Assembly (NCBI RefSeq): GCF_014204525.1
Contig: NZ_JACHLP010000003.1
Coordinates: 62,001-126,000, forward strand
Direction: 5' to 3'
DNA: 64,000 nucleotides
Origin: Roseateles oligotrophus
Lineage (GTDB): Bacteria > Pseudomonadota > Gammaproteobacteria > Burkholderiales > Burkholderiaceae_C
Part shown: one piece after another, positions 1 to 64,000 of the stretch
How the letters are laid out: each line of letters begins with the position of its first letter
How positions within the stretch are numbered: position 1 is the stretch's first letter
Position numbers and translations under genes: made by a program
The notes under the pieces: generated by a model
The model's input: only the letters and a program-made list of their open reading frames with translations
Databases searched by the model: none
What the model was told of the DNA's origin: nothing

Positions 1-1037
1 GCCTGGGCGCGGGCGCGGTCCTGGGGCGGGCTGTCGGCAAAGCTTTGGGCCAAGAGCGTGCTGCCGCCCACAAACATCAGGTTCCAGGCCAGGCCGTTGA
101 GGGCCAGCGCCAGGCCGAAATGCGGCAGGGTGAGGCCGCTCAAGGCCACCGCACTGCCCAGGGCAAACAAGGCCGCGCCCAGCAGCAGCACAGTCCGCAC
201 ACCCCAGCGCGCGATCAGGCGGCCGCTGAAAAAGCCCGGCGCAAACATGGCGAGCAGATGCCACTGGATCACCGCCGCCGCCTCCCCCACACCCAGGCCG
301 CAGCCCAGCACGGCCAGGGGCGTGGCCGTCATCACAAACATCATCACGGCATAGGACACCAGGCTATTGCCCGCCGCCGCGATAAAGGCCGGGCGGCGCA
401 GCAAGCTCAACCAGGGCGTGGGCCGGGCCTGGCCGGCGGCCGGCGCGGCGGGCTTGTCCATGCGCGCCCCGGCCAGCACCAGGGCGGACAGCAGGGCCGC
501 GCCCAGCACGCCCAGATAGGAGCCGGCAAACGTGTGCGGCGCCAGCGCATCGCGCGCCCAGGCCGCGAGGCCCGGGCCCAGCAGGGCGGCCAGCACGCCG
601 CCGCCTATCACCCAGGCGATGGCGCGGCTGCGGAAGGTCGCCGCCGCCACCTCGGTGGCGGCAAAGCGGTAGTACTGGGCGCTGGCCTGGAACAGGCCTT
701 GCAGCAAACAGGCCAGGCAGAACAGCGCAAAGCTGCTGCGCACAATCGCCCAGGCCGCCAGGCCGCCGCCCAGAGCGCCGCAGGCGCAGCCGAGCAGGAA
801 CAAGGGCTTGCGCCCCCAGCGTGCCATGGCCAGCGAGACCGGGATGGTGCTGAGGGCCGTGGCCACGGTCACCAGGGCAAACGGCAGGGTGGCCAGGCCG
901 GCGCTGGGCGCCAGCTGCAGGCCGACCAGGCCGGTCAGGGTCAGGCCGATGGCGGAGGCGCAGACATACAAGGCCTGGGCGGCGATCAGCAGGGCCACGG
1001 GGCGCTGCTGCGGGGCGAGGATGGCGGGGGTTTTCAT
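1..1037 (-). CDS. MFS transporter, 3' end cut by window edge
   Basis: The reverse strand reads as a highly hydrophobic protein starting MKTPAILAPQQRPVALLIAA and continuing through repeated transmembrane segments. A basic loop between helices 2 and 3 (AMARWGRKPLF) matches the family signature of the major facilitator superfamily, so this is a predicted inner-membrane solute or drug exporter. The substrate cannot be read from the sequence. About 345 codons are visible and the C-terminal end lies outside the window. The gene is divergent from the GlxA-type regulator that starts about 60 bp away, and a perfect palindrome lies between them, so the regulator probably controls this transporter. The long plus-strand open frames over this gene are Gly/Arg/Gln-rich shadows. 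Confidence 0.85.
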   Translation of the reverse strand, partial: MKTPAILAPQQRPVALLIAAQALYVCASAIGLTLTGLVGLQLAPSAGLATLPFALVTVATALSTIPVSLAMARWGRKPLFLLGCACGALGGGLAAWAIVRSSFALFCLACLLQGLFQASAQYYRFAATEVAAATFRSRAIAWVIGGGVLAALLGPGLAAWARDALAPHTFAGSYLGVLGAALLSALVLAGARMDKPAAPAAGQARPTPWLSLLRRPAFIAAAGNSLVSYAVMMFVMTATPLAVLGCGLGVGEAAAVIQWHLLAMFAPGFFSGRLIARWGVRTVLLLGAALFALGSAVALSGLTLPHFGLALALNGLAWNLMFVGGSTLLAQSFADSPPQDRARAQ

Positions 1038-1058
1038 GGCCTCAGTCTAGGATTTACC

Positions 1059-1080
1059 ATCATGTCTGTTCCGACATGAT
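1059..1080. promoter_or_regulatory. Palindromic candidate operator
   Basis: Perfect inverted repeat ATCATGTC / GACATGAT with a 6-base spacer (TGTTCC) in the divergent gap between the MFS transporter and the GlxA-type regulator. Its position suits an autoregulated divergent operator. Binding by the neighbouring regulator is inference. Confidence 0.5.
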
Positions 1081-1096
1081 TACCGCAATTTCTGCC

Positions 1097-2095
1097 ATGA
1101 ACTCAAAACCCAGTCGTCTCGTTGTGCTGCTGGCCTACCCGGGCTGCCAATCGCTGGATGTGAGCGGGCCCTGGGAGGTGTTCAGCAAGGCCGCCGCCCA
1201 TGCCGCCGACCTGAACGGTGCCGGGCCACCGGCCTACCGCCTGCAGCTGGCCTCGCCGCTGGGCGGCCCGGTGCGCTGCAACTCGGGCCTGCAATGGGCG
1301 GACTCCACCGCCCTCGCCCGCCTGCGCGGCCCGCTGGACACGGTGCTGGTGGTGGGCGGCGATGCCGGCGCCTTCGAGCCCGGCGGCGCGGCCCATGGCC
1401 TGCTGCCCTGGCTGCGGCGCAAGGCGCCCGAGGTGCGCCGCATGGGCAGCGTCTGCACCGGTGCTTTTGCGTTGGCGGCGGCCGGCCTGCTGCAGGGGCG
1501 GCGCGCCACCACGCACTGGCATTCCTGTGCCGAGCTGGCGCTCAAATACCCGGGTATTCGGGTGGAGCATGACGCCATCTTCGTGGCCGACCCGCCGCTC
1601 TACAGCTCGGCCGGCATCACCGCCGGTATCGATCTGGCCCTGGCCCTGGTGGAGGATGATCTGGGCCAGGCCGTGGCGCTGGCGGTGGCGCGCGAGCTGG
1701 TGCTGTATCTGCGCCGGCCCGGCGGGCAATCGCAGTTCTCGGCCGGCTTGCAGGCCCAGGCCAGAGCCTCGGACCGTTTCCAGGCCTTGCTGGCCTGGAT
1801 GCAGGAACACCCGGCGGCCGATCTGAGCGTGGGCGAGTTGGCCGCGCGCATGGCCTTGAGCGAGCGCCATTTCGCCCGCCAGTTCCAGCAGCAAACGGGG
1901 TGTACGCCGGCCCGCTTCGTCGCGGCCCTGCGCCTGGAGCGGGCCAAACACCATCTGGAGCAGACCCGCTGGCCGCTGGAGCGGGTGGCGCAGAAAGCCG
2001 GCTTCGGCTCGGTGGACAGCCTGCAGCGCAGCCTGCGCCAGCAGGCCGGCATCACGCCCGAGCAGTACCGCCAGCGCTTTGCGCGGCTGGCTTAG
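1097..2095 (+). CDS. GlxA-family transcriptional regulator (DJ-1/PfpI + AraC HTH)
   Basis: Predicted DNA-binding regulator of about 332 residues. The N-terminal half is a DJ-1/PfpI-type domain with the conserved GlxA segment SVCTGAFALAAAGLL followed by GRRATTHW. The C-terminal 100 residues form the double helix-turn-helix of AraC proteins (LSVGELAARMALSERHFAR and a second helix pair ending PEQYRQRF). An in-frame ATG at 1076 would add seven residues but lies inside the palindrome at 1059-1080, so the ATG at 1097 is preferred; no strong ribosome site decides it. GlxA-type regulators often act next to transporters or detoxification genes, which fits the divergent MFS gene. Its stop overlaps that of the convergent S41 protease gene by 4 bp. 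Confidence 0.88.
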   Translation: MNSKPSRLVVLLAYPGCQSLDVSGPWEVFSKAAAHAADLNGAGPPAYRLQLASPLGGPVRCNSGLQWADSTALARLRGPLDTVLVVGGDAGAFEPGGAAHGLLPWLRRKAPEVRRMGSVCTGAFALAAAGLLQGRRATTHWHSCAELALKYPGIRVEHDAIFVADPPLYSSAGITAGIDLALALVEDDLGQAVALAVARELVLYLRRPGGQSQFSAGLQAQARASDRFQALLAWMQEHPAADLSVGELAARMALSERHFARQFQQQTGCTPARFVAALRLERAKHHLEQTRWPLERVAQKAGFGSVDSLQRSLRQQAGITPEQYRQRFARLA

Positions 2096-3699
2096 CGTGG
2101 CAGGTGGAAAGCATTGCTGCGCACCGGCGAGCGCTTCAACTCCAGCGGCACGCCGCCCTCAGCCGAGCGCTTGACGCTGAAGCCCTTGGCCAGTTGTGGT
2201 GGGCAGACCCCGTTGATGCGGTGTTGCAGGGCTGCGGCCAGCATGGCTTCTTGCGGGGCACCCAGGGCGTTGCCGAGGTCGTCGGCCACCAGGCAACCGG
2301 GCACGCCGGTGGGGCCGCTGCCGGCGGGCACAAAGCCGTCGGAATAATCGCCAAAACCCTTGGCATTGACGCCGCCAAACTCGATCGGGAAATAGCTCAT
2401 GCCGCAGTTGTCCTTGGCGACGAAGCCGTAAGGCTTGCCGCAGGTCTTGCCGCCGATCAGGATCACCTCGACGTCCACCCCGCGCAAGCCGTTGATGAAG
2501 GCCTCGCTGGCCGAGCAGGTGCCGCTCTGCGCCAGCACATAGACGCGCTTGAGGTTCAGGCTGGGCAGGGGCTGCTCCAGCGTGCATTTGTAATTGGCGT
2601 CCAGGAGGCAGGACTGGTTGAAGAAGGCGTAAGAGAAGTTGTCTTTCTGGCGGCGGCTGTTGTAGCGGCTGGTCTCGAAGATTTTGTTCGCGGTCTGGGC
2701 CGAGCCCGCCACCATATAGGCCAGCTCGCTGGCCATGAAGAGCAGGCCGCCGCCGTTGTAGCGCAGGTCCACCACCAAATCAGACACGCCGGCTTGCTGG
2801 AAGCTGTTGATGGCCGCGATCAGCTGGGCCTCGCCCTTGGCGATGTGGTCGTTGAAGACCATGTATCCGACTCGCTTGCCATCCATCCCGGTCAGCACCT
2901 GGCTCAGCGGCACGGGGACCTTCTCCACCTCGGCGCTGAGCAGGCTGGTGTTGATGGCCTGGCCCAGGCCATTGCCGCGAGTGAAGGAGAACACAAAGCT
3001 CTTGCCCACGGCATCCGGGCTCAAAGCGTCGTTCAGCGTCACCAGGCCGGCGCTGTCATTGGTGTCGGCCGACACGCCGTTGACCGTAGCCAAGGTGTCG
3101 CCGCGCATCAGGCCGGCGCGTGAGGCCGGGCTGTTGGCGGCCACCGCGGCAATGCGGATCTGGCGCGGCGGCGTGCGCGAGCCCATGGTCCATTCGATGC
3201 CGAAACCGGCATCTACACCCGCCCGGGTCTCCTGATCCCATTTGGCCGTCGGGAGGGTGAAGCTGAAGCGATCGCGCTGGGCGCCGCTGGCCGTGCGTGC
3301 GGGCGTCAGCAAGGCGTCGAAATAGGCCTCCAGCGAGGCCTGCACATTACCGGCATTGCTATAGCTGGCCTCAGCGGGATTGACCACGGGCACCTCGTCG
3401 CGCCAGAGATAGGCTTCGTCGAAATAACTGCGCATCCACTGCTTCTCGACGCTCAGGCTGCCCACCCGCGAGGCCTGGGGCGCCAGGCTGTTTTCGGGCG
3501 CGCATTGCTGGGCATAAACGCTGCTGGGCTGCAGGCTGGCCGGTGGCAAGGGGCTGGGGGCCGGAGCGGGCGCAGGCGCGGGCTCGGGGCCGAACTTGGG
3601 CGTGCCGGCGTCCCCACCGCCACCACCGCAGGCCAGCAGCAAGAGGCTGGCGCTCAGCGCGGCAATGGTGGCCAAGGGCGAAGGGCAAACTGATCTCAT
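2092..3699 (-). CDS. S41-family C-terminal-processing-type protease, lipoprotein
   Basis: A 535-residue predicted secreted serine protease. It opens with a lipoprotein signal peptide (hydrophobic stretch then LLLLACGGGG, lipid Cys at about residue 24) and a Pro/Ala-rich linker. A PDZ-like segment follows (ANSPASRAGLMRGDTLATVNG), then the S41 core with DLRYNGGGLL and the Ser region GTCSASEAFINGLRG. A downstream Lys lies in GGKTCGKPYGF, consistent with the Ser-Lys dyad of the family. It probably acts at the inner face of the outer membrane or in the periplasm. It lies downstream of the NodB-caspase-TPR gene on the same strand after a 150-bp gap, so both being part of one envelope-related unit is plausible but unproven. 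Confidence 0.88.
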   Translation of the reverse strand: MRSVCPSPLATIAALSASLLLLACGGGGGDAGTPKFGPEPAPAPAPAPSPLPPASLQPSSVYAQQCAPENSLAPQASRVGSLSVEKQWMRSYFDEAYLWRDEVPVVNPAEASYSNAGNVQASLEAYFDALLTPARTASGAQRDRFSFTLPTAKWDQETRAGVDAGFGIEWTMGSRTPPRQIRIAAVAANSPASRAGLMRGDTLATVNGVSADTNDSAGLVTLNDALSPDAVGKSFVFSFTRGNGLGQAINTSLLSAEVEKVPVPLSQVLTGMDGKRVGYMVFNDHIAKGEAQLIAAINSFQQAGVSDLVVDLRYNGGGLLFMASELAYMVAGSAQTANKIFETSRYNSRRQKDNFSYAFFNQSCLLDANYKCTLEQPLPSLNLKRVYVLAQSGTCSASEAFINGLRGVDVEVILIGGKTCGKPYGFVAKDNCGMSYFPIEFGGVNAKGFGDYSDGFVPAGSGPTGVPGCLVADDLGNALGAPQEAMLAAALQHRINGVCPPQLAKGFSVKRSAEGGVPLELKRSPVRSNAFHLPR

Positions 3700-3849
3700 G
3701 CATTCCTCCTAAAACGGGCGGTTCTTGGGGCGCCTCGCGAACAATTCTTTTTTTTAGAACAAAGGCCTGCTGCCAAACGGGGAGACGTTTTTACACCCGC
3801 TGCGCGGCCTGGCCGGCCAGATTCCAGGGTAAATATCGCCGGCCGTCGA

Positions 3850-6597
3850 TCAATCGCCCGCCAGTTTCTGCTTGGCATAGGCCGCGCCCGGTCCGTTGGG
3901 CAGCAGGGCCAGATAGGTGCTGTAGGCTTTTTTCGCGCCTTCGGCATCGCCGCTCCTGGCCCGGGCGTCGCCCAGATTGAGGTAGGCGATGGCGCGCGAG
4001 CGGTCCATCTGGATGGCGTTCTCGAACCAGCGCGCGGCCTCCTTGAACTTGTCCTGCTTGTAGAAGACAAAGCCCAGATTGTTGGCGGCCAGCGCGAAGT
4101 CGGGGCGCAGCTTCAAGGCCTCGGTGAACTCGCGCTCGGCCTCAAGGTAGCGCTTTTCCTTGAAGTGCTGCAGGCCGCGGTCATTGGCGCGCTGGGCCAG
4201 CTGGCGCATGGAGCTGGGCATGGCGGCCGGCGTGACCAGTTTCTGGTCCTGGCCCTGCAAGTCCTTCAGGACCACGGTGGTGCTGACGGGCAGTTGGGCC
4301 GGCTTGTCGCCACCGGCCGCGGCCTGCGGCGGCGCGGCCACGGCATCGAGCTTGCCGTTCAGGGCGATGGCGTCGCTGGGCAGTTGCGAGGTCTGGGCGC
4401 TGATGAATTCGTCGTTGGCGGGCAGCTCAAAAACAAAGTCCCCGCCCTCCGATCCCGGCAGGCTGCCAAAGGCCGGCGTCTGCCGCGAGACGGCCGAGAC
4501 GGCCGGCCCCACATAGGCTGCCAGCTCGGTGGCGGTGATCAGGCCGTCGCCGTTCAGATCGCCCTTGCCGGCCAGGCCTTGCAGCAGGGTCCAGGTGAAG
4601 ACGGAATGGCCGTTCGGCCCGCCGTCGGCCACCAGTTGGTCGGCACCGCCGGCGGTCAGCATCTGGCGGCCGATGCGGCGGGCGTTGTCGCGCAGGAAGT
4701 TGGCCGAACCGCCGCCGCGCGTCAGGCCCAGGCCGCTGTAGCAGGCGTCCATGATGAAGAGCGCATGCTTGGCCGTCAGGCTCTCGGCGATGTTCTGCAG
4801 CTCGGTCATGGGGATGGCGTCGGTGGCGATCTTGCCGGGGTCGGAGTCCACCGGGATGATGTAGCCCAGGCTGCGGCCCGAGCTGAGCTGCAGGGTCGCG
4901 CCATGGCCGGCGAAGAAGACCAGCAGGCGGTCGTTCTTCTTCATGCCGCTATGCGCCAGCTTGTCGTGGAAGGCGCCCAGAATGCCCATGCGGGTGGCGT
5001 CCTGGTTGTCCAGGCTGATGACACGTTCGGGCGCGAAGCCGAACTTCTGGATCAGGGTCTCGCGCATGGCCTGGGCGTCGCGCACGGCGTACTGCAGCTT
5101 GGGCCATTTGGCGTAGTCGTTGATGCCGATGACGATGGCCCAGGAGTCGGCATAAGCCGGCGTCGCGACGGCAGCCGCGGGTGGCGCCTCGCGCTTGACG
5201 CTCTTGAACTTGGCGCCGTCCCAGCCGGCGAACTGATAGCCCTGGGCGCTGAGCTTTTCCAGGATCAGGGGCAGGGCCTTGACGGTGCGCTCGTGGATGT
5301 CGTGGAAGAGGATGATGCCGCGGCCCTCCTTCTCCACCGTCTTCAGCACCCGCTCGGCGATGGAGCTGGGCACCGGGTCGGCCCAGTCCATGGAATCGAT
5401 ATTCCACATCACCGAGCGCAGCTTGGCCTGGCCCAGGATCTCCATGCCCTCGGCGTTACGGGCGCCGTAGGGGAAGCGGAAGATGGGCGAGCGGCGCTTG
5501 TCCACCGCCTGCAAGAGGCTGTCGGTGCCGAGGATCTCCTGCTTCAGCGCATCGCCCGTGCGCTTGGACAGCTGGGCATGGGTGAGGCTGTGGTTGCCGA
5601 TGGCGTGTCCCTCGTCCAGCAAGCCCTGGCTGATCTTGGCCAGGCCGCCCAGCTGGGGCTTGCCTTGCGCATCGAGCCGGCCCAGATTGCTGCCCACCTG
5701 GAAGAACACGGCCGGCGCGCCGTACTGCTTGAGGATGGCGGTGATCTCCTCGGTATAGCTGCGGTGCGGGCCGTCGTCGAAGGTCAGCACGATGGTTTTG
5801 GGCGGCAGCTCCTTGCCAAAGACCTCGGCGTTTTCGCCCTCCTCCGAGGCGCTGGCCTTGGCCGTGGGCGGCAGGGGGTAGGGCGTGACGACGCCGTAGT
5901 CCTTCAGGATCTGCTCGCGGCTCAGGCTCTTCTTCAGCTGGGCGACATAGTCCTCCCACTTCTCGCGCTTGAGCTCGATGGCGCGGCTGCCCTCGAAGCG
6001 GCCGAAGATGCGCTGGATCTCCTTGTCGTAATTGCGCTCGATCTCGGCCAAGGCGTCCAGGTCCTCGCTGATGCGCTTGTGCAGCTTGATGGCCGGCAGG
6101 GTGGAATCCTGGGCAATATCGGTCTTGAGGCTGCGCAGCACTTCCACAAAGGCCAGACGGTCGGCGTCGAAGAGCTGGGCATCGCTCTCCATATAGTCCA
6201 GCAGGCCGGCGATCACGGCCAGGCGCTGGGCCTCACCGCCCTGGATCAAGCTGCGCAAGCGTTCTTCCAGCGCCAGCACCCGGGCCTGGTTCTCGTGGAA
6301 CAAGGCCTGGCCCACGGGCTTGGCGCGCTCGGCCACCTCGGGGCCAGCCTTGGCCTCGTCGGCAAACAGCACGATGATTTTTCGCTGCGCCTGCACCAGG
6401 GCGCGGGCCTGCTCCAGCAAAGGGGTCAAGACCTGAGCCTCGGCGCCCGAGGCACTGGCGGCGCTGGCGGCGACGGCCTCGGGGGCCTGAGCGCGGCCAG
6501 CCTTGGGCTGCAGGAATAAATGCCAGGCGCCGGCGCCCAGGCTGAACGTGGCCACGGTGGCCAGGGCGGCAATCAGAGTCTTTTTCTTGGCGAGCAT
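3850..6597 (-). CDS. Membrane-anchored NodB polysaccharide deacetylase - caspase (C14) - TPR fusion
   Basis: A 915-residue multidomain protein. Residues 8-28 form a single N-terminal hydrophobic anchor, and residues 55-235 are helical and charged (coiled-coil-like). Residues 265-465 form a complete NodB deacetylase domain: TFDDGP at 272-277, HSLTH at 336-340, RFPYGARN near 374, and the IILFHDIHERT motif near 428. Residues 484-700 form a caspase-like C14 domain with catalytic His565 (FFAGHG) and Cys619 (IMDACYSG). An EF-hand-type loop follows at 680-691 (D-x-N-x-D-G-x-I-x-x-x-E). The last 115 residues read as tetratricopeptide repeats. Combining a polysaccharide deacetylase and a caspase in one chain is unusual. 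Expected location is the periplasm, anchored to the inner membrane. Substrates are unknown. Confidence 0.9.
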   Translation of the reverse strand: MLAKKKTLIAALATVATFSLGAGAWHLFLQPKAGRAQAPEAVAASAASASGAEAQVLTPLLEQARALVQAQRKIIVLFADEAKAGPEVAERAKPVGQALFHENQARVLALEERLRSLIQGGEAQRLAVIAGLLDYMESDAQLFDADRLAFVEVLRSLKTDIAQDSTLPAIKLHKRISEDLDALAEIERNYDKEIQRIFGRFEGSRAIELKREKWEDYVAQLKKSLSREQILKDYGVVTPYPLPPTAKASASEEGENAEVFGKELPPKTIVLTFDDGPHRSYTEEITAILKQYGAPAVFFQVGSNLGRLDAQGKPQLGGLAKISQGLLDEGHAIGNHSLTHAQLSKRTGDALKQEILGTDSLLQAVDKRRSPIFRFPYGARNAEGMEILGQAKLRSVMWNIDSMDWADPVPSSIAERVLKTVEKEGRGIILFHDIHERTVKALPLILEKLSAQGYQFAGWDGAKFKSVKREAPPAAAVATPAYADSWAIVIGINDYAKWPKLQYAVRDAQAMRETLIQKFGFAPERVISLDNQDATRMGILGAFHDKLAHSGMKKNDRLLVFFAGHGATLQLSSGRSLGYIIPVDSDPGKIATDAIPMTELQNIAESLTAKHALFIMDACYSGLGLTRGGGSANFLRDNARRIGRQMLTAGGADQLVADGGPNGHSVFTWTLLQGLAGKGDLNGDGLITATELAAYVGPAVSAVSRQTPAFGSLPGSEGGDFVFELPANDEFISAQTSQLPSDAIALNGKLDAVAAPPQAAAGGDKPAQLPVSTTVVLKDLQGQDQKLVTPAAMPSSMRQLAQRANDRGLQHFKEKRYLEAEREFTEALKLRPDFALAANNLGFVFYKQDKFKEAARWFENAIQMDRSRAIAYLNLGDARARSGDAEGAKKAYSTYLALLPNGPGAAYAKQKLAGD

Positions 6598-6676
6598 GCG
6601 GGCGGGATCTGCGGCGAGCGCTTCAATTCAAACCTCGTCATCATCGCCGCAAGTCGGCGCTAAATTTTGCCGCCAC

Positions 6677-7561
6677 TCAAGAACTTGCCAGCGGCTTGCG
6701 CGCCGCCGCCAGGCTCTCGGCCATCTGATTGAACATGGCCTCCTGCAAGGCCAGCTTCTTGCGGCCTTCGGAGCGTTTCTTGGACGGCATGGCCTCGATG
6801 TCGATGAAGGGCGCGGCCAGGCTGGGCAGCTGGTAATTGCCGTCGGGGCGGGCCTGCGCCTCCATCTCCGTCCACATCTGGTCGTAATTGGAGCTGATGT
6901 GCCAGCGCCGCCAGAGATTGATGCTGATGCGGTTGACATTGCTCACCAGCAGCAGCTGCGGGCAGCCCAGCAGATGGGCAAAGTGCCGCGCCGCCAGCAC
7001 CAGCAGGCCGGCCGGCCGGGTGCTGAAAAGGTCGCGGGTGGCCTCGCGCACCATCTCGCGGGCGGCCTCGGTGGCCTTGCCCTGCAGGCGGCCCAGCATC
7101 AGGCAGGGCTCGCCGTCCTGGCGGAAGAACACCAGGGAGGCGGCAAAGAGGTACTCACCCTTGTAGACCAGGCGCAGGCACAGCTCGCCCTCGCGGTGGC
7201 CTTCGTGAATGGCGCTCAGCTCCAGGCGCATGGGCGCGCCGGACTTGCACTCCAGCTGCGCCAGCAGCACGGGCTCTTGCGAGGCCTGGCGCACCCAGTC
7301 GGCCAGGCCGAATTCGCTCAGGAAGCGATAGTGGGCGATCAGCACATCGACCCGCCTGGCGCAGCTCAGGCGGGTGGACAGATAGGGCCGGTAGATCTTG
7401 CTGTGGGCGAAGGGGAACTGGCCCAGCTTGTCGTGCAGGATATCGCTCTCGCGGATGAACTGCGTCCAGCGCTGCGTCTGCCTGGGGTGCAGCAGGCTGC
7501 CGATCAGGATCTTGGCGCGGTCCTTGGGTTTCATGGCGACCCGGGCAGGTTTGGATTTCAT
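6677..7561 (-). CDS. VirK/YbjX-family (DUF535) protein
   Basis: Predicted 294-residue cytoplasmic protein that resembles the VirK/YbjX (DUF535) family. Family-like stretches include FAHSKIYRPYLSTRLSCARR near the N-terminus, then HREGELCLRLVYKG and LGRLQGKATEAAREMVREAT. Near the C-terminus is LLLVSNVNRISINLWRR. Family members are linked to envelope stress and virulence in enterobacteria, but the biochemical role is unknown. The ATG at 7561 gives a sensible N-terminus; an internal ATG at 7534 is possible. Longer upstream readings lack family similarity. It lies 79 bp upstream of the NodB-caspase gene on the same strand and is divergent from the M16 peptidase gene. Confidence 0.75.
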   Translation of the reverse strand: MKSKPARVAMKPKDRAKILIGSLLHPRQTQRWTQFIRESDILHDKLGQFPFAHSKIYRPYLSTRLSCARRVDVLIAHYRFLSEFGLADWVRQASQEPVLLAQLECKSGAPMRLELSAIHEGHREGELCLRLVYKGEYLFAASLVFFRQDGEPCLMLGRLQGKATEAAREMVREATRDLFSTRPAGLLVLAARHFAHLLGCPQLLLVSNVNRISINLWRRWHISSNYDQMWTEMEAQARPDGNYQLPSLAAPFIDIEAMPSKKRSEGRKKLALQEAMFNQMAESLAAARKPLASS

Positions 7562-7739
7562 GGGCAGAGGGCGGCGCAGGCGGAAGGCTTGGGGGGGGTC
7601 CAAGTGAATTGGGCGATAGGCAGTCAATCTGCAGGTAGCGGATTGTCTCTGAGTTTTCCGCTGCCCAAGCATTGCCGGGCAGCGCGCGCTGCTACCCTTG
7701 CGCGCCTGCATCCCCAAGAACGCCCGGAAGCCAAGAACA

Positions 7740-10487
7740 ATGCACCTGATCCCCGCGCTGCGCCTCACGCTCACCCTGAGCTTGCTCGCCCCGGCCCTCA
7801 ACCTCCAAGCCCAGACCAAGCCCGCTGTGCAAGCCGGCTTGGCCGCCTTGCACAGCGTCGAAGGCATCAGCGAATACCGCCTGCCCAACGGCCTGCAGGT
7901 ACTGCTGGCGCCCGACCCCTCCAAGCCCAGCACCACGGTCAATATGACCTACCGGGTGGGCTCCAAGCACGAGAACTACGGCGAGACGGGCATGGCCCAT
8001 CTGCTGGAGCATCTGGTCTTCAAGGGCTCGCCCCGCCACCCCAATCCCTGGGCCGAGTTCAGCCGCCGCGGCCTCAATGCCAATGGCACGACGGACCTGG
8101 ACCGCACCAATTACTTCGCCAGCTTCGCCGCCGAGCCCGAGAACCTGCGCTGGTATCTGGCCTGGCAGGCCGACGCCATGGTCAACAGCCGCATCGCCCG
8201 CCGCGACCTGGCCACCGAGATGACGGTGGTGCGCAACGAGATGGAGATCGGCGAAAACAAGCCCGATAACATCTTGTTCGAGCGCACTCTGGCCGCCATG
8301 TACCAGTGGCACAACTACGGCAAGAGCGTGATCGGTGCGCGCGCCGATGTGGAGAATGTGGACATCCCGCGCCTGCAGGCCTTCTACCGCCGCTACTACC
8401 AGCCGGACAACGCCACCCTCATCATCAGCGGCCGCTTCGAAGCCCGGCAGACCCTGGCCTGGGTGCAGCAGAGCTTTGGCGCCATCCCCGCCCCCAAGCG
8501 TCGCCTGCCCAAGTTCTACACCCTGGACCCGGCCCAGGACGGCGAACGCGCCGTCACCGTGCGGCGCAGCGGCGGCGTGGCCAGCCTGACGGCGGCCTAT
8601 CACGTGCCGGCCGGGCCGGCGCCGGACTATGCGGCGATCGAGCTGCTCCGGGGCGTGCTGAGCACGCCGCCCGCCGGCCGTCTGTACCAGCGCCTGGTGG
8701 CCGAAAAAAAGCTGGCCAGCCAGGTCAGCGCCTTCAGCATGCCGCTGGCCGAGCCGGGCTTTCTGCTGCTGGGCGCCGAGCTCAAGGCCGGCGCCGAGCT
8801 GAGCGAGTTGCAGGCCGAGCTGCTGCGCGTGCTGGAACTAGAGCTGGCCAGCGCGCCCATCAGCACGGCCGAGCTGGAGCGCGCCCGCACACGCTGGCTC
8901 AATCGCTGGGAGCAGCAGTTCACCGACGCCGAGCAGGTCGGCCTGGCCCTGTCGGAGAGCGTGGCCCAGGGCGATTGGCGCCTGTTCTTCCAGCTGCGCG
9001 ACCGCGTCAAGGCGCTCAATCTGGCCGATCTGCAGCGGGTGGCGCAAAGCTATCTGCGCCCGGCCAATCGCACCCTGGCCAGCTATCTCCCGACGGCGCA
9101 GCCGCAGCGCGCGCCGGCCCCGCAGCTGCTCGATGCCGGCGCGCAGCTGCGCGACTTCAAGCCCGGCCCGGCGGCCGCCGCCGTGCCGCCCTTCGAGGCC
9201 TCGCCGGCCGAGGTCCAGCGCCTCAGCCAGATCGACCGCCTGGGCAACGGCCTGCGCCTGGCCCTGCTGCCCAAGCCCACCCGCGGCGGGGCGGTGCAAA
9301 ACCTGCTGAGCCTGCAGATGGGCGACGCCCAAAGCCTGCGAGGCCAGGCGGCGGTGGCCGAGCTGGCCGCCGCCCTGCTGGACAAGGGCACGCAAAGCCT
9401 GGACCGGCAAGCCCTGCGCGACCGCATGGACGCGCTGAAGATGGAGCTGCAGATCAGCGCCAGCGCCGAGAACCTGAACCTGGCCTGGAGCACCCGCCGC
9501 CCCCATGCCGAGCAGGCCCTGGCCCTGGTCGCCCAGCTGCTGCGCCAGCCCCGCTTCAGCGCCGACGGCCTGGAAGAGGTGCGCGCCCAGGCCCTGGGCC
9601 AGTTGCAGGCCCAGCGCGACGACCCCGAGGCCCTGGCCGGCAATGCCCTGAACCTGCTGTTTGACGGCGGCGCGGCCTGGCCGCGCTTTGATGTGCGCCA
9701 CGCCCGCAGCTTTGCGGAGATGGAGGCCGATCTGCAGGCCGTCACCCTGGCCCAGGTGCAGGACTTCCAGCGCCGCTTCTACGGCGCCGCCCAGGCCCAG
9801 TTCGCCGCCGTGGGCGACTTCGACGCCCAGGCCCTGCGCCAGGCCGCGGCCCAGGCGCTGGGCGATTGGCACGCCGCCCAGCCCTATGCCCATGCCCCCC
9901 TGCCCTACCGCGCCTTGCCCGGCCAGCGAAGCCAGCTGCTGACGCCCGACAAGCAGAACGCCGTCTTCAACGCCCGCCTGGGCCTGCCCCTCAACGAAGA
10001 CCATGCGGACTATGTCGCGCTCAGCCTGGTCAACCAGATGCTGGGCGGCAGCAGCGACTCGCGGCTGTGGAAGCGCATCCGCGAGCGCGAGGGCCTGTCC
10101 TACAGCGTCTGGTCATTCCTGAGCTGGGGCGAGCAAGACCTGAACAGCAGCTGGCATCTGGGCGCCTTGTTCGCGCCGCAAAACCGCGCCAAGGTCGAAC
10201 AGGCCTTTGACGAGGAACTGGCCCTGGCGCTGAGCCAGGGCTTCAGCGCCCGCGAGCTGCGCGAGGCCCAGCAAGCCATGCTCAGCGACCGCCGCCTGGC
10301 CCGCGCCCAGGACCCGCTGCTGGCCGCCACGCTGGCCCAAAACCTCTTCATGGGCCGCGATGCCCTGCGCTCGCAGGCGGTGGACGAGGCAATCGCCAAG
10401 CTGAGCCTGGAGCAGGTCAATAGCGCCCTGCGCCGCTACCTCAAGCCGGCCGATTTCCAGCGCCTGTGGGTGGGCGACTTCAAGTAA
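7740..10487 (+). CDS. M16-family zinc metallopeptidase (pitrilysin-type), two fused halves
   Basis: A 915-residue predicted periplasmic zinc protease. The chosen ATG has GGAAG upstream at ribosome-site distance and begins a clear signal peptide ending near NLQAQ; an earlier in-frame start would place charged residues before it. The inverted zinc motif HLLEH is at residues 87-91, and the third ligand Glu is at about 167 in VVRNEMEIGE, 76 residues on, as in the family. The second half repeats the M16 fold (LGNGLRLALLPKPTRGG) without an HxxEH motif, so it is the usual non-catalytic partner domain in the same chain. The stop overlaps the convergent LysR gene by 8 bp. Confidence 0.93.
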   Translation: MHLIPALRLTLTLSLLAPALNLQAQTKPAVQAGLAALHSVEGISEYRLPNGLQVLLAPDPSKPSTTVNMTYRVGSKHENYGETGMAHLLEHLVFKGSPRHPNPWAEFSRRGLNANGTTDLDRTNYFASFAAEPENLRWYLAWQADAMVNSRIARRDLATEMTVVRNEMEIGENKPDNILFERTLAAMYQWHNYGKSVIGARADVENVDIPRLQAFYRRYYQPDNATLIISGRFEARQTLAWVQQSFGAIPAPKRRLPKFYTLDPAQDGERAVTVRRSGGVASLTAAYHVPAGPAPDYAAIELLRGVLSTPPAGRLYQRLVAEKKLASQVSAFSMPLAEPGFLLLGAELKAGAELSELQAELLRVLELELASAPISTAELERARTRWLNRWEQQFTDAEQVGLALSESVAQGDWRLFFQLRDRVKALNLADLQRVAQSYLRPANRTLASYLPTAQPQRAPAPQLLDAGAQLRDFKPGPAAAAVPPFEASPAEVQRLSQIDRLGNGLRLALLPKPTRGGAVQNLLSLQMGDAQSLRGQAAVAELAAALLDKGTQSLDRQALRDRMDALKMELQISASAENLNLAWSTRRPHAEQALALVAQLLRQPRFSADGLEEVRAQALGQLQAQRDDPEALAGNALNLLFDGGAAWPRFDVRHARSFAEMEADLQAVTLAQVQDFQRRFYGAAQAQFAAVGDFDAQALRQAAAQALGDWHAAQPYAHAPLPYRALPGQRSQLLTPDKQNAVFNARLGLPLNEDHADYVALSLVNQMLGGSSDSRLWKRIREREGLSYSVWSFLSWGEQDLNSSWHLGALFAPQNRAKVEQAFDEELALALSQGFSARELREAQQAMLSDRRLARAQDPLLAATLAQNLFMGRDALRSQAVDEAIAKLSLEQVNSALRRYLKPADFQRLWVGDFK

Positions 10488-11409
10488 GGGCGGACTCAGG
10501 CGGCAACTGATCCCAGTACGGCCATTCCAGATCGAAGCGCTGGGCCAGAAAGTCCACAAAAGTCCGCAACAGCAAGGGTTGGTGGCGGCGGCTGGTGTAG
10601 ACGGCATGCAGGCCCAGGCGCTCGGGCTCGTAGTCGGGCAGCAGGCGGACCAGCTCGTCACGCGCCAACGCCGGGCCGACCAGATAGGTGGGCAGCAGTG
10701 CGATGCCCGCGCCGGCCAGCACGGCCTGCTGCAGCACCGTGGTCTCGTTGGCGCGCAGACGCACCTCGGGCAGGGCGATCACCAGCTCCTCCTCGCCGCG
10801 CCGCAGCCGCCACTCGTCGCGGCCGAAACGGGCATGGCCCAGGCAGGCATGCCGGGCCAGCTCGGCCGGGGCCTCAGGCCGGCCCTGGCGGGCCAGATAG
10901 CTGGGCGCCGCGCACACCACCGAGCGGCACCAGCTCAGGCGTCGGGCGATCAGCTGCGGGTCCAGCTGATTGCTGATGCGCAGGGCCAGGTCGATGCGCT
11001 CCTCCACCAGATTGACCGTGTGCTCCAGCGCCATCACCTCGATCTGGGTCAGCGGATGCAGCTGCAAGAACGCCGCCACCGCCTGGGCCAGATGGATTTG
11101 CGCGAAAGAGGAGCTGGCGGTGATGCGCAAACGCCCCTGCACGCTGCGCAAATGCTCGCCGGCGGCCTGGCGCGTCTCCTCGGCCAGCTCCACCATCTGG
11201 CGGCAGCTGCCCAGGGCTTGCAGGCCCGCGTCGGTGAGGCTCAGGCGCCGGGTGCTGCGCTGCAAGAGGCGCGCACCCAGCCATTGCTCCAAGGCCTCCA
11301 GATGGCGCGAAGCCATGGCGCGCGACAGCTCCAGCGCCTCGGCCGCCGCCGTCAGGCTGCCGCGGTCCACCACCTCCACAAAAACCTGCATGGCTCGCAG
11401 CCTATCCAT
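10480..11409 (-). CDS. LysR-family transcriptional regulator
   Basis: A 309-residue regulator with the N-terminal LysR helix-turn-helix (MQVFVEVVDRGSLTAAAEAL and the recognition segment SRAMASRHLEALEQWLGARL). A LysR substrate-binding fold follows. It is divergent from the metallo-beta-lactamase-fold gene, with a 120-bp gap that should hold both promoters, so the MBL-DsbA pair is the most likely target. The inducer is unknown. Its 3' end overlaps the M16 peptidase gene. Confidence 0.93.
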   Translation of the reverse strand: MDRLRAMQVFVEVVDRGSLTAAAEALELSRAMASRHLEALEQWLGARLLQRSTRRLSLTDAGLQALGSCRQMVELAEETRQAAGEHLRSVQGRLRITASSSFAQIHLAQAVAAFLQLHPLTQIEVMALEHTVNLVEERIDLALRISNQLDPQLIARRLSWCRSVVCAAPSYLARQGRPEAPAELARHACLGHARFGRDEWRLRRGEEELVIALPEVRLRANETTVLQQAVLAGAGIALLPTYLVGPALARDELVRLLPDYEPERLGLHAVYTSRRHQPLLLRTFVDFLAQRFDLEWPYWDQLPPESALT

Positions 11410-11529
11410 GGTTCACACGCCTTTCGCCCGCCTTGATTCGCTCAGTTTATGCAACAAACCATCTTCAAAACCGCTGTTTATCAAATGAGTCGGCGCAAAT
11501 AAAGTTCATCCCATCGCAACACACACCGG

Positions 11530-12459
11530 ATGAACACCATGTCTTCACGTCAGCAATTCCCCCGCTTCAGCAATGTTTTCAAGGCCCTCAGCCTGAGCCT
11601 GCTGGCCGCCACCAGCCTGATGGCCGTGCAGGGCTCGGCCGCCGCGGCCGAGGCCGCCGCCCCGCTGGCCCTGACCGTCATCAACCATGGCCCGGCCAGC
11701 TTCCACGTCAACTCGGTGCTGGTCAGCGGCGCCAAGGAAGCCGTGCTGCTGGACAGCGGCTTCACCCGCGCCGACGCCCTGCGCGTGGCGGCTGCCGTGC
11801 TGGACAGCGGCAAGAAGCTGAGCACCATCTACGTCTCCGCCGCCGACCCCGACTACTACTTCGGCCTGGAAGTGCTGCATGCCGAATTCCCCGAAGCCAA
11901 GATCGTGGCCAGCGCCCAGACCCTGAAGAAGATCCAGGCCTCGGTCGCCGGCAAGGTCCAGTTCTGGGGCCCCAAGCTGGGTGGCAACGCACCTCGCAAG
12001 CCCGTCCTGCCCGAGCTGATGGCCGGCAACAGCCTGCAGCTGGAAGGCCAGACCCTGGAAGTGCGCGGCCTGGATGACAGCCTGGCCCACCGCAGCTATG
12101 TGTGGATCCCGTCCATCAAGGCCGTGGTCGGTGGCGTCAACATCTTCGGCGGCCTGCATGCCTGGACGGCCGACACCCAAAGCGCCGCCGAACGCGCCGC
12201 CTGGGTCGCCAAGATCGATGCCATCAGCGCGCTCAAGCCCCTGACCGTGGTGCCGGGCCATATGCTGCCCGGCACGGCGCAGGACGCCTCCAGCCTGGCC
12301 TACACCCGCGAATACCTGGTCCGCTTCGAAAACGAGCTGCCCAGGGCCAAGGACGCCGCCAGCCTGATCGAGACCATGAAGAAGGCCTACCCGCAAGCCG
12401 GTCTGGGCATCGCGCTGGACATCGGCGCCAAGGTCAACAAGGGCGAGATGAAATGGTGA
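11530..12459 (+). CDS. Secreted MBL-fold protein with degenerate metal site
   Basis: A 309-residue protein with a signal peptide ending in an Ala-rich stretch near residue 40, followed by a metallo-beta-lactamase fold (HVNSVLVSGAKEAVLLDSG). The canonical HxHxDH metal motif is replaced: residues 104-109 read A-A-D-P-D-Y, so both first His and the final His are lost and only the Asp (108) is kept. Later family segments (GGVNIFGGLHAW, VVPGHMLPG) are still present. This suggests altered metal binding or a non-hydrolytic role. It overlaps the start of the DsbA-like gene by 7 bp, so the two are probably co-transcribed and translationally coupled. Confidence 0.82.
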   Translation: MNTMSSRQQFPRFSNVFKALSLSLLAATSLMAVQGSAAAAEAAAPLALTVINHGPASFHVNSVLVSGAKEAVLLDSGFTRADALRVAAAVLDSGKKLSTIYVSAADPDYYFGLEVLHAEFPEAKIVASAQTLKKIQASVAGKVQFWGPKLGGNAPRKPVLPELMAGNSLQLEGQTLEVRGLDDSLAHRSYVWIPSIKAVVGGVNIFGGLHAWTADTQSAAERAAWVAKIDAISALKPLTVVPGHMLPGTAQDASSLAYTREYLVRFENELPRAKDAASLIETMKKAYPQAGLGIALDIGAKVNKGEMKW

Positions 12460-13130
12460 ACCAGCTCCCCGCCACGCTGCACTACATCTACGACCCCATG
12501 TGCGGCTGGTGCTACGGCGCCGCGCCCCTGGTCCAGGCGGCGGCCCAGCTGCCCGGGCTGACGCTGCAGCTGCATGGCGGGGGCATGTTTGCCGGCAGTG
12601 CCCGGCGCCCGGTGACGCCGGAGCTGCAAGCCTATGTGGCCCCGCATGACCGGCGCATCGCCGCGCTCAGCGGCCAGCCCTTTGGCAGCGCTTACACCGA
12701 GGGCTTGCTGAAGGATCTGGGCGCGGTGCTGGACTCCGGCCCGCCCATCACGGCCATCCTGGCGGCACAGCAGCTGGGTGGTGCCCAGCAAGGCCTGGCC
12801 ATGCTGGGCCGCATCCAGCAAGCGCACTATGTGCAGGGCCGCCGGGTGGCCGAGGCCGAGGTCTTGCAGACATTGGCGCTGGCGCAGGGCCTGGAGGCCG
12901 AGGCCTTTGCCACAGCCTTCCAGGCCCTCAGCGGCCCGGCCACGCTGGCCCACCTCGCGGCCAGCCGGCAGCTGATGCAGGCGGCGCGGGTGCAGGGTTT
13001 CCCAAACCTGGTGCTGGAGCGCGCAGATGGCCGGCTGCAAAGCTTGGAACTGAGCCGCTTCCACGGCCAGCCAGCACCATGGGCCGACTATTTGCGCGGC
13101 ACCCTGCAGGCGGACGTCACGCCCGCCTGA
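12453..13130 (+). CDS. DsbA-family (FrnE-like) thioredoxin-fold oxidoreductase
   Basis: Predicted 225-residue thioredoxin-fold protein. The active-site motif C-G-W-C sits at residues 17-20 in DPMCGWCYGAAPL, close to the N-terminus and without a signal peptide. This is typical of cytoplasmic FrnE/DsbA-like proteins rather than the periplasmic enzyme. The rest is the inserted helical domain of the family, and the cis-Pro-like loop is in QGFPNLVLERADG. The start was chosen at the ATG overlapping the MBL stop, because it places the CxxC where the family has it. It forms an apparent operon with the MBL gene and is followed by the palindromic element at 13147. Confidence 0.88.
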   Translation: MVNQLPATLHYIYDPMCGWCYGAAPLVQAAAQLPGLTLQLHGGGMFAGSARRPVTPELQAYVAPHDRRIAALSGQPFGSAYTEGLLKDLGAVLDSGPPITAILAAQQLGGAQQGLAMLGRIQQAHYVQGRRVAEAEVLQTLALAQGLEAEAFATAFQALSGPATLAHLAASRQLMQAARVQGFPNLVLERADGRLQSLELSRFHGQPAPWADYLRGTLQADVTPA

Positions 13131-13146
13131 AGCCCGGCGGCCCGCT

Positions 13147-13292
13147 CTGAGGGTGTGAACTTTTGTAGCGAGCGGCTGCCAGGCTAGGCGGACGGAGCGC
13201 AGGAACCGGAACGTACTTCCTGTACGTGAGGATTCCGAGCACCGCCCAACGACGCATGGCGGCCGCGCAGCAAAAAGTTCTCATCCTCTCAG
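13147..13292. repeat. Long imperfect palindromic element between convergent genes
   Basis: About 146 bp that folds back on itself. The left arm begins CTGAGGGTGTGAACTTTT and the complement of the right arm begins CTGAGAGGATGAGAACTTTT. The centre is ACGTAC-TTCCT-GTACGT at 13211-13227. It fills the gap between the DsbA gene and the convergent hybrid kinase, covers the kinase stop codon, and would work as a two-way terminator. Its size and symmetry look like a mobile palindromic repeat found elsewhere in such genomes; no second full copy is seen in this window. Confidence 0.6.
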
Positions 13293-15049
13293 GCCGCCGC
13301 CAAGGCCGTCTTGATGGCGGCCACCAGCTGCGCCTCCAGCACCGGCTTGTGCAAGACCTGCAGGCCGGCCGCGCTGGCTTCCTGCAGGCGCTCGGGGCAG
13401 GTGTCGCCGGTAATCAGAATGGCGGGCAGGCCGGGCAGCGCGCCACGCAGGGAGCGCACCGCCGACAGGCCTTCATCGCCGCCTTGCAGGCGCAGATCGG
13501 TCAGCACGAGATCGGGCCGGCGCTGCAAGCTCTTCACCACCGCCTCGCGGGCGCTGCGCGCCAGGCTGACGTCGCAGCCATGGCTGTTCAGCAAAGCCTG
13601 CATGGCGACGCGCACCGGCTCCTCGTTGTCCAGCACCAGCACATGCAGATGCGGCAGCTGCGGGCCGGCACCGTCGCTCTGCGCGGCGGCGTGCAGGATG
13701 GGGTCGCAGACGGCGGCAATGCTGAGGCTGAAGCAACTGCCCTCGCCCGGCGCCGAGGCCAGGCTGAGGTGCAGGTCCAGCAGGTCCACCAGACGGTTGA
13801 CGATGGACAGGCCCAGGCCCAGGCCCTTGGCCCGGTCGCGCTCGCCGCCGATCTGGTAGAACTCCTCGAAGATCTGGGCCTGCTCGGGCGCCGCGATGCC
13901 GGGGCCGGTGTCCTGCACATCGATGCGCCACAGACCCTCGGTCCCGGCGCCGGCCCTTTGCACGCGGATGTCGATGCGGCCGTGGGGGGTGTATTTGATG
14001 GCGTTGTCGACCAGATTGCGCAGCACCCGCTCCAGCAGCAAGGGGTCGGACTCCACATACACATCGGCCGGGCAATCCAGGCCCAGGTTCAGGCCCTTGC
14101 TCTGCGCCGCGGCCTGGAATTCCTGGCTCAGGCGGGTCAGCCACAAGCTCAGCGAGAACACCTGGTTCTCCACCCTCACCACCTGGGCGTCCAGCTTGGA
14201 GATGTCCAGCAGCGCATCCATCTGCGAGGTCAGCGACTGCAGGGCCTGATTCATCTGGCCCACGATGGTGGCCGAGCCAGGATCCAGCGACCGCCGTGCC
14301 AGGGCCGAGCCGAACAGGGACAGGGTGTGCATGGGCTGGCGCAAATCATGGCTGGCCGAGGCCAGGAAACGGGTGCGCGAGAGCATGGCGCTCTCGGCCT
14401 GCTGCAAGGCCAGGCGCAGCTGCTGATTGCTCTTGATCTGGCTGTGCCGTATCGCCACCGAGTCCACGAAGACGCTGTAGGCATCGCGGGCCAGAAAGGC
14501 CAGCACCCAGGCAAAGCCGAGAATCAGAAAGCCCAGCGCCCAGTCCAGCCAGCGCGCCTCATACATGCCCGAGTGGCCCAGCCAGGCCACGCAATTGGCC
14601 AGCGAGACCGGCAGCAGAAACATCAGCAAGACCGGCCAATAGCCGGCCGTCGAGGCCACCGCGCCGGCGCACAAGCCCAGCAGGATGATGGTCTGCACCA
14701 TGCGCTCGAAGTCGCTCATCCAGGGTACAAACACCAGGGACAGGCTGAACAGCAGGCCGCTCAGCGCACTCAGCCACACGGCCCACTGCAGGCGGCGCGC
14801 CACCGGCACATGCTGCAGATGCGGCAAGCGCCCCAGCACATACCAGCGCAGAGCCAGCGACGCAAAGACCAGACCCACCCACAAGGCGCTGAGGAGCTGG
14901 ATCGGCCCCGTATTGCCCTTGCCGACGATGACCCCGATCATCAAGGCGCTCAGCCCCACCGGCAGCGGCATGCGCCGGCCTTGCCGGGCCAACAGGCTCA
15001 GCAACTCTTCTTCGATGGGAACGTTGTCCTGTGCGGGCTTGGCGCTCAT
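13289..15049 (-). CDS. Membrane hybrid sensor histidine kinase (HisKA-HATPase-REC)
   Basis: Predicted 586-residue inner-membrane hybrid kinase. Several transmembrane helices occupy residues 28-190, with no large periplasmic sensor domain. A HisKA domain follows, with phosphorylated His234 in SASHDLRQPMHTL, then an HATPase domain (LRNLVDNAIKYTP, DTGPGIA, GLGLGLSIV). The C-terminal receiver has its acidic pair in LDNEEP, the phospho-acceptor Asp in VLTDLRLQ, and the Lys in VLHKPV. The ATG at 15049 is used; the frame stays open upstream for 83 codons, but that stretch looks non-coding. No cognate output regulator adjoins it, so it is an orphan hybrid kinase here. Confidence 0.9.
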   Translation of the reverse strand: MSAKPAQDNVPIEEELLSLLARQGRRMPLPVGLSALMIGVIVGKGNTGPIQLLSALWVGLVFASLALRWYVLGRLPHLQHVPVARRLQWAVWLSALSGLLFSLSLVFVPWMSDFERMVQTIILLGLCAGAVASTAGYWPVLLMFLLPVSLANCVAWLGHSGMYEARWLDWALGFLILGFAWVLAFLARDAYSVFVDSVAIRHSQIKSNQQLRLALQQAESAMLSRTRFLASASHDLRQPMHTLSLFGSALARRSLDPGSATIVGQMNQALQSLTSQMDALLDISKLDAQVVRVENQVFSLSLWLTRLSQEFQAAAQSKGLNLGLDCPADVYVESDPLLLERVLRNLVDNAIKYTPHGRIDIRVQRAGAGTEGLWRIDVQDTGPGIAAPEQAQIFEEFYQIGGERDRAKGLGLGLSIVNRLVDLLDLHLSLASAPGEGSCFSLSIAAVCDPILHAAAQSDGAGPQLPHLHVLVLDNEEPVRVAMQALLNSHGCDVSLARSAREAVVKSLQRRPDLVLTDLRLQGGDEGLSAVRSLRGALPGLPAILITGDTCPERLQEASAAGLQVLHKPVLEAQLVAAIKTALAAA

Positions 15050-15510
15050 GCGCGCCCCGCCATGGCCGCGCCCAGCGGCCAGCCATTCGCCATGCACGTC
15101 GCCGGACCGGCACTCGCGCAATGATTCATTTGGGTCCACCCTCTGTTCTTGCAGGGTGGAAGCATACTGCCCCGGCGCAGCAGCGATTGCGCGCCCGACG
15201 GGCATATGTTTCCCAAAACGACCGGCTTGTTTTTCAAAGCACCCCGGAGCTTCCCGGAAGTCGGCAAGGACTTGAGCTAACTCAATATTCAAGCGCACAA
15301 AAAACTAGGCCGACAATCGCCGCCCTTGCGAGCATTGATTGTCGGCATAGCACTCCTCCCCTCGATCAACACGCCGAGGTCCAGGCGGCGCATCAATCTG
15401 GGACGCAGTATTGCTGCGCCCTGCCAGGCTCGCTATCCCCCTCAAGAGGGATGCCGAAAGGCATGGGTCTTGAATCCGGGTAATAGGAACATTTTTGGCT
15501 CAGGCCCCAT
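15050..15510. other. 461-bp gene-free region with stem-loops
   Basis: No credible gene. The region lies upstream of the hybrid kinase and downstream of the HD-domain gene, both on the minus strand. It contains the perfect 10-bp inverted repeat GCCGACAATC (15309-15318) / GATTGTCGGC (15337-15346). A second cluster of small stems at 15404-15464 is listed separately. Confidence 0.6.
15404..15464. repeat. Cluster of short hairpins, possible extragenic palindromic repeat
   Basis: Three adjacent stems: CGCAG/CTGCG at 15404-15418, an imperfect palindrome ATCCCCCTCAAGAGGGAT at 15435-15452, and ATGCC-GAAA-GGCAT at 15451-15464 with a GNRA-type tetraloop. The CCCTCAAGAGGG core resembles the abundant intergenic palindromes of Comamonadaceae-type genomes (recalled similarity, not searched). 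A structured RNA leader of the kinase gene is an alternative. Confidence 0.35.
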
Positions 15511-16098
15511 CTAGGCCAACATCACCCGCGCAGGCTGGCGGCGCTCGCGCAGCACATCGTCCAGCAGGTCCAGGTAGTAGGCCAGGGGCGGCGTGCGCTT
15601 GCCCGGATGCTTGGCCAGATCATCCCAGCGGCGCAGCTGCAAGGCCTGGGCCGCGAAGGGCCGAGCCAGGAAGCGCAGGCGCTGCTCGGCATTCATCGGA
15701 CCGCCCTGCAGCTCCAGCGAATAGCGTGAGGCCTGGGACAAGCCCTCGCGATAGCTCGCATCGGTGGCGACCAGATAACGCTTGGCCTGCACATGCAGGG
15801 AAATCGGCTCCAGCACCTCGGGGCCAAAGCCACCCGAGCGCAGCAGATGCAGGGCCCGCAACTCATGTCTGTCGTCGCGCAGCTCGTCATTGGCCGCGCC
15901 ATCCATCAGCTGCCCCAGATCATGCAGCAGGGCCGCCGCCACCAAGGCGTTGTCGGCATAGGCCCACTCGGCCAGCTGCGCACATTGCAAGGCATGTTCC
16001 AGGGCGCTGACGCTCTCCCGCAGCTCCAGGCGTTCGCCGGTGTAGAGCGTCGCACCGCGGCGCTCAAACAGGGCTTCAATCTTGCAAACAACATCCAT
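15511..16098 (-). CDS. HD-domain protein resembling PhnZ-type phosphonate oxygenase
   Basis: A 195-residue all-helical HD-domain protein. Candidate metal ligands are His35 (LEHALQCA), His59-Asp60 (LLHDLG), His78 (RHELRALHLL) and His102, with Lys106 in HVQAKRYL. From family knowledge, PhnZ uses His34, His58, Asp59, His80 and His104 with Lys108 as substrate ligand, so the spacing here is very close. Glu28 also matches the PhnZ Glu, whereas the partner Tyr of PhnZ is not obvious. Oxidative cleavage of a phosphonate is therefore a reasonable guess. No other phosphonate genes adjoin it, so a different phosphate-containing substrate is possible. It is divergent from the cytochrome b561 gene. Confidence 0.72.
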   Translation of the reverse strand: MDVVCKIEALFERRGATLYTGERLELRESVSALEHALQCAQLAEWAYADNALVAAALLHDLGQLMDGAANDELRDDRHELRALHLLRSGGFGPEVLEPISLHVQAKRYLVATDASYREGLSQASRYSLELQGGPMNAEQRLRFLARPFAAQALQLRRWDDLAKHPGKRTPPLAYYLDLLDDVLRERRQPARVMLA

Positions 16099-16299
16099 GC
16101 CATACCTCAGCTTCGGTCAGGGCTTCATCTTCCCCCACCGAGCATGACCCTGGCGTGACAAGCAGAAAAACCTGGTTTCAAAATGAATATGCAGAACTGT
16201 TCAAAATCGGTGAACCTTGGCATCAAGCAAGCTGAACCCGCCCAAGCACGCCTGGGTCCACACTTCAGGCATTGTCGAAACGAGCACGCATACCTCCCC

Positions 16300-16860
16300 A
16301 TGCAAAACCAGCGCCAACAAATCACCCCGACCAGCAGCCGCTACAGCGGCGTCGCCATCGCCTTCCACTGGCTGCTGGCCGTCGCCATCGTCGGCGCCTT
16401 CGGCATGGGGCTGTATATGGCCGACCTGCCGTTCTCGCCCAGCCGGCTGAAGCTTTACAACTGGCATAAATGGGCCGGCATCACCATCCTGGCCCTGTCG
16501 GCCCTGCGCCTGCTGTGGCGTCTGACGCACCGCCCGCCGGCCGATCTGCCCATGCCGCGCTGGCAAGCCCTGGCCGCTCATCTGACCCACGGCCTGCTCT
16601 ACGCCATGTTCTTCGCCGTGCCCCTGGTGGGCTGGGCCTACAGCTCGGCGGCGGGTTTCCCCATCGTCTGGTTCGGCGTCCTGCCCCTGCCCGACTTCGT
16701 GCCGGTGGACAAGGCCCTGGCCGAAATCCTGAAGAATGCCCACGAGCTGCTTGCCTGGGTGCTGGCCGCCCTGGTGCTGGCCCATCTGGGTGCCGCCCTC
16801 AAGCACCATTTCATTGACCGCGACGGCCTGCTGCAACGCATGCTGCCGACCCGCCGCTGA
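16300..16860 (+). CDS. Cytochrome b561-type di-heme membrane protein
   Basis: A 186-residue four-helix membrane cytochrome of the bacterial b561 family. Candidate haem-ligand histidines sit in IAFHWLLA (His23), LYNWHKWAG, HLTHGLLYAMF and NAHELLAWVL, all inside or at the ends of hydrophobic segments. It probably moves electrons between the quinone pool and periplasmic acceptors. The two downstream genes encode YceI proteins, and the b561-YceI pairing is known from the enterobacterial yceJ-yceI operon, which supports a shared quinone or redox-lipid role. The ATG at 16300 directly precedes the hydrophilic N-terminus typical of the family. Confidence 0.9.
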   Translation: MQNQRQQITPTSSRYSGVAIAFHWLLAVAIVGAFGMGLYMADLPFSPSRLKLYNWHKWAGITILALSALRLLWRLTHRPPADLPMPRWQALAAHLTHGLLYAMFFAVPLVGWAYSSAAGFPIVWFGVLPLPDFVPVDKALAEILKNAHELLAWVLAALVLAHLGAALKHHFIDRDGLLQRMLPTRR

Positions 16861-16886
16861 GCGGCGCTCCTCTCAAGAAAGCATTT

Positions 16887-17516
16887 ATGACCCTGATCCG
16901 CTCCCGCCACCTCGCCACCTTCGGCGCCCTGGTCCTGCTGGCCGGCGCCCCCGCCCTGAGCCTGGCCCAGGCCAAGGCCGCCGCCAAGCCCGCAGCCGCC
17001 GCCGCTGCGGCCACCACGCCCCAATTGCTGGCCGCCCAAAGCGAGTTGAGCTTTGCCGCCAAGCAGATGGGCGTGCCGGTGGAAGGCCGCTTCAAGCGCT
17101 TCGAGGCCAAGCTGGCCTTCGACCCCAAAAAGCCCGAGGCCGGCAACGTGGCCTTCCAAATCGATCTGGGCAGCGCCACCCTGGGCGCGCCGGAGTTCGA
17201 CGCCGAGCTGGCCAAGCCGGCCTGGTTCGACAGCAAGAAGCTGCCCCAGGCCACCTTCCAGAGCACGGCCATCAAGGCTCTGGGCGGCGGCAAGTACGAG
17301 ATCGCCGGCAAGCTGAGCATCAAGGGCCAGAGCCGATATCTGAGCGTACCCATCAGCCTGCACCAGGCCGCCGGCACGACGACCGCCACCGGCGCCTTCG
17401 TGCTCAAGCGTCTGGAGTTCAAGATCGGCGACGGCGAATGGGCCGACACCTCCATGGTCGCCAACGAGGTACAAGTCAAGTTCAAACTCGCGTTCAGCGG
17501 CGTCGCCCCGCTCTGA
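16887..17516 (+). CDS. YceI-family periplasmic lipocalin-like protein (copy 1)
   Basis: A 209-residue secreted protein with a signal peptide (LVLLAGAPALSLAQA), then an Ala/Lys-rich linker and a YceI beta-barrel domain. Recognisable family segments are LSFAAKQMGVPVEGRFKRFE, LGAPEFDAELAKPAWFDSKKLPQATF and KIGDGEWADTSMV. YceI proteins bind polyisoprenoid or quinone-like lipids in a hydrophobic tunnel. It follows cytochrome b561 after 26 bp and precedes a second YceI gene after 47 bp, so all three are probably one transcript. Confidence 0.92.
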   Translation: MTLIRSRHLATFGALVLLAGAPALSLAQAKAAAKPAAAAAAATTPQLLAAQSELSFAAKQMGVPVEGRFKRFEAKLAFDPKKPEAGNVAFQIDLGSATLGAPEFDAELAKPAWFDSKKLPQATFQSTAIKALGGGKYEIAGKLSIKGQSRYLSVPISLHQAAGTTTATGAFVLKRLEFKIGDGEWADTSMVANEVQVKFKLAFSGVAPL

Positions 17517-17563
17517 ACACCTTTTCATCACATCCACCACCACCAGCAAGGAAAGACCCTGCC

Positions 17564-18133
17564 ATGAAGAAGCTTCTGATCGTTGCCGCCGCCCTGGCCG
17601 CTGCCAGCCTGGCCCAGGCCCAGACGGCGACCTACGCCATCGAGCCCACCCACACCTTTGTGACCTACGAGATCAGCCATTTCGGCACCTCCACCAACCG
17701 CGGCCGCTTCGACAAGAAGGAAGGCACGGTGCAGCTCGACAAGGCGGCCAAGACCGGCCGCGTCGAGGTCACGTTCGACATCGCCTCGGTCAACACCGGC
17801 GTCGCCCCCATGAACAAGCATCTGCTGGGCGATGATTTCTTTGCCGCCGACAAGTTCCCGACCGCCAAGTTCGTCGGCGATAAATTCGTCTTCAACGGCG
17901 ACAAGGTCAGCGAGGTGCAGGGCCAGCTGACGCTGAAGGACAAGACCGCCCCCGCCACCCTCAAGGCCACCAACTTCAACTGCTACCAAAGCCCCATGCT
18001 CAAGCGCGAGGTCTGCGGCGGCGACTTCGAAGCCGTCATCGACCGCACCCAATGGGGCATCGACTACGGCCTGGCCTGGGGCTTCCCCAAGAACGTCAAG
18101 CTGGTCATCCAGGTCGAAGCCGTCAAGCAATAA
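17564..18133 (+). CDS. YceI-family periplasmic lipocalin-like protein (copy 2)
   Basis: A 189-residue secreted YceI protein. The ATG at 17564 follows an AAGGAAAG ribosome site and starts the signal peptide MKKLLIVAAALAAASLAQAQ. The mature domain opens with TYAIEPTHTFVTYEISHFGTS, and the family motif KFPTAKFVGDKFVF is present. Two cysteines (FNCYQ and EVCGGDF) could form a disulfide. This copy is closer to the canonical E. coli YceI pattern than copy 1. A rho-independent terminator lies 44 bp downstream and ends the b561-YceI-YceI unit. Confidence 0.95.
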   Translation: MKKLLIVAAALAAASLAQAQTATYAIEPTHTFVTYEISHFGTSTNRGRFDKKEGTVQLDKAAKTGRVEVTFDIASVNTGVAPMNKHLLGDDFFAADKFPTAKFVGDKFVFNGDKVSEVQGQLTLKDKTAPATLKATNFNCYQSPMLKREVCGGDFEAVIDRTQWGIDYGLAWGFPKNVKLVIQVEAVKQ

Positions 18134-18176
18134 GACGACAGCCCCGTCAAGTCAGCGCCTGCTGACCTGAGCCCCG

Positions 18177-18208
18177 GCCCGCCCGCTGCCTGCAGCCGGC
18201 GGGCTTTT
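18177..18208 (+). terminator. Rho-independent terminator after YceI operon
   Basis: Stem GCCCGCCCGC (18177-18186) pairs with GCCGGCGGGC (18195-18204) with one mismatch, followed by TTTTGCTT. It is correctly placed after the second yceI gene. Confidence 0.8.
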
Positions 18209-18333
18209 GCTTGCCCCCCGGACTGTCGCGCTTCGCTGCAATTCGGCCCGGTGATGCGACGGCGCATCGCTTGGGCTGCGACCCGGCCCCAAGGCTTGCG
18301 TACAGTCCAGCCCATTGCAAACAGGTCCAGCCG

Positions 18334-19749
18334 ATGAACGCGACAACGACAAACCACAAGGCGACCAGCCCCTACGAACGCTGGCAGGCTTTCTCGGCCG
18401 CCGTCGTGCAGGGCTTTCATGTCTATGCCAGCTGGCTGGTCAGCATCAGCTGGCGGCGTTTTGTCATCTTGTCCCTGGCCCTGATCTTCGCGGCCAATAT
18501 CCTGCAAGACCTGCCCCCCTTCACCTGGCGCATCAACGAGCAAGTCTTGTTCGACGAGCCGGTCAGCCCGCCCGAGCCGCCGGCCCCGATGGCGCCCAAA
18601 TCGCCGAAGCAAAGCGGCAAACCCCATATCTCGCTGGACAAACCCATCCACTACGAGATCAGCATCGACGACAAGGGCGTGCGCATCACGCCGCGCAAGC
18701 CGCTGAGTGCGAGTCAGGCCGCCAGCGCCGCCTCCATGCCGGCGAGTGCGGCCAGCGCTCCGGGCGAAATGGAGCTCGACCCCAGCCTGCCCTCCATCAC
18801 CGTGGGCCTGCCCAAGGACGCCGACACGGAAAAAATCCGTCAGGCCATCGAGGAGGCCCAGCAATCCATCGAGGAATCGGTAAAGGACGCCCGCGAGGCC
18901 GCCGAGCAGGCCTCCCAGGACGCCAAGGACGCCGTGCGCGAGGCCACCCGCAGCGCCCGCAAGCGCACGACGGTGGTTCGCCTGGGTGACTTCCTGCCCA
19001 ATCTCGCCGTGCTGCTGGTGCTGGCCTCGGCCGTCATCAAGATCACCTACAAGGGCCGCATCCAGGCCGAGGTCAAGGCCGCCCAGGCCACCGAAACGGC
19101 CGAGGCCGAGTCGCTCAAGCGCCAGGTGGTGGAGGCCCGCATGGCCGCCATGCAGGCCCAGGTGGAGCCGCACTTTCTGTTCAACACCCTGGCCTCCATC
19201 GACCATTTGATCGAGACCGACCCGCCGCGCGCCTCGCAGATGCAGAAGAACCTGATCGCCCTCTTGCGCGCCTCCATGCCCACCATGCGCGAGGCCAATG
19301 CCAGCGGCGTGCGCGATCTGGGCCGCGAGCTGGCCGTCATCAAGCCCTATCTGGAAATCCTCAAGGTGCGCATGGAAGAGCGCCTGCAGACCGAGATCGA
19401 CGTGCCCGAGGGCCTGCAATCCGCGGAGTTCCCGCCCATGATGATCCAGAGCCTGGTTGAGAACGCCATCAAGCATGGCCTGGAGCCCAAGGCCGAGGGC
19501 GGCACGCTGAAAGTCAGGGCCGAGATCCTGCACGGCAAGCTGGCCGTCAGCGTGGCCGACACCGGCCTGGGCTTTGGCCGCGCCGCCACCGGCGGCACCG
19601 GCGTGGGCCTGGCCAATATCCGCGAGCGCCTGGGCCTGCTCTACGGCCCCAAGGCCTCGGTGACGGTGGCCGAGAACCAACCCTCGGGCTGTGTGGTGAC
19701 CATCACCGTGCCCTACCGCAGCCGCGTCCATGAAGGAGCACAAGCATGA
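18334..19749 (+). CDS. LytS/YehU-type sensor histidine kinase
   Basis: A 471-residue histidine kinase of the His_kinase/HATPase_c5 type. A first hydrophobic segment (RRFVILSLALIFAANIL) is followed by a Pro/Ala-rich extracytoplasmic region and a charged helical stretch (AIEEAQQSIEESVKDAREAA) likely to be a coiled coil. A second membrane segment (FLPNLAVLLVLASAVIK) precedes the kinase core. The phosphorylated His lies in VEPHFLFNTLASIDHLIE, and the ATP-binding part has SLVENAIKHGLEP, DTGLGF and GVGLANIRERL. It is the cognate kinase of the LytTR regulator two genes downstream. Its stop overlaps the next start (ATGA). Confidence 0.92.
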   Translation: MNATTTNHKATSPYERWQAFSAAVVQGFHVYASWLVSISWRRFVILSLALIFAANILQDLPPFTWRINEQVLFDEPVSPPEPPAPMAPKSPKQSGKPHISLDKPIHYEISIDDKGVRITPRKPLSASQAASAASMPASAASAPGEMELDPSLPSITVGLPKDADTEKIRQAIEEAQQSIEESVKDAREAAEQASQDAKDAVREATRSARKRTTVVRLGDFLPNLAVLLVLASAVIKITYKGRIQAEVKAAQATETAEAESLKRQVVEARMAAMQAQVEPHFLFNTLASIDHLIETDPPRASQMQKNLIALLRASMPTMREANASGVRDLGRELAVIKPYLEILKVRMEERLQTEIDVPEGLQSAEFPPMMIQSLVENAIKHGLEPKAEGGTLKVRAEILHGKLAVSVADTGLGFGRAATGGTGVGLANIRERLGLLYGPKASVTVAENQPSGCVVTITVPYRSRVHEGAQA

Positions 19750-20153
19750 GACTGATCTTCCGACGTTTGCTCTTGCTGGGCCTGCTGATGCTGGCCCTCA
19801 CGGTGATGGCCGGCGGCAGCCTCTGGCATCACTTCGGCGACTTCGCCGCCGACCCCGGCTTCACGCTCAGCATCAATGGCGAGGACGTGGACCTGAGCGG
19901 GCTGCAGGACTTCGAAGGCCCGGGGCTCGGGAGCTTGCTGCTGGCGGGCCTGGTCGTCGCGGTGATCGCCTGTGTCGTCGTCCCCCTGGTCCTGCTGCTG
20001 AGCGTGGGCCTGCCCTTGCTGATCCTGCTGCTGGTCTTGGGCGGCCTGGCCCTGGGCGCCGTCAGCCTGGGCGCGCTGGTGTTCTCGCCCATCTGGCTGA
20101 TCGTGCTGGTCTTGTGGCTGCTCTTGCGCTCACCGCGTGCGAGCAGAAGATAA
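19746..20153 (+). CDS. Small membrane protein between LytS and LytR partners
   Basis: A 135-residue protein that I do not recognise. An N-terminal hydrophobic segment (RLLLLGLLMLALTVMAGG) is followed by about 35 soluble residues (WHHFGDFAADPGFTLSINGE), then a long Leu/Val/Gly-rich region with two or three membrane passes and a basic tail. The start overlaps the kinase stop by 4 bp, and the response regulator follows within 38 bp, so it is co-transcribed with a two-component system. It may be an accessory sensor or modulator of the kinase; this is inference from position only. Confidence 0.75.
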   Translation: MRLIFRRLLLLGLLMLALTVMAGGSLWHHFGDFAADPGFTLSINGEDVDLSGLQDFEGPGLGSLLLAGLVVAVIACVVVPLVLLLSVGLPLLILLLVLGGLALGAVSLGALVFSPIWLIVLVLWLLLRSPRASRR

Positions 20154-20191
20154 ACCCGGTAGAACTACCCGCCAAGGCGGAGGGGAAGGTC

Positions 20192-21076
20192 ATGCAGAAC
20201 GAATCTACACTGCCGCCTGTCGAAACCAGTCTGCACACCATGAGCGCGTCTTCGTCCGCTAGCACCAAACCCGTACGGGCCATCCTGGCCGATGACGAGC
20301 GCCTGATGCGCGAGCAGTTGCGCAGCCGGCTGACCGAGGTCTGGCCCGAGCTAGACATCATCGCCGAGGCCAAGAACGGCATCGAGGCGGTCGAGCTGGT
20401 GCGCCAGCACCGCCCCGACCTGGTGTTCCTGGACATCCGCATGCCCGGCCTCACCGGCGTCGATGCCGCCCGTCAAATTGCCCAGTTACCTGAGGATGAC
20501 GACTGGCTGGTGCCGGAGATCGTCTTCATCACCGCCTACGACCAGTACGCCGTCGAGGCCTTCGAGCAAGGCGTGGCCGACTATGTGCTCAAGCCCGCCG
20601 AACGCGAGCGCCTGCTGCTGACCGTCGGCCGCATCAAAAAGCGTCTGGCGCTCAAGCAGGGCGACGAGGTGGAGCAAGGCGGCAGCACGGCCCCGCTGCA
20701 GCAACTGCTGCACAAGCTCTCGGCCCAGCTCAACCCCGGCGCCGCACCCAGCTATCTGCAGTGGATCCAGGCCACCGTGGGCAGCGTGCTGCAGATGATT
20801 CCGGTGGAAGACGTGCTCTTCTTCATCAGCGACGAAAAATACACCCGGGTGCAGACCGCCCGCGTCGAGGCCCTGATCCGCAAGCCCATCAAGGAACTGG
20901 TGGACGAGCTGGACCCGGCCCTGTTCTGGCAGATCCACCGCTCCACCCTGGTCAACGCCCGCGCCATCGATGGCATCACCCGCGACGAACGCGGCCGCCA
21001 GCTGGTGGGCGTCAAGGGCTTGAGCGAGAAGCTGGAAGTCAGCCGCAGCTACACCCACCTGTTCAAGGGCATGTGA
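20192..21076 (+). CDS. LytTR-family response regulator
   Basis: A 294-residue regulator. The start at 20192 is supported by a strong GGAGGGGAAGG ribosome site; the frame remains open further upstream but overlaps the membrane-protein gene. The receiver domain has its acidic pair in ILADDERLM, phospho-acceptor Asp81 in LVFLDIRMPG, and Lys in DYVLKPAERERLL. The C-terminal third is a LytTR DNA-binding domain (IPVEDVLFFISDEKYTRV, FWQIHRSTLVNARAI). It is the output protein of the upstream LytS-type kinase. The convergent lysoplasmalogenase gene ends on the next base. Confidence 0.95.
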   Translation: MQNESTLPPVETSLHTMSASSSASTKPVRAILADDERLMREQLRSRLTEVWPELDIIAEAKNGIEAVELVRQHRPDLVFLDIRMPGLTGVDAARQIAQLPEDDDWLVPEIVFITAYDQYAVEAFEQGVADYVLKPAERERLLLTVGRIKKRLALKQGDEVEQGGSTAPLQQLLHKLSAQLNPGAAPSYLQWIQATVGSVLQMIPVEDVLFFISDEKYTRVQTARVEALIRKPIKELVDELDPALFWQIHRSTLVNARAIDGITRDERGRQLVGVKGLSEKLEVSRSYTHLFKGM

Positions 21077-21757
21077 TCAGGCGCCCCGCTTGGGGCTCAA
21101 CCAGCCCGCGATGCAGACCTGGGCCGTCCAGTACAGGCTCAGCACCCACAAGCTGGCCAGCGGCAGCGGCCCGGCAAATTTATTGATGGCCAGGCAGGTG
21201 TCCGACAGCACGAACAAAAAGCCGCCCAGCGCCAGCAGCGCGCCGCGGCCGCCCTCCGGCGTGCCGCGCGCCCGCCAGCCCAGCACCGCCGCCTGCGCGC
21301 CCATGGCCGTCAGGCACAGGACGTAGACGATCACCGGGCCGCGCAGCTCGGCCGGCACACCGGGCCAGAGCTGGCTCAGCACCGCCGCCGCGAACAAGGC
21401 GTAGACGCCGAAAGGCCATAGCCAATCACCCAGACGCCGCACCCGAGTGAAGGCCCAGAGGTAGCAGAGGTGGGCGCACAAAAAAGACAGCAGGCCGAAG
21501 ATGAAGCCCTGCTCGGGCCACAGCAAAGCCACATCGCCGCCCAGCGAGAACCAGAGGCCGCGCAAGATCCAGGGCCGGGTCTGCGCTTCCACTGGCAAGA
21601 CCTGACCCCGCGGCATCGCGAAATAGATGATTAGCAAGGTGCTCAGCGGCTTGAACACAAACAGCAAGGCCGTCTGCCCCCACAAGGCCCCGGCGATGGC
21701 GACCGCGGCCGCGGGGATCAGCAGGAGCAGCAGCAGGGGCAGTCGCATCGTCGGCAT
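21077..21757 (-). CDS. YhhN/TMEM86-family membrane protein (lysoplasmalogenase-like)
   Basis: A 226-residue integral membrane protein with about seven to eight hydrophobic helices. Family features include FVFKPLSTLLIIY near the N-terminus, GLWFSLGGDVALLWP and LFVLSDTCLAINKF. The acidic residues in GD and SD within membrane segments are characteristic of YhhN/TMEM86 proteins. Animal members hydrolyse the vinyl-ether bond of lysoplasmalogen; the bacterial substrate is less certain. The gene stands alone and is convergent with the LytTR regulator. Confidence 0.85.
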   Translation of the reverse strand: MPTMRLPLLLLLLIPAAAVAIAGALWGQTALLFVFKPLSTLLIIYFAMPRGQVLPVEAQTRPWILRGLWFSLGGDVALLWPEQGFIFGLLSFLCAHLCYLWAFTRVRRLGDWLWPFGVYALFAAAVLSQLWPGVPAELRGPVIVYVLCLTAMGAQAAVLGWRARGTPEGGRGALLALGGFLFVLSDTCLAINKFAGPLPLASLWVLSLYWTAQVCIAGWLSPKRGA

Positions 21758-22017
21758 GGCAGGGCTTATTGGTGGTGAGGTGAGGTGAGCGTCGGCGGCG
21801 GGCCGGGGCGCATCATTGTGACCAGACTATGTGCCCGCGCGCCGCTTTGGAGCGCCCACTCTAAAAACGCGCAAAACGTCGCAGCGCGGCGACGCGGCTC
21901 GGTTCATACCCGCAGAGGCTTTTTTGCGCGCGCTCTCAGAATGGGCGGCTAAGCAGCACGCCCTGCCCCAAGAGAGGCATGCTGACCTCGAATGAGAGCG
22001 ACAACAGGAGACTCCCC

Positions 22018-23502
22018 ATGCCCCGCCCCAGTCCTACGCGCCGCCGGCACCCCGCCTTCCCCCTGCTCCTGCTGTGCGCCAGCCTGAGCCTGGCCGCCGC
22101 CAGCGCCCAGGCCTCCGGCTACCGCTTCGGCACCCAGAGCGCCGCCGCCGAAGGCACGGCCAATGCCAATGGCGCCGAGGGTGCCGACGCCAGCACCCTG
22201 TTTGCCAACCCCGCCGCCATCACCCGCCTGAAAGGCTGGCAGTTCTCCGGCGTGCTGGACTATGTGAACCCCACGGTGCGCTTCAGCGATGCCGGCTCGA
22301 TCATCAGCCTGCCGGGCTCGGGCTTCCAGCCCCGGCCCATCTCCGCGGTCGGCGACCAGCAAACCCCCACCAAGGCCACCGTCGTGCCGCATGCCTATCT
22401 GAGCTACCAGGCTTCGGATGAGCTGGCCTATGGCCTGGGCCTGTTCGTGCCCTCCGGCGCCAAGCTGGACTACGCCCAGGGCTGGGGCGGCCGCTACAAC
22501 CTCAACTCGGTGGAGCTGAAGGCCTTTGCACTCAACCCCAATATCGCCTGGAAGCCCAGCCGCCAGGTTTCGCTGGCCTTTGGCCTGACGGCCGAATACA
22601 TGCAGGGTGATCTGTCGCGCGCCGTGCCCTATGGCTCGGCCTACGCGGCCGGCCTGCTGGCCGCGGCGCAGCAGGCCGCCACCGGTGGCGCACCGGGCCT
22701 GGCCCAGCAGCTGCAGCAGCAGGCGGGCCAAGTCTTCGGCAACGCGGCCTTCGACGGCAATGTGGCCATCCACGGCAAGGACTGGGCCCTGGGCGCCAAT
22801 CTGGCCCTGCTGTGGGAGGTGAACGAAGCCACCCGCCTGGGCCTGGCCTGGCGCTCGGGCATCTCGCACAAGCTCAAGGGCACGGCGGACTGGACCCAGC
22901 CCGCCAATCTGCCGCCCGCGGTGCTGGCCGCCGTCACCGGCGCGCCGTATGACGGCCATGGCAAGCTGGATCACAACGACTCCGGCGCCAGCGTGTCCGT
23001 GAAGACGCCCGACTCGGTCTCGCTGCAGGCCTTCCATCAGCTCAACAGCCGCTTCGCCCTGATGGCCGATGCCACCTGGACCCGCCAGTCCACGCTGCAG
23101 CAGCTGCGCATCGAGTTCGACAACACGACCGCCCCCTCCATCACGGCCGAGCATTGGCGCGATGTCTGGCGCCTGTCGCTGGGCGCCAGCTGGCGTGCCA
23201 CACCGGAGCTGCTGCTGCGCGCCGGCCTCTCGCATGACAAATCGCCCGTCTCGGCCCAGTGGCGCAGCCCGGCCCTGCCCGACTCCGACCGCAGCTGGTA
23301 CGCCCTCGGCGCCAACTACCAGCTAACGGCCAACACCAGCGTGGACCTGGCCCTGGGCTATGTGAAGCTGCGCGACGCCCCCATGCAGGCGATCGATGAC
23401 GCCGAAGGCATCACCCCCTGCAACTGCTCCTACGCCACCGTGCGCGGCAACTACAGCAGCTCAGCCACCAGCGTGGGCCTGCAGCTGAACCACAAATTCT
23501 GA
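22018..23502 (+). CDS. OmpP1/FadL-family outer-membrane porin
   Basis: A 494-residue outer-membrane beta-barrel predicted to pass long-chain fatty acids or other hydrophobic compounds. The ATG at 22018 has an AGGAG ribosome site and starts a signal peptide (PLLLLCASLSLAAASAQA). The mature N-terminus GYRFGTQSAAAEGTANA and the ASTLFANPAAITRLKGW block are FadL family signatures. The protein ends in Phe (LQLNHKF), as outer-membrane barrels usually do. The PhoD-like gene follows after 36 bp, so co-transcription is likely. Confidence 0.92.
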   Translation: MPRPSPTRRRHPAFPLLLLCASLSLAAASAQASGYRFGTQSAAAEGTANANGAEGADASTLFANPAAITRLKGWQFSGVLDYVNPTVRFSDAGSIISLPGSGFQPRPISAVGDQQTPTKATVVPHAYLSYQASDELAYGLGLFVPSGAKLDYAQGWGGRYNLNSVELKAFALNPNIAWKPSRQVSLAFGLTAEYMQGDLSRAVPYGSAYAAGLLAAAQQAATGGAPGLAQQLQQQAGQVFGNAAFDGNVAIHGKDWALGANLALLWEVNEATRLGLAWRSGISHKLKGTADWTQPANLPPAVLAAVTGAPYDGHGKLDHNDSGASVSVKTPDSVSLQAFHQLNSRFALMADATWTRQSTLQQLRIEFDNTTAPSITAEHWRDVWRLSLGASWRATPELLLRAGLSHDKSPVSAQWRSPALPDSDRSWYALGANYQLTANTSVDLALGYVKLRDAPMQAIDDAEGITPCNCSYATVRGNYSSSATSVGLQLNHKF

Positions 23503-23538
23503 GTCGCTGACGGCTCAAATCAAGAGATCACACCCATC

Positions 23539-25866
23539 ATGGATAGACGTCAATTCCTGCGCCACTCGGCGCTGCAAGCCGGTGCCCTGATCACCGCCAG
23601 CTCAGTCCTCTCAGGCCTCAGCGGCTGCGGCGGCGGTGGCGCCGACGGCCCCACCATCCTGCCGCTGCCCGACACCTTCCCCGGCAGCAGCACGCCCCTG
23701 CCCGACACCCCGGCCGCCAGCGGCGCCTACAAATTCCCGCAAAGCGTGGCCTCGGGCGACCCCAAGCCCGACGGCGCCCTGCTGTGGGCCCGCATCGTGC
23801 CGGCCGCCGCCGACGATGTGACCACCAGCGCCACGCCCGCTAACTTCAAGGTCAAGCTGCGCATCAGCAGCGCGGACAACAGCGCCGCGCTGGGCAGCAA
23901 CGCCACCCTGAGCGGCACGCTGGAGGCCGAGGTCGAGGTGCCCGTCTACGCCTTCTACGACAACAGCCTGCGCCACCGCATCAGCGGCCTCAAGCCCGCC
24001 ACGGTCTACTACTACCAATTCACCGCGGGCGACAGCCGCTCCAAGCTCGGCCGCTTCAAGACCGCGCCGGCGGCCGATGCCGACATCGACAGCCTCAAGT
24101 TCGCCTACATGACCTGCCAGGACTGGAGCGTCAACCACTGGGCCGGCATGACGGCGCTGGCGCAGGAGAACCTGGACTTCATCGTCCACCTGGGCGACTA
24201 CATCTACGAGGCCGTCGGCGCCAGCTACCAGGCCGGTGCGGTGGAAGCCAGCCACACGGCCCTGACTCTGCCCGCCGGCGGCGCGCTGGAGGGCGGCGGC
24301 AAGTACGCCAGCACCCTGGAGGATTACCGTTACCTCTACAAGCGCTACCGCAGCGACCCGCGCCTGCAAGCCCTGCACGAGCGCTTTGCCTTTGTCGCCA
24401 TCTGGGACGACCACGAGTTCTCCGACGACTGCTGGCAAGACCGCGAGACCTATGACAACGGCAGCTACAACGCCACGACCGGCGGCGACAACACCGCCCA
24501 GCCCAGCCGCCGCCGCGGCGCCAGCCAGGCCTGGTTCGAATTCATGCCGGCCGATGTCTCCTTCAGCCTGGACGCCGGCCTGGGCATCAGCAATATCCGC
24601 ATCTACCGCGACCTCAAGTTCGGCCGCCTGATGCATCTGGTGATGACGGACGAGCGCCTCTACCGCGCCGACCACCTGATCCCCGAGGCCGCCCCCAGCC
24701 CCCTGACCGGCCAGCCCCTGGGCTCCATCGGCGCGCGCTATATGGTGCCCGAGGCCAGCTTGGCCGATGTGGAGGCGCAGAAGATCGCCGGCGCCACCGC
24801 CAAAGGCCTGCCCGATCCCTACACCCTGGTCAGCGTGCTGGGCACTAGCCAGCGCCAGTGGTGGATGGACACGATGAAGGGCTCCACCGCCCTGTGGAAG
24901 ATCTGGGGCAATGAGACCTCGCTGCTGAAGATGAGCGTGGACGGCGCCAAGCTGCCCACCGCCCCGGCCGCCTTCAAGACCCGCTTCATCCTCAATGCCG
25001 ACCAATGGGACGGTTATGACGCCGAGCGCAAGCTGCTGATGAAGCATCTGGCCAGCAACAAGATCAGCAATGTGGTGGCCGTAACGGGCGATATCCACGC
25101 CTTCTTCGCCGGCGTGGTGATGGACGACTACAAGGCCGCCACGCCCACGCCGGTGATGGTGGACCTGGTGACGGCCGGCATCTCCAGCAACTCCTTCTAC
25201 AGCTACTTCCAGGGTGCGGCCAGCCAGCCCGCTTTTGCCCCGGTGCAGCCCCTGGTGCAGACCAGCGAAGCCGGTGCCGAAGGCATTGCCATCCAGATGC
25301 TGTCGGCCGCCATCGCCCTGGGCGCGGGCGTCACCGACCTCAGCAATACCGCCGCCGTGCAGGCCGCGGTGGGCGGGGCGATTAGCGCCGGCATCATCCC
25401 GGCCGCGGCGGTGCGGGCCACGGCCGGCCTGAGCACGGCCGCCATCAACACCTTCGACGAAACCCTGGCGGGCAATATGGGCGGCGTGATCGCAAACACC
25501 ATCGCCGCGCTGGCCGGTGCTTCCAAATCGGCGGCGGCCATGACCTTGTACGGCCTGATCCGCCAGAAGCTGGCCACGGCGCTGGGCATCCCGGCCAACT
25601 TCGTGCCGGCGGGCGAGATCGTCAAACGCCTCAACCCCTTCGCCAACAGCACGACCGGTGTGCCGCCCGCGGTCAACAACCCCTGGCTGCGCCTGGCCGA
25701 CTGCGACGCCCAAGGCTTCGCCGTGGTCAGCCTCAGCAAGACCGAGCTGCTGTGCGAGTTCCGCAAGGTCGCCAAGCTCAACGCCGGTGTAGCCCCCACG
25801 ACACCCGTCGCCTCCGTCACCCAGCTGCGGGTGCCGGTGGGCAAGGTGGAGGTGAATATCGGTTGA
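23539..25866 (+). CDS. PhoD-type alkaline phosphatase/phosphodiesterase with C-terminal insertion
   Basis: A 775-residue secreted metallophosphoesterase. The N-terminus has a twin-arginine-type signal (RRQFLRHSALQAGALI) ending at LSGCGGGG, possibly also a lipoprotein. A fibronectin-like PhoD_N domain (FPQSVASGDPKPDGALLWAR) precedes the catalytic PhoD domain with FIVHLGDYIYEA, IWDDHEFSDDCW and VAVTGDIHAFFAG. Between roughly residues 570 and 700 there is an Ala-rich helical stretch that ordinary PhoD proteins lack, which explains the excess length. It may release phosphate or cleave phospholipid head groups outside the cytoplasm. It probably shares a transcript with the FadL-type porin. Confidence 0.9.
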   Translation: MDRRQFLRHSALQAGALITASSVLSGLSGCGGGGADGPTILPLPDTFPGSSTPLPDTPAASGAYKFPQSVASGDPKPDGALLWARIVPAAADDVTTSATPANFKVKLRISSADNSAALGSNATLSGTLEAEVEVPVYAFYDNSLRHRISGLKPATVYYYQFTAGDSRSKLGRFKTAPAADADIDSLKFAYMTCQDWSVNHWAGMTALAQENLDFIVHLGDYIYEAVGASYQAGAVEASHTALTLPAGGALEGGGKYASTLEDYRYLYKRYRSDPRLQALHERFAFVAIWDDHEFSDDCWQDRETYDNGSYNATTGGDNTAQPSRRRGASQAWFEFMPADVSFSLDAGLGISNIRIYRDLKFGRLMHLVMTDERLYRADHLIPEAAPSPLTGQPLGSIGARYMVPEASLADVEAQKIAGATAKGLPDPYTLVSVLGTSQRQWWMDTMKGSTALWKIWGNETSLLKMSVDGAKLPTAPAAFKTRFILNADQWDGYDAERKLLMKHLASNKISNVVAVTGDIHAFFAGVVMDDYKAATPTPVMVDLVTAGISSNSFYSYFQGAASQPAFAPVQPLVQTSEAGAEGIAIQMLSAAIALGAGVTDLSNTAAVQAAVGGAISAGIIPAAAVRATAGLSTAAINTFDETLAGNMGGVIANTIAALAGASKSAAAMTLYGLIRQKLATALGIPANFVPAGEIVKRLNPFANSTTGVPPAVNNPWLRLADCDAQGFAVVSLSKTELLCEFRKVAKLNAGVAPTTPVASVTQLRVPVGKVEVNIG

Positions 25867-25911
25867 TGGAACGACGCCTTGGGGTGGCGCGCTACGCCCC
25901 ACCCCAAGCGC

Positions 25912-25952
25912 TTGACAAACGATGTCCTGACATTAAAGTGATATCACCTTAA
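25912..25952 (+). promoter_or_regulatory. SPFH-operon promoter with overlapping palindromic operator
   Basis: TTGACA (25912-25917) and TAAAGT (25934-25939) are spaced 16 bases apart and form a plausible sigma-70 promoter. Overlapping the -10 is the near-perfect palindrome TTAAAGTGATATCACCTTAA (25933-25952) with core GTGATATCAC. A GGAGG ribosome site follows at once. The downstream Arc-like protein is the obvious candidate to bind here. Confidence 0.65.
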
Positions 25953-25963
25953 TGGAGGACGTC

Positions 25964-26869
25964 ATGTCTGCTGCTCAACAAGAATTGCGAGTCGAAAAAG
26001 CTGCCCGCACCCACAACGGCTACATCGCCGTCGCCCTGGGTCTGGGCAGTTTTGCTTTGGGTGTTGCGGCGCTGATCAGCAGCCTCAGCCCGGCATCCGG
26101 AGGCACGGCCCCGCTGCTGGCCGGCCTGGCCTTATTGCTTGCGGGCTCGATCACATTGCTGGGCCTCTATATGCAACAGCCCAACGAGGCACGCATCCTG
26201 ACCCTGTTTGGCCGCTACTGCGGCAGCGACCGCAGCGAAGGCCTGCGCTGGGCCAACCCCTTGATGATCAAGCGCAGACTCTCGCTGCGCTCGCGCAATT
26301 TGAACGCGCCCATCCTGAAGGTCAACGACAAACGCGGCAACCCGGTGGAGATCAGCGCCGCCGTGGTCTGGCGCGTGCAGGACACGGCCCGCGCCGTCTT
26401 CGAGGTGGACGACTACGAAGCCTATGTGCGCATCCAGGCCGAGGCCGCCATCCGCCACCTGGCCGCGCAATTTGCCTACGACGAAGGCGATGAAGTGCAT
26501 GCCAAGGAAACCACCTTGCGTGCGGGTCAGGACGAGGTCGCCGCCGCCCTGATCAAGCAGTTGCAAGAGCGCCTGGGCGATGCCGGCGTGCAGGTGCAAG
26601 ACGCCAAGATCACCCACCTGGCCTACGCCGCCGAGATCGCCCAGGTGATGCTGCGCCGCCAGCAGGCCGAGGCCATCATCAGCGCCCGCAAAAAAATCGT
26701 CTTGGGCGCGGTCAGCATGGTGGAAGAAGCCCTCAAAGGCCTGAGCGAGCGCGCCATCGTCGAGCTGGACGACGAACGCAAAGCCGCCATGGTCTCCAAT
26801 CTGCTGGTGGTGCTGTGCTCCGACAAGGAAACGCAGCCCATCGTCAACACGGGCACGCTGTACAACTGA
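25964..26869 (+). CDS. SPFH/Band-7 domain membrane protein
   Basis: A 301-residue membrane scaffold-type protein. Two closely spaced hydrophobic stretches at the N-terminus (LGSFALGVAALISSLSP and LLAGLALLLAGSITLLGLY) anchor the SPFH domain, seen in NPVEISAAVVWRVQDTARAVF and AHLAYAAEIAQVMLRRQQAEA-like segments. A charged helical C-terminus suits oligomerisation. SPFH proteins organise membrane microdomains and often regulate proteases, but no protease is adjacent. The start has a GGAGG site; an earlier in-frame ATG at 25952 lies inside the operator. It precedes the Arc-like regulator by 28 bp. Confidence 0.9.
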   Translation: MSAAQQELRVEKAARTHNGYIAVALGLGSFALGVAALISSLSPASGGTAPLLAGLALLLAGSITLLGLYMQQPNEARILTLFGRYCGSDRSEGLRWANPLMIKRRLSLRSRNLNAPILKVNDKRGNPVEISAAVVWRVQDTARAVFEVDDYEAYVRIQAEAAIRHLAAQFAYDEGDEVHAKETTLRAGQDEVAAALIKQLQERLGDAGVQVQDAKITHLAYAAEIAQVMLRRQQAEAIISARKKIVLGAVSMVEEALKGLSERAIVELDDERKAAMVSNLLVVLCSDKETQPIVNTGTLYN

Positions 26870-26897
26870 AAACCCTTCCGTCACCTGCTCTGAGCCC

Positions 26898-27119
26898 ATG
26901 GCCAGCCCCGACAAGAAAAGCTTCGCCCTGCGCCTGGACCCCGCGCTCTGGGCCGAGATCGAACGCATGGCCGCGCAAGAGCTGCGCTCGGCCAATGCCC
27001 AGATCGAATACCTGCTGCGCGACGCCCTGGCCCGGCGCGGCATCAAGCCGGCGGTGAACCGCAGCCCGCGCGGCAGGCCGCCGAGGCAGGCGGCGGGCGG
27101 CGATGAGGAAAGCAGTTAG
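26898..27119 (+). CDS. Arc-type ribbon-helix-helix DNA-binding protein
   Basis: A 73-residue protein with a ribbon-helix-helix domain at residues 6-45. The strand KSFALRLDPALW is followed by helix one (AEIERMAAQELRSA) and helix two (NAQIEYLLRDALARRGI). The tail is basic, then acidic. This is the size and pattern of Arc family repressors, which bind short palindromes as dimers. It is the second gene of the SPFH operon and probably represses it through the palindrome at 25933-25952. The plus-strand stop overlaps the end of the convergent YciI gene. Confidence 0.88.
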   Translation: MASPDKKSFALRLDPALWAEIERMAAQELRSANAQIEYLLRDALARRGIKPAVNRSPRGRPPRQAAGGDEESS

Positions 27120-27460
27120 GACTCCGGGTCGAACATGAACTCCCGCAACTCCTGCGAGCACTGGCAGGCCGCAGCAATCCTCGCGGCCCAGTGTTCGGCC
27201 TCTTCGCGAGAGGCAATCTTGAGCACGCAAAAGCCGCCATTCAAGCGGCTCGTCTCGGGGTAGCTTCCAGGTGTCGCCCTGCCCTCGCCGCTCACCAAGA
27301 CTGGCGGGACGGTTTCGGCTATGCCGCCACCGAACACATACACACCCGCCGTCTTGGCCTCGCGAATCACGGCGCGGGCGGCATCGCCGACCGAGGGCAG
27401 ATCCTCGGCCGCGATGTGGCTCATGGCCGAACTGGGGAAGGAGATGAGGTAGTGGTTCAT
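27116..27460 (-). CDS. YciI/YCII-related domain protein
   Basis: A 114-residue dimeric alpha-beta-barrel type protein. It begins MNHYLISFPSSAMSHI, and the family-like region RATPGSYPETSRLNGGFCVLKIASREEAEHWA is typical of YciI/DGPF-type proteins, where an acidic or His residue near the barrel acts in catalysis or binding. The ATG at 27460 gives the family length; an upstream in-frame extension to 27547 has no similarity. The function of such stand-alone proteins is generally unknown. Confidence 0.82.
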   Translation of the reverse strand: MNHYLISFPSSAMSHIAAEDLPSVGDAARAVIREAKTAGVYVFGGGIAETVPPVLVSGEGRATPGSYPETSRLNGGFCVLKIASREEAEHWAARIAAACQCSQELREFMFDPES

Positions 27461-27650
27461 TGGCGAACACCTGACATCAAGCGAGCTTGCGCCCCATTCT
27501 CGGCGAATCGCCCGATGCGGCATCAGTGGGGAACCTAGACCCACCAATCCCAGCTTCCGTCCAAGCCGGTAGCGCCTTTGAAGGGGCTGTTGGATGGGGG
27601 CCTAACCCTCAAGCCGCTTACTCTGTGGGAGGGGAAATGGAAGACCTGAT

Positions 27651-27678
27651 CCTGCCCCGTGGTGACCCTGCCCCGTGG
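27651..27678. repeat. Short tandem direct repeat next to transposase remnant
   Basis: Two copies of CCTGCCCCGTGG at 27651-27662 and 27667-27678, separated by 4 bases, at the upstream edge of the IS481-type remnant. They may be parts of the old insertion-sequence end. Confidence 0.4.
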
Positions 27679-27842
27679 AACTCGTCGTGACGTTGCTCAC
27701 CTACGTGCGCACCTATAACCATCGAATTCCTCAGCGGGCGCTCGATCATCAGACGCCAATTCAAGCACTCAAACAGTGGAGAGCACGCTCACCGGAGTTG
27801 TTCCGAAAACGGGTTCACAATCACCTGGGGCTGGACAGCTAG
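27675..27842 (+). pseudogene. IS481-type transposase, C-terminal remnant
   Basis: An open stretch of 55 codons ending in TAG translates to the tail of an integrase-core transposase: YVRTYNHRIPQRALDHQTP, then IQALKQWRARSPELFRKRV and a final HNHLGLDS. The YNHR-PQRAL block is the usual C-terminal region after the last catalytic Glu. The DDE catalytic domain and a start codon are missing, and the sequence upstream does not continue in frame as transposase, so this is a decayed fragment. It marks the left edge of the AT-rich island. Confidence 0.8.
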
Positions 27843-27873
27843 GGTCGGATCGCACGCCTTGGCGTCTATGCAT

Positions 27874-29589
27874 CTATTTTGCACCCCGAATGAAGAGTAT
27901 TTTCCCATTGCCAGTTGCATTCAGAGTGTACTCCCCTACTTGTTGGATAGCGCCTTGTCGTGAGGCTTCTATGGCTACTGAATCACGAACAAACTGGGCA
28001 AGTTCCGAAAATTTTATTACTCCGTCATGGTTGTAGTCAGCGTCTCCAGAGAGACCTTTTATTAGGGCCGACGTGAATATGCCGCCATCATTGTATATTG
28101 CCGGCTGATCTTCTGTCCCCGCAACAAGGAAATTTCGGGCCCTACCGGTTGTGTCATTTCGAATGGTGCTTAATGTTTCGAAACTCAAGGACGGTGCCGC
28201 CTGCGCCCCAAGATGTCCTTGCAGCACTAATCCCGAGGCGCATGCGTCAATCGCTACAAGCATGTGCTTTGCTGTAACTGCATCTGTTTGCCGCGTAGAG
28301 AGGTCGCGCATTAAAAATCCTGTTTGCGTTGGCCTGTTTTTATCAAAATCGTAAGTGACTAACACGCCCAGCCCTTCCGAAGTAATGCCGTGCCCACCGA
28401 AATAAAAAAATAGGCGCTCGACCCCACTACTTGCGCCACCTTTCCAGAATTTTTTCAATTCGGCCTCAATAGCCTCAGAAGTTGCATCTTGGTCGTACAA
28501 CTCTGAAATATTCGCGGGGGAAAAACCTAATTCAATCAAAGCTGTGCGCAACTCCCCAGAGCGCTGCCTCATTCTTTTCAACTGAATGAATCCAGTTTTT
28601 CCACGATTCAATTTATCCTTGGTGCGATCATAATCGTCTATTGCAACCAAAATTGCAGCACTTGATTTATATGGCTGAGAAAAAGTTTTAAGCCTTTGAT
28701 CTTCTCTCCAATATAAATATTTTTCTTTCGCGCTTTCAATTATCGCTACTCCAGATTTTATTATTGAAGGCGCCCCCAAGACAATAAGCTCCCGTCGTGA
28801 GGACTTGGCTTGATCGACCGTAATATCCCACCCATTGAGCTTAAGTCCGGCTGCCGTTAGCAAATCCGCAGGCACCTCCTCTTCAAAGATAAGGTCTATA
28901 GTGGGCGAAGGAACTTGCACGGTTTTGGCGTGAGGCGATTCCCCGTTTGCCCCTGTTACCGACGGAGGACTGGCAGGCAATAGGGTTGCAGCAGGGGTGA
29001 CTGATTTGATATTTGAATTAAGTCCATCTCTGAATTGAGTCGATGTACTGACGCCTGCCAATACGTCGACTTTCTCTACCGAAATTGTTGGGGCGACTGT
29101 TATTTTTTTGACTTTGCCACCGAGGAAGCTTTCGCTCCACGAAGCCAAATTATTTTCAAATAGGCTTTTGGAGATTCTTGCATTCCCATCCTTTATTACG
29201 ATTGCGCAAGTACACGAATTGGGGATTGCCGATCTGAGAAGTTGCTGCCGGCAGCCGGCATTGGCCACTTCATCTCTGGCGTTTGAGTAATAATCAATGC
29301 CCGAGCTGATGTTTATTCCTACGCCCACAGCGGGAGGGCATATTTCACTGTTTTTTGATACGGACATGGATATGGTGTATAGCCCATGCGCGGGCAGCCA
29401 CTTATCTCCGCGCTCAGAGGCCACTGATAACTCCCTATATTCACTGGCGCACGCGAGGGAACCATCGGTAAATAATATCCTTTTAACGGAAAGGCATTCT
29501 GATGCCAAGACTGGGCCTGAGCAGGAGATGCTCGCCAGGAAAAAAATTAATACAATAGCGATAGTGCTAAATAATTTTTTATGTCGCAT
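27874..29589 (-). CDS. Secreted caspase-like (C14) protease on AT-rich island
   Basis: A 571-residue protein with a signal peptide (LFSTIAIVLIFFLASIS, probable cleavage near residue 30). An unassigned Cys-containing region follows to about residue 180, then a Ser/Pro-rich linker. The C-terminal caspase domain starts near residue 308 (SSAAILVAIDDYDR) with catalytic His400 (FYFGGHG) and Cys450 (VAIDACASG). A complete EF-hand loop lies at 518-529 (D-x-N-x-D-G-x-I-x-x-x-E). The base composition is far more AT-rich than in neighbouring genes, which suggests recent transfer. The ATG at 29589 is used because it starts the signal peptide. Targets are unknown; a role in defence or cell death is only inference. 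Confidence 0.88.
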   Translation of the reverse strand: MRHKKLFSTIAIVLIFFLASISCSGPVLASECLSVKRILFTDGSLACASEYRELSVASERGDKWLPAHGLYTISMSVSKNSEICPPAVGVGINISSGIDYYSNARDEVANAGCRQQLLRSAIPNSCTCAIVIKDGNARISKSLFENNLASWSESFLGGKVKKITVAPTISVEKVDVLAGVSTSTQFRDGLNSNIKSVTPAATLLPASPPSVTGANGESPHAKTVQVPSPTIDLIFEEEVPADLLTAAGLKLNGWDITVDQAKSSRRELIVLGAPSIIKSGVAIIESAKEKYLYWREDQRLKTFSQPYKSSAAILVAIDDYDRTKDKLNRGKTGFIQLKRMRQRSGELRTALIELGFSPANISELYDQDATSEAIEAELKKFWKGGASSGVERLFFYFGGHGITSEGLGVLVTYDFDKNRPTQTGFLMRDLSTRQTDAVTAKHMLVAIDACASGLVLQGHLGAQAAPSLSFETLSTIRNDTTGRARNFLVAGTEDQPAIYNDGGIFTSALIKGLSGDADYNHDGVIKFSELAQFVRDSVAIEASRQGAIQQVGEYTLNATGNGKILFIRGAK

Positions 29590-30001
29590 CGAATCCACCT
29601 CGCGAAGATTTATGAAAAAATAGTGCGCAGAGAGAGGTCTCAAAATATGCACTATTGATGAGTCAACCACACGGCTAGTACGTAGTGCGACGTCGGTAGT
29701 GACGAGAATCACGGAAGGCGATGTCACCTAATGGCAGCCCAAAGGGTGAATTTTTCAGACTGAGTTGAGATAGGTTACCAGTCAGAAAATAGAACATTTT
29801 TGAAAAAAATATTGTTGACAGGCCCTTCTTGTCTTCCAATTTGCAATTGGAGCTTAATTGGATCGATTCCACCGTTTTTGGTTGACGTTGCATTTTTGCA
29901 CCAGCAAACCTGATAGAAGTCGCGAGGGAAAACCCTTGATCAATAAATTTTCTTTTTTCTCAACTATAGTGGATGCTCATCGATAATTGCAGGGGCTGAT
30001 G
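29590..30001. other. AT-rich gene-free gap between divergent island genes
   Basis: This 412-bp stretch separates the minus-strand caspase gene from the plus-strand membrane-protein gene and must hold both promoters. It is AT-rich with several A/T runs. A 72-codon minus-strand frame at 29675-29893 has no recognisable similarity or good start context and was not called. Confidence 0.6.
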
Positions 30002-30550
30002 ATGCAATCAGAAGCTTGGCTTGGCTACTCCATTGCAGGAGTTATCGCTACAAGTGTTTTATGGGTCGTCCAGCGACGTAGGTGGGCACCTGTCGCTCGA
30101 TTAATCATAGTTCTGCTGTTGCTGGTACCTGGCCTATTTTTTGCATACTTTGAATATGGACCTCACACACTTGGAGAAGAGGTTGGTGCTGTAGCTTGGT
30201 ACGACTTGAGTCCATGGAGGGAGTCTTTATCCTTTGGATTGATGTTGCTGGGCATGGTGGCCCGCTATTTCACTCAAGCCATTGAACTGCGCCGAGCAAA
30301 GATTGAACGCCTTTCGAATGATGGCAAGCCATTCGACAAGCCTAAGCTTGAGTTCGATGCATGGGAGTTCGCATACCCCTTCTTCATTTCAATGATTACC
30401 TATGGTGCGCTGGCCGCTCAGATGGATGACGCGAAATTGAAGATAGCCACCATTACGCTATGTTTCCAGTGTGGCTTCTTCTGGCAAACAATTCTCGGTG
30501 CAAAGCAAAAGGCTACAGGGGTTGAAAATGAAGGCCGTCAGCAGAGTTAG
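30002..30550 (+). CDS. Unrecognised membrane protein of the AT-rich island
   Basis: A 182-residue protein that I do not recognise. It has an N-terminal membrane segment (WLGYSIAGVIATSVLWVV), a second right after a basic patch (LIIVLLLLVPGLFFAYF), a third near SLSFGLMLLGMVARYF, and further hydrophobic stretches near the C-terminus (YPFFISMITYGALAAQM; TITLCFQCGFFWQTIL). A charged cytoplasmic-type loop (RRAKIERLSNDGKPFDKPK) separates them. The ATG at 30002 has AGGGG about six bases upstream; adjacent ATG and TTG codons could also serve. AT-rich composition matches the divergent caspase gene, so the two probably arrived together. Confidence 0.75.
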   Translation: MQSEAWLGYSIAGVIATSVLWVVQRRRWAPVARLIIVLLLLVPGLFFAYFEYGPHTLGEEVGAVAWYDLSPWRESLSFGLMLLGMVARYFTQAIELRRAKIERLSNDGKPFDKPKLEFDAWEFAYPFFISMITYGALAAQMDDAKLKIATITLCFQCGFFWQTILGAKQKATGVENEGRQQS

Positions 30551-30607
30551 TTAGGCTACCGAGCATCCTTGGCCCTTGCAGCAGGAATCGCTCGCCCAAA
30601 GACTGAA

Positions 30608-30636
30608 CTCAGCGGTGCCGCCAAGCATCCGCTGAG
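30608..30636. repeat. Inverted repeat near IS66 left end
   Basis: Perfect 8-bp arms CTCAGCGG (30608-30615) and CCGCTGAG (30629-30636), 13-base loop, just after the membrane-protein gene. It may act as a terminator stem or belong to an older element end. Confidence 0.4.
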
Positions 30637-30677
30637 GTTGCAGGTCAGGTGGAATCCGTCAGGGCTGGCCACAGGCC

Positions 30678-30686
30678 ACGCCACTC
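30678..30686. repeat. Target-site duplication, left copy
   Basis: ACGCCACTC directly abuts the left terminal inverted repeat of the IS66-type element. The same nine bases directly follow the right inverted repeat. IS66 family elements are known to make 8-bp duplications. Confidence 0.75.
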
Positions 30687-30710
30687 GTACGTATTCACGG
30701 GGTCGTTCAC
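30687..30710 (+). repeat. IS66 left terminal inverted repeat
   Basis: 24-bp end beginning GTACGTATTCACGGGG; 21 of 24 bases match the complement of the right end. Confidence 0.8.
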
Positions 30711-30841
30711 ACGCCCCCGAACAGGCGCAGCCCCATCCGCTTCGCCCGCATGCACGGCATGCCCACCACCTGACGCGTCAACCGAGAATTACCTTGCGAA
30801 TTGACTTGTAAGCCCTTGATTCTTTTGTGGCACTCACCGCC

Positions 30842-32302
30842 ATGCAAGGTGTACCCCAAGTTGACGGACAGGTCATCGATGCGAGCACGCCCGCCAAGCC
30901 GGACACGCTGGCGCAATGCCATGCGGTGATCGCGCTGCTGGCCCTGGAGGTGGAGGGCTTGCGGCTGCAACTGGCCTCACAAGCGCAGGCACTGGCGGCC
31001 CTGCAAGAGCGGCTCAAGCTGGACTCCAAGAACTCCTCCAAGCCACCCTCATCGGACGGCCCGGCCAGTCCCAACCGGGCTCAGCGCCGCGCCAGTGGCC
31101 GCAAGCGTGGGGCGCAGCTGGGCCACAAGGGCAGCGCCCGGGCCATGCTGGATGAAGCGGAGGTTGACCAGATCATCGACTGCGCACCGGCCGAGCTCTG
31201 CGACTGCGGCGCACCGGTCACCGTGGTGGCCGAGGAGCCCATTCGCCACCAGGTGTTCGATGTGCCGCCCGTCAAGGCGCAGGTGCATGAATACCGCCGT
31301 TATGCCGGACGTTGCACGGGCTGCGGCAAGGCGCACAGGGCGGCGCTGCCTGCGGGCGTGCCCAGTGGTCAGATCGGCCCGCGAGCCCTGGCGCTGGTGG
31401 GCACGCTGGGGACGCACTACCACCTCACGCAGAACAAGATTCGCGACCTGCTGGCCCGGGTTTTGGGGGTGGACTTCTGTGTCGGCGCCATCTCGCAGGC
31501 GCACGGCAAGATGGCGCAAACGCTCAAAGCCCCGGCCGCGCAGATCGGCCAGTATGTGCGCCAAGCGCCTGTCAAACACATGGACGAGACGCGCTACCCG
31601 CGCGAGGGCGCGGGCAACTGGGCGTGGGCCGTACTCACGCCCGAGGCGGTGTGCTACAGCCTGCTGCCTTCACGGGCGCGCTATGTGGCCACCAGCCTGG
31701 TGGGTGAGTCGTTCACCGGCATCTTGGTGTCGGATCGCTATGCGGTCTACGACTATGTGAATGTCCACAAGCGCCAAGTCTGCTGGGCACATTTGCTGCG
31801 CGACTTCACCCGCATCGCCCAGCGCGACGGCCTGGCCGGACAAATCGGGCGCGGCCTGCTGGGGGCGGGGTTCGTGCTGTTTCGCTGGCACACGCTGGGC
31901 AAGACGGCCGCGCAGTTTGATCCGCTGCGCCGGCGCATCAAACGCTTGCTGGTGCAAGGCAGCGGCCTGACCCAATGCACGCGCACGGCCAACACCTGTG
32001 CCAATCTGCTCACGCTGTGGCCGGCACTGTGGACGTTTATCGACAACCCCGCCGTGCCGCCCACCAATAACGCGGCCGAGCAGGCGCTACGTGCCCTGGT
32101 ACTCAAGCGCAAGATCTCCGGCCCGACCCGATCCCGGCGCGGCGATGAGTTCCTCGCCCATGGCTTCAGCGTCTACGAGACCTGTCGCCGCCAGGGCCGA
32201 GACCTGTGGGACTATATGCATCAAGCCGTGGTGGCCTGGATCAACAAGACCACCGCCCCGAGTTTGTTGCCGCCTGGAGCGGTCCTTGCACCTTCAGGGT
32301 AG
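30842..32302 (+). CDS. IS66-family transposase (TnpC type)
   Basis: Predicted DDE transposase of 486 residues from the ATG at 30842; a GTG at 30827 would add five. The order is the TnpC pattern: an N-terminal coiled coil (LALEVEGLRLQLASQAQAL), the SKNSSKPPSSDG block, a zinc-ribbon region (CDCGAP and CTGCGK), and the DDE core with Asp in KHMDETRY and VSDRYAVYDY and Glu in NNAAEQALRALVLKRKIS. No frameshift or internal stop is seen and both element ends are intact, so it may be active. Insertion appears to have occurred inside a pre-existing palindromic site. Confidence 0.93.
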   Translation: MQGVPQVDGQVIDASTPAKPDTLAQCHAVIALLALEVEGLRLQLASQAQALAALQERLKLDSKNSSKPPSSDGPASPNRAQRRASGRKRGAQLGHKGSARAMLDEAEVDQIIDCAPAELCDCGAPVTVVAEEPIRHQVFDVPPVKAQVHEYRRYAGRCTGCGKAHRAALPAGVPSGQIGPRALALVGTLGTHYHLTQNKIRDLLARVLGVDFCVGAISQAHGKMAQTLKAPAAQIGQYVRQAPVKHMDETRYPREGAGNWAWAVLTPEAVCYSLLPSRARYVATSLVGESFTGILVSDRYAVYDYVNVHKRQVCWAHLLRDFTRIAQRDGLAGQIGRGLLGAGFVLFRWHTLGKTAAQFDPLRRRIKRLLVQGSGLTQCTRTANTCANLLTLWPALWTFIDNPAVPPTNNAAEQALRALVLKRKISGPTRSRRGDEFLAHGFSVYETCRRQGRDLWDYMHQAVVAWINKTTAPSLLPPGAVLAPSG

Positions 32303-32361
32303 GCCGGCGACGCTCCGCCTCATCGGGATTGCTTGTGTCCTCTGTCCTGCTGTTGGGCAGG

Positions 32362-32385
32362 GTGGACTACCCCGTGAATATGTAC
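32362..32385 (-). repeat. IS66 right terminal inverted repeat
   Basis: 24-bp right end, reading GTACATATTCACGGGG on the complement. Confidence 0.8.
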
Positions 32386-32394
32386 ACGCCACTC
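32386..32394. repeat. Target-site duplication, right copy
   Basis: ACGCCACTC, identical to 30678-30686, immediately outside the right inverted repeat. Confidence 0.75.
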
Positions 32395-32454
32395 AGCCTG
32401 AGTTTGGCTGGCCCGCTTGACGGAATGAAGGCAGGAACGCCTACGGCGCCAGCC

Positions 32455-32892
32455 TCAAGCTGCGGCAGCCGTCGACGCTTGCCGCTGCTCCGCATAGGCC
32501 TTCAGCGAGCGCATGGTGTGGGGCAGGCCCTCGCGCACCTGCTTGGCGACACCCGGGCCGAAGAGAAAGGCGAGCGCGCCGCTGAACTGCAGGCGGTGGA
32601 CGACTTCCGAGCCGCCAGGCACTGCGGCAACGGTGTGCTCGAAGTGCATCCTGAACAGCGGGATATGGCCCTCCACGGTGAAGGAGCGGCCCTCGCTGCG
32701 CTCGGTGATGAGCATCGGCACGCCCATGCCTTTGCGCGGAGTGATACGCCCTTTTGACCCGACGGCGAACGGCCCCTCAAGCGAGGCCTGCTTTGTGTCC
32801 GGGTCCCAGAGATGCCAGCGGTCGACCTCGCTCCAGATCTGCTCAATGAGCGAGGGCGGAACTGCAATGCGGATACGTTCTTCGATAAGCAT
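32455..32892 (-). CDS. SRPBCC (START-like) domain protein
   Basis: A 145-residue polyketide-cyclase/START-type protein: MLIEERIRIAVPPSLIEQIW opens the first strand and helix, WHLWDPDTKQASLEGPF is the typical W-x-x-W-D-P-type block, and the C-terminal helix runs through AKQVREGLPHTMRSLKAYAE. These small helix-grip proteins bind hydrophobic ligands; which one is not evident. It lies alone between the IS66 element and the toxin-antitoxin locus. Confidence 0.82.
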   Translation of the reverse strand: MLIEERIRIAVPPSLIEQIWSEVDRWHLWDPDTKQASLEGPFAVGSKGRITPRKGMGVPMLITERSEGRSFTVEGHIPLFRMHFEHTVAAVPGGSEVVHRLQFSGALAFLFGPGVAKQVREGLPHTMRSLKAYAEQRQASTAAAA

Positions 32893-32997
32893 GGAAGTAA
32901 AGCCGTCGCACCGCCGCGCTGCCGAGGCCGCCGCAAGGTTCCAACAAGCCCTGTTTGGTTGATCGACGGAGGGTGCTTGGGCGCCCTGACGCCCGGC

Positions 32998-33060
32998 TTA
33001 CTTTTTCTCCGCCTGCTGCGCCGCCGTTCCCTTGGCTGCACAGGCTTCTCGCGGGCACCC
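32998..33060 (-). pseudogene. Fragment of the 3' end of a rep helicase gene
   Basis: The minus strand reads REACAAKGTAAQQAEKK and stop. This matches the end of the intact Rep protein (RETFAAKGALSSAAQQAERK and stop, at 33644-33705). Twenty consecutive bases, CTCCGCCTGCTGCGCCGCCG, are identical (33007-33026 and 33653-33672); the rest is diverged and nine bases shorter. The toxin-antitoxin pair lies exactly between the two copies. Confidence 0.7.
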
Positions 33061-33071
33061 GGAACCCATGC

Positions 33072-33365
33072 CTATTGGCGGCCTGCGCCGTACTCAGGAT
33101 CTCGGTTCTGATGCCGCACAACAAGGATGCGAATCTCTCCGCCTTCCGCCTTGTAGAGGATGGAGTAGGGGAAATCGGTCAGCGGATGAGCCTGCCGCCC
33201 CTCGTTCGTGGGCGTTCCCAAACCTGGGTACTGCTCCAACAACTTCACAACGCGTTCAAACTCAGCCAGAAAGCGCCGTGCCAGCCCGGCGCCCGCCTCC
33301 GTCTTGTAGAAGCGAAGGGCTTGTGCAAGATCCTCCGCAGCGAGGCGGTGGATTGTCCGGCTCAC
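33072..33365 (-). CDS. RelE/ParE-superfamily toxin
   Basis: A 97-residue small protein with the ParE-type pattern: HRLAAEDLAQALRFYKTEAG (first helix), ARRFLAEFERVVKLLEQYPGLGTP, and the C-terminal strands FPYSILYKAEGGEIRILVVRHQNRDPEY. The FPYSILY and LVVRHQNRDP segments are family hallmarks. ParE-like members block DNA gyrase; RelE-like members cut mRNA, and the sequence is closer to the ParE branch. Its start overlaps the antitoxin stop by 4 bp, the usual antitoxin-first order. Confidence 0.9.
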   Translation of the reverse strand: MSRTIHRLAAEDLAQALRFYKTEAGAGLARRFLAEFERVVKLLEQYPGLGTPTNEGRQAHPLTDFPYSILYKAEGGEIRILVVRHQNRDPEYGAGRQ

Positions 33366-33586
33366 GGCACTTCCGCGCGTAGCCCCGCCAGCACCTCATC
33401 GAGTGCGAGCAGCACCGACGGATCTTGCCTCGCCTCAGCATCCCTGCCTGCAGCCACTGCATCCCAAGCGGCGTCGCGTGCCGCCTCTGCATCCAGGCTG
33501 GCGACCACGCGATCCAGCACACGAATACGGTCCGCCTTCGGCAGTTGCAGAAGTTGGGCTTCAAGGACTTCGATTGGGGTTCCCAT
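33362..33586 (-). CDS. Addiction-module antitoxin
   Basis: A 74-residue protein of the addiction-module-component type: PIEVLEAQLLQLPKADRIRV followed by LDRVVASLDAE, then an acidic and Ala-rich tail that would wrap the toxin. It lacks an obvious separate DNA-binding domain. It is translationally coupled to the ParE-type toxin gene through a 4-bp overlap and lies 57 bp from the end of rep on the same strand. Confidence 0.88.
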   Translation of the reverse strand: MGTPIEVLEAQLLQLPKADRIRVLDRVVASLDAEAARDAAWDAVAAGRDAEARQDPSVLLALDEVLAGLRAEVP

Positions 33587-33643
33587 ACCTGCACTCCATC
33601 ATCAGACGCAGTAGCTTGCCACAACTTCCCCCAGCCAACCCAG

Positions 33644-35707
33644 CTACTTCCGCTCCGCCTGCTGCGCCGCCGAGCTCAAAGCGCCCTTGGCCGCAAAGGT
33701 CTCCCGCAATCGCTTGAGCTTTTCGCGCGGGTCTTCCTTGCTGTCGCCCTCGTTCAAGCGCATCTCGGTGATGAAGCGGCTGGGCACGCCCATCACCAGC
33801 TCGCGGCTCTTTTTGCGGCGGCGCAGGGTGCTCACGGCTAATGTGGTACGTGCACGGGTGATGCCCACATACATCAGGCGGCGCTCTTCCTCCAGGCGCT
33901 GGGCGGTCATCTCTTCGTCGTCGGCCTTGAAGGGCAAGAGCCCTTCGTTGACGCTGGCCAGGAAGACATGGGGCCACTCCAGGCCTTTGGAGGCATGCAA
34001 GGTAGTCAGCGTGACCTGGTCCTGCTCGTCGCCGCGCTCGGCCATGGAGAGGATGACGCTGATGGTTTGCGCCACCTGCAGCACGGTCTGCTTCTCGCTC
34101 TCGAAGGTGGCGCCGCCGTCCTGGCTCAGCTCGCCGCCGCAGCGCTTGGCCACCCAGTCGACGAAGTCCAGCACATTGTTCCAGCGCGCGGCGGCAACCT
34201 TCTCGTTCTCTTCGTTGTCGTAGAGGTGCTGCTCGTAGGCGATGTCTTTGAGCCATTCCAACATCATGGCCTTGGCTTCCTTGGCGCCGCTGGTGTGCTT
34301 GGCCTTGAACTCCAGATCGGTGATGAAGCGGCCGAACTCGTGCAGCGAGCCCAGGGCGCGGGTGCTCATATGCGCGGCCAGGCTTTCGGCGAACAGGGAC
34401 TCGAACATGCTGCACTTCCAGCGGCCGGCGAACTGGCTCAAGCTGCCCAGCGTTTGATGGCCGATGCCGCGCTTCGGGGTCGTGATGGCGCGCAGAAAGG
34501 CCGGGTCATCGTCCTGATTGACCAGCAAGCGCAGCCAGGCGCAGAGGTCCTTGATCTCGCTCTTGTCGAAAAAGCTCTGGCCGCCGCTGACCTTGTAGGG
34601 GATCTCGGCCCGGCGCAAGGCCTGCTCGAAGATGCGCGCCTGGTGGTTGGCGCGGTAGAGGATGGCGAACTGCTTGAACTCGCGGGCCTTGCCCTCGGCC
34701 ATCAAGGCCTGGATGCGGCTGACGGCGCGCTCGGCCTCGTGCTCCTCGCCGTCGGCCTCGATCAGCTGCACCGGATCGCCGTCGCCGAAATCGCTCCAGA
34801 GCTTTTTCTGGAACAGCTTGGGGTTGATGGCGATGACGTTGTTGGCGGCGCGCAAGATGGCACCGGTGGAGCGGTAGTTCTGCTCCAGCGGGATCACCTT
34901 CAGATTGGGGTAGTCCAGCGGCAGGCGCTTCAGGTTCTCGATCGTGGCGCCGCGCCAGCCGTAGATGCTTTGGTCGTCGTCGCCCACGGCCGTGAACATG
35001 CCGCGCTTGCCCACCAGCTGCTTGAGCAGGTCGTACTGCACGGCATTGGTGTCCTGGTACTCGTCCACCAGCACATAACGCAATTGGTCCTGCCACCGGC
35101 CGCGCGCCTCGGCGTCTTCGGTCAAGAGGCGCAGGGGCAGGCTGATCAGGTCGTCGAAGTCCACCGCCTGATAGGCGGCCAAGCGGTCCTGGTAACGCTC
35201 CATCACCAGGGCGGCGGAGCGTTCGTGATCGTCCTTGGCGGCCAGCAAGGCTTGCTTGGCCGTCAGGCCCTGGTTCTTCCACAGCGAGATGGTCCATTGC
35301 CAGGAGCGGGCTTGGTTGGCGTCCACCGTACCGCCGGCATCGCGCAGCAGGCCCAAGACATCGTCGCTGTCGAGAATGGAGAACTGCTCCTTCAGCCCCA
35401 CCCGCGTGCCCTCCTGGCGCAGGATGCGCACGCCCAAGGAATGGAAGGTGGAGATGACCAGATCCTTGGCCGCGCGCGCGCCGATCAGATGCTTGGCGCG
35501 CTCGCGCATCTCCTGCGAGGCCTTGTTGGTGAAGGTGATGGCCGCGATCTGCTTGGAGGCGTAGCCAGCCTGCAGCAGGCGGGCGATCTTCTGGGTGATG
35601 ACCCGCGTCTTGCCCGAGCCCGCGCCGGCAATCACCAGGCAGGGCCCGTTCAGATGGTGCACGGCCTCCATTTGGGCGGGGTTCAGGGTATTCACGGCTT
35701 CGGACAT
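33644..35707 (-). CDS. rep: ATP-dependent DNA helicase Rep
   Basis: A 687-residue superfamily 1A 3'-5' helicase, close in length to E. coli Rep (673). Helicase motifs are in order: I (AGAGSGKT, near residue 30), Ia (ITFTNKASQEM), II (LVDEYQDTN), III (VGDDDQSIYGWRGA), IV (LEQNYRST), V (VTLTTLHASKGLEW) and VI (EEERRLMYVGITRA). Rep clears protein roadblocks ahead of the replication fork. The C-terminal end RETFAAKGALSSAAQQAERK has a diverged duplicate 640 bp downstream, beyond the toxin-antitoxin genes. The gene follows the polysaccharide pair on the same strand after 63 bp, but a functional link is unlikely. Confidence 0.96.
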   Translation of the reverse strand: MSEAVNTLNPAQMEAVHHLNGPCLVIAGAGSGKTRVITQKIARLLQAGYASKQIAAITFTNKASQEMRERAKHLIGARAAKDLVISTFHSLGVRILRQEGTRVGLKEQFSILDSDDVLGLLRDAGGTVDANQARSWQWTISLWKNQGLTAKQALLAAKDDHERSAALVMERYQDRLAAYQAVDFDDLISLPLRLLTEDAEARGRWQDQLRYVLVDEYQDTNAVQYDLLKQLVGKRGMFTAVGDDDQSIYGWRGATIENLKRLPLDYPNLKVIPLEQNYRSTGAILRAANNVIAINPKLFQKKLWSDFGDGDPVQLIEADGEEHEAERAVSRIQALMAEGKAREFKQFAILYRANHQARIFEQALRRAEIPYKVSGGQSFFDKSEIKDLCAWLRLLVNQDDDPAFLRAITTPKRGIGHQTLGSLSQFAGRWKCSMFESLFAESLAAHMSTRALGSLHEFGRFITDLEFKAKHTSGAKEAKAMMLEWLKDIAYEQHLYDNEENEKVAAARWNNVLDFVDWVAKRCGGELSQDGGATFESEKQTVLQVAQTISVILSMAERGDEQDQVTLTTLHASKGLEWPHVFLASVNEGLLPFKADDEEMTAQRLEEERRLMYVGITRARTTLAVSTLRRRKKSRELVMGVPSRFITEMRLNEGDSKEDPREKLKRLRETFAAKGALSSAAQQAERK

Positions 35708-35770
35708 GGCGTCGGATCAGGCAGGCAAGAGCGGCTGGGGAAAGAAAGAAGGAAGGAAGAACGGGACCGC

Positions 35771-37207
35771 TCAATTGTCGGTGCAAGCCGCCATCGCTTC
35801 CTGGGCGCCCGGGTAAGTGCCCGAGGGGCGCTTGCGGCCGCAGAAGTCCAGCGGCACGGCGGGCAGCGAGGGGATGCGCTCCGGCGCCACCCGCCAGTCC
35901 ATGCGGAAGTTGTCGGCCGAGCCGAACACCTCGGCCGCCTTCATGGGCTGCTCCATCTCGGCCCTGGCCTTGCCGTCGTTCTTGATCAGCAGCTTGCCCT
36001 CGTAGAGATTGCCGTAGAGCTGGGCCTGGCTGCCCTCGCCGCGCAAACCCATGCCGGCCGTGTTGACCAAGGTGTTGTGGGCCAGCAGGATGTGGCGGGC
36101 GTGGTTCACATCCAGGCCCACATCATTGCAATGGGCGACGATATTGTTGGCGGCCAGGCCGGCGCTGTGCTCGTAGCGCTCGCAGCCCTTGTCCCGGCAG
36201 AAGCCCGGGTCGCTGCCCCCGCCGCCGAAGGAGATGCCCACCCGCACGCCGGGCCGCGAGATCTCGTTGGGCGAGCAGACCACCAGATTGCGCTCGATCT
36301 TGGCGCCCTCGCCGCCGCCCTTGACGAAGATGCCGTAGGACACTTTGTCGCCCTCGCCCTTGACGAAGTTGCGCACCAGGTTGTCGCTGATGCGCCAGAA
36401 ATTGGCGCCCACCAGGTCCACCGGCGTGACCGAGCGGGCGGTCTGGCGCGGGTGCTCATTGCTCAGCGTGTTGCGGCTGATCAGGCCGTGGTCGGGCCAG
36501 CGGCCGTCGACCCCGTTGATCTTGAGATGGGCGTTGAAGTTCTCCAGCCAGCTATTGCGCAGCTCGAAGAAATCGGCCCCGGCCACGATGTGGAAGGCGT
36601 GCTCGCAATCGCGGTCGCTGGCGCAGACGCCGCGCACCCGCAGGTCCTCGAACACCCAGTAGGGCTGGTCGACCAGAAAGCCCTCGGCGGTGTTCATCTC
36701 GATCTGCGTCGCCTTCGGCTGGGCGGCGCGCACGCGGATGGGCGCCAGGCCCGAGCCCGGCCCGCCCAGCTTGAGGCCTTGCTCAAAGCGGTAGCGGCCC
36801 GGCGCCAGCTCGATCACATCGCCGGCCCGGGCCTGCAGCAAGGCCTGGCGCAGCTCGGCCGCGGTCTTGACCGGCAGGGTGGCGGGCGGGCGTTCGTCCG
36901 GCAAGCCCGGCGTGGCCTCGACCCAGCGATGGCCCTTGCCCAGATTCGGCAAGGGGATGCTGCCGGTGGGCCGCTCCACCCGGCGCTGGGCCAGCAGCAG
37001 CAGGGGGCGCAAGAGGGCATGCAATTCCTCGTGCTCCAGCAGGGCTGCGTCGGCATAACGGATCAGCTCCTGCGGGCTGCGCCGGTCCAGCTCGGCCAGG
37101 GCGCGGCTGGGCGTGGTGTGCAGCACCGCCAGCGCGCCCCACAGCAGCAGGCCGGCCAGCAGGAGCAGGCCCAGCAAGGGGTAGAGCAGCCAGGTCTTCA
37201 ATCTCAT
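35771..37207 (-). CDS. Secreted right-handed beta-helix protein (polysaccharide-lyase-like)
   Basis: A 478-residue protein with one N-terminal membrane or signal segment (LLYPLLGLLLLAGLLLWGAL), a helical region, then a beta-helix from about residue 115 (VKTAAELRQALLQARAGDVI, ELAPGRYRFEQGLKLGGPGS). Repeated Asn-rich turns (SRNTLSNEH, RISDNLVRNF, IERNLVVCS, ANNIVAHCNDV, LAHNTLVNT) are typical of parallel beta-helix lyases or epimerases such as chondroitinase-B and alginate families. The upstream gene encodes an O-antigen-ligase-like protein only 2 bp away, so it may trim, modify or export the same polysaccharide. Confidence 0.85.
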   Translation of the reverse strand: MRLKTWLLYPLLGLLLLAGLLLWGALAVLHTTPSRALAELDRRSPQELIRYADAALLEHEELHALLRPLLLLAQRRVERPTGSIPLPNLGKGHRWVEATPGLPDERPPATLPVKTAAELRQALLQARAGDVIELAPGRYRFEQGLKLGGPGSGLAPIRVRAAQPKATQIEMNTAEGFLVDQPYWVFEDLRVRGVCASDRDCEHAFHIVAGADFFELRNSWLENFNAHLKINGVDGRWPDHGLISRNTLSNEHPRQTARSVTPVDLVGANFWRISDNLVRNFVKGEGDKVSYGIFVKGGGEGAKIERNLVVCSPNEISRPGVRVGISFGGGGSDPGFCRDKGCERYEHSAGLAANNIVAHCNDVGLDVNHARHILLAHNTLVNTAGMGLRGEGSQAQLYGNLYEGKLLIKNDGKARAEMEQPMKAAEVFGSADNFRMDWRVAPERIPSLPAVPLDFCGRKRPSGTYPGAQEAMAACTDN

Positions 37208-37209
37208 CG

Positions 37210-39714
37210 TCAGGCTTCTTTGGACTGGGGGGAGCTTGCTTCACGCTCGGGCCCGGCCTGCAGGCACAGGGCAAACAGCAGCAAGGTATAGAACATCAGG
37301 CCGACCCGTGGCGCGTCCAGCAAGCTATCGGCCGCGCCCACCACCAGCAGGCCCAGCAGGGCGGCGGCCAGGGCCGGGGCCAAGGGGTGTTGGCGCCCGG
37401 CCCCCAAGCTCAGGTTCCACAGCGCCAGCGTCAGCGCAATGCCGAACAAGCCCAGGCCCAACCAGCCCTGCTCGAACAGCAGGTGTACGGCCAGGTTCTT
37501 GGCATGCCAGGCCATGTGGAAGCGGTCGCTGGAGAAGAACCAATGCGCCATCTGCTGGCTGAAGTCGCCATTGGCGAGCAGGGAGCGGCCCTGGCCGTCG
37601 CGAAGGCCCAGCTCGGCAATGTCCAGCTGGCCCAGGGGCGTGGCCACGGCCAGGGCGAAAGCGACCATGCGCGGGGCATAGGCCGGCCCGCTCTTCAGCG
37701 GCGCATTGCCCAGCTCCAGCTGCAGGGGCTGCCAGTCCGCGCCGGCCGGTATTTCGCGCTGCTGCACCAGGCAGTTGTCGGGGTAGATCAGATGGCGCTC
37801 GCATAACTCGATATGCAGCTGCAGCGTCTGGCTCGTGCGCAGGCGCAGCTGCAGGCTGACCGCGCCCTGCGGCATGTCCACCCGCTGCCAGATGCGGAAC
37901 ATCTCACCGCTGCCCAGCATGTGCTGGCCGGCGCTGAGGCGCAGATAGTTGCGGCCCTCCTCCTGGCGCAGCCGGTAGTCGCCGACATGCGAATCATTCA
38001 GGCCGCTGAAGTATTGCTGGGCCAGAAAGCGCCCCGCCCCCTTGCCCAGCAACTGATCTTCGGCGCTGCCGAGCAGGCCCAGGCTCTGGCGCCAGTGCTG
38101 CATGCGGAACTGGGAATCAGCCTGGCTATTGCCGACCCGGTGCAGCAGATAGTTGCCGCCGTCCAGCGCCGCCACGCCGGCCGCGCCTATCAGCAAGGCG
38201 GTCAGGGTGAGGCCACGGCGGCGCCAGCTATTGCGGTCTTGCGAGGTCCAAGGCCAAAGCGAGGGCCTTTGCAACATCACCAAAAAAAGCAAGGCCAGGG
38301 TCAGCACCGCCACGCCCGCCATGGCCCCGGCCACCCACCCGCCCCAGTACCCCGCCACCACCACCACACAGCCCAGCAAGCACATCCAGGCCCCAAGCAC
38401 CAAGGTGGCGCCCAAGGTGTCCAAGAAAGGCGGCCGCTGACTGTGCCAAACCAGCAGAGCCAGATTCAGCAGCAAGACCAGTGCATACAAAACATAGGCC
38501 GACTTCGGCACGACCTGGGCCAAGAAGGCGCCCAAGCCAAGCAACAAGCCCGCAGCCGCCAGCGCCAGCAGCCAAATCATGCGTCGCTGCGCAGGCAGCT
38601 GCTGCCACAAAGCGGGCGGAAGACCCAAAGAGAGCAAGGCCGCACCCATCAAAGCGGCCAAGCCCCGATAGCCCCCGCCCACAAACACCAGCACCGCCGC
38701 GCCCAAGAAGCCCAGACCCCACAAGGCCAGACCTAGGCGCTGCTCGGACGCCAGGGGCGCCGAGACTTGGCTGTGACCCGGCATCCGCGCCTGCCTGGCC
38801 CGCAGGCCCAGCAGCAGGGCAAAGCTCAGCGGCAAGGCCAGGTAGACGATGCGCGAGAAGGTGCTCATGGCCACATAGGCCGCCATGAGCCCCAAGCCCA
38901 TCAGCGCCAGGAACTGCCAGGCCCGGCGTGCGCGCAGCAGGGCCAGCAAGGCGAAAGGCGCCGTCATCGCCAGGCTGGCGTCCAGCGCGGCGCCGCCCAC
39001 ATGCATCTCCCAGAACAAGGCCGTCGTGCGGTAGTCGCTGGAGAAGTTCAGCAGGCCCGGGAAGGCCAGGCGCTCCCACAAGGCCGCCAGGCCGATGCCC
39101 AGCAGCGCCAGCACCATGCCCCATTGCAGGCTTTGGCTGAGGCGCCGCGGCTCGCGTGCCGCCGCCTCCAGCCACAGCGGCAAGAGCAGCAAGGCCAGGA
39201 AAAAGCTCTTCAGCACGCGCCAGCTATTCATCGGCTCCTGATAGCCCTGGAACCAGCCAAAGGCAAAGCCGCCCGCATCGGCAAAGCCGCGCTGCAAGGC
39301 CAGCAGCATGGCGCCGGCCCAGAGCAGGAGCAGCAGGCCCAGGCCCGGCGTCAGCAGGAGGCCACGGCGGCTGACGGCCAGGTGTTTGCGCCGGCTCAGC
39401 GGATGCAGGCCCCAGGCCAGATAGCCGCCCGCCGCCACGGCCAGGGCGAGCAGATCCATTTCCTCGAAGCTGATCCAGCCGCTCCAGGGCGCCAGGCCCA
39501 GCAGGGGCAAAAAGCCCAGCAAGATCAGCGGTGCTTGCAGCCAGAAGCGCGCCGCCAGGGCGGCCAGGGCCAGCCAGGCCAGCACGGCGCCCCAGCTCGA
39601 CAAGGGATGGTGGGCCGCCAGGCCCAGGCCGGCAGCGGCACAGCACAGGGCCAGCAGCCCCGGCACGAGGGCAAAACGCCGGCGGGCCGCCTGGGTCTGG
39701 GCTGGGCTATTCAT
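37210..39714 (-). CDS. O-antigen ligase/polymerase-like membrane protein with large periplasmic insertion
   Basis: An 834-residue protein with more than ten hydrophobic helices over residues 15-520 and two to three more at the C-terminus. The layout fits Wzy/WaaL-type proteins: a large periplasmic loop before the last helices and the segment AWHAKNLAVHLLFEQGWLGLG, which resembles the conserved HN-x-LE-x-G end of that loop. The loop here is expanded by about 170 residues that look like a carbohydrate-binding beta-sandwich (FRIWQRVDMPQGAVSLQLRL, LANGDFSQQMAHWFF). The ATG at 39714 is preferred over one nine codons upstream. It forms a two-gene unit with the beta-helix gene. A (GGCA)6 tract lies 108 bp upstream. 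Confidence 0.82.
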   Translation of the reverse strand: MNSPAQTQAARRRFALVPGLLALCCAAAGLGLAAHHPLSSWGAVLAWLALAALAARFWLQAPLILLGFLPLLGLAPWSGWISFEEMDLLALAVAAGGYLAWGLHPLSRRKHLAVSRRGLLLTPGLGLLLLLWAGAMLLALQRGFADAGGFAFGWFQGYQEPMNSWRVLKSFFLALLLLPLWLEAAAREPRRLSQSLQWGMVLALLGIGLAALWERLAFPGLLNFSSDYRTTALFWEMHVGGAALDASLAMTAPFALLALLRARRAWQFLALMGLGLMAAYVAMSTFSRIVYLALPLSFALLLGLRARQARMPGHSQVSAPLASEQRLGLALWGLGFLGAAVLVFVGGGYRGLAALMGAALLSLGLPPALWQQLPAQRRMIWLLALAAAGLLLGLGAFLAQVVPKSAYVLYALVLLLNLALLVWHSQRPPFLDTLGATLVLGAWMCLLGCVVVVAGYWGGWVAGAMAGVAVLTLALLFLVMLQRPSLWPWTSQDRNSWRRRGLTLTALLIGAAGVAALDGGNYLLHRVGNSQADSQFRMQHWRQSLGLLGSAEDQLLGKGAGRFLAQQYFSGLNDSHVGDYRLRQEEGRNYLRLSAGQHMLGSGEMFRIWQRVDMPQGAVSLQLRLRTSQTLQLHIELCERHLIYPDNCLVQQREIPAGADWQPLQLELGNAPLKSGPAYAPRMVAFALAVATPLGQLDIAELGLRDGQGRSLLANGDFSQQMAHWFFSSDRFHMAWHAKNLAVHLLFEQGWLGLGLFGIALTLALWNLSLGAGRQHPLAPALAAALLGLLVVGAADSLLDAPRVGLMFYTLLLFALCLQAGPEREASSPQSKEA

Positions 39715-39790
39715 GGCTGGGCGTCGTTCAAGAATCGTCATGCTGGCGAGGCATCATAGCCAGCGCACAAGACCGGGCCGCGGGGAAAAC

Positions 39791-39845
39791 CCGGCCGGTT
39801 TTCGGCCGGACGGGATGGGCGGGCAGGCAGGCAGGCAGGCAGGCA
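39791..39845. repeat. (GGCA)6 tetranucleotide tract next to a hairpin
   Basis: Six perfect GGCA units at 39822-39845 follow a perfect stem-loop CCGGCCG-GTTTT-CGGCCGG at 39791-39809. Both lie in the gap between the pseudokinase gene and the start of the O-antigen-ligase-like gene, upstream of the latter on its strand. Tetranucleotide tracts can vary in length by slipped-strand mispairing. Confidence 0.75.
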
Positions 39846-39920
39846 AACGCTCAGCCATGCCGCTTGTATCGCGGCCTGGCCTTCGCCAGCCACAAGCCCC
39901 TTCCGGGCCTGTGCGCGGGC

Positions 39921-41306
39921 TCAGAGCCCTTGCTCGTCGGCAGCATTGCCGTTCACCGGCTCAAGCGGCTCGGCGCGGGCCTGTTGCTGCGGCTCGCTCA
40001 CCGCCGCGGGCAGAGGCGGCCTGGGCTTGGGCCTGTAGGGCGGGGGCTGGGGCTTGGACAGGCCGGAAGCAGCCGGAGCGGGCAAGGCCGCCAGGCTGGG
40101 CAGCAGCTGGGGCAGGTCTTCGTCATGGCCTATTTGCCTGGGCTGCCGCGGCTCCGCCTGGATCGGCGCGGCCGGCCGCGTCTGCACCCGGGCCGAGGCC
40201 TCGCCCGCACCCAGCTTGACCCACAGGCCGCGCAAGACATCGCGCTCCAGCCACAAGCCCAGCAGCATCAGCCCGCAGAGCAGCACGCTGGCCGCCACGG
40301 CGCGTCCGCCCCAATGCGCGCTGCCGCCCGACCACTGCCTGGCGGCGCGCGGCGTCATCAAGCGACCTTGCGGCTCGGGCATGGGCTGCAGGCGCAGGGC
40401 CGACATGCTCTCCCCCGCCAGCCAGGCTCGCAGGTCCTGGGCCAGGGCCTCGACGCTGGAGTAACGGCGCTCGGCCTGCGGCGCCACCGCCTTGTGGATC
40501 AGCGCGTCCAGGCTGAAGCGCTGCGCGGTGTTGAGGGCCGCCCAGGAGGCCGCGGGCGACAGCTCCTGCAAGCTGGGTGCCGCCTCCGGCCGGCTGGGCG
40601 ACTGGGCACAGCCTTCGACCAGGGCCCGCAGCAGCACGCCGACCCCGAACACCTCGCTGCGCAGGCTGGGCGACTCGCCCGCCTCGATCTCGGGGCTGGC
40701 ATAGCCCGGCGCCGAGCTTAAGCCCATCACATGCTCCAGGGGGCTGATGGGGTCGGGCATGCGCAGCAAGCCCAGCGCCATCAGCTTGAGCTTGCGGTCC
40801 CGCCCCAGCCAGAGCATGGCGGGATCGATCTCCGCCCATTGCCAGCCCTGGCGGTGGGCGGAGCCCAGGGCCTCGCACAGCTGCAGCACCAGGCTCAGGC
40901 GCTCACGCAAAGCCAGGGCGGCGGCGGCCCGCAGCAAGGGCTGGCCGGCCACGCCCTCAAAGATCAGATAGGGATGGCCCTGGGCCGTGACCCCGCTGTC
41001 GGTAGGCATGCAGAGCGCGGGATGCTGGAAGGCTTCGAAATCGGCGGCCAGATCGCCGAAACGCAGGATCGCGCCCATCGCGCGCTCGCTGCGCGGCAGC
41101 ACCAGCACGGCGCCGAATTGGTCGGCCGCCAGCACATGCCTGGCCTCGTACCACTGGGCGGCCTGCACCGCCTGGCCCGCGGGGGTGCCGGGCTCGCTGC
41201 CAACACCTTGCAGGGCAGCGCGCAAACGCCAGACGCCCAAGGCCGTGCCCTCGCTCAGCAGGGCTGTGGCGGCGGGAGGCGGGAGGGCGAGTTCTGGCAT
41301 GCGCAT
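39921..41306 (-). CDS. Predicted Ser/Thr pseudokinase with C-terminal membrane anchor
   Basis: A 461-residue protein with a bacterial Ser/Thr-kinase fold but lost catalytic residues. Recognisable structural blocks are HPYLIFEGVAGQPLL (hinge), LVLQLCEALGSAHRQG (helix before the catalytic loop) and SSAPGYASPEIEAGE (activation-segment end). Where kinases have HRDLKPxN this protein reads WAEIDPAM, and the DFG motif is replaced by ALG; the beta-3 lysine is not evident (VLVLPRSE). One membrane helix follows (AVAASVLLCGLMLLGLWLE), and a Pro-rich tail lies beyond it. It may scaffold or sense rather than phosphorylate. It stands alone between the polysaccharide pair and an S9 peptidase. Confidence 0.83.
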   Translation of the reverse strand: MRMPELALPPPAATALLSEGTALGVWRLRAALQGVGSEPGTPAGQAVQAAQWYEARHVLAADQFGAVLVLPRSERAMGAILRFGDLAADFEAFQHPALCMPTDSGVTAQGHPYLIFEGVAGQPLLRAAAALALRERLSLVLQLCEALGSAHRQGWQWAEIDPAMLWLGRDRKLKLMALGLLRMPDPISPLEHVMGLSSAPGYASPEIEAGESPSLRSEVFGVGVLLRALVEGCAQSPSRPEAAPSLQELSPAASWAALNTAQRFSLDALIHKAVAPQAERRYSSVEALAQDLRAWLAGESMSALRLQPMPEPQGRLMTPRAARQWSGGSAHWGGRAVAASVLLCGLMLLGLWLERDVLRGLWVKLGAGEASARVQTRPAAPIQAEPRQPRQIGHDEDLPQLLPSLAALPAPAASGLSKPQPPPYRPKPRPPLPAAVSEPQQQARAEPLEPVNGNAADEQGL

Positions 41307-41523
41307 AGGACTTTTGCCGTTATGTTAGGGCCCTGCCGAAGCAAAACCGTGACACGGACTCCCCGCATCTGGGGGGCGGCAAGCGACGATGTGGGGGCCA
41401 GCGCGGCCGTGCTTTGGCGGCCATGACGACCGGCGCCGGCCCTGCGAGGCTGGCATCATCCCTGCTTTCGCGCCCAGCGTCGGCCCAAGGCCGGCCCTTC
41501 GCCATCCCTAAAAAACAAGTCCG

Positions 41524-43989
41524 ATGGAAATACCCGCCATGCACCACGCCCGCCCGATGCCGCGTCGGCCCCGCCAATTGCTGCTGGGCACCTTGTGTGC
41601 CCTGAGCCTGCTGGGCCAGGCCTGGGCCACGCAAGCCCAGGCGAGCAGCGACTACCAGCAGCCCTCGGCCGCCGTGCGCGAGCTGCTGGACGCGCCCAAT
41701 CTGCCCCGCCTGCTGATCTCCCCCGAGCGCCGGACCCTGGTCCAGCTCAGCCAGCGCCGGCTCAGCCCTGTGGAAGAGCTGGCCCGCCCCATGCTGCGCC
41801 TGGCCGGCCTGCGCTTCGACCCCGGCAATGCCAGCCCGCAGGCCGGCACGCCGCTGCAGTCCCTGAGCCTGCGCCCCCTGCTGGACCCGCAGGCGCCGGA
41901 ACGTGAAGTTGCGCTGCCCGCCGGCGGCGCCTTCCATGCCTTCCACTGGTCGCCCGACGGCCAGCGCTTTGTGCTCAGCCGCCGCACGGCCCAGGCCACC
42001 GAGCTATGGGTGGGCGAGACGGCCGGCGGCCCGCTGCGCCAGATCAAGGGGCTCAGGCTCAACCTGGTGCTGGCGCCGCTGGAGCCGGTCTGGCTGAGCC
42101 CGCAGGAGCTGCTGGTGCTGGCCCTGCCCGCCTCGCGCGGTGCCGCGCCCACCCCGCCCAAGGCTCCCAGCGGCCCGACGGTGCAGGAAAGCTTTGGCCG
42201 CAATTCACCCGAGCGCACCTACCCCGATCTGCTGAAGAACAGCTTTGATCAGGCCTTGCTGGACTACCACGCGCGCAGCCAGATCACCGCCGTCAATCTG
42301 GCCACGGGCGGCCTGCGCGCCCTCGGCGAACCCGGCTTGTTCAGCGCCCTGAGCATCAGCGGCGAAGGGGCGCAGGCCGTGCTGCTGAGCGAGCGCCTGA
42401 GCCGCCCCTTCAGCTACAGCCAGCCCTGGGAAGACTTCCCGCGCACGGTGGAGCTGCGCCGGCGCGATGGCACGCTGCTGCGCGAGCTGGCGCGGGTGCC
42501 GCTCAAGCAAGGCGTGGCCCTGGAAGGCGTGGTCACCGGCCCGCGTGCCTTCTTCGCCGCCCCGGGCAAGGAGGCGGCCGTGTTCTGGGTCGAAGCCCTG
42601 GACGGCGGCAACCCGAACAACAAGGCCAGCCACCGCGACCGCCTGATGCGCCTGGACCCGCCCTTCAAGGGCGAGGCCCAGGAGGTGCAACGCCTGGCCC
42701 AGCGCTTTGTGCGCCTGAGCTTTCTGGACGACGGGCAAAACGCCTTGCTGACCGAGCTGGACCGGCAGAAGTCCTGGCTGCGCACCTCGCTGCAGCCGCT
42801 GGCCGGTGGGCCGGGCAAGACCTTGTTCGACCATTCGCTGCGCGAGCGCTACCGCCACCCCGGCGTCCCGCAAACCCGCATGCTGGCCAATGGCCGCCAG
42901 GCCGTCATCGCGGCCCATGGCGAGCTGCTGCTGGCCGGCCCCGGCGCCAGCCCGCAGGGCGAGCGGCCCTTTCTCGACCGCCTCAATCTGAAGGACCTGA
43001 GCGTGCAACGCCTGTTCCAGTCGGACGAGAACGCCTACGAGCAGGCCCTGGCCGTCCTGGACAGGGGCCGCTTGCTGACCCAGCGCGAAACCGCCAAGCA
43101 GCCGCCCCAGCTGATCCTGCGCAGCGGCAGCGGCTTCGAGGAGGAGCGGGTGCTCACCCAGGCCAAGGACCCCAGCCCGCAGTTGCGCAAGATCCGCCGC
43201 GAGCTGGTCAGCTTCAAGCGGGCCGACGGCGTGGACCTGAGCTTCTGGCTCTATCTGCCGCCCGACTACCGCGCCGGCGAGCGCCGCCCGGCCCTGGTCT
43301 GGGCCTATCCGCTGGAGTACACCGATGCCGGCACGGCCGGCCAGGTCAGCGGTTCGGCCAATCGCTTCAGCAGCTTCGCGCCGCTGAGCCCGCTGATGCT
43401 CTTGATGGACGGCTTTGTCGTGCTCAGCGACGCCACCATGCCGGTGGTGGGCGATCCCAAGACGGTCAACGACACATTTGTCGAGCAGATCACGATGAAT
43501 GCCCGCGCCATCATCGACAAGGCCGAGGAGCTGGGCGTCGTCGACCCCAAGCGCATGGCCGTGGGCGGCCACAGTTATGGAGCCTTCATGACGGCCAATC
43601 TGCTGGCCCACACCAAGCTGTTCAAGACCGGCATCGCCCGCAGCGGCGCCTACAACCGCACGCTGACGCCCTTTGGCTTCCAGAGCGAGCGGCGCTCGCT
43701 GTGGGAGGCGCAGGACGTCTATCTGAAGCTCTCGCCCTTTTTGTACGCCAACCAGATCAAGGAGCCGCTGCTGCTGATCCACGGCGAGGCGGACAACAAC
43801 TCCGGCACCTTCCCCATGCAGAGCGAGCGCCTCTACCAGGCTTTGGCAGGCACCGGTGGTTCGGTACGTTACGTCACCCTACCCTTCGAGTCGCACGGCT
43901 ACACGGCGCGCGAGTCGGTCGGCCATGTGCAGTGGGAGATGAGCCAGTGGCTGAAGGCGCAGCTGGGGGATCCGCGCGCCCCGCGCTAA
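41524..43989 (+). CDS. S9-family prolyl-oligopeptidase-type secreted peptidase
   Basis: An 821-residue secreted serine peptidase. A signal peptide (LLLGTLCALSLLGQAWATQA) is followed by a beta-propeller-type region (FHAFHWSPDGQRFVLSRRTA) and an alpha/beta-hydrolase domain from about residue 570. The catalytic triad is Ser684 (GGHSYGAF), Asp757 (HGEADNNSGT) and His791 (SHGYTARE). The GEADNNSGTFPMQSER block is the pattern of the S9D glutamyl-endopeptidase-like branch. An alternative ATG at 41539 would shorten the N-terminus by five residues. The convergent histidine kinase gene ends 22 bp away. Confidence 0.93.
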   Translation: MEIPAMHHARPMPRRPRQLLLGTLCALSLLGQAWATQAQASSDYQQPSAAVRELLDAPNLPRLLISPERRTLVQLSQRRLSPVEELARPMLRLAGLRFDPGNASPQAGTPLQSLSLRPLLDPQAPEREVALPAGGAFHAFHWSPDGQRFVLSRRTAQATELWVGETAGGPLRQIKGLRLNLVLAPLEPVWLSPQELLVLALPASRGAAPTPPKAPSGPTVQESFGRNSPERTYPDLLKNSFDQALLDYHARSQITAVNLATGGLRALGEPGLFSALSISGEGAQAVLLSERLSRPFSYSQPWEDFPRTVELRRRDGTLLRELARVPLKQGVALEGVVTGPRAFFAAPGKEAAVFWVEALDGGNPNNKASHRDRLMRLDPPFKGEAQEVQRLAQRFVRLSFLDDGQNALLTELDRQKSWLRTSLQPLAGGPGKTLFDHSLRERYRHPGVPQTRMLANGRQAVIAAHGELLLAGPGASPQGERPFLDRLNLKDLSVQRLFQSDENAYEQALAVLDRGRLLTQRETAKQPPQLILRSGSGFEEERVLTQAKDPSPQLRKIRRELVSFKRADGVDLSFWLYLPPDYRAGERRPALVWAYPLEYTDAGTAGQVSGSANRFSSFAPLSPLMLLMDGFVVLSDATMPVVGDPKTVNDTFVEQITMNARAIIDKAEELGVVDPKRMAVGGHSYGAFMTANLLAHTKLFKTGIARSGAYNRTLTPFGFQSERRSLWEAQDVYLKLSPFLYANQIKEPLLLIHGEADNNSGTFPMQSERLYQALAGTGGSVRYVTLPFESHGYTARESVGHVQWEMSQWLKAQLGDPRAPR

Positions 43990-44011
43990 AACGCCAACGC
44001 GCGCCCGGCCT

Positions 44012-46636
<2,625 letters not shown>

Positions 46637-46646
46637 GGCAGGCGCA

Positions 46647-47486
46647 TCAATTCACCAGGATTTCGGTCAGGCCATTGCGTTTGGCTGCGGCCTTGAGTCG
46701 GCCATCGCGCTTGATGGCGGCCACAAACTCATCCACACGGGCCAGCCAGACGGCGTCGCCCTGCTTGACGGCATAGGCGTAGGGCAAGGTGAAGAAGGGG
46801 CTGGGCGGCGAGATCAGGCGCGCCCAGTCGGCCTTGTCCAGCAGGCGGCGGCTGTAGGGGTAGTCGGTCATGAAGACATCGACGCGGCCGCTTTCCAACT
46901 CGGCCTCGCGGCTGGCGGGCGGACGCACGATCACCATCTTGGCGTTCTTGAGCGCCTGGCCCATCACCGGTTCCATAAAGGTGCCGGCCTGCACGCCGAC
47001 GACGACACCGGGCTTGTCGATGTCCGACCACTCCCGCACCATGCGGCTGGCGCGGGTGGTGACGCCGTAGATATCGCTGCGCAGATAGGGTTGGCTGAAG
47101 TTCAGATGCTCTTTGCGCTGCGGCAGCACGCCCACGGCAAACATGGCCACATCGCAGCGCTCGGCCTTGACGTCCTCCACCAGCTGCGGGAAGGAGGTTT
47201 CCACATACTGCAGCTGCACCTTGAGATCGCGGGCGAACTCGGCCGACAGCTCGATGTCGATGCCGCCCAATTGGTCGCTGCGGGGATTGCGGAAAGTAAC
47301 CCCGTAATAGTCCGGCCAGATGCAGACGCGCAAAATGCCGCTGCGCTGCACCCGCTCTAGGACGGAGGCGGTGGCGGCCGATGCCGCCCCCGTGGTTCCC
47401 GCGGCGGCGCTCAGGGACAGGAACACCATACCCAGGCCCAGGGCCTTGCGCCCAGCAACTCGAATCTTGTCCAAAATTCTTGTCAT
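46647..47486 (-). CDS. Periplasmic amino-acid-type substrate-binding protein, orphan
   Basis: A 279-residue secreted protein with a signal peptide (LGLGMVFLSLSAAAGTTGAA) and the two lobes of a family 3 solute-binding protein (ILRVCIWPDYYGVTFRNPRS; DIELSAEFARDLKVQLQYVE; DVFMTDYPYSRRLLDKADWARL). No ABC permease or ATPase adjoins it. The kinase gene follows 10 bp downstream, so this protein may be a ligand-sensing partner of that kinase rather than part of a transporter. The ligand is probably a small amino-acid-like molecule; this is a family expectation. Confidence 0.9.
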   Translation of the reverse strand: MTRILDKIRVAGRKALGLGMVFLSLSAAAGTTGAASAATASVLERVQRSGILRVCIWPDYYGVTFRNPRSDQLGGIDIELSAEFARDLKVQLQYVETSFPQLVEDVKAERCDVAMFAVGVLPQRKEHLNFSQPYLRSDIYGVTTRASRMVREWSDIDKPGVVVGVQAGTFMEPVMGQALKNAKMVIVRPPASREAELESGRVDVFMTDYPYSRRLLDKADWARLISPPSPFFTLPYAYAVKQGDAVWLARVDEFVAAIKRDGRLKAAAKRNGLTEILVN

Positions 47487-48096
47487 AACGTCATCCCTGT
47501 TCGCATACCGGAGATGCGCGGCGTCATGCCGCTTCGGCCAAAGACTTCAGGCCCGATGGATGATCGGCGATGCGATGGCGCAATGCAATGAACTCTGTTG
47601 CATTGTCGAGCCGCCTGCCGGCCGGCGGCGGAGCTGAAGGCTGCCTTGCGCCGCCAAGGCCTTATCAAGCCCAAGGCCCAGCTCGTACGCGGCGCTGTTG
47701 CGCTGCTGACACATCACCCCTAGATCGGCAATGCCGCGGCCCATCGGCGTGGCGGCCGCATCGCCGAAACTGCGGCCTCGAATTCAAGCAGGCATCGGCA
47801 GGAGCGCAGGCCGCCGTTACCGAGAAGCCCGTTCAAGCCGCCATGCCTCAGGACCGGCTGGCAGGCCACCCCGCGGTCGCGGGCATCAGGGCAACAAGTA
47901 ACACAGTACCTGGACGCAATAATCAAACGGTATGCGGACCCGCTTGCGGCTGGCGATGCCGTCATCGGCGACGAGACCCTGCCATCTGGCTGGGTTTCAA
48001 TGAAATGTGATTTTCACCATTCATATATATCAAATTCATCGAATCAACAGCCTAATTTCCGCGCCACACGCATAGAAATTTCGGCAAAATCGCGCA
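47487..48096. other. 610-bp gene-free region of the signalling cluster
   Basis: No convincing gene. Frames over this stretch are Arg/Cys/Pro-rich and unlike proteins. It separates the divergent kinase/binding-protein unit from the HTH-receiver unit and so holds both promoters. Sequence just before 48097 is AT-rich (ATTCATATATATCAAATTCA), a likely promoter zone. It contains the palindrome at 47581-47605. Confidence 0.6.
47581..47605. promoter_or_regulatory. Palindromic candidate operator
   Basis: Perfect 8-bp arms CAATGCAA (47581-47588) and TTGCATTG (47598-47605) with a 9-base spacer, about 95 bp upstream of the substrate-binding-protein gene. It could be a regulator binding site; the HTH-receiver protein encoded nearby is a candidate. 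Confidence 0.45.
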
Positions 48097-48813
48097 ATGC
48101 CCAACCATAAAACTCAAACTGTTAGCCAGAGCCCGGATTGCAGCACGATGGAGGTGGCGCGCATGTTGGGCTTGGCCGTCCGTTCGGTCCAATTGATGGT
48201 GGACCGGGGCGACCTCACGGCCTGGAAAACACCGGGTGGGCATCGCAGGATTTCCCGCAGCTCGGTGGAGGCCTGGACGGCCCAGCGTTCGGGCGCCATG
48301 GCCCAAGGCCATCACCGCATCGAACGCCTGCGCGCCGAGGGCCCAGGCAGCGGCCACGGCCCGGCCCCGCGTGCCCGCGCCGGCCGCCCGGCGCGCAGCG
48401 CCCACACGCCGCGCCTGCTGGTGATCGAAGATTCGGTCCATTTCCAGAACCTGGTTTCGCTGCTGGTCGGGCAGGAGTTCCCGGGCGTCGAGCTGCATCT
48501 GGCGCATGACGGCATCGTCGGCCTGGCCATGTGCGGGCAGTTGCTGCCCGATGTGCTGATCGTCGACATCCTGCTGCCCGGCATCGACGGCGCCACCCTG
48601 ATCACCAGCCTGCGCTCGCAGCCCCAGTTTGCGCAAAGCAAGCTGATCGTCGTCACCTCGCTGGACGAAGAACAGCGCGCGCCCTACGCCTTCGCCCTGG
48701 CCGGCGTGCCGGTGGTGCACAAGCCCGATCTGGTGCGGCAGTTGCCCCGGCTTTTGCGCGAGGCCCTGGCCGAACATCTGCGGCCGCAGGAATCGAACGA
48801 AGCCGGCTCATGA
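48097..48813 (+). CDS. HTH (excisionase/MerR-like) - receiver protein
   Basis: A 238-residue regulator with reversed domain order. Residues 15-60 form an excisionase/MerR-type helix-turn-helix (STMEVARMLGLAVRSVQLMV, then RGDLTAWKTPGGHRRI). A basic, Pro/Gly-rich linker leads to a receiver domain at about 105-230 with acidic residues in VIEDSVHF, phospho-acceptor Asp157 in VLIVDILLPGIDG, and Lys in PVVHKPDL. Most response regulators carry DNA binding at the C-terminus, so this arrangement is notable. The next gene starts within its stop (ATGA overlap). Confidence 0.9.
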   Translation: MPNHKTQTVSQSPDCSTMEVARMLGLAVRSVQLMVDRGDLTAWKTPGGHRRISRSSVEAWTAQRSGAMAQGHHRIERLRAEGPGSGHGPAPRARAGRPARSAHTPRLLVIEDSVHFQNLVSLLVGQEFPGVELHLAHDGIVGLAMCGQLLPDVLIVDILLPGIDGATLITSLRSQPQFAQSKLIVVTSLDEEQRAPYAFALAGVPVVHKPDLVRQLPRLLREALAEHLRPQESNEAGS

Positions 48814-49586
48814 GCCTGCCGCGCGTCCTGTTGGTGGAGGACAACGCCTCCTTGCAACATTTTGTCAGCTCCGCTTTTGCCGATTTGGGCGTGGAACTGA
48901 CATGTTGCAGCCATGTGGACGAGGCTTTGGCGCGCTTGCGCGAGACGCAAGTCGTCTTGATTCTGACCGATCTGATGATGCCCGGCCGTTCGGGCTATGA
49001 CTTGATCCAATGCCTGGCCGACGAGCCCGCGCTGCAGGGCGCGGCCCGGCTGGTGGTCTTCAGCGCCGGCCTGAGCCACCAGGTGCGCGAGCGCCTGAAC
49101 CAGCCCCATGTCTGGCGCCTATTGGCCAAGCCCTGCTCGCTGGCCGATCTGCAAGCCTGTGTGGAGGATGTGCTGGCCGAGCTGGCACAGAAGGGCGGCC
49201 CGCCCAAGGCGGCCCCCGCTCAGGCCACCGCCCTGCCCGGCAGCAAGAGCACGCGGGCGCTGGATGAGGCGATCGAACACAATTTCGGCGGCGACCGGGC
49301 CTTTTACGCCAGCTTCCGCAGCGACTGCCTGAAGCAGTTCTTCGTGGACATCGCCTCCGGCGACAGCGCCTGCGAGCGCGGCGATGCCCAAGGCCTGCGC
49401 CTGGTGGCCCACAGCCTCAAATCGGTGCTGCTGATCCTGGGCCACAACGCCGAGGGCGAGATCGCCCGCCGGCTGGAGCAGGCCGCGGCCCTGCAGCAGT
49501 GGGAGCTCGCGCGCCAAGGCTGGCAGGACTTGCGGCAGATCCTGCAGGACTTGCAGGCGGCCCAGCGCCTAGCCGACCCTAAATAG
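48810..49586 (+). CDS. Receiver - histidine phosphotransfer (REC-Hpt) protein
   Basis: Predicted 258-residue phosphorelay protein. The receiver domain is at residues 4-125 with phospho-acceptor Asp54 (LILTDLMMPG), acidic residues in LVEDNASL, and Lys in LAKPCSL. The C-terminal Hpt domain is centred on His201 (LVAHSLKSVLLILG). There is no DNA-binding domain. It can accept phosphate from a kinase on Asp54 and pass it by His201 to another receiver, for which the upstream HTH-receiver protein is the natural candidate. The start codon overlaps the upstream stop, and the stop overlaps the end of convergent priA by 8 bp. Confidence 0.92.
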   Translation: MSLPRVLLVEDNASLQHFVSSAFADLGVELTCCSHVDEALARLRETQVVLILTDLMMPGRSGYDLIQCLADEPALQGAARLVVFSAGLSHQVRERLNQPHVWRLLAKPCSLADLQACVEDVLAELAQKGGPPKAAPAQATALPGSKSTRALDEAIEHNFGGDRAFYASFRSDCLKQFFVDIASGDSACERGDAQGLRLVAHSLKSVLLILGHNAEGEIARRLEQAAALQQWELARQGWQDLRQILQDLQAAQRLADPK

Positions 49587-51681
49587 CCAGCGGATCCACA
49601 TCCACCGCCCAGCGCAGCAAGCCCTTGTGCTCGCGCTTGAGCGCATGCAGCTCCGGCATCCAGTGCCAGAGCAGGCGTTGCAGGGCGCCGCGGCTGCCGG
49701 CCTCGATCAGCATCTGCATGCGCTCCACATTGGCCACCCGCGCCACGCTCATGGGGATGGCGGGGTAGATCAGCACCCCCATGGCCTCGGGCAATTGCTG
49801 GGCATAGGCCGAGGCCGCATCCAGAAAGCCCTGGGCCGCCGCCACCGTGCGCCCCTCGGCCCGCAACAGAGCCAGATGGGCATAGGGCGGCAGGCCGGCG
49901 GATTCGCGCTCGGCCAGCTGGCTTTGCGCAAAGGCCTCGAAATCATGCTTGGCCAAGGCCTTGTACAAGGCGTGCTCCGGGTGCCAGGTCTGCACCCACA
50001 TCTCGCTGCGGGCGGCTTGGCTCGCATCGCGCCCGGCACGGCCGCCGGCCTGCATCAGCAGGGCGAACAGGCGCTCGGGCGCGCGGAAGTCGCTGCTGAA
50101 CAAGGCCCCGTCCGGGTTGATGGCCGCCACCAGGGTGATGCCGCGGAAGTCGTGGCCCTTGGTGATCATCTGGGTGCCGACGAGGATGTCGACCTCGCCC
50201 GCGTGCACGGCCTGCAACTGGGCTTCCAGCTCGCCCTTGTGCTTGGTGGAATCGGCGTCGATGCGGGCCACCCGCGCCTCGGGAAAGGTCTCGGCCAGTT
50301 GCTCTTCCAGCCTCTCGGTGCCGCGGCCCAGCGGCGCGATGTCCTGGTTGCCGCAGGTCGGGCAGGCCGAGGGCACACGCTCGGTAAAGCCGCAGTGGTG
50401 GCAGCGCAGCGTGCGGTCGCCCTTGTGGAAGACGCGCCAGGCGCTGCAATGCGGGCAGTCGCTCTTCCAGTTGCACTCGCCGCAGTGCAGCACCGGGGCG
50501 TAGCCGCGCCGGTTCAGAAAGATCAGGCTTTGCTCCTTGCGCTCCAGCCGGGTGCGCAGGGCCTGGATCAGGGGCGCCGTCAAGGCCGTGGTAACGCCCT
50601 TGCTCAGCGGCAGCAACTTCATATCGAACAGGCGCACCTGCGGCAAGGTGCCGCCGCCGATGCGGCCCGGCAGGGCCAGGCGTTTGTAGCGGCCCTCGTT
50701 GGCGCGCTGCCAGCTCTCCAGCGAGGGCGTGGCCGAGCCGAGGATGACGGGCAGCTTTTCCAGGTGGGCGCGGTAGACGGCCAGATCGCGGGCCGAGTAG
50801 CGCGCGCCGTCCTGCTGCTTGTACGAGGGGTCATGCTCCTCGTCCACCACGATCAGGCCCAGGCGCGGCATCGAGGCGAACACGGCCAGGCGGGTGCCCA
50901 GCACCAGATCGGCCTCGCCCAGATGGGCCGAGAGCCAATGGCGCAGGCGCTGGGCCGGCGTCAGGCCGCTGTGCAGCGAGACCAGGCGGCGGCCCGCAAA
51001 GCGCTCGGCAAAGCGGGCCTCCAGCTGCGGCGTCAGATTGATCTCGGGCACCAGCACCAGCACCTGGCGGCCCTGCTTCAAAGCATGTTCGGCGGCGCGC
51101 AGATAGACCTCGGTCTTGCCGCTGCCCGTCACACCGTACAGCAGCACGGGCGGCGGCGCGGTGCGCTCGCGCGGCGCGGCCAGCAAGGCATCCAGCTGGG
51201 CCAGCACCTCGGCCTGGGCCGGGCTCAGGGTCGGCAGGCCGGGCGCGGGCGTCTCGCCGGACCCCGAGTTTTGGGCCCCCAGCTTGGCGGCCCGCTTCAT
51301 GCGCAGCTTGAGCTTGGGCCCGTCCAGCTCGCGCAACTGGGGCGGCAGCACCGATAAAGCCACCTCGCCCACGCTGCGCTGGTAGTAGTTGGCGGCGAAT
51401 TCCACCAACTGGCACCAGGCCGGGCTCAGCGGCGGCAGGCCGTCCAGGCTGGACAAGATGGGGCGCAGCAGGGCCGGGTCGGTATCGCCCGAGGGCTCGC
51501 CCGGCCAGACGATGCCCAGCATCTCGCGCCGCCCCAGGGGCACGCGCACCAGGCTGCCGGGCGGCAAGGCCTGGGGGCTCAGATAGTCCAGCGGGCCGCT
51601 CAGGCCGCTGTGCTGGGGCGTATCCACCGCCACACGGATGCGCGGCGGGGCCGGCAGGGAAGGCTGGGCTGCTTCAGTCAT
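49579..51681 (-). CDS. priA: Primosomal replication-restart helicase PriA
   Basis: A 700-residue superfamily 2 helicase that restarts collapsed replication forks. The N-terminal DNA-binding part (RIRVAVDTPQHSGLSGPLDY) is followed by Walker A (GVTGSGKTEVYL), DEEH (VVDEEHDPSYKQQD), and the zinc-binding insert with paired cysteines (CGECNWKSDCPHC; RCHHCGFTE; ACPTCGNQ). Motifs V and VI follow (VGTQMITKGHDF, QAGGRAGRD). The ATG at 51681 is used; the GTG one codon upstream is an alternative. A perfect DnaA box lies 23 bp upstream of the start. Confidence 0.96.
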   Translation of the reverse strand: MTEAAQPSLPAPPRIRVAVDTPQHSGLSGPLDYLSPQALPPGSLVRVPLGRREMLGIVWPGEPSGDTDPALLRPILSSLDGLPPLSPAWCQLVEFAANYYQRSVGEVALSVLPPQLRELDGPKLKLRMKRAAKLGAQNSGSGETPAPGLPTLSPAQAEVLAQLDALLAAPRERTAPPPVLLYGVTGSGKTEVYLRAAEHALKQGRQVLVLVPEINLTPQLEARFAERFAGRRLVSLHSGLTPAQRLRHWLSAHLGEADLVLGTRLAVFASMPRLGLIVVDEEHDPSYKQQDGARYSARDLAVYRAHLEKLPVILGSATPSLESWQRANEGRYKRLALPGRIGGGTLPQVRLFDMKLLPLSKGVTTALTAPLIQALRTRLERKEQSLIFLNRRGYAPVLHCGECNWKSDCPHCSAWRVFHKGDRTLRCHHCGFTERVPSACPTCGNQDIAPLGRGTERLEEQLAETFPEARVARIDADSTKHKGELEAQLQAVHAGEVDILVGTQMITKGHDFRGITLVAAINPDGALFSSDFRAPERLFALLMQAGGRAGRDASQAARSEMWVQTWHPEHALYKALAKHDFEAFAQSQLAERESAGLPPYAHLALLRAEGRTVAAAQGFLDAASAYAQQLPEAMGVLIYPAIPMSVARVANVERMQMLIEAGSRGALQRLLWHWMPELHALKREHKGLLRWAVDVDPLAI

Positions 51682-52074
51682 CACTCATGCGCCGGGCCAT
51701 AACTTATCCACAGCAAGGGCAGCTGCCAGCATGCAGCCGCAGACAGGACTTTCAATTCACTTGCTAAGTGCATGATTTTCAAGGCCGGCAGCCGCTGTGA
51801 TTTAGCCTGTGGATAACTTTGTTGAAAAAGTGCTTGTAAAAGGCCAGAAGCTGCGCTGTCACCCAAGGGGCCGACTGGCGACGATCTGCTTGCCAAAATT
51901 AACAAGCCCTTCTAAATCAAGCACTTAGCGAAAAACAGGGAAAACCATAGGCTGTGCATAAGCTGGAAATTGCCTGATTCCAGCCCTGCCCTATTTTGGG
52001 GATAAGTCCTTACCCTGAGTGCTTACTTCACGTTTTGTCGGCATCCACACAGGGGATGCCGAGGCAGGCAGGGC
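51682..52074. promoter_or_regulatory. priA-hemE intergenic region with DnaA-box cluster
   Basis: About 390 bp without a gene, more AT-rich than the surroundings. Two perfect DnaA boxes: TTATCCACA at 51704-51712 and TGTGGATAA at 51808-51816. Two boxes with one mismatch: TGTGCATAA at 51953-51961 and TGGGGATAA at 51997-52005. Near 52040-52060 a GGCATCC/GGATGCC stem-loop follows the hemE stop. This is either DnaA control of priA or an origin-like or DnaA-titration site. Confidence 0.7.
51763..52028. repeat. Four iteron-like repeats around AAGTGCTTGATT
   Basis: Copies at 51763-51780 (GCTAAGTGCATGATTTTC), 51825-51842 (AAAAAGTGCTTGTAAAAG), 51913-51930 on the complement (GCTAAGTGCTTGATTTAG) and 52013-52030 (CCTGAGTGCTTACTTCAC). 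The first and third match at 15 of 18 positions in opposite orientation. They alternate with the DnaA boxes. Confidence 0.6.
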
Positions 52075-53163
52075 CTAAGCGCCACGCAGCTTGCGGGAAT
52101 GGCTGTGGACTTCGTCCACCAGAGCCGTCACATGCTCTGGCGGGGTGAACTGGCTGATGCCGTGGCCCAGATTGAAGATGTGGCCGTCCCAGCCGCCATC
52201 GGCGCGCTGCGGGCGGCCAAAGCTGTCCAGCACCGTGCGCACCTGGCCACGAATGGCCTCCGGCGGCGCGAACAAGACGTTCGGGTCCAGATTGCCTTGC
52301 AGGGCGACCCGGCCGCCCACCTGGGCACGGGCGCGGCCGAGATTGGCCGTCCAGTCCAGGCCCACGACGTCGGCACCGGCATCGGCGATCTCGTCCAGCC
52401 ACAGGGCGCCGCCCTTGGTGAAGAGGATGCGCGGGATGCGCTGGCCCTCATGCTCGGTCTTCACTTGCGCCAGCACGCGGCGCGAATAGTCCAGGCTGAA
52501 TTGCTGGAACATGCCGTCGGCCAGCACACCGCCCCAGCTGTCGAACAGCATCACGGCCTGGGCGCCGGCTTCGATCTGGGCATTCAGATACAGGGCCACG
52601 GCATCGGCATTGATCTGCAGGATGCGGTGCATCAGATCGGGTCGGGCATACATCAGGCTCTTGACCTGGCGGTAATCGTCGGAGCCACCGCCCTCGACCA
52701 TGTAGCAGGCCAGGGTCCAGGGGCTGCCCGAGAAGCCGATCAAGGGGACACGGCCATTCAGCGCCTTGCGGATGGAGGACACCGCATCGAACACGTATTT
52801 CAGCTTGTTCATGTCCGGCACGGCCAGCTCGGCCACGGCGGTTTCGTCACGCACCTGCTTGGCGAACTTGGGCCCCTCGCCGATGGCAAAGCTCAGGCCC
52901 AGGCCCATGGCATCGGGCACGGTGAGGATGTCGCTGAAGAGAATGGCGGCGTCCAGCTGGTAGCGCTCCAGCGGCTGCAAGGTCACCTCGGTGGCGTAGT
53001 CGCGGTTGGTGGCCAGGCCCATAAAGCTGCCGGCCTTGGCGCGGGTGTCGCGATACTCGGGCAGATAGCGGCCGGCCTGGCGCATCAGCCAGACGGGGGT
53101 GTAATCGGTGGGCTGGCGCAGGCAGGCGCGCAGAAAGGTGTCGTTTTGCAGTGGTGCGCTCAT
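52075..53163 (-). CDS. hemE: Uroporphyrinogen decarboxylase
   Basis: A 362-residue cytoplasmic enzyme that converts uroporphyrinogen III to coproporphyrinogen III in haem synthesis by removing four acetate carboxyls. The family signature [20 protein letters not shown] is near the N-terminus, with [20 protein letters not shown] and [11 protein letters not shown] further on; the C-terminal half has [11 protein letters not shown] and [13 protein letters not shown]. The length matches the family. It sits downstream of the DnaA-box region and reads toward it. The lemA gene is divergent. Confidence 0.97.
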
Positions 53164-53321
53164 GGCGGTGGATTATCCTTTGCTGCGGCACGCAAGGGCA
53201 TGGTGCTAAATCAAGCGCGCGCCGAATCCGCCATTCTCGACTTGATTTGCCCGGCCCCATCGCCATCTACCGAGCGGCACTCACGCACTCGCACGTTCAA
53301 GCAACATCTGGAGGAATCTTC

Positions 53322-53954
53322 ATGAGCTCTTTGACCCAACGCGGCGCCCTGGCCGCCACCGTTCTGGCCGCCACCGTGGGCCTGTCTGGCTGCGGCTATA
53401 ACGAGTTCCAGCGTCTGGATGAGCAGGTGAACGCCAGCTGGTCCGAGGTGCTGAGCCAGTACCAGCGCCGCGCCGACCTGATTCCCAATATCGTCAACAC
53501 CGTCAAGGGCGAGGCCAATTTCGAGCAGGAGACCCTGACCAAGGTGATCGAGGCGCGCGCCAAGGCCACCAGCATCAATGTGACGCCCGAGCTGGCCAAG
53601 GACCCAGAGGCGCTGAAGAAATTCCAGGCCGCCCAGGGCGAGGTGAGCAGCGCGCTCTCCCGCCTGCTGGTGGTGAGCGAGAACTACCCTAACCTCAAGG
53701 CCAACCAGGGCTTCCAGGACCTGCGCGTGCAGCTGGAGGGCACCGAGAACCGCATCACCGTGGCCCGCAACCGCTACATCAAGAGCGTGGCCGACTACAA
53801 CGTGCTGACCCGCAGCTTTCCCAATAATCTGACCGCCAAGGTGATGGGTTATGAGGTCAAGCCCAATTTCACCGTGGAAAACGCGGCCGCCATCAGCACG
53901 GCGCCCTCGGTGAGCTTCGACGCCAAGCCGGCCAGCCCCGCGGCCTCCAAATAA
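53322..53954 (+). CDS. lemA: LemA-family lipoprotein
   Basis: A 210-residue envelope protein. The start at 53322 has a strong GGAGGA ribosome site and opens a lipoprotein signal (ATVLAATVGLSGCGYNEFQR). The helical-bundle core carries LemA family blocks: EQVNASWSEVLSQYQRRADL followed by IPNIVNTVKGEANFEQETL, then ENYPNLKANQGFQDLRVQLE and the GTENRITVARNRYI block. Its exact role is unknown; lemA commonly sits with TPM-domain genes, as here, and the three probably form one transcript. Confidence 0.94.
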   Translation: MSSLTQRGALAATVLAATVGLSGCGYNEFQRLDEQVNASWSEVLSQYQRRADLIPNIVNTVKGEANFEQETLTKVIEARAKATSINVTPELAKDPEALKKFQAAQGEVSSALSRLLVVSENYPNLKANQGFQDLRVQLEGTENRITVARNRYIKSVADYNVLTRSFPNNLTAKVMGYEVKPNFTVENAAAISTAPSVSFDAKPASPAASK

Positions 53955-53966
53955 ACCCGCCGCAGC

Positions 53967-54863
53967 ATGCGTCGGCTTGTACTTGGCTGCTTGCTGTGGC
54001 TGGGCCTGACCTGGGCCCTGCCCGGCCTGGCCCAGGATCTCTTGCCCGTGCCCGCCCTGAGCGGGCGGGTGATAGACCAGACCGGCACGCTCAACCCCGC
54101 CCAGCAAAGCGCGCTGGAGGCCAAGCTCGCGGCCTTTGAGCAAAGCGCCGGCTCGCAGCTGGTGATTCTGATCGTGGCCAGCAGCCAGCCCGAGGACATC
54201 GCCGCCTACGCCCAGCGCGTGGGCGACAGCTGGAAGATAGGCCGGCGCGGTGTCGGCGATGGGGCCCTGCTCGTCGTCGCCAAGGATGATCGCAAGGTTC
54301 GCATCGAGGTCGCCAAGGCACTGGAAGGCGCCATCCCCGATCTGGCGGCCAGCCTCATCATCCGCGAGGCCATCACGCCGGCCTTTCGCAAGGGCGACTA
54401 TGCCGGCGGCCTGAATCTGGCGGTGGACCAGCTGAGCGCCAAGATCCGCGGCGAGGACTTGGCGCCGCCCAGCCAGGGCGGGCGAGGCAAGGCGGCCGCG
54501 CCTCAGGGCTTCAACTTCGAGGAGCTGGGCGCGCTGTTCTTCATCGGCGTGCCGGTGCTGGGCGCGGTGCTGACGGGCATCTTCGGCCGCAAGCTGGGCA
54601 CGCTGCTGACCGGCGGTGCGGCCGGTGTCATCGGCTGGGTGGTGGTCAGCAGCCTGATCGCCGCCGGCTTGGCCGCCGTGCTGGCCATGATTCTGGTCGG
54701 CCTGATGGGTGGCTCGGGCGCCGGGCGTCGCGGTGGCGGCCCCATCATCTTTGGCGGCGGTGGTGGGGGCGGATTTGGCGGCGGCGGAGGTGGTGGCGGA
54801 GGTGGCTTCTCCTCCGGCGGCGGCGGCGACTTTGGCGGCGGCGGCGCCTCGGGAGATTGGTGA
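53967..54863 (+). CDS. YgcG-type TPM-domain membrane protein with Gly-rich tail
   Basis: A 298-residue protein: a signal peptide (LVLGCLLWLGLTWALPGLAQ), a TPM domain (SGRVIDQTGTLNPAQQSALE, SQLVILIVASSQPEDIAAYA, RRGVGDGALLVVAKDDRKVR), two membrane helices, and a C-terminal tail of almost pure Gly with a few Phe and Ser ending in GASGDW. Such tails are typical of YgcG-type proteins. TPM (Psb32-like) domains occur in thylakoid repair and in bacterial envelope proteins of unknown role. Its stop overlaps the start of the next TPM gene (TGATG). Confidence 0.92.
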   Translation: MRRLVLGCLLWLGLTWALPGLAQDLLPVPALSGRVIDQTGTLNPAQQSALEAKLAAFEQSAGSQLVILIVASSQPEDIAAYAQRVGDSWKIGRRGVGDGALLVVAKDDRKVRIEVAKALEGAIPDLAASLIIREAITPAFRKGDYAGGLNLAVDQLSAKIRGEDLAPPSQGGRGKAAAPQGFNFEELGALFFIGVPVLGAVLTGIFGRKLGTLLTGGAAGVIGWVVVSSLIAAGLAAVLAMILVGLMGGSGAGRRGGGPIIFGGGGGGGFGGGGGGGGGGFSSGGGGDFGGGGASGDW

Positions 54864-55363
54864 TGATTCGACGTTTGTTAAAGCACCGCTGGACCGAGCA
54901 CAGCGATGTGCGCCGCGCCCTGCCGCCCGCGGCGGAGCAGCAGCTGGAGGCCCAGGTGCAGGCCAGCGAGACCCGCCACAGCGGCGAGATCTGCGTCTGC
55001 GTGGAAGCCAGCCTGCCCCTGTCCTATCTGTGGAAAAAGCTCAGCGCCCGGCAGCGCGCGGTCACGCTGTTTGGCAAGCTGCGGGTCTGGGACACCGAGG
55101 CCAATAACGGCGTGCTGATCTATCTGCTGCTGGCCGACAACGCCATCGAGATCGTGGCCGACCGCGGGCTCAACAGCCGCGTCAGCGCTGCGCAATGGCA
55201 GGGCGTGGTCCAGCGCCTGCGCGAGCATCTCGGCCAAGGCCGCTTTCAAGACGGCCTGCAGCAGGCCGTGCAGGAAGTCGATCAGTTGCTCGGCACGCAC
55301 TTCCCGCTAGCGCCGGGGCAAAGCAATCCGAATGAATTGCCGGACCGGGTGATCCTGCTCTGA
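54863..55363 (+). CDS. Second TPM-domain protein
   Basis: A 166-residue TPM-domain protein without a signal peptide or Gly-rich tail. Matching segments are ETRHSGEICVCVEASLPLSY, FGKLRVWDTEANNGVLIYLL, and DNAIEIVADRGLNSRVSAAQ followed by WQGVVQRLREHL. It is translationally coupled to the YgcG-type gene by a 1-bp TGATG overlap. The stop codon sits in the hairpin shared with the convergent mutarotase gene. Confidence 0.88.
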   Translation: MIRRLLKHRWTEHSDVRRALPPAAEQQLEAQVQASETRHSGEICVCVEASLPLSYLWKKLSARQRAVTLFGKLRVWDTEANNGVLIYLLLADNAIEIVADRGLNSRVSAAQWQGVVQRLREHLGQGRFQDGLQQAVQEVDQLLGTHFPLAPGQSNPNELPDRVILL

Positions 55364-55386
55364 ATCAGAGTGGTCAGAGCAGGGTC
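55351..55386. terminator. Convergent hairpin containing both stop codons
   Basis: Arms CCTGCTCTGA (55354-55363) and TCAGAGCAGG (55374-55383) are perfect inverted repeats and extend to 13 bp with one mismatch. The TGA of the TPM gene is in the left arm and the TGA of the minus-strand mutarotase in the right arm. No U-run follows on either side. Confidence 0.65.
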
Positions 55387-56231
55387 AGGTCTTGCCGGCC
55401 CACCCAGGACTCACCGGCCTGCAGGCGGATGGGGTGTTCGATGGTGGCCGCCTCGATGCACAGGAATTTGCGGTAATCCGCATCCGGCACATCGGCCAGG
55501 GCCGCACATTTCTCGGCGCCCGGGTTCCAGACCACGGCGTCATCAAAACCCTGGTGCTGAATCTGCAGGCGGCGCTCGGTGCTGATGCCCTGCTCGCGCA
55601 GCAGCAAGGGCTCTTTGACTTGGTGGTAGATGCGGTCCAGATCGCCCGTGGGCAGCAGCAATTCGACCCGCTGCTGTTTTTCCACTGCGGCCACCGCGTC
55701 CCAGTAATGCAGGCCGGCCAGGCCCTGGACACTGGCTTCATCGAGATCGTTGATGGCGAAGTAGCTGTGCAAGGCCGTGCTGAAGTCAAAGGCTTGCTCA
55801 CCCTTGTTCTCGCAAGCCAGCTCGATCTGCAGGCTGCGGCCGCTGACGCGCAGGCTCAGCTCCAGCTCGAAGGCATGGGGCCAGACCATGCGCGTCGCCG
55901 CATCGTCCGTCAGGCGCAGCACGGCCAGGGCGTCGTCCGCGCCCTGCTCGGCCATCACCAGTTGCCAGGGCTTGCTGCGCGCAAAGCCATGGCGCTGCAA
56001 GGGGCCGCGCGCCGAGAACTGCGGAAAGATCACCGGCACCCCGCCACGCACGGGCTGGCCCAGCGCAAAAGCCGAATCCGGCGAAACATAGAACTGCTCC
56101 ACCCCGCCGGCCGGCACCCAGGACAGCACATGGCCGCCATGCAACAGCACCGTCGCGCTGGCGCCGTCCGGTGATTCGAGTTTGATGGCGTCTAGGCCTT
56201 GGTGGCGGGAGAGGGGGATGGGTTTGGACAT
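55374..56231 (-). CDS. D-hexose-6-phosphate mutarotase (YeaD type)
   Basis: A 285-residue galactose-mutarotase-like beta-sandwich enzyme that interconverts alpha and beta anomers of hexose 6-phosphates. Family landmarks are HGGHVLSWVP near the N-terminus, PVRGGVPVIFPQFSARGPLQRHGFARSK (described in full by family, positions about 55-85), FSTALHSYFAINDLDEASVQ, and the acidic segment DAVVWNPGAEKCAALADV. The His in RHGFAR and in ALHSYF are the likely catalytic residues. It stands alone. Confidence 0.93.
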   Translation of the reverse strand: MSKPIPLSRHQGLDAIKLESPDGASATVLLHGGHVLSWVPAGGVEQFYVSPDSAFALGQPVRGGVPVIFPQFSARGPLQRHGFARSKPWQLVMAEQGADDALAVLRLTDDAATRMVWPHAFELELSLRVSGRSLQIELACENKGEQAFDFSTALHSYFAINDLDEASVQGLAGLHYWDAVAAVEKQQRVELLLPTGDLDRIYHQVKEPLLLREQGISTERRLQIQHQGFDDAVVWNPGAEKCAALADVPDADYRKFLCIEAATIEHPIRLQAGESWVGRQDLTLL

Positions 56232-56316
56232 GGCAAAAGCATAGCGAGCGAACAGAAACGGAAAAGCCCACCGCCGAGCAAGACTCGGCGATGGGCATCG
56301 GTGACAGGCCCCGAGT

Positions 56317-57000
56317 TTAGGGCTTTCCGTAATTCGGCGAGCGTGGCCCGTAAAGCAGGCCGTTAGGCCGCCCGGCGGTCAGCAGTCGCTGGCCCGTGAT
56401 GCCGGCAATCTGGAAGCTGCGGTCCGTCGTGCTGGCCACAATTTGATCAATCACTGCCTTGACCAACATACCCACAAGCCCCCCTTGGTTGCCCCCGCTT
56501 TGTTCCGCGCTGGAGGCCGATGCGGAGCCCGTCCACAACTCCACGCCGCTGCGAAGATCCACCAATCGAGCCTGAACTTCAACCACCGTGTCACTGCTCA
56601 GCACGGTATAGACCGAGCCATATCTTTTGACCGACAGATACAGACCAGCATCGGCTCCGAAAATTTCGTTCAATTTCGCGGTGCGAATTTGATGCACGTC
56701 GGCGGGGCTTGTCATGCCATTTTGACGCAGCGTTTCGTCCACCAAAGAAACGGGCAGCACGTAATAGCCTGACTCCGCCAGTGGTAAGGTCATCTGAGCC
56801 AGCACGCCATAGGTTGCATCGACATCCGGCGTTTGATTCAAGGGCGGCAAGACCAAAATGGAAGCCGGTTTGCTGGCGCGATAGGCAGTGTAGTCATGCG
56901 GCGGCGGTGGCGTCGCACAGCCGACCAAAGCGCTCGTGATCAAGACAACTGCCGCCGTACCCAGAGAACGGAATGGTTGAGTAAGAACTTTAGAGATCAT
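56317..57000 (-). CDS. DUF799 (GNA1162-like) outer-membrane lipoprotein
   Basis: A 227-residue lipoprotein (signal ending VLITSALVGCATPPPP). Family blocks of DUF799 include RASKPASILVLPPLNQTPDV, GYYVLPVSLVDETLRQNGMT and GADAGLYLSVKRYG. Together with the two genes upstream it forms the CsgG / DUF4810 / DUF799 set known from Neisseria (NMB1162-1164 region). The three small overlaps and gaps (18 and 22 bp) point to one transcript. The role is probably an outer-membrane secretion or assembly complex. Confidence 0.9.
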   Translation of the reverse strand: MISKVLTQPFRSLGTAAVVLITSALVGCATPPPPHDYTAYRASKPASILVLPPLNQTPDVDATYGVLAQMTLPLAESGYYVLPVSLVDETLRQNGMTSPADVHQIRTAKLNEIFGADAGLYLSVKRYGSVYTVLSSDTVVEVQARLVDLRSGVELWTGSASASSAEQSGGNQGGLVGMLVKAVIDQIVASTTDRSFQIAGITGQRLLTAGRPNGLLYGPRSPNYGKP

Positions 57001-57018
57001 GAGTGGAATCCAACTGGC

Positions 57019-57387
57019 TTAGGAGTCTGACTTGGGCCGATTGGCGTTCTTCAGCAAGAAGTCAATATAGGGGGCGCTCTCAGGAAACAAATTGCGCTCC
57101 GCAAGCAGGTTCTCACGTGCAGCACCGTCATTACCCAACTTGCTGTACAGCAACGCCAGATGCGCATGCAGGCCCGGCGGTGACAGCTCACCCATGGCCT
57201 TGTTCTTCTGCAACTGCGCCTCAAGCAGCGATATTTGTTCTGCGGCGCTGGCCCCGTTATCTTTGAAATATTGATAAACCGGCCCTTGATAGTTACTCCA
57301 CTGATAAAGAGGCTTTGGTGCCGTCGCACAGCCTCCCAACCCGAGGGCCAGACTCAAGACCACCCATTTATAAACGACTGTTTTCAT
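57019..57387 (-). CDS. DUF4810 lipoprotein
   Basis: A 122-residue lipoprotein: signal peptide (VVLSLALGLGGCATAPKP), the block LYQWSNYQGPVYQYFKDNGA characteristic of DUF4810, and a TPR-like helical pair (SPPGLHAHLALLYSKLGNDG). It is the middle gene of the three-lipoprotein operon and probably a structural partner of the CsgG-like pore. Confidence 0.9.
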   Translation of the reverse strand: MKTVVYKWVVLSLALGLGGCATAPKPLYQWSNYQGPVYQYFKDNGASAAEQISLLEAQLQKNKAMGELSPPGLHAHLALLYSKLGNDGAARENLLAERNLFPESAPYIDFLLKNANRPKSDS

Positions 57388-57409
57388 TTCGATGCAGTCT
57401 TTCTTTGTT

Positions 57410-58093
57410 TTACTTCTGAACGCGCCAGGCGCCTGAATCCATCCCGCTGACGAGGCTGTTGACTGCCTCGCGGATGGCCAGATCCAGCACCTTTCCGTTC
57501 AAAGTGCCGTCATAGCTGGCGGTGCTCCCGAAACCCACCACTTCGCGCTCGGAAAGGCTGTATTCGCCGGCACCTTGCACCGAATAGACGACCTCCGAAG
57601 TTGCACTATTGACAATATTCAGGGTCACCTTGGCGTAGGCAATTTGCGACTTGCCTCGGCCCAGAATACCAAACAATTGCTTGTCACCGACATCCTTGCG
57701 GCCAAACTCGCTGACCGCACCGGTGACCAGATAGTCAGCACCTTTGATATTCTGGGTCACCGACTTGTACTGCGCCTCTTGCTGCGCCTCCGCGAGATTT
57801 TCACGATCCATCACATTGAAGCGCTGCGACTGCTGCAGATGCGAAATCAAGATGGTTTTTGACTGTGTGCCGAGTTGGTCCAGCCCATCCGAAAAAATAC
57901 CGCGCATGAAATTTGAACGATTATCAAACTTCCCCACGACGATAGGCGCACGCACCCCCTGATATGGCGCGGCTGCTGTCGCCACCTTGCTCACTTCGAT
58001 ACTGCGAGACTGCTCAGTCGTAGCACAGCCGCTCAGCAACGCTGCAGCCGTGCCGAGCAGCAAGAACAGGGAATTTTTCGACAAAGGCATCAT
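57410..58093 (-). CDS. CsgG/HfaB-family lipoprotein
   Basis: A 227-residue lipoprotein (signal LLGTAAALLSGCATTEQ) of the CsgG family. APIVVGKFDNRSNFMRGIFS and ILISHLQQSQRFNVMDRENL are typical CsgG segments, followed by GADYLVTGAVSEFG and the membrane-pore region. CsgG forms the nonameric outer-membrane channel of curli export. No curli subunit gene (csgA/B) is visible, so another cargo is likely. It is the first gene of the operon; ATG codons at 58093 and 58090 are equally possible. Confidence 0.92.
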   Translation of the reverse strand: MMPLSKNSLFLLLGTAAALLSGCATTEQSRSIEVSKVATAAAPYQGVRAPIVVGKFDNRSNFMRGIFSDGLDQLGTQSKTILISHLQQSQRFNVMDRENLAEAQQEAQYKSVTQNIKGADYLVTGAVSEFGRKDVGDKQLFGILGRGKSQIAYAKVTLNIVNSATSEVVYSVQGAGEYSLSEREVVGFGSTASYDGTLNGKVLDLAIREAVNSLVSGMDSGAWRVQK

Positions 58094-58474
58094 TTTTTCC
58101 TAGGGGTGGATTCATTCCAATTGACGCAATTGTCAACCGAAAAAACATTAGCTTACACAAATTCAAGACGAATCAATGGCCGGAAGTCACGGACCGCACA
58201 ATGGCGGCAGTGTAAAAATTACCCCGACCCGACGGCAACCCAAACTGCTCCAGAGCTGGACGCGATTATGCAGGGTCTGGGCATTGCACCGCGCCACCAC
58301 CACCGAGCTTGGCTCGAAGCAGTAGCACCCATGGGCCAGCCGGTCGGAGTAGCGCCCCCGGTTACCGTGGATTTGATCTGCCTTGGCCGCCTATGCATCC
58401 CACCGGCGGCCCGACCAAGCCCAGACTCCATCAGCGAACAAGCGCGGCTCCCTACCGGCGTTCACAGCGACACC
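58094..58474. other. 381-bp gene-free region upstream of csgG-like operon
   Basis: No credible gene. Close to the csgG-like start is the inverted repeat TTGAC-GCAATT-GTCAA at 58121-58136, whose minus strand also offers TTGACA as a -35 element. The rest (58140-58474) shows no feature that I can assign. Confidence 0.55.
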
Positions 58475-60376
58475 TCAACGAAAGAATTCAGCAGTCAAGG
58501 CAAGTTCCTGGGTACGCGTCTGCCGCAAGGACAGGCCCAACACCATGGCAGTTGAGACTCGCCGCTTCAGCTCAAGCTGAGCACTGCGTTGCCCCTGTCC
58601 ACGGTAGCGCCAGCGTGCTTGTGCCCGCCAGTCGCCCTGCGCCCACAGCAGGCCCACGTCGGGCACCAGGGCCAGGCTGGCAGGCTGGCCACGCGCCTCA
58701 AGATCGACAAAGCCATAAGCGACCCAGCCGCCGCGCGGGCTGTGCCAGGCCTTACCCAAGCCCGCCGATGCCTGCGCACGCAAAGGCGCAGCAAAGTCCT
58801 CACGCTCGGCACCAACGTTGAGCTGCCAAGCATAGTCAAATTCACCCGGCAACTGGGCACCGGCCAAGTTCAGTTTGCGCACCGAAATAAACGTCAGCCC
58901 CTCCAATCGGATGTGCTGCTCAGGGCCGCGAGCCAAGCGCACATCGGCTATGCGCAGTTCTCCATCGGACATGCGATGAAAGCCGTTCATATCAAATGCC
59001 ACGCCGGTCCAACGCAAGCTCGGGTCAAACTGCCCCTGCTGCCCCTGCAGACCCACCGCCCAACGCTGGGGTCGTGTGCCCAGGGCGGGTGATATGAGCG
59101 CCTGCACGGGCTGCAAGCTGGCCGCACCCGGGGCCAGGCGCAGCCGCGTGTGCAGCAAGTTTTGCTTCAGAGTTTCGATCGCGTGGTCGCGCCGCTTGGC
59201 CGTTTCACCCAAGGGATTTTTCCAATTGATCCAGTCCAGGGCGACTTCAATAACCCGCTGGCTTTGTGTTGAAGTCAAGCCCTGCAGCGCAAGTTCGGGC
59301 GCAGCCTCGGGAGCCGCCAGGATGCGCTCAAAACTGGCCAGCTCCTGACCCCTGAGCTGCGCCACATGGTTCACGAGCAGGCGCTGGGCCGAAGGCTCGA
59401 AGCTGACCTGACGAACCGCCGCCAGGCCTTGCTCGCGTGCCGCTTCCAGGCGGTGAAACAATTCAACCGGGATGTACCAAGCTTCGCTGGCACCCTGGCG
59501 AAGTGAGACTGGCAGCACCAACTCCAGCAACTCGGCCAGACGCCAGGCGCAGTTCTCACTTAGAAAGTAGTAGGTGAATTTGCGCCCCGCAATCTCCCAC
59601 ACATGCAGGGCGAGCAGGCGCAGCTGCCAATCGTCCAGCGCCAATTCGTAGCGCCACATGTCGCGATTTTCGGTGCGCGCGTAGACCCTGTCGTGCTCAA
59701 AAAACTCCTTGTCCGAGAAGCCCGCCTGATAGCCTCCCAACATGCCCATCACAATGTAACGCGGCATGGCCTCATGCTCGGGCACCATGGCACCAAAGTT
59801 GATGCTCACATCATTCAAACCGCCAGAGGCTTGTGTCCCGCCGGTGTCAAAGCGCAACAAGGCGTGGCCGAAGCTGGAGGCCGGGTTGCCAAAGTAGCCG
59901 CTCACCAGACTGACCGAGGCCGAGCGCAAGCGCTCCAAATCCATCCAGCGAGAAATATTGAGGCAGCGCGCGTCCACCCGATCCCAGGCCGCCACACCCA
60001 GCTGTCGGCCCAACCACAGTTGCCGGGCCGGAAATCTGCAACGGGCATGACGAGCGATATCTTGGTCGTGCGAAGGTGCAAGCTGCAAAGCAGCCAGCGT
60101 GGCCAGTAGTTCCGCCGTTGCATCTTCATGCCCATTGGCGGCCAGAAAAAAATCGGCATCCAACACCTCGCTCACCCGTCCCGTCTTGGGGATATGGAGC
60201 AGTCTTTGCCAGCCTGGCAGGGCTGCCAGCGCCTGGGCTTGCTGGATTCCAAGCGGTGGCACAGGCTGTTGCGCAAGCGCCGGCTCGCCGCCGGCCCGCG
60301 CCGACTGGCTGAGGCCCAAACACAGAGCCAGACAGACGCCTGCAAGGGCGCGAACTGAGGACATCGCCGAGCGCAT
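58475..60376 (-). CDS. DUF4105-domain envelope protein (Lnb-like)
   Basis: A 633-residue secreted protein with a signal peptide (ALAGVCLALCLGLSQSARA). The central DUF4105 domain shows SVSLVSGYFGNPASSFGHALLRF (family Cys/His-peptidase-like fold, His in FGHALLRF), YTRTENRDMW-like RVYARTENRDMWRYEL, and YYFLSENCAWRLAELLELVL with a Cys that is typically conserved. The C-terminal 230 residues look like an outer-membrane beta-barrel ending in Phe-Arg. DUF4105 proteins have been connected to lipoprotein N-acylation (Lnb); that link is recalled, not shown here. It follows DUF3015, a frequent neighbour. Confidence 0.82.
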   Translation of the reverse strand: MRSAMSSVRALAGVCLALCLGLSQSARAGGEPALAQQPVPPLGIQQAQALAALPGWQRLLHIPKTGRVSEVLDADFFLAANGHEDATAELLATLAALQLAPSHDQDIARHARCRFPARQLWLGRQLGVAAWDRVDARCLNISRWMDLERLRSASVSLVSGYFGNPASSFGHALLRFDTGGTQASGGLNDVSINFGAMVPEHEAMPRYIVMGMLGGYQAGFSDKEFFEHDRVYARTENRDMWRYELALDDWQLRLLALHVWEIAGRKFTYYFLSENCAWRLAELLELVLPVSLRQGASEAWYIPVELFHRLEAAREQGLAAVRQVSFEPSAQRLLVNHVAQLRGQELASFERILAAPEAAPELALQGLTSTQSQRVIEVALDWINWKNPLGETAKRRDHAIETLKQNLLHTRLRLAPGAASLQPVQALISPALGTRPQRWAVGLQGQQGQFDPSLRWTGVAFDMNGFHRMSDGELRIADVRLARGPEQHIRLEGLTFISVRKLNLAGAQLPGEFDYAWQLNVGAEREDFAAPLRAQASAGLGKAWHSPRGGWVAYGFVDLEARGQPASLALVPDVGLLWAQGDWRAQARWRYRGQGQRSAQLELKRRVSTAMVLGLSLRQTRTQELALTAEFFR

Positions 60377-60396
60377 TTTTTGTGTTTCAATAAGCA

Positions 60397-60429
60397 AGCG
60401 GCCCGCCTGCCTGAAGCAGACGGGCCGCT
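60397..60429 (-). terminator. Strong hairpin between DUF3015 and DUF4105 genes
   Basis: Arms AGCGGCCCGCCTGC (60397-60410) and GCAGACGGGCCGCT (60416-60429) pair over 13 of 14 positions with a five-base loop. On the minus strand a weakly T-rich stretch follows. It would end or attenuate transcription after DUF3015. Confidence 0.75.
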
Positions 60430-60444
60430 AGATTGGTGCTCAGA

Positions 60445-60930
60445 TTAGATGGTGCAGCTGGCGGCGCGTGCCTGGGCTTCCACCACCGTGTACAAAGCGG
60501 CAGCCTTGTCCATGCGGCCCGATTCGGCATAGCCTGACTTAGCAACCAGGGCGGCGAAATCTTGCCGCAGCGCCACTTGGAATTGCGTGCCGGCTTGGGC
60601 CGTGCAGCCGGCGGCATCGCTCAGAGCAGCGAGGTGTTGACCTTCGCCTTTGGCCAGGTCGGTTTCCAACTGAGCATAAGAATTCAGAAGCAAAGACGCC
60701 ACCTTCTTTTGCCCCCCCTTGCAGGTGTCGGCAGAGGAGACATTGGACGAAATGGCGGTGGTGCCCAAGTCCCAGGTGACGTTGGTGATGGCTGCAACAA
60801 CGGCGTTGTTCGGCGCGATCATCGCGCCCAAGCCGCACTCGGTGTAAATATCGGCAAATTCACGAGCTTGCACAGAGCCGGCAAAACCAGTAACGGCCAA
60901 AGCGGCAACCAGAATAGCTTTTTTGTTCAT
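60445..60930 (-). CDS. DUF3015 periplasmic protein
   Basis: A 161-residue secreted protein: signal peptide (MKKAILVAALAVTGFAGSVQA-like, starting MNKKAILVAALAVTGFAG), then the family opening TECGLGAMIAPNNAVVAAIT, and SADTCKGGQKKVASLLLNSY. Four cysteines (CGLG, TCKGG, AAGCTA, ASCTI) probably form two disulfides. The function is unknown. It is followed by the DUF4105 gene, a common pairing, with a hairpin between them. Confidence 0.9.
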   Translation of the reverse strand: MNKKAILVAALAVTGFAGSVQAREFADIYTECGLGAMIAPNNAVVAAITNVTWDLGTTAISSNVSSADTCKGGQKKVASLLLNSYAQLETDLAKGEGQHLAALSDAAGCTAQAGTQFQVALRQDFAALVAKSGYAESGRMDKAAALYTVVEAQARAASCTI

Positions 60931-61127
60931 GGAATCTTCTGAAGGTGAAATGTGAACTCGACCAGGCCGAGCAATTGAGTAGGATTTCCTTGAAGATACC
61001 TCCTCCCCAAGGAAGGCCGATTATCCTGTTGGCTCACAATCTCGCCGCCCGACATACCGTCCGAATTTAACGTTAGTCGCGTTCACACGACACCACGGGT
61101 GTCCATCTTTACCGGAGTTTCAAATGG

Positions 61128-61167
61128 AAAACGCCCGTCTGACCTGGGTCAAACGGGCGTTTTTTTC
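61128..61167. terminator. Bidirectional rho-independent terminator after atp operon
   Basis: AAAACGCCCGT (61128-61138) pairs perfectly with ACGGGCGTTTT (61153-61163), 14-base loop, with T-runs on the 3' side in both directions. It lies 37 bp past the atpC stop on the minus strand. Confidence 0.88.
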
Positions 61168-61203
61168 AATCAAGGCGGGGCCTGGAACCGCAAAAGTAAT
61201 TAG

Positions 61204-61617
61204 TTACTTTTTACGAAACTTCTGCAAGGCGGCGATCTGCGCGGCCATGACGGCGAATTCGCTTTGAGCGGCGGCGAAGTCGATGTCGGACTTGGCGTTC
61301 TTCATCGCTTCTTCGGCCAGCTTCTTGGCTTCGCTTGCCTTGGCTTCGTCCAGATCCTTGCCGCGGATGGCGGTGTCGGCCAGCACGGTCACGGTGCCGG
61401 GTTGCACTTCCAGAATGCCGCCGGCCACGAAGACAAATTCTTCGCCGCCATCGGCCTTCTCGATGCGCACCGCACCCGGCTTGATGCGGGTGATGAAGGG
61501 CGTGTGCTTGGGCAGGATGCCCAGCTCGCCGCTTTCGCCCGGCAGCGCAACAAACTTGGCCTCGCCGGAGAAGATCTGCTCTTCGGCGGAGACCACATCC
61601 ACATGGATAGTTGCCAT
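61204..61617 (-). CDS. atpC: ATP synthase F1 epsilon subunit
   Basis: A 137-residue subunit of the F1 central stalk. The beta-sandwich N-domain reads [40 protein letters not shown] and [20 protein letters not shown]; the C-terminal helices ([20 protein letters not shown]) carry the inhibitory region. The length is normal. It is the last gene of the operon, 69 bp after atpD, with the terminator just downstream. Confidence 0.97.
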
Positions 61618-61652
61618 ATCAATCTTCCTTAGCGTTCAAAAGACTCGTCTTT

Positions 61653-61678
61653 GGGGACAGCCCGGTGAAGGCTGCCCC
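61653..61678 (-). other. Intercistronic hairpin between atpD and atpC
   Basis: GGGGACAGCC (61653-61662) pairs with GGCTGCCCC (61670-61678) with one bulged A. It lies in the 69-bp atpD-atpC gap and may protect or process the mRNA. Confidence 0.5.
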
Positions 61679-61686
61679 GCAAAGCC

Positions 61687-63114
<1,428 letters not shown>

Positions 63115-63151
63115 TTAAACAATCAGTATTCGTTGCGTATGAGGTGCAGCA

Positions 63152-64000
63152 TCAGCCCACGGCTGCTGCGCCGCTGACGATCTCAGACAGTTCCTTGGTG
63201 ATGGCGGCCTGGCGGGTCTTGTTGTAGACCAGCTTGAGCTCACCAATCAAGGTGCCGGCGTTGTCGGTCGCGGCCTTCATCGCCACCATGCGTGCCGATT
63301 GCTCGGACGCCATGTTCTCTGCCACGGCCTGGTAGACCAGCGCCTCGGTGTAGCGCAGCAGCAGCTCGTCGATCACGGTCTGAGCGTCGGGCTCATAGAT
63401 GTAATCCCACGAGTGCTCGCCGGCGCCCGTCTTCATGCCTTCGGTGCTCAGCGGCAAGAGCTGCTGAACCACCGGTTCCTGCTTCATCGTGTTGATGAAT
63501 TTGGTGTAGCAGAGGTAGACGGCGGACAGCTTGCCTTCGGCATACGCGTCCAGCAGCACCTTGACCGGGCCGATGATCTTCTCGATATGCGGCTGATCAC
63601 CCATCTGGGTGACATGAGCCACCACCTTGGCGCCCACGCGGTTCATGAAGCCCAGGCCCTTGTTGCCGATGGCAACGACCTCGGCCTTTTGACCGACGGC
63701 TTCCAAGTCCTTCAACTTGGTCGTCGCAGCGCGCAAGAGATTGGTATTCAAACCACCGCACAGACCCTTGTCGGTCGTCACCACCACAAAACCGACCGCC
63801 TTGGCACCTTCGTTCTTGACGAGGAAGGCGTGCTGGTACTCGGGATTGGCCTGGGCGAGATTGGCGGCGATATTGCCGATCTTCTCGCTGTAGGGACGGG
63901 CCGCGCGCATGCGCTCCTGCGCCTTGCGCATCTTGGAGGCAGCGACCATTTCCATGGCCTTGGTGATCTTCTTGGTGTTCTCGACCGACTTGATCTTGCC
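63152..64000 (-). CDS. atpG: ATP synthase F1 gamma subunit, N-terminus cut by window edge
   Basis: About 282 residues of the rotary shaft subunit. The visible N-terminal part reads [20 protein letters not shown] followed by [11 protein letters not shown], the highly conserved gamma opening, so only a few residues are missing. The C-terminal helix ends with [20 protein letters not shown] and [19 protein letters not shown], the gamma signature. The reading continues past the window end at 64000. Confidence 0.97.

Follow-up and report, generated by a model that had tools for sequence, protein, structure and literature searches.

A NodB-caspase-TPR protein of Roseateles oligotrophus as a well-preserved Xanthomonas-type metacaspase with an EF-hand-like loop and an invariant arginine

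Proteins in which a polysaccharide deacetylase is followed by a metacaspase and then usually by TPR domains form a conserved type that Asplund-Samuelsson et al. (2012; PMC3501461) described under the name Xanthomonas-type metacaspase. The 17 sequences treated there came from Xanthomonas, Xylella, Stenotrophomonas and two Acidobacteria, all carried a Cys-His dyad, and trmE was named as an operon neighbour in the gammaproteobacteria. EF-hands and calcium have no occurrence in the main text of that paper. No second paper on the architecture was recognised in open-access full texts, a search that does not establish the absence of further study, and the word deacetylase is absent from the available text of PMC4933709. 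The fusion is therefore no novelty in itself, having been in print since 2012.

The DNA analysed here (the window) is a 64,000-nucleotide stretch of Roseateles oligotrophus, in which an ATG-initiated gene at 3850..6597 (-) encodes a chain of 915 aa. Pfam identified a NodB deacetylase (Polysacc_deac_1, PF01522; residues 262-394, E 5.1e-26), a caspase (Peptidase_C14, PF00656; residues 486-700, E 8.5e-21) and, over approximately residues 801-912, TPR families (PF07719 at E 5e-13, with PF13414 and others). All three are significant in one chain, as the initial annotation had read them from the letters, and both enzymes rather than only one are recovered by domain searches; NodB-type and caspase-type NCBIfam models likewise match the chain, both under curated cut-offs. 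With solved PgdA/PdaC-type relatives taken into account alongside PF01522, the NodB/CE4 domain covers residues 262-457 (5227..5814, -), followed by the caspase-like (C14) protease domain at residues 483-725 (4423..5151, -) and the TPRs at residues 801-912 (3862..4197, -). The motifs are all where they had been placed, with TFDDGP at residues 272-277, HSLTH at 336-340, His565 within FAGHG, Cys619 within DACYSG and the loop at 680-691. An artefact of ORF calling was rejected, the gene at 3850-6597 (-) being real and complete.

CE4 deacetylases share the motif set DD, HxxxH, RxPY, DxxDW and LxH, and the NodB part combines its profile match with complete metal and catalytic residues, while the caspase part combines a PF00656 score above the curated cut-off with a caspase fold. 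Ahead of both enzymes, residues 43-233 (5899..6471, -) form a conserved all-helical region without a Pfam family (nothing better than E 0.19 for residues 40-233), with a median identity of 51% over residues 51-240 among 33 relatives and pLDDT block means of 73-91 for residues 51-190 and 30-87 beyond in the full-length model; this region is possibly an undescribed domain. The full-length model, built from 24 similar sequences, has a pLDDT of 61 and is poor over the caspase part, so that the relative placement of the domains cannot be read from it and fold searches used only the caspase model (pLDDT 82.9, pTM 0.83).

Conservation bears out the earlier view that neither enzyme looks decayed. A protein search returned 2680 relatives at E <=0.001, and all five motif patterns (TFDDGP-, HSxxH-, AGHG-, DACYSG- and EF-loop-like) were found in 120/120 of the best 120 of these, a biased sample as it consists of the top-scoring proteins; the co-occurrence of the five motifs in relatives is far beyond chance. 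A more diverse alignment of 35 rows comprised the 34 chain-length loci of a species-genome scan (L034-L067) minus two with broken frames (L056, L066), plus the window copy and those of the same-genus genomes G004 and G009. D274, D275, H336, H340, R374, Y377, D401, W405 and H432 in the NodB part and D507, H565, D617, C619, R627, R641, R644, D680 and E691 in the caspase part were identical in 35/35 of these rows. Compared with the G004 copy, which is 95.8% identical to the window protein over 911 codons, dN/dS was lowest in the TPRs (0.025) and the NodB domain (0.032), followed by the C14 domain (0.070), the helical region (0.16) and the first 50 residues (0.21). These values indicate purifying selection. 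Decay of either enzyme was rejected on the basis of this low dN/dS and the catalytic residues kept in 35/35 rows. The domain order, the Cys-His dyad (H565 and C619; 35/35) and homology to Xanthomonas and Stenotrophomonas proteins make the window protein a member of the kind described in PMC3501461, and specifically a well-preserved new member of the Xanthomonas-type metacaspase family.

The catalytic dyad consists of His565 (4903..4905, -), present in 35/35 rows and in 64/64 rows of an alignment centred on the caspase part (rows 48-85% identical to the window protein), and Cys619 (4741..4743, -), the only Cys of the protein and conserved in 35/35. Directly after DACYSG comes GLxLTR(G/A) or a close variant, within which lies Arg627 (4717..4719, -), an R in 35/35 and 63/64 rows. 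It stands at the start of a Gly/Ser-rich loop that varies in length, and residues 624-632 have pLDDT <50 in the caspase model. The processing loop of caspases and metacaspases sits in this same interval, and Arg627 is accordingly placed as a candidate P1 residue of self-cleavage, a prediction from conservation and the model. Its conservation may instead be structural, with Arg641 and Arg644 nearby in 64/64 rows. D507 and D617, which we take to be the acidic residues at the S1 positions, predict by comparison with known S1 positions a P1 preference for Arg/Lys, the cleavage type of orthocaspases, rather than Asp.

A 12-residue EF-hand-like loop follows the catalytic Cys at residues 680-691 (4525..4560, -; DLNGDGLITATE). 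The strict loop consensus was found in 57/64 rows and D680 and E691 in 64/64. In the caspase model, helices 666-678 and 689-703 flank the loop, which belongs to the caspase domain itself and does not just pack beside it. Consensus, conservation and model thus uphold the EF-hand of the initial annotation in part, but no Pfam EF-hand family matched the 915-aa protein at E up to 0.1, and the loop is therefore named EF-hand-like only. The further suggestion of calcium control as in metacaspases found no support: no result points to regulation, and eukaryotic metacaspases are not known to use an EF-hand as their calcium site, which lies elsewhere. The flanking helices, numbered by strand and helix order, are presumably alpha4 and alpha5 of the caspase nomenclature, which would put the turn between them at the end of the fold distal to the active site. 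A loop in the calcium-rich periplasm would probably be filled by ambient calcium and have a structural role, and this, together with its position in the fold, favours a structural staple more than a switch. Of 44 other C14 rows, one matches the strict loop consensus, namely the second caspase of the window, and a few show degenerate traces; the 44 rows include one place counted twice (L015 and L145), four fragments (L120, L134, L136, L138), a NodB hit (L016) and two without the dyad (L142, L146), with L010 left out for stops in frame. A regular-expression search of other C14 proteins recovered the dyad in only 11/45 loci and the EF loop in none.

The second C14 caspase lies at 27874-29727 (-), encodes 617 aa (PF00656, E 3e-8) and has its own EF-like loop (DYNHDGVIKFSE). 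The GC content around it is low (46% at 28-30 kb) and an IS66 transposase is close by (30827-32302, +); this patch is probably acquired DNA. The genome (G000) encodes at least four C14 caspases, two in the window and the others on contigs C12 and C13, as well as a paralogue of the NodB part (L002; G000:C13:93390-94193) that is 40% identical over residues 200-465 and whose open frame of 426 residues is too short for the caspase and TPR parts.

Several features bear on cellular location. Residues 5-27 (6517..6585, -) form a hydrophobic helix (Kyte-Doolittle peak 1.53, residues 7-25; also seen, at low confidence, as a helix in the full-length model) without a lipobox, and this stretch probably anchors the chain in the membrane uncleaved, although it may instead be removed as a signal peptide. 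The catalytic Cys is the sole Cys in 107/120 of the closest relatives (best 120 of 2680) but in only 15/35 of the diverse rows, the others having 2 to 9 Cys and including some over-long ORFs; as a periplasmic sign the pattern is therefore strong near the window protein and weaker farther out. The initial annotation's membrane-anchored periplasmic protein accordingly gains from the helix and from the close relatives and loses ground among the diverse rows, and a periplasmic site, as suggested by the N-terminal helix and the single Cys, is plausible.

The species-genome scan kept 80 loci, of which the 34 matching the chain at length belong to Comamonadaceae, Oxalobacteraceae, Sphaerotilaceae, Xanthomonadaceae (NCBI: Lysobacteraceae), Acidobacteriota, a Myxococcaceae MAG, a deltaproteobacterial MAG and a Saccharospirillaceae genome, while L068-L113 match only within residues 96-486, at or around the NodB part. 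The NodB-C14-TPR order is kept from Acidobacteriota to Burkholderiales. Eight intact Xanthomonadaceae loci are 61-62% identical over about 840-860 residues, including a Xanthomonas floridensis copy (L044) that is 62% identical along almost the whole chain, and three of the eight fall inside the proteobacterial part of the tree. Counting the source genome each time, copies were found in 3/18 genus genomes, in 27/299 family genomes at E 1e-100 (two copies with internal stops) and in 2/274 class genomes at E 1e-60, with up to three candidates per genome scored in the family and class scans. The window and G004 copies group among Rhodoferax-, Polaromonas- and Sulfuricella-type copies, while the G009 copy, from the same genus, groups with Pelomonas, Rubrivivax and Rhizobacter; monophyly of the genus copies is rejected (p-AU 5e-37, tree of 20 rows). 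Judged by these sequences, the distribution is patchy and involves horizontal transfer.

The immediate locus suggests a similar history. In the same-genus genome G008 the gene order runs kinase, MBL-fold, LysR, M16, DUF535, AraC/DJ-1, and the window has the NodB-caspase-TPR gene and an S41 peptidase gene between the last two, so that this two-gene segment (2096..6676, -) corresponds to an empty site in G008, where DUF535 stands directly beside AraC/DJ-1. The site is also empty in G015, where the AraC gene is missing too. DUF535 and M16 form a divergent pair in the window, G008 and G015, G010 has DUF535 without M16 and G004 has another stretch between the two; by this comparison DUF535 belongs to an older neighbourhood. 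This lineage would then have acquired the gene as an accessory module, with the tree favouring gain over loss in G008; loss in the sister genomes is possible at the site itself but leaves the tree unexplained. Acquisition as an accessory module suggests a role that is probably dispensable or niche-specific. No repeats hinting at a mode of entry were seen at the segment edges, each scanned separately, and a promoter and terminator scan gave 0 promoters (0.5 expected) and 3 terminators (4.5 expected).

Elsewhere, the shared surroundings of the gene are confined to subgroups, and no neighbourhood common to the whole family was found. For example, judged by gene names read from N-termini, all eight intact Xanthomonadaceae loci have dnaA-, rnpA- and yidC-like genes within 4 kb, and six of the eight have a trmE-like gene there, in agreement with the trmE placement in PMC3501461, while a PurB-like gene lies within 4 kb in five loci (at least one Burkholderiaceae MAG and four same-family genomes). 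Four Janthinobacterium loci share a small neighbourhood, and in three loci of that genus (L038, L047, L049) a DUF535 match occurs 6-10 kb from the copy, probably by chance.

The preferred explanation, to which we give somewhat better than even credence, is that the window protein is a Burkholderiales Xanthomonas-type metacaspase acting as an inner-membrane-anchored periplasmic deacetylase-protease. The chain would consist of an anchor, a helical stalk, the CE4 deacetylase, an Arg/Lys-specific caspase-like protease and C-terminal TPRs. The NodB domain would de-N-acetylate a glycan of the periplasm, for which the GlcNAc of peptidoglycan is the most plausible candidate. The TPRs would hold a partner or substrate and present an envelope protein to the protease for cleavage after Arg/Lys, perhaps once the chain has cut itself at Arg627, and the two activities would be coupled. 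The 680-691 loop would bind calcium, which would staple the second half of the caspase fold as a structural element and not a switch.

Alternative explanations differ in what they make of the neighbours, of the caspase and of the fusion itself. The initial annotation correctly placed an S41 peptidase (2092-3699; lipobox-like N-terminus by eye) and a VirK-like protein, presumably the DUF535 gene (6677-7942; PF04393, E 6e-57), beside the gene on the same (-) strand, and suggested that the three are linked. Gaps of 150 and 79 bp, the trio retained in the 96%-identical G004 and the joint absence of the gene and S41 at the G008 site, which may mean that they arrived together, are compatible with an operon and system. 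However, a relative of S41 occurs in 1/56 loci (53 distinct, a few with little flank on one side), only in G004, which is also the only relative's locus where DUF535 adjoins the gene; in G008 and G015, which have no copy of the caspase gene, DUF535 likewise stands next to this M16 gene, and S41 has its own strong Shine-Dalgarno-like sequence. The neighbours are thus not conserved, and the count of 1/53 distinct loci and the G008 site led to rejection of a joint system, which we consider highly improbable. A role as a cell-death executor, in which the caspase kills the stressed cell, has been proposed for the relative in Xanthomonas campestris pv. glycines; in the window protein the deacetylase would then help to open the wall. 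PMC3501461 ties the Xanthomonas relative to programmed cell death through a caspase-like activity and cross-reaction with antibodies against caspase and PARP; the generic 'caspase' model of the PADLOC defence library also matches the window protein at E 2e-19. That match, however, spans only positions 3-130 of 453 and the model also hits the second caspase of the window, while S41 and DUF535 matched nothing in the library. Moreover, the published link is antibody-based and concerns an enzyme observed at 55 kDa vs approximately 100 kDa for the family (PMC3501461), DEVD-type Asp activity would not be its own if P1 is Arg/Lys as predicted, and a protein in the likely periplasmic site would have no access to the cytoplasm; cell death as its function is therefore unlikely.

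A less remote alternative, though still a minority possibility, is that the two enzymes are uncoupled, the fusion only co-localising them on a TPR scaffold and the caspase mainly processing its own chain, for example by freeing the TPR part. Arg627, invariant and placed in a flexible loop next to the catalytic Cys, would suit such processing. Close relatives of the caspase part without a NodB annotation, such as the 334-aa P0155, which has a hydrophobic stretch at its own N-terminus, suggest that the protease is perhaps able to act alone; many other short caspase-part rows are fragments. In contrast, the NodB-C14-TPR order kept from Acidobacteriota to Burkholderiales, with both catalytic sets intact in 35/35 rows, suggests a need for the two activities within a single chain. 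A bolder reading, which we regard as unlikely, is a periplasmic calcium-loaded caspase with an integral EF-like loop that first cleaves its own chain at Arg627 and afterwards an envelope protein after Arg/Lys, beside a peptidoglycan deacetylase. It would act as a proteolytic checkpoint for the modification of the cell wall and would be spreading horizontally in Proteobacteria and Acidobacteriota.

If both enzymes work, the protein would be, to our knowledge, one of the rare cases in which cell-wall deacetylation and regulated proteolysis are directly linked. Its value lies less in the fusion than in the integral EF-like loop and the invariant Arg627, which make self-cleavage and calcium dependence testable. 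The family is widespread and strictly conserved, yet only immunological hints on its function have been available since 2012 (PMC3501461).

Compared with known systems, the NodB part resembles CE4/NodB deacetylases such as PgdA and PdaC in its full motif set, with the peptidoglycan GlcNAc deacetylase 2c1g as its best PDB match (E 2e-26), but differs in being part of a protease-TPR chain. The best PDB match of the caspase part by sequence is plant metacaspase 4, which is weak (E 0.0006); identity to plant metacaspases 4 and 9 and to the MALT1 paracaspase is approximately 20%, the window chain is unlike them in its fusion to NodB and TPR, and the calcium site of metacaspases lies elsewhere. Orthocaspases and prokaryotic C14 proteins share the caspase fold, the His-Cys dyad and the acidic residues presumed to be at the S1 positions, whereas in the window protein the EF-like loop is integral to the caspase fold and connects two helices in the latter half of that fold. 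EF-hand motifs have been reported as extra domains in 7 archaeal orthocaspases (PMC6426788), and EF-hands near such proteases are thus not unheard of. Relative to the Xanthomonas-type metacaspases, the window copy is found in Burkholderiales and not beside trmE, and passages of PMC3501461 on the type do not mention an invariant Arg after the catalytic Cys; the window copy shares with them the PF01522-caspase-TPR order, the Cys-His dyad, a similar length and homology along almost the whole chain.
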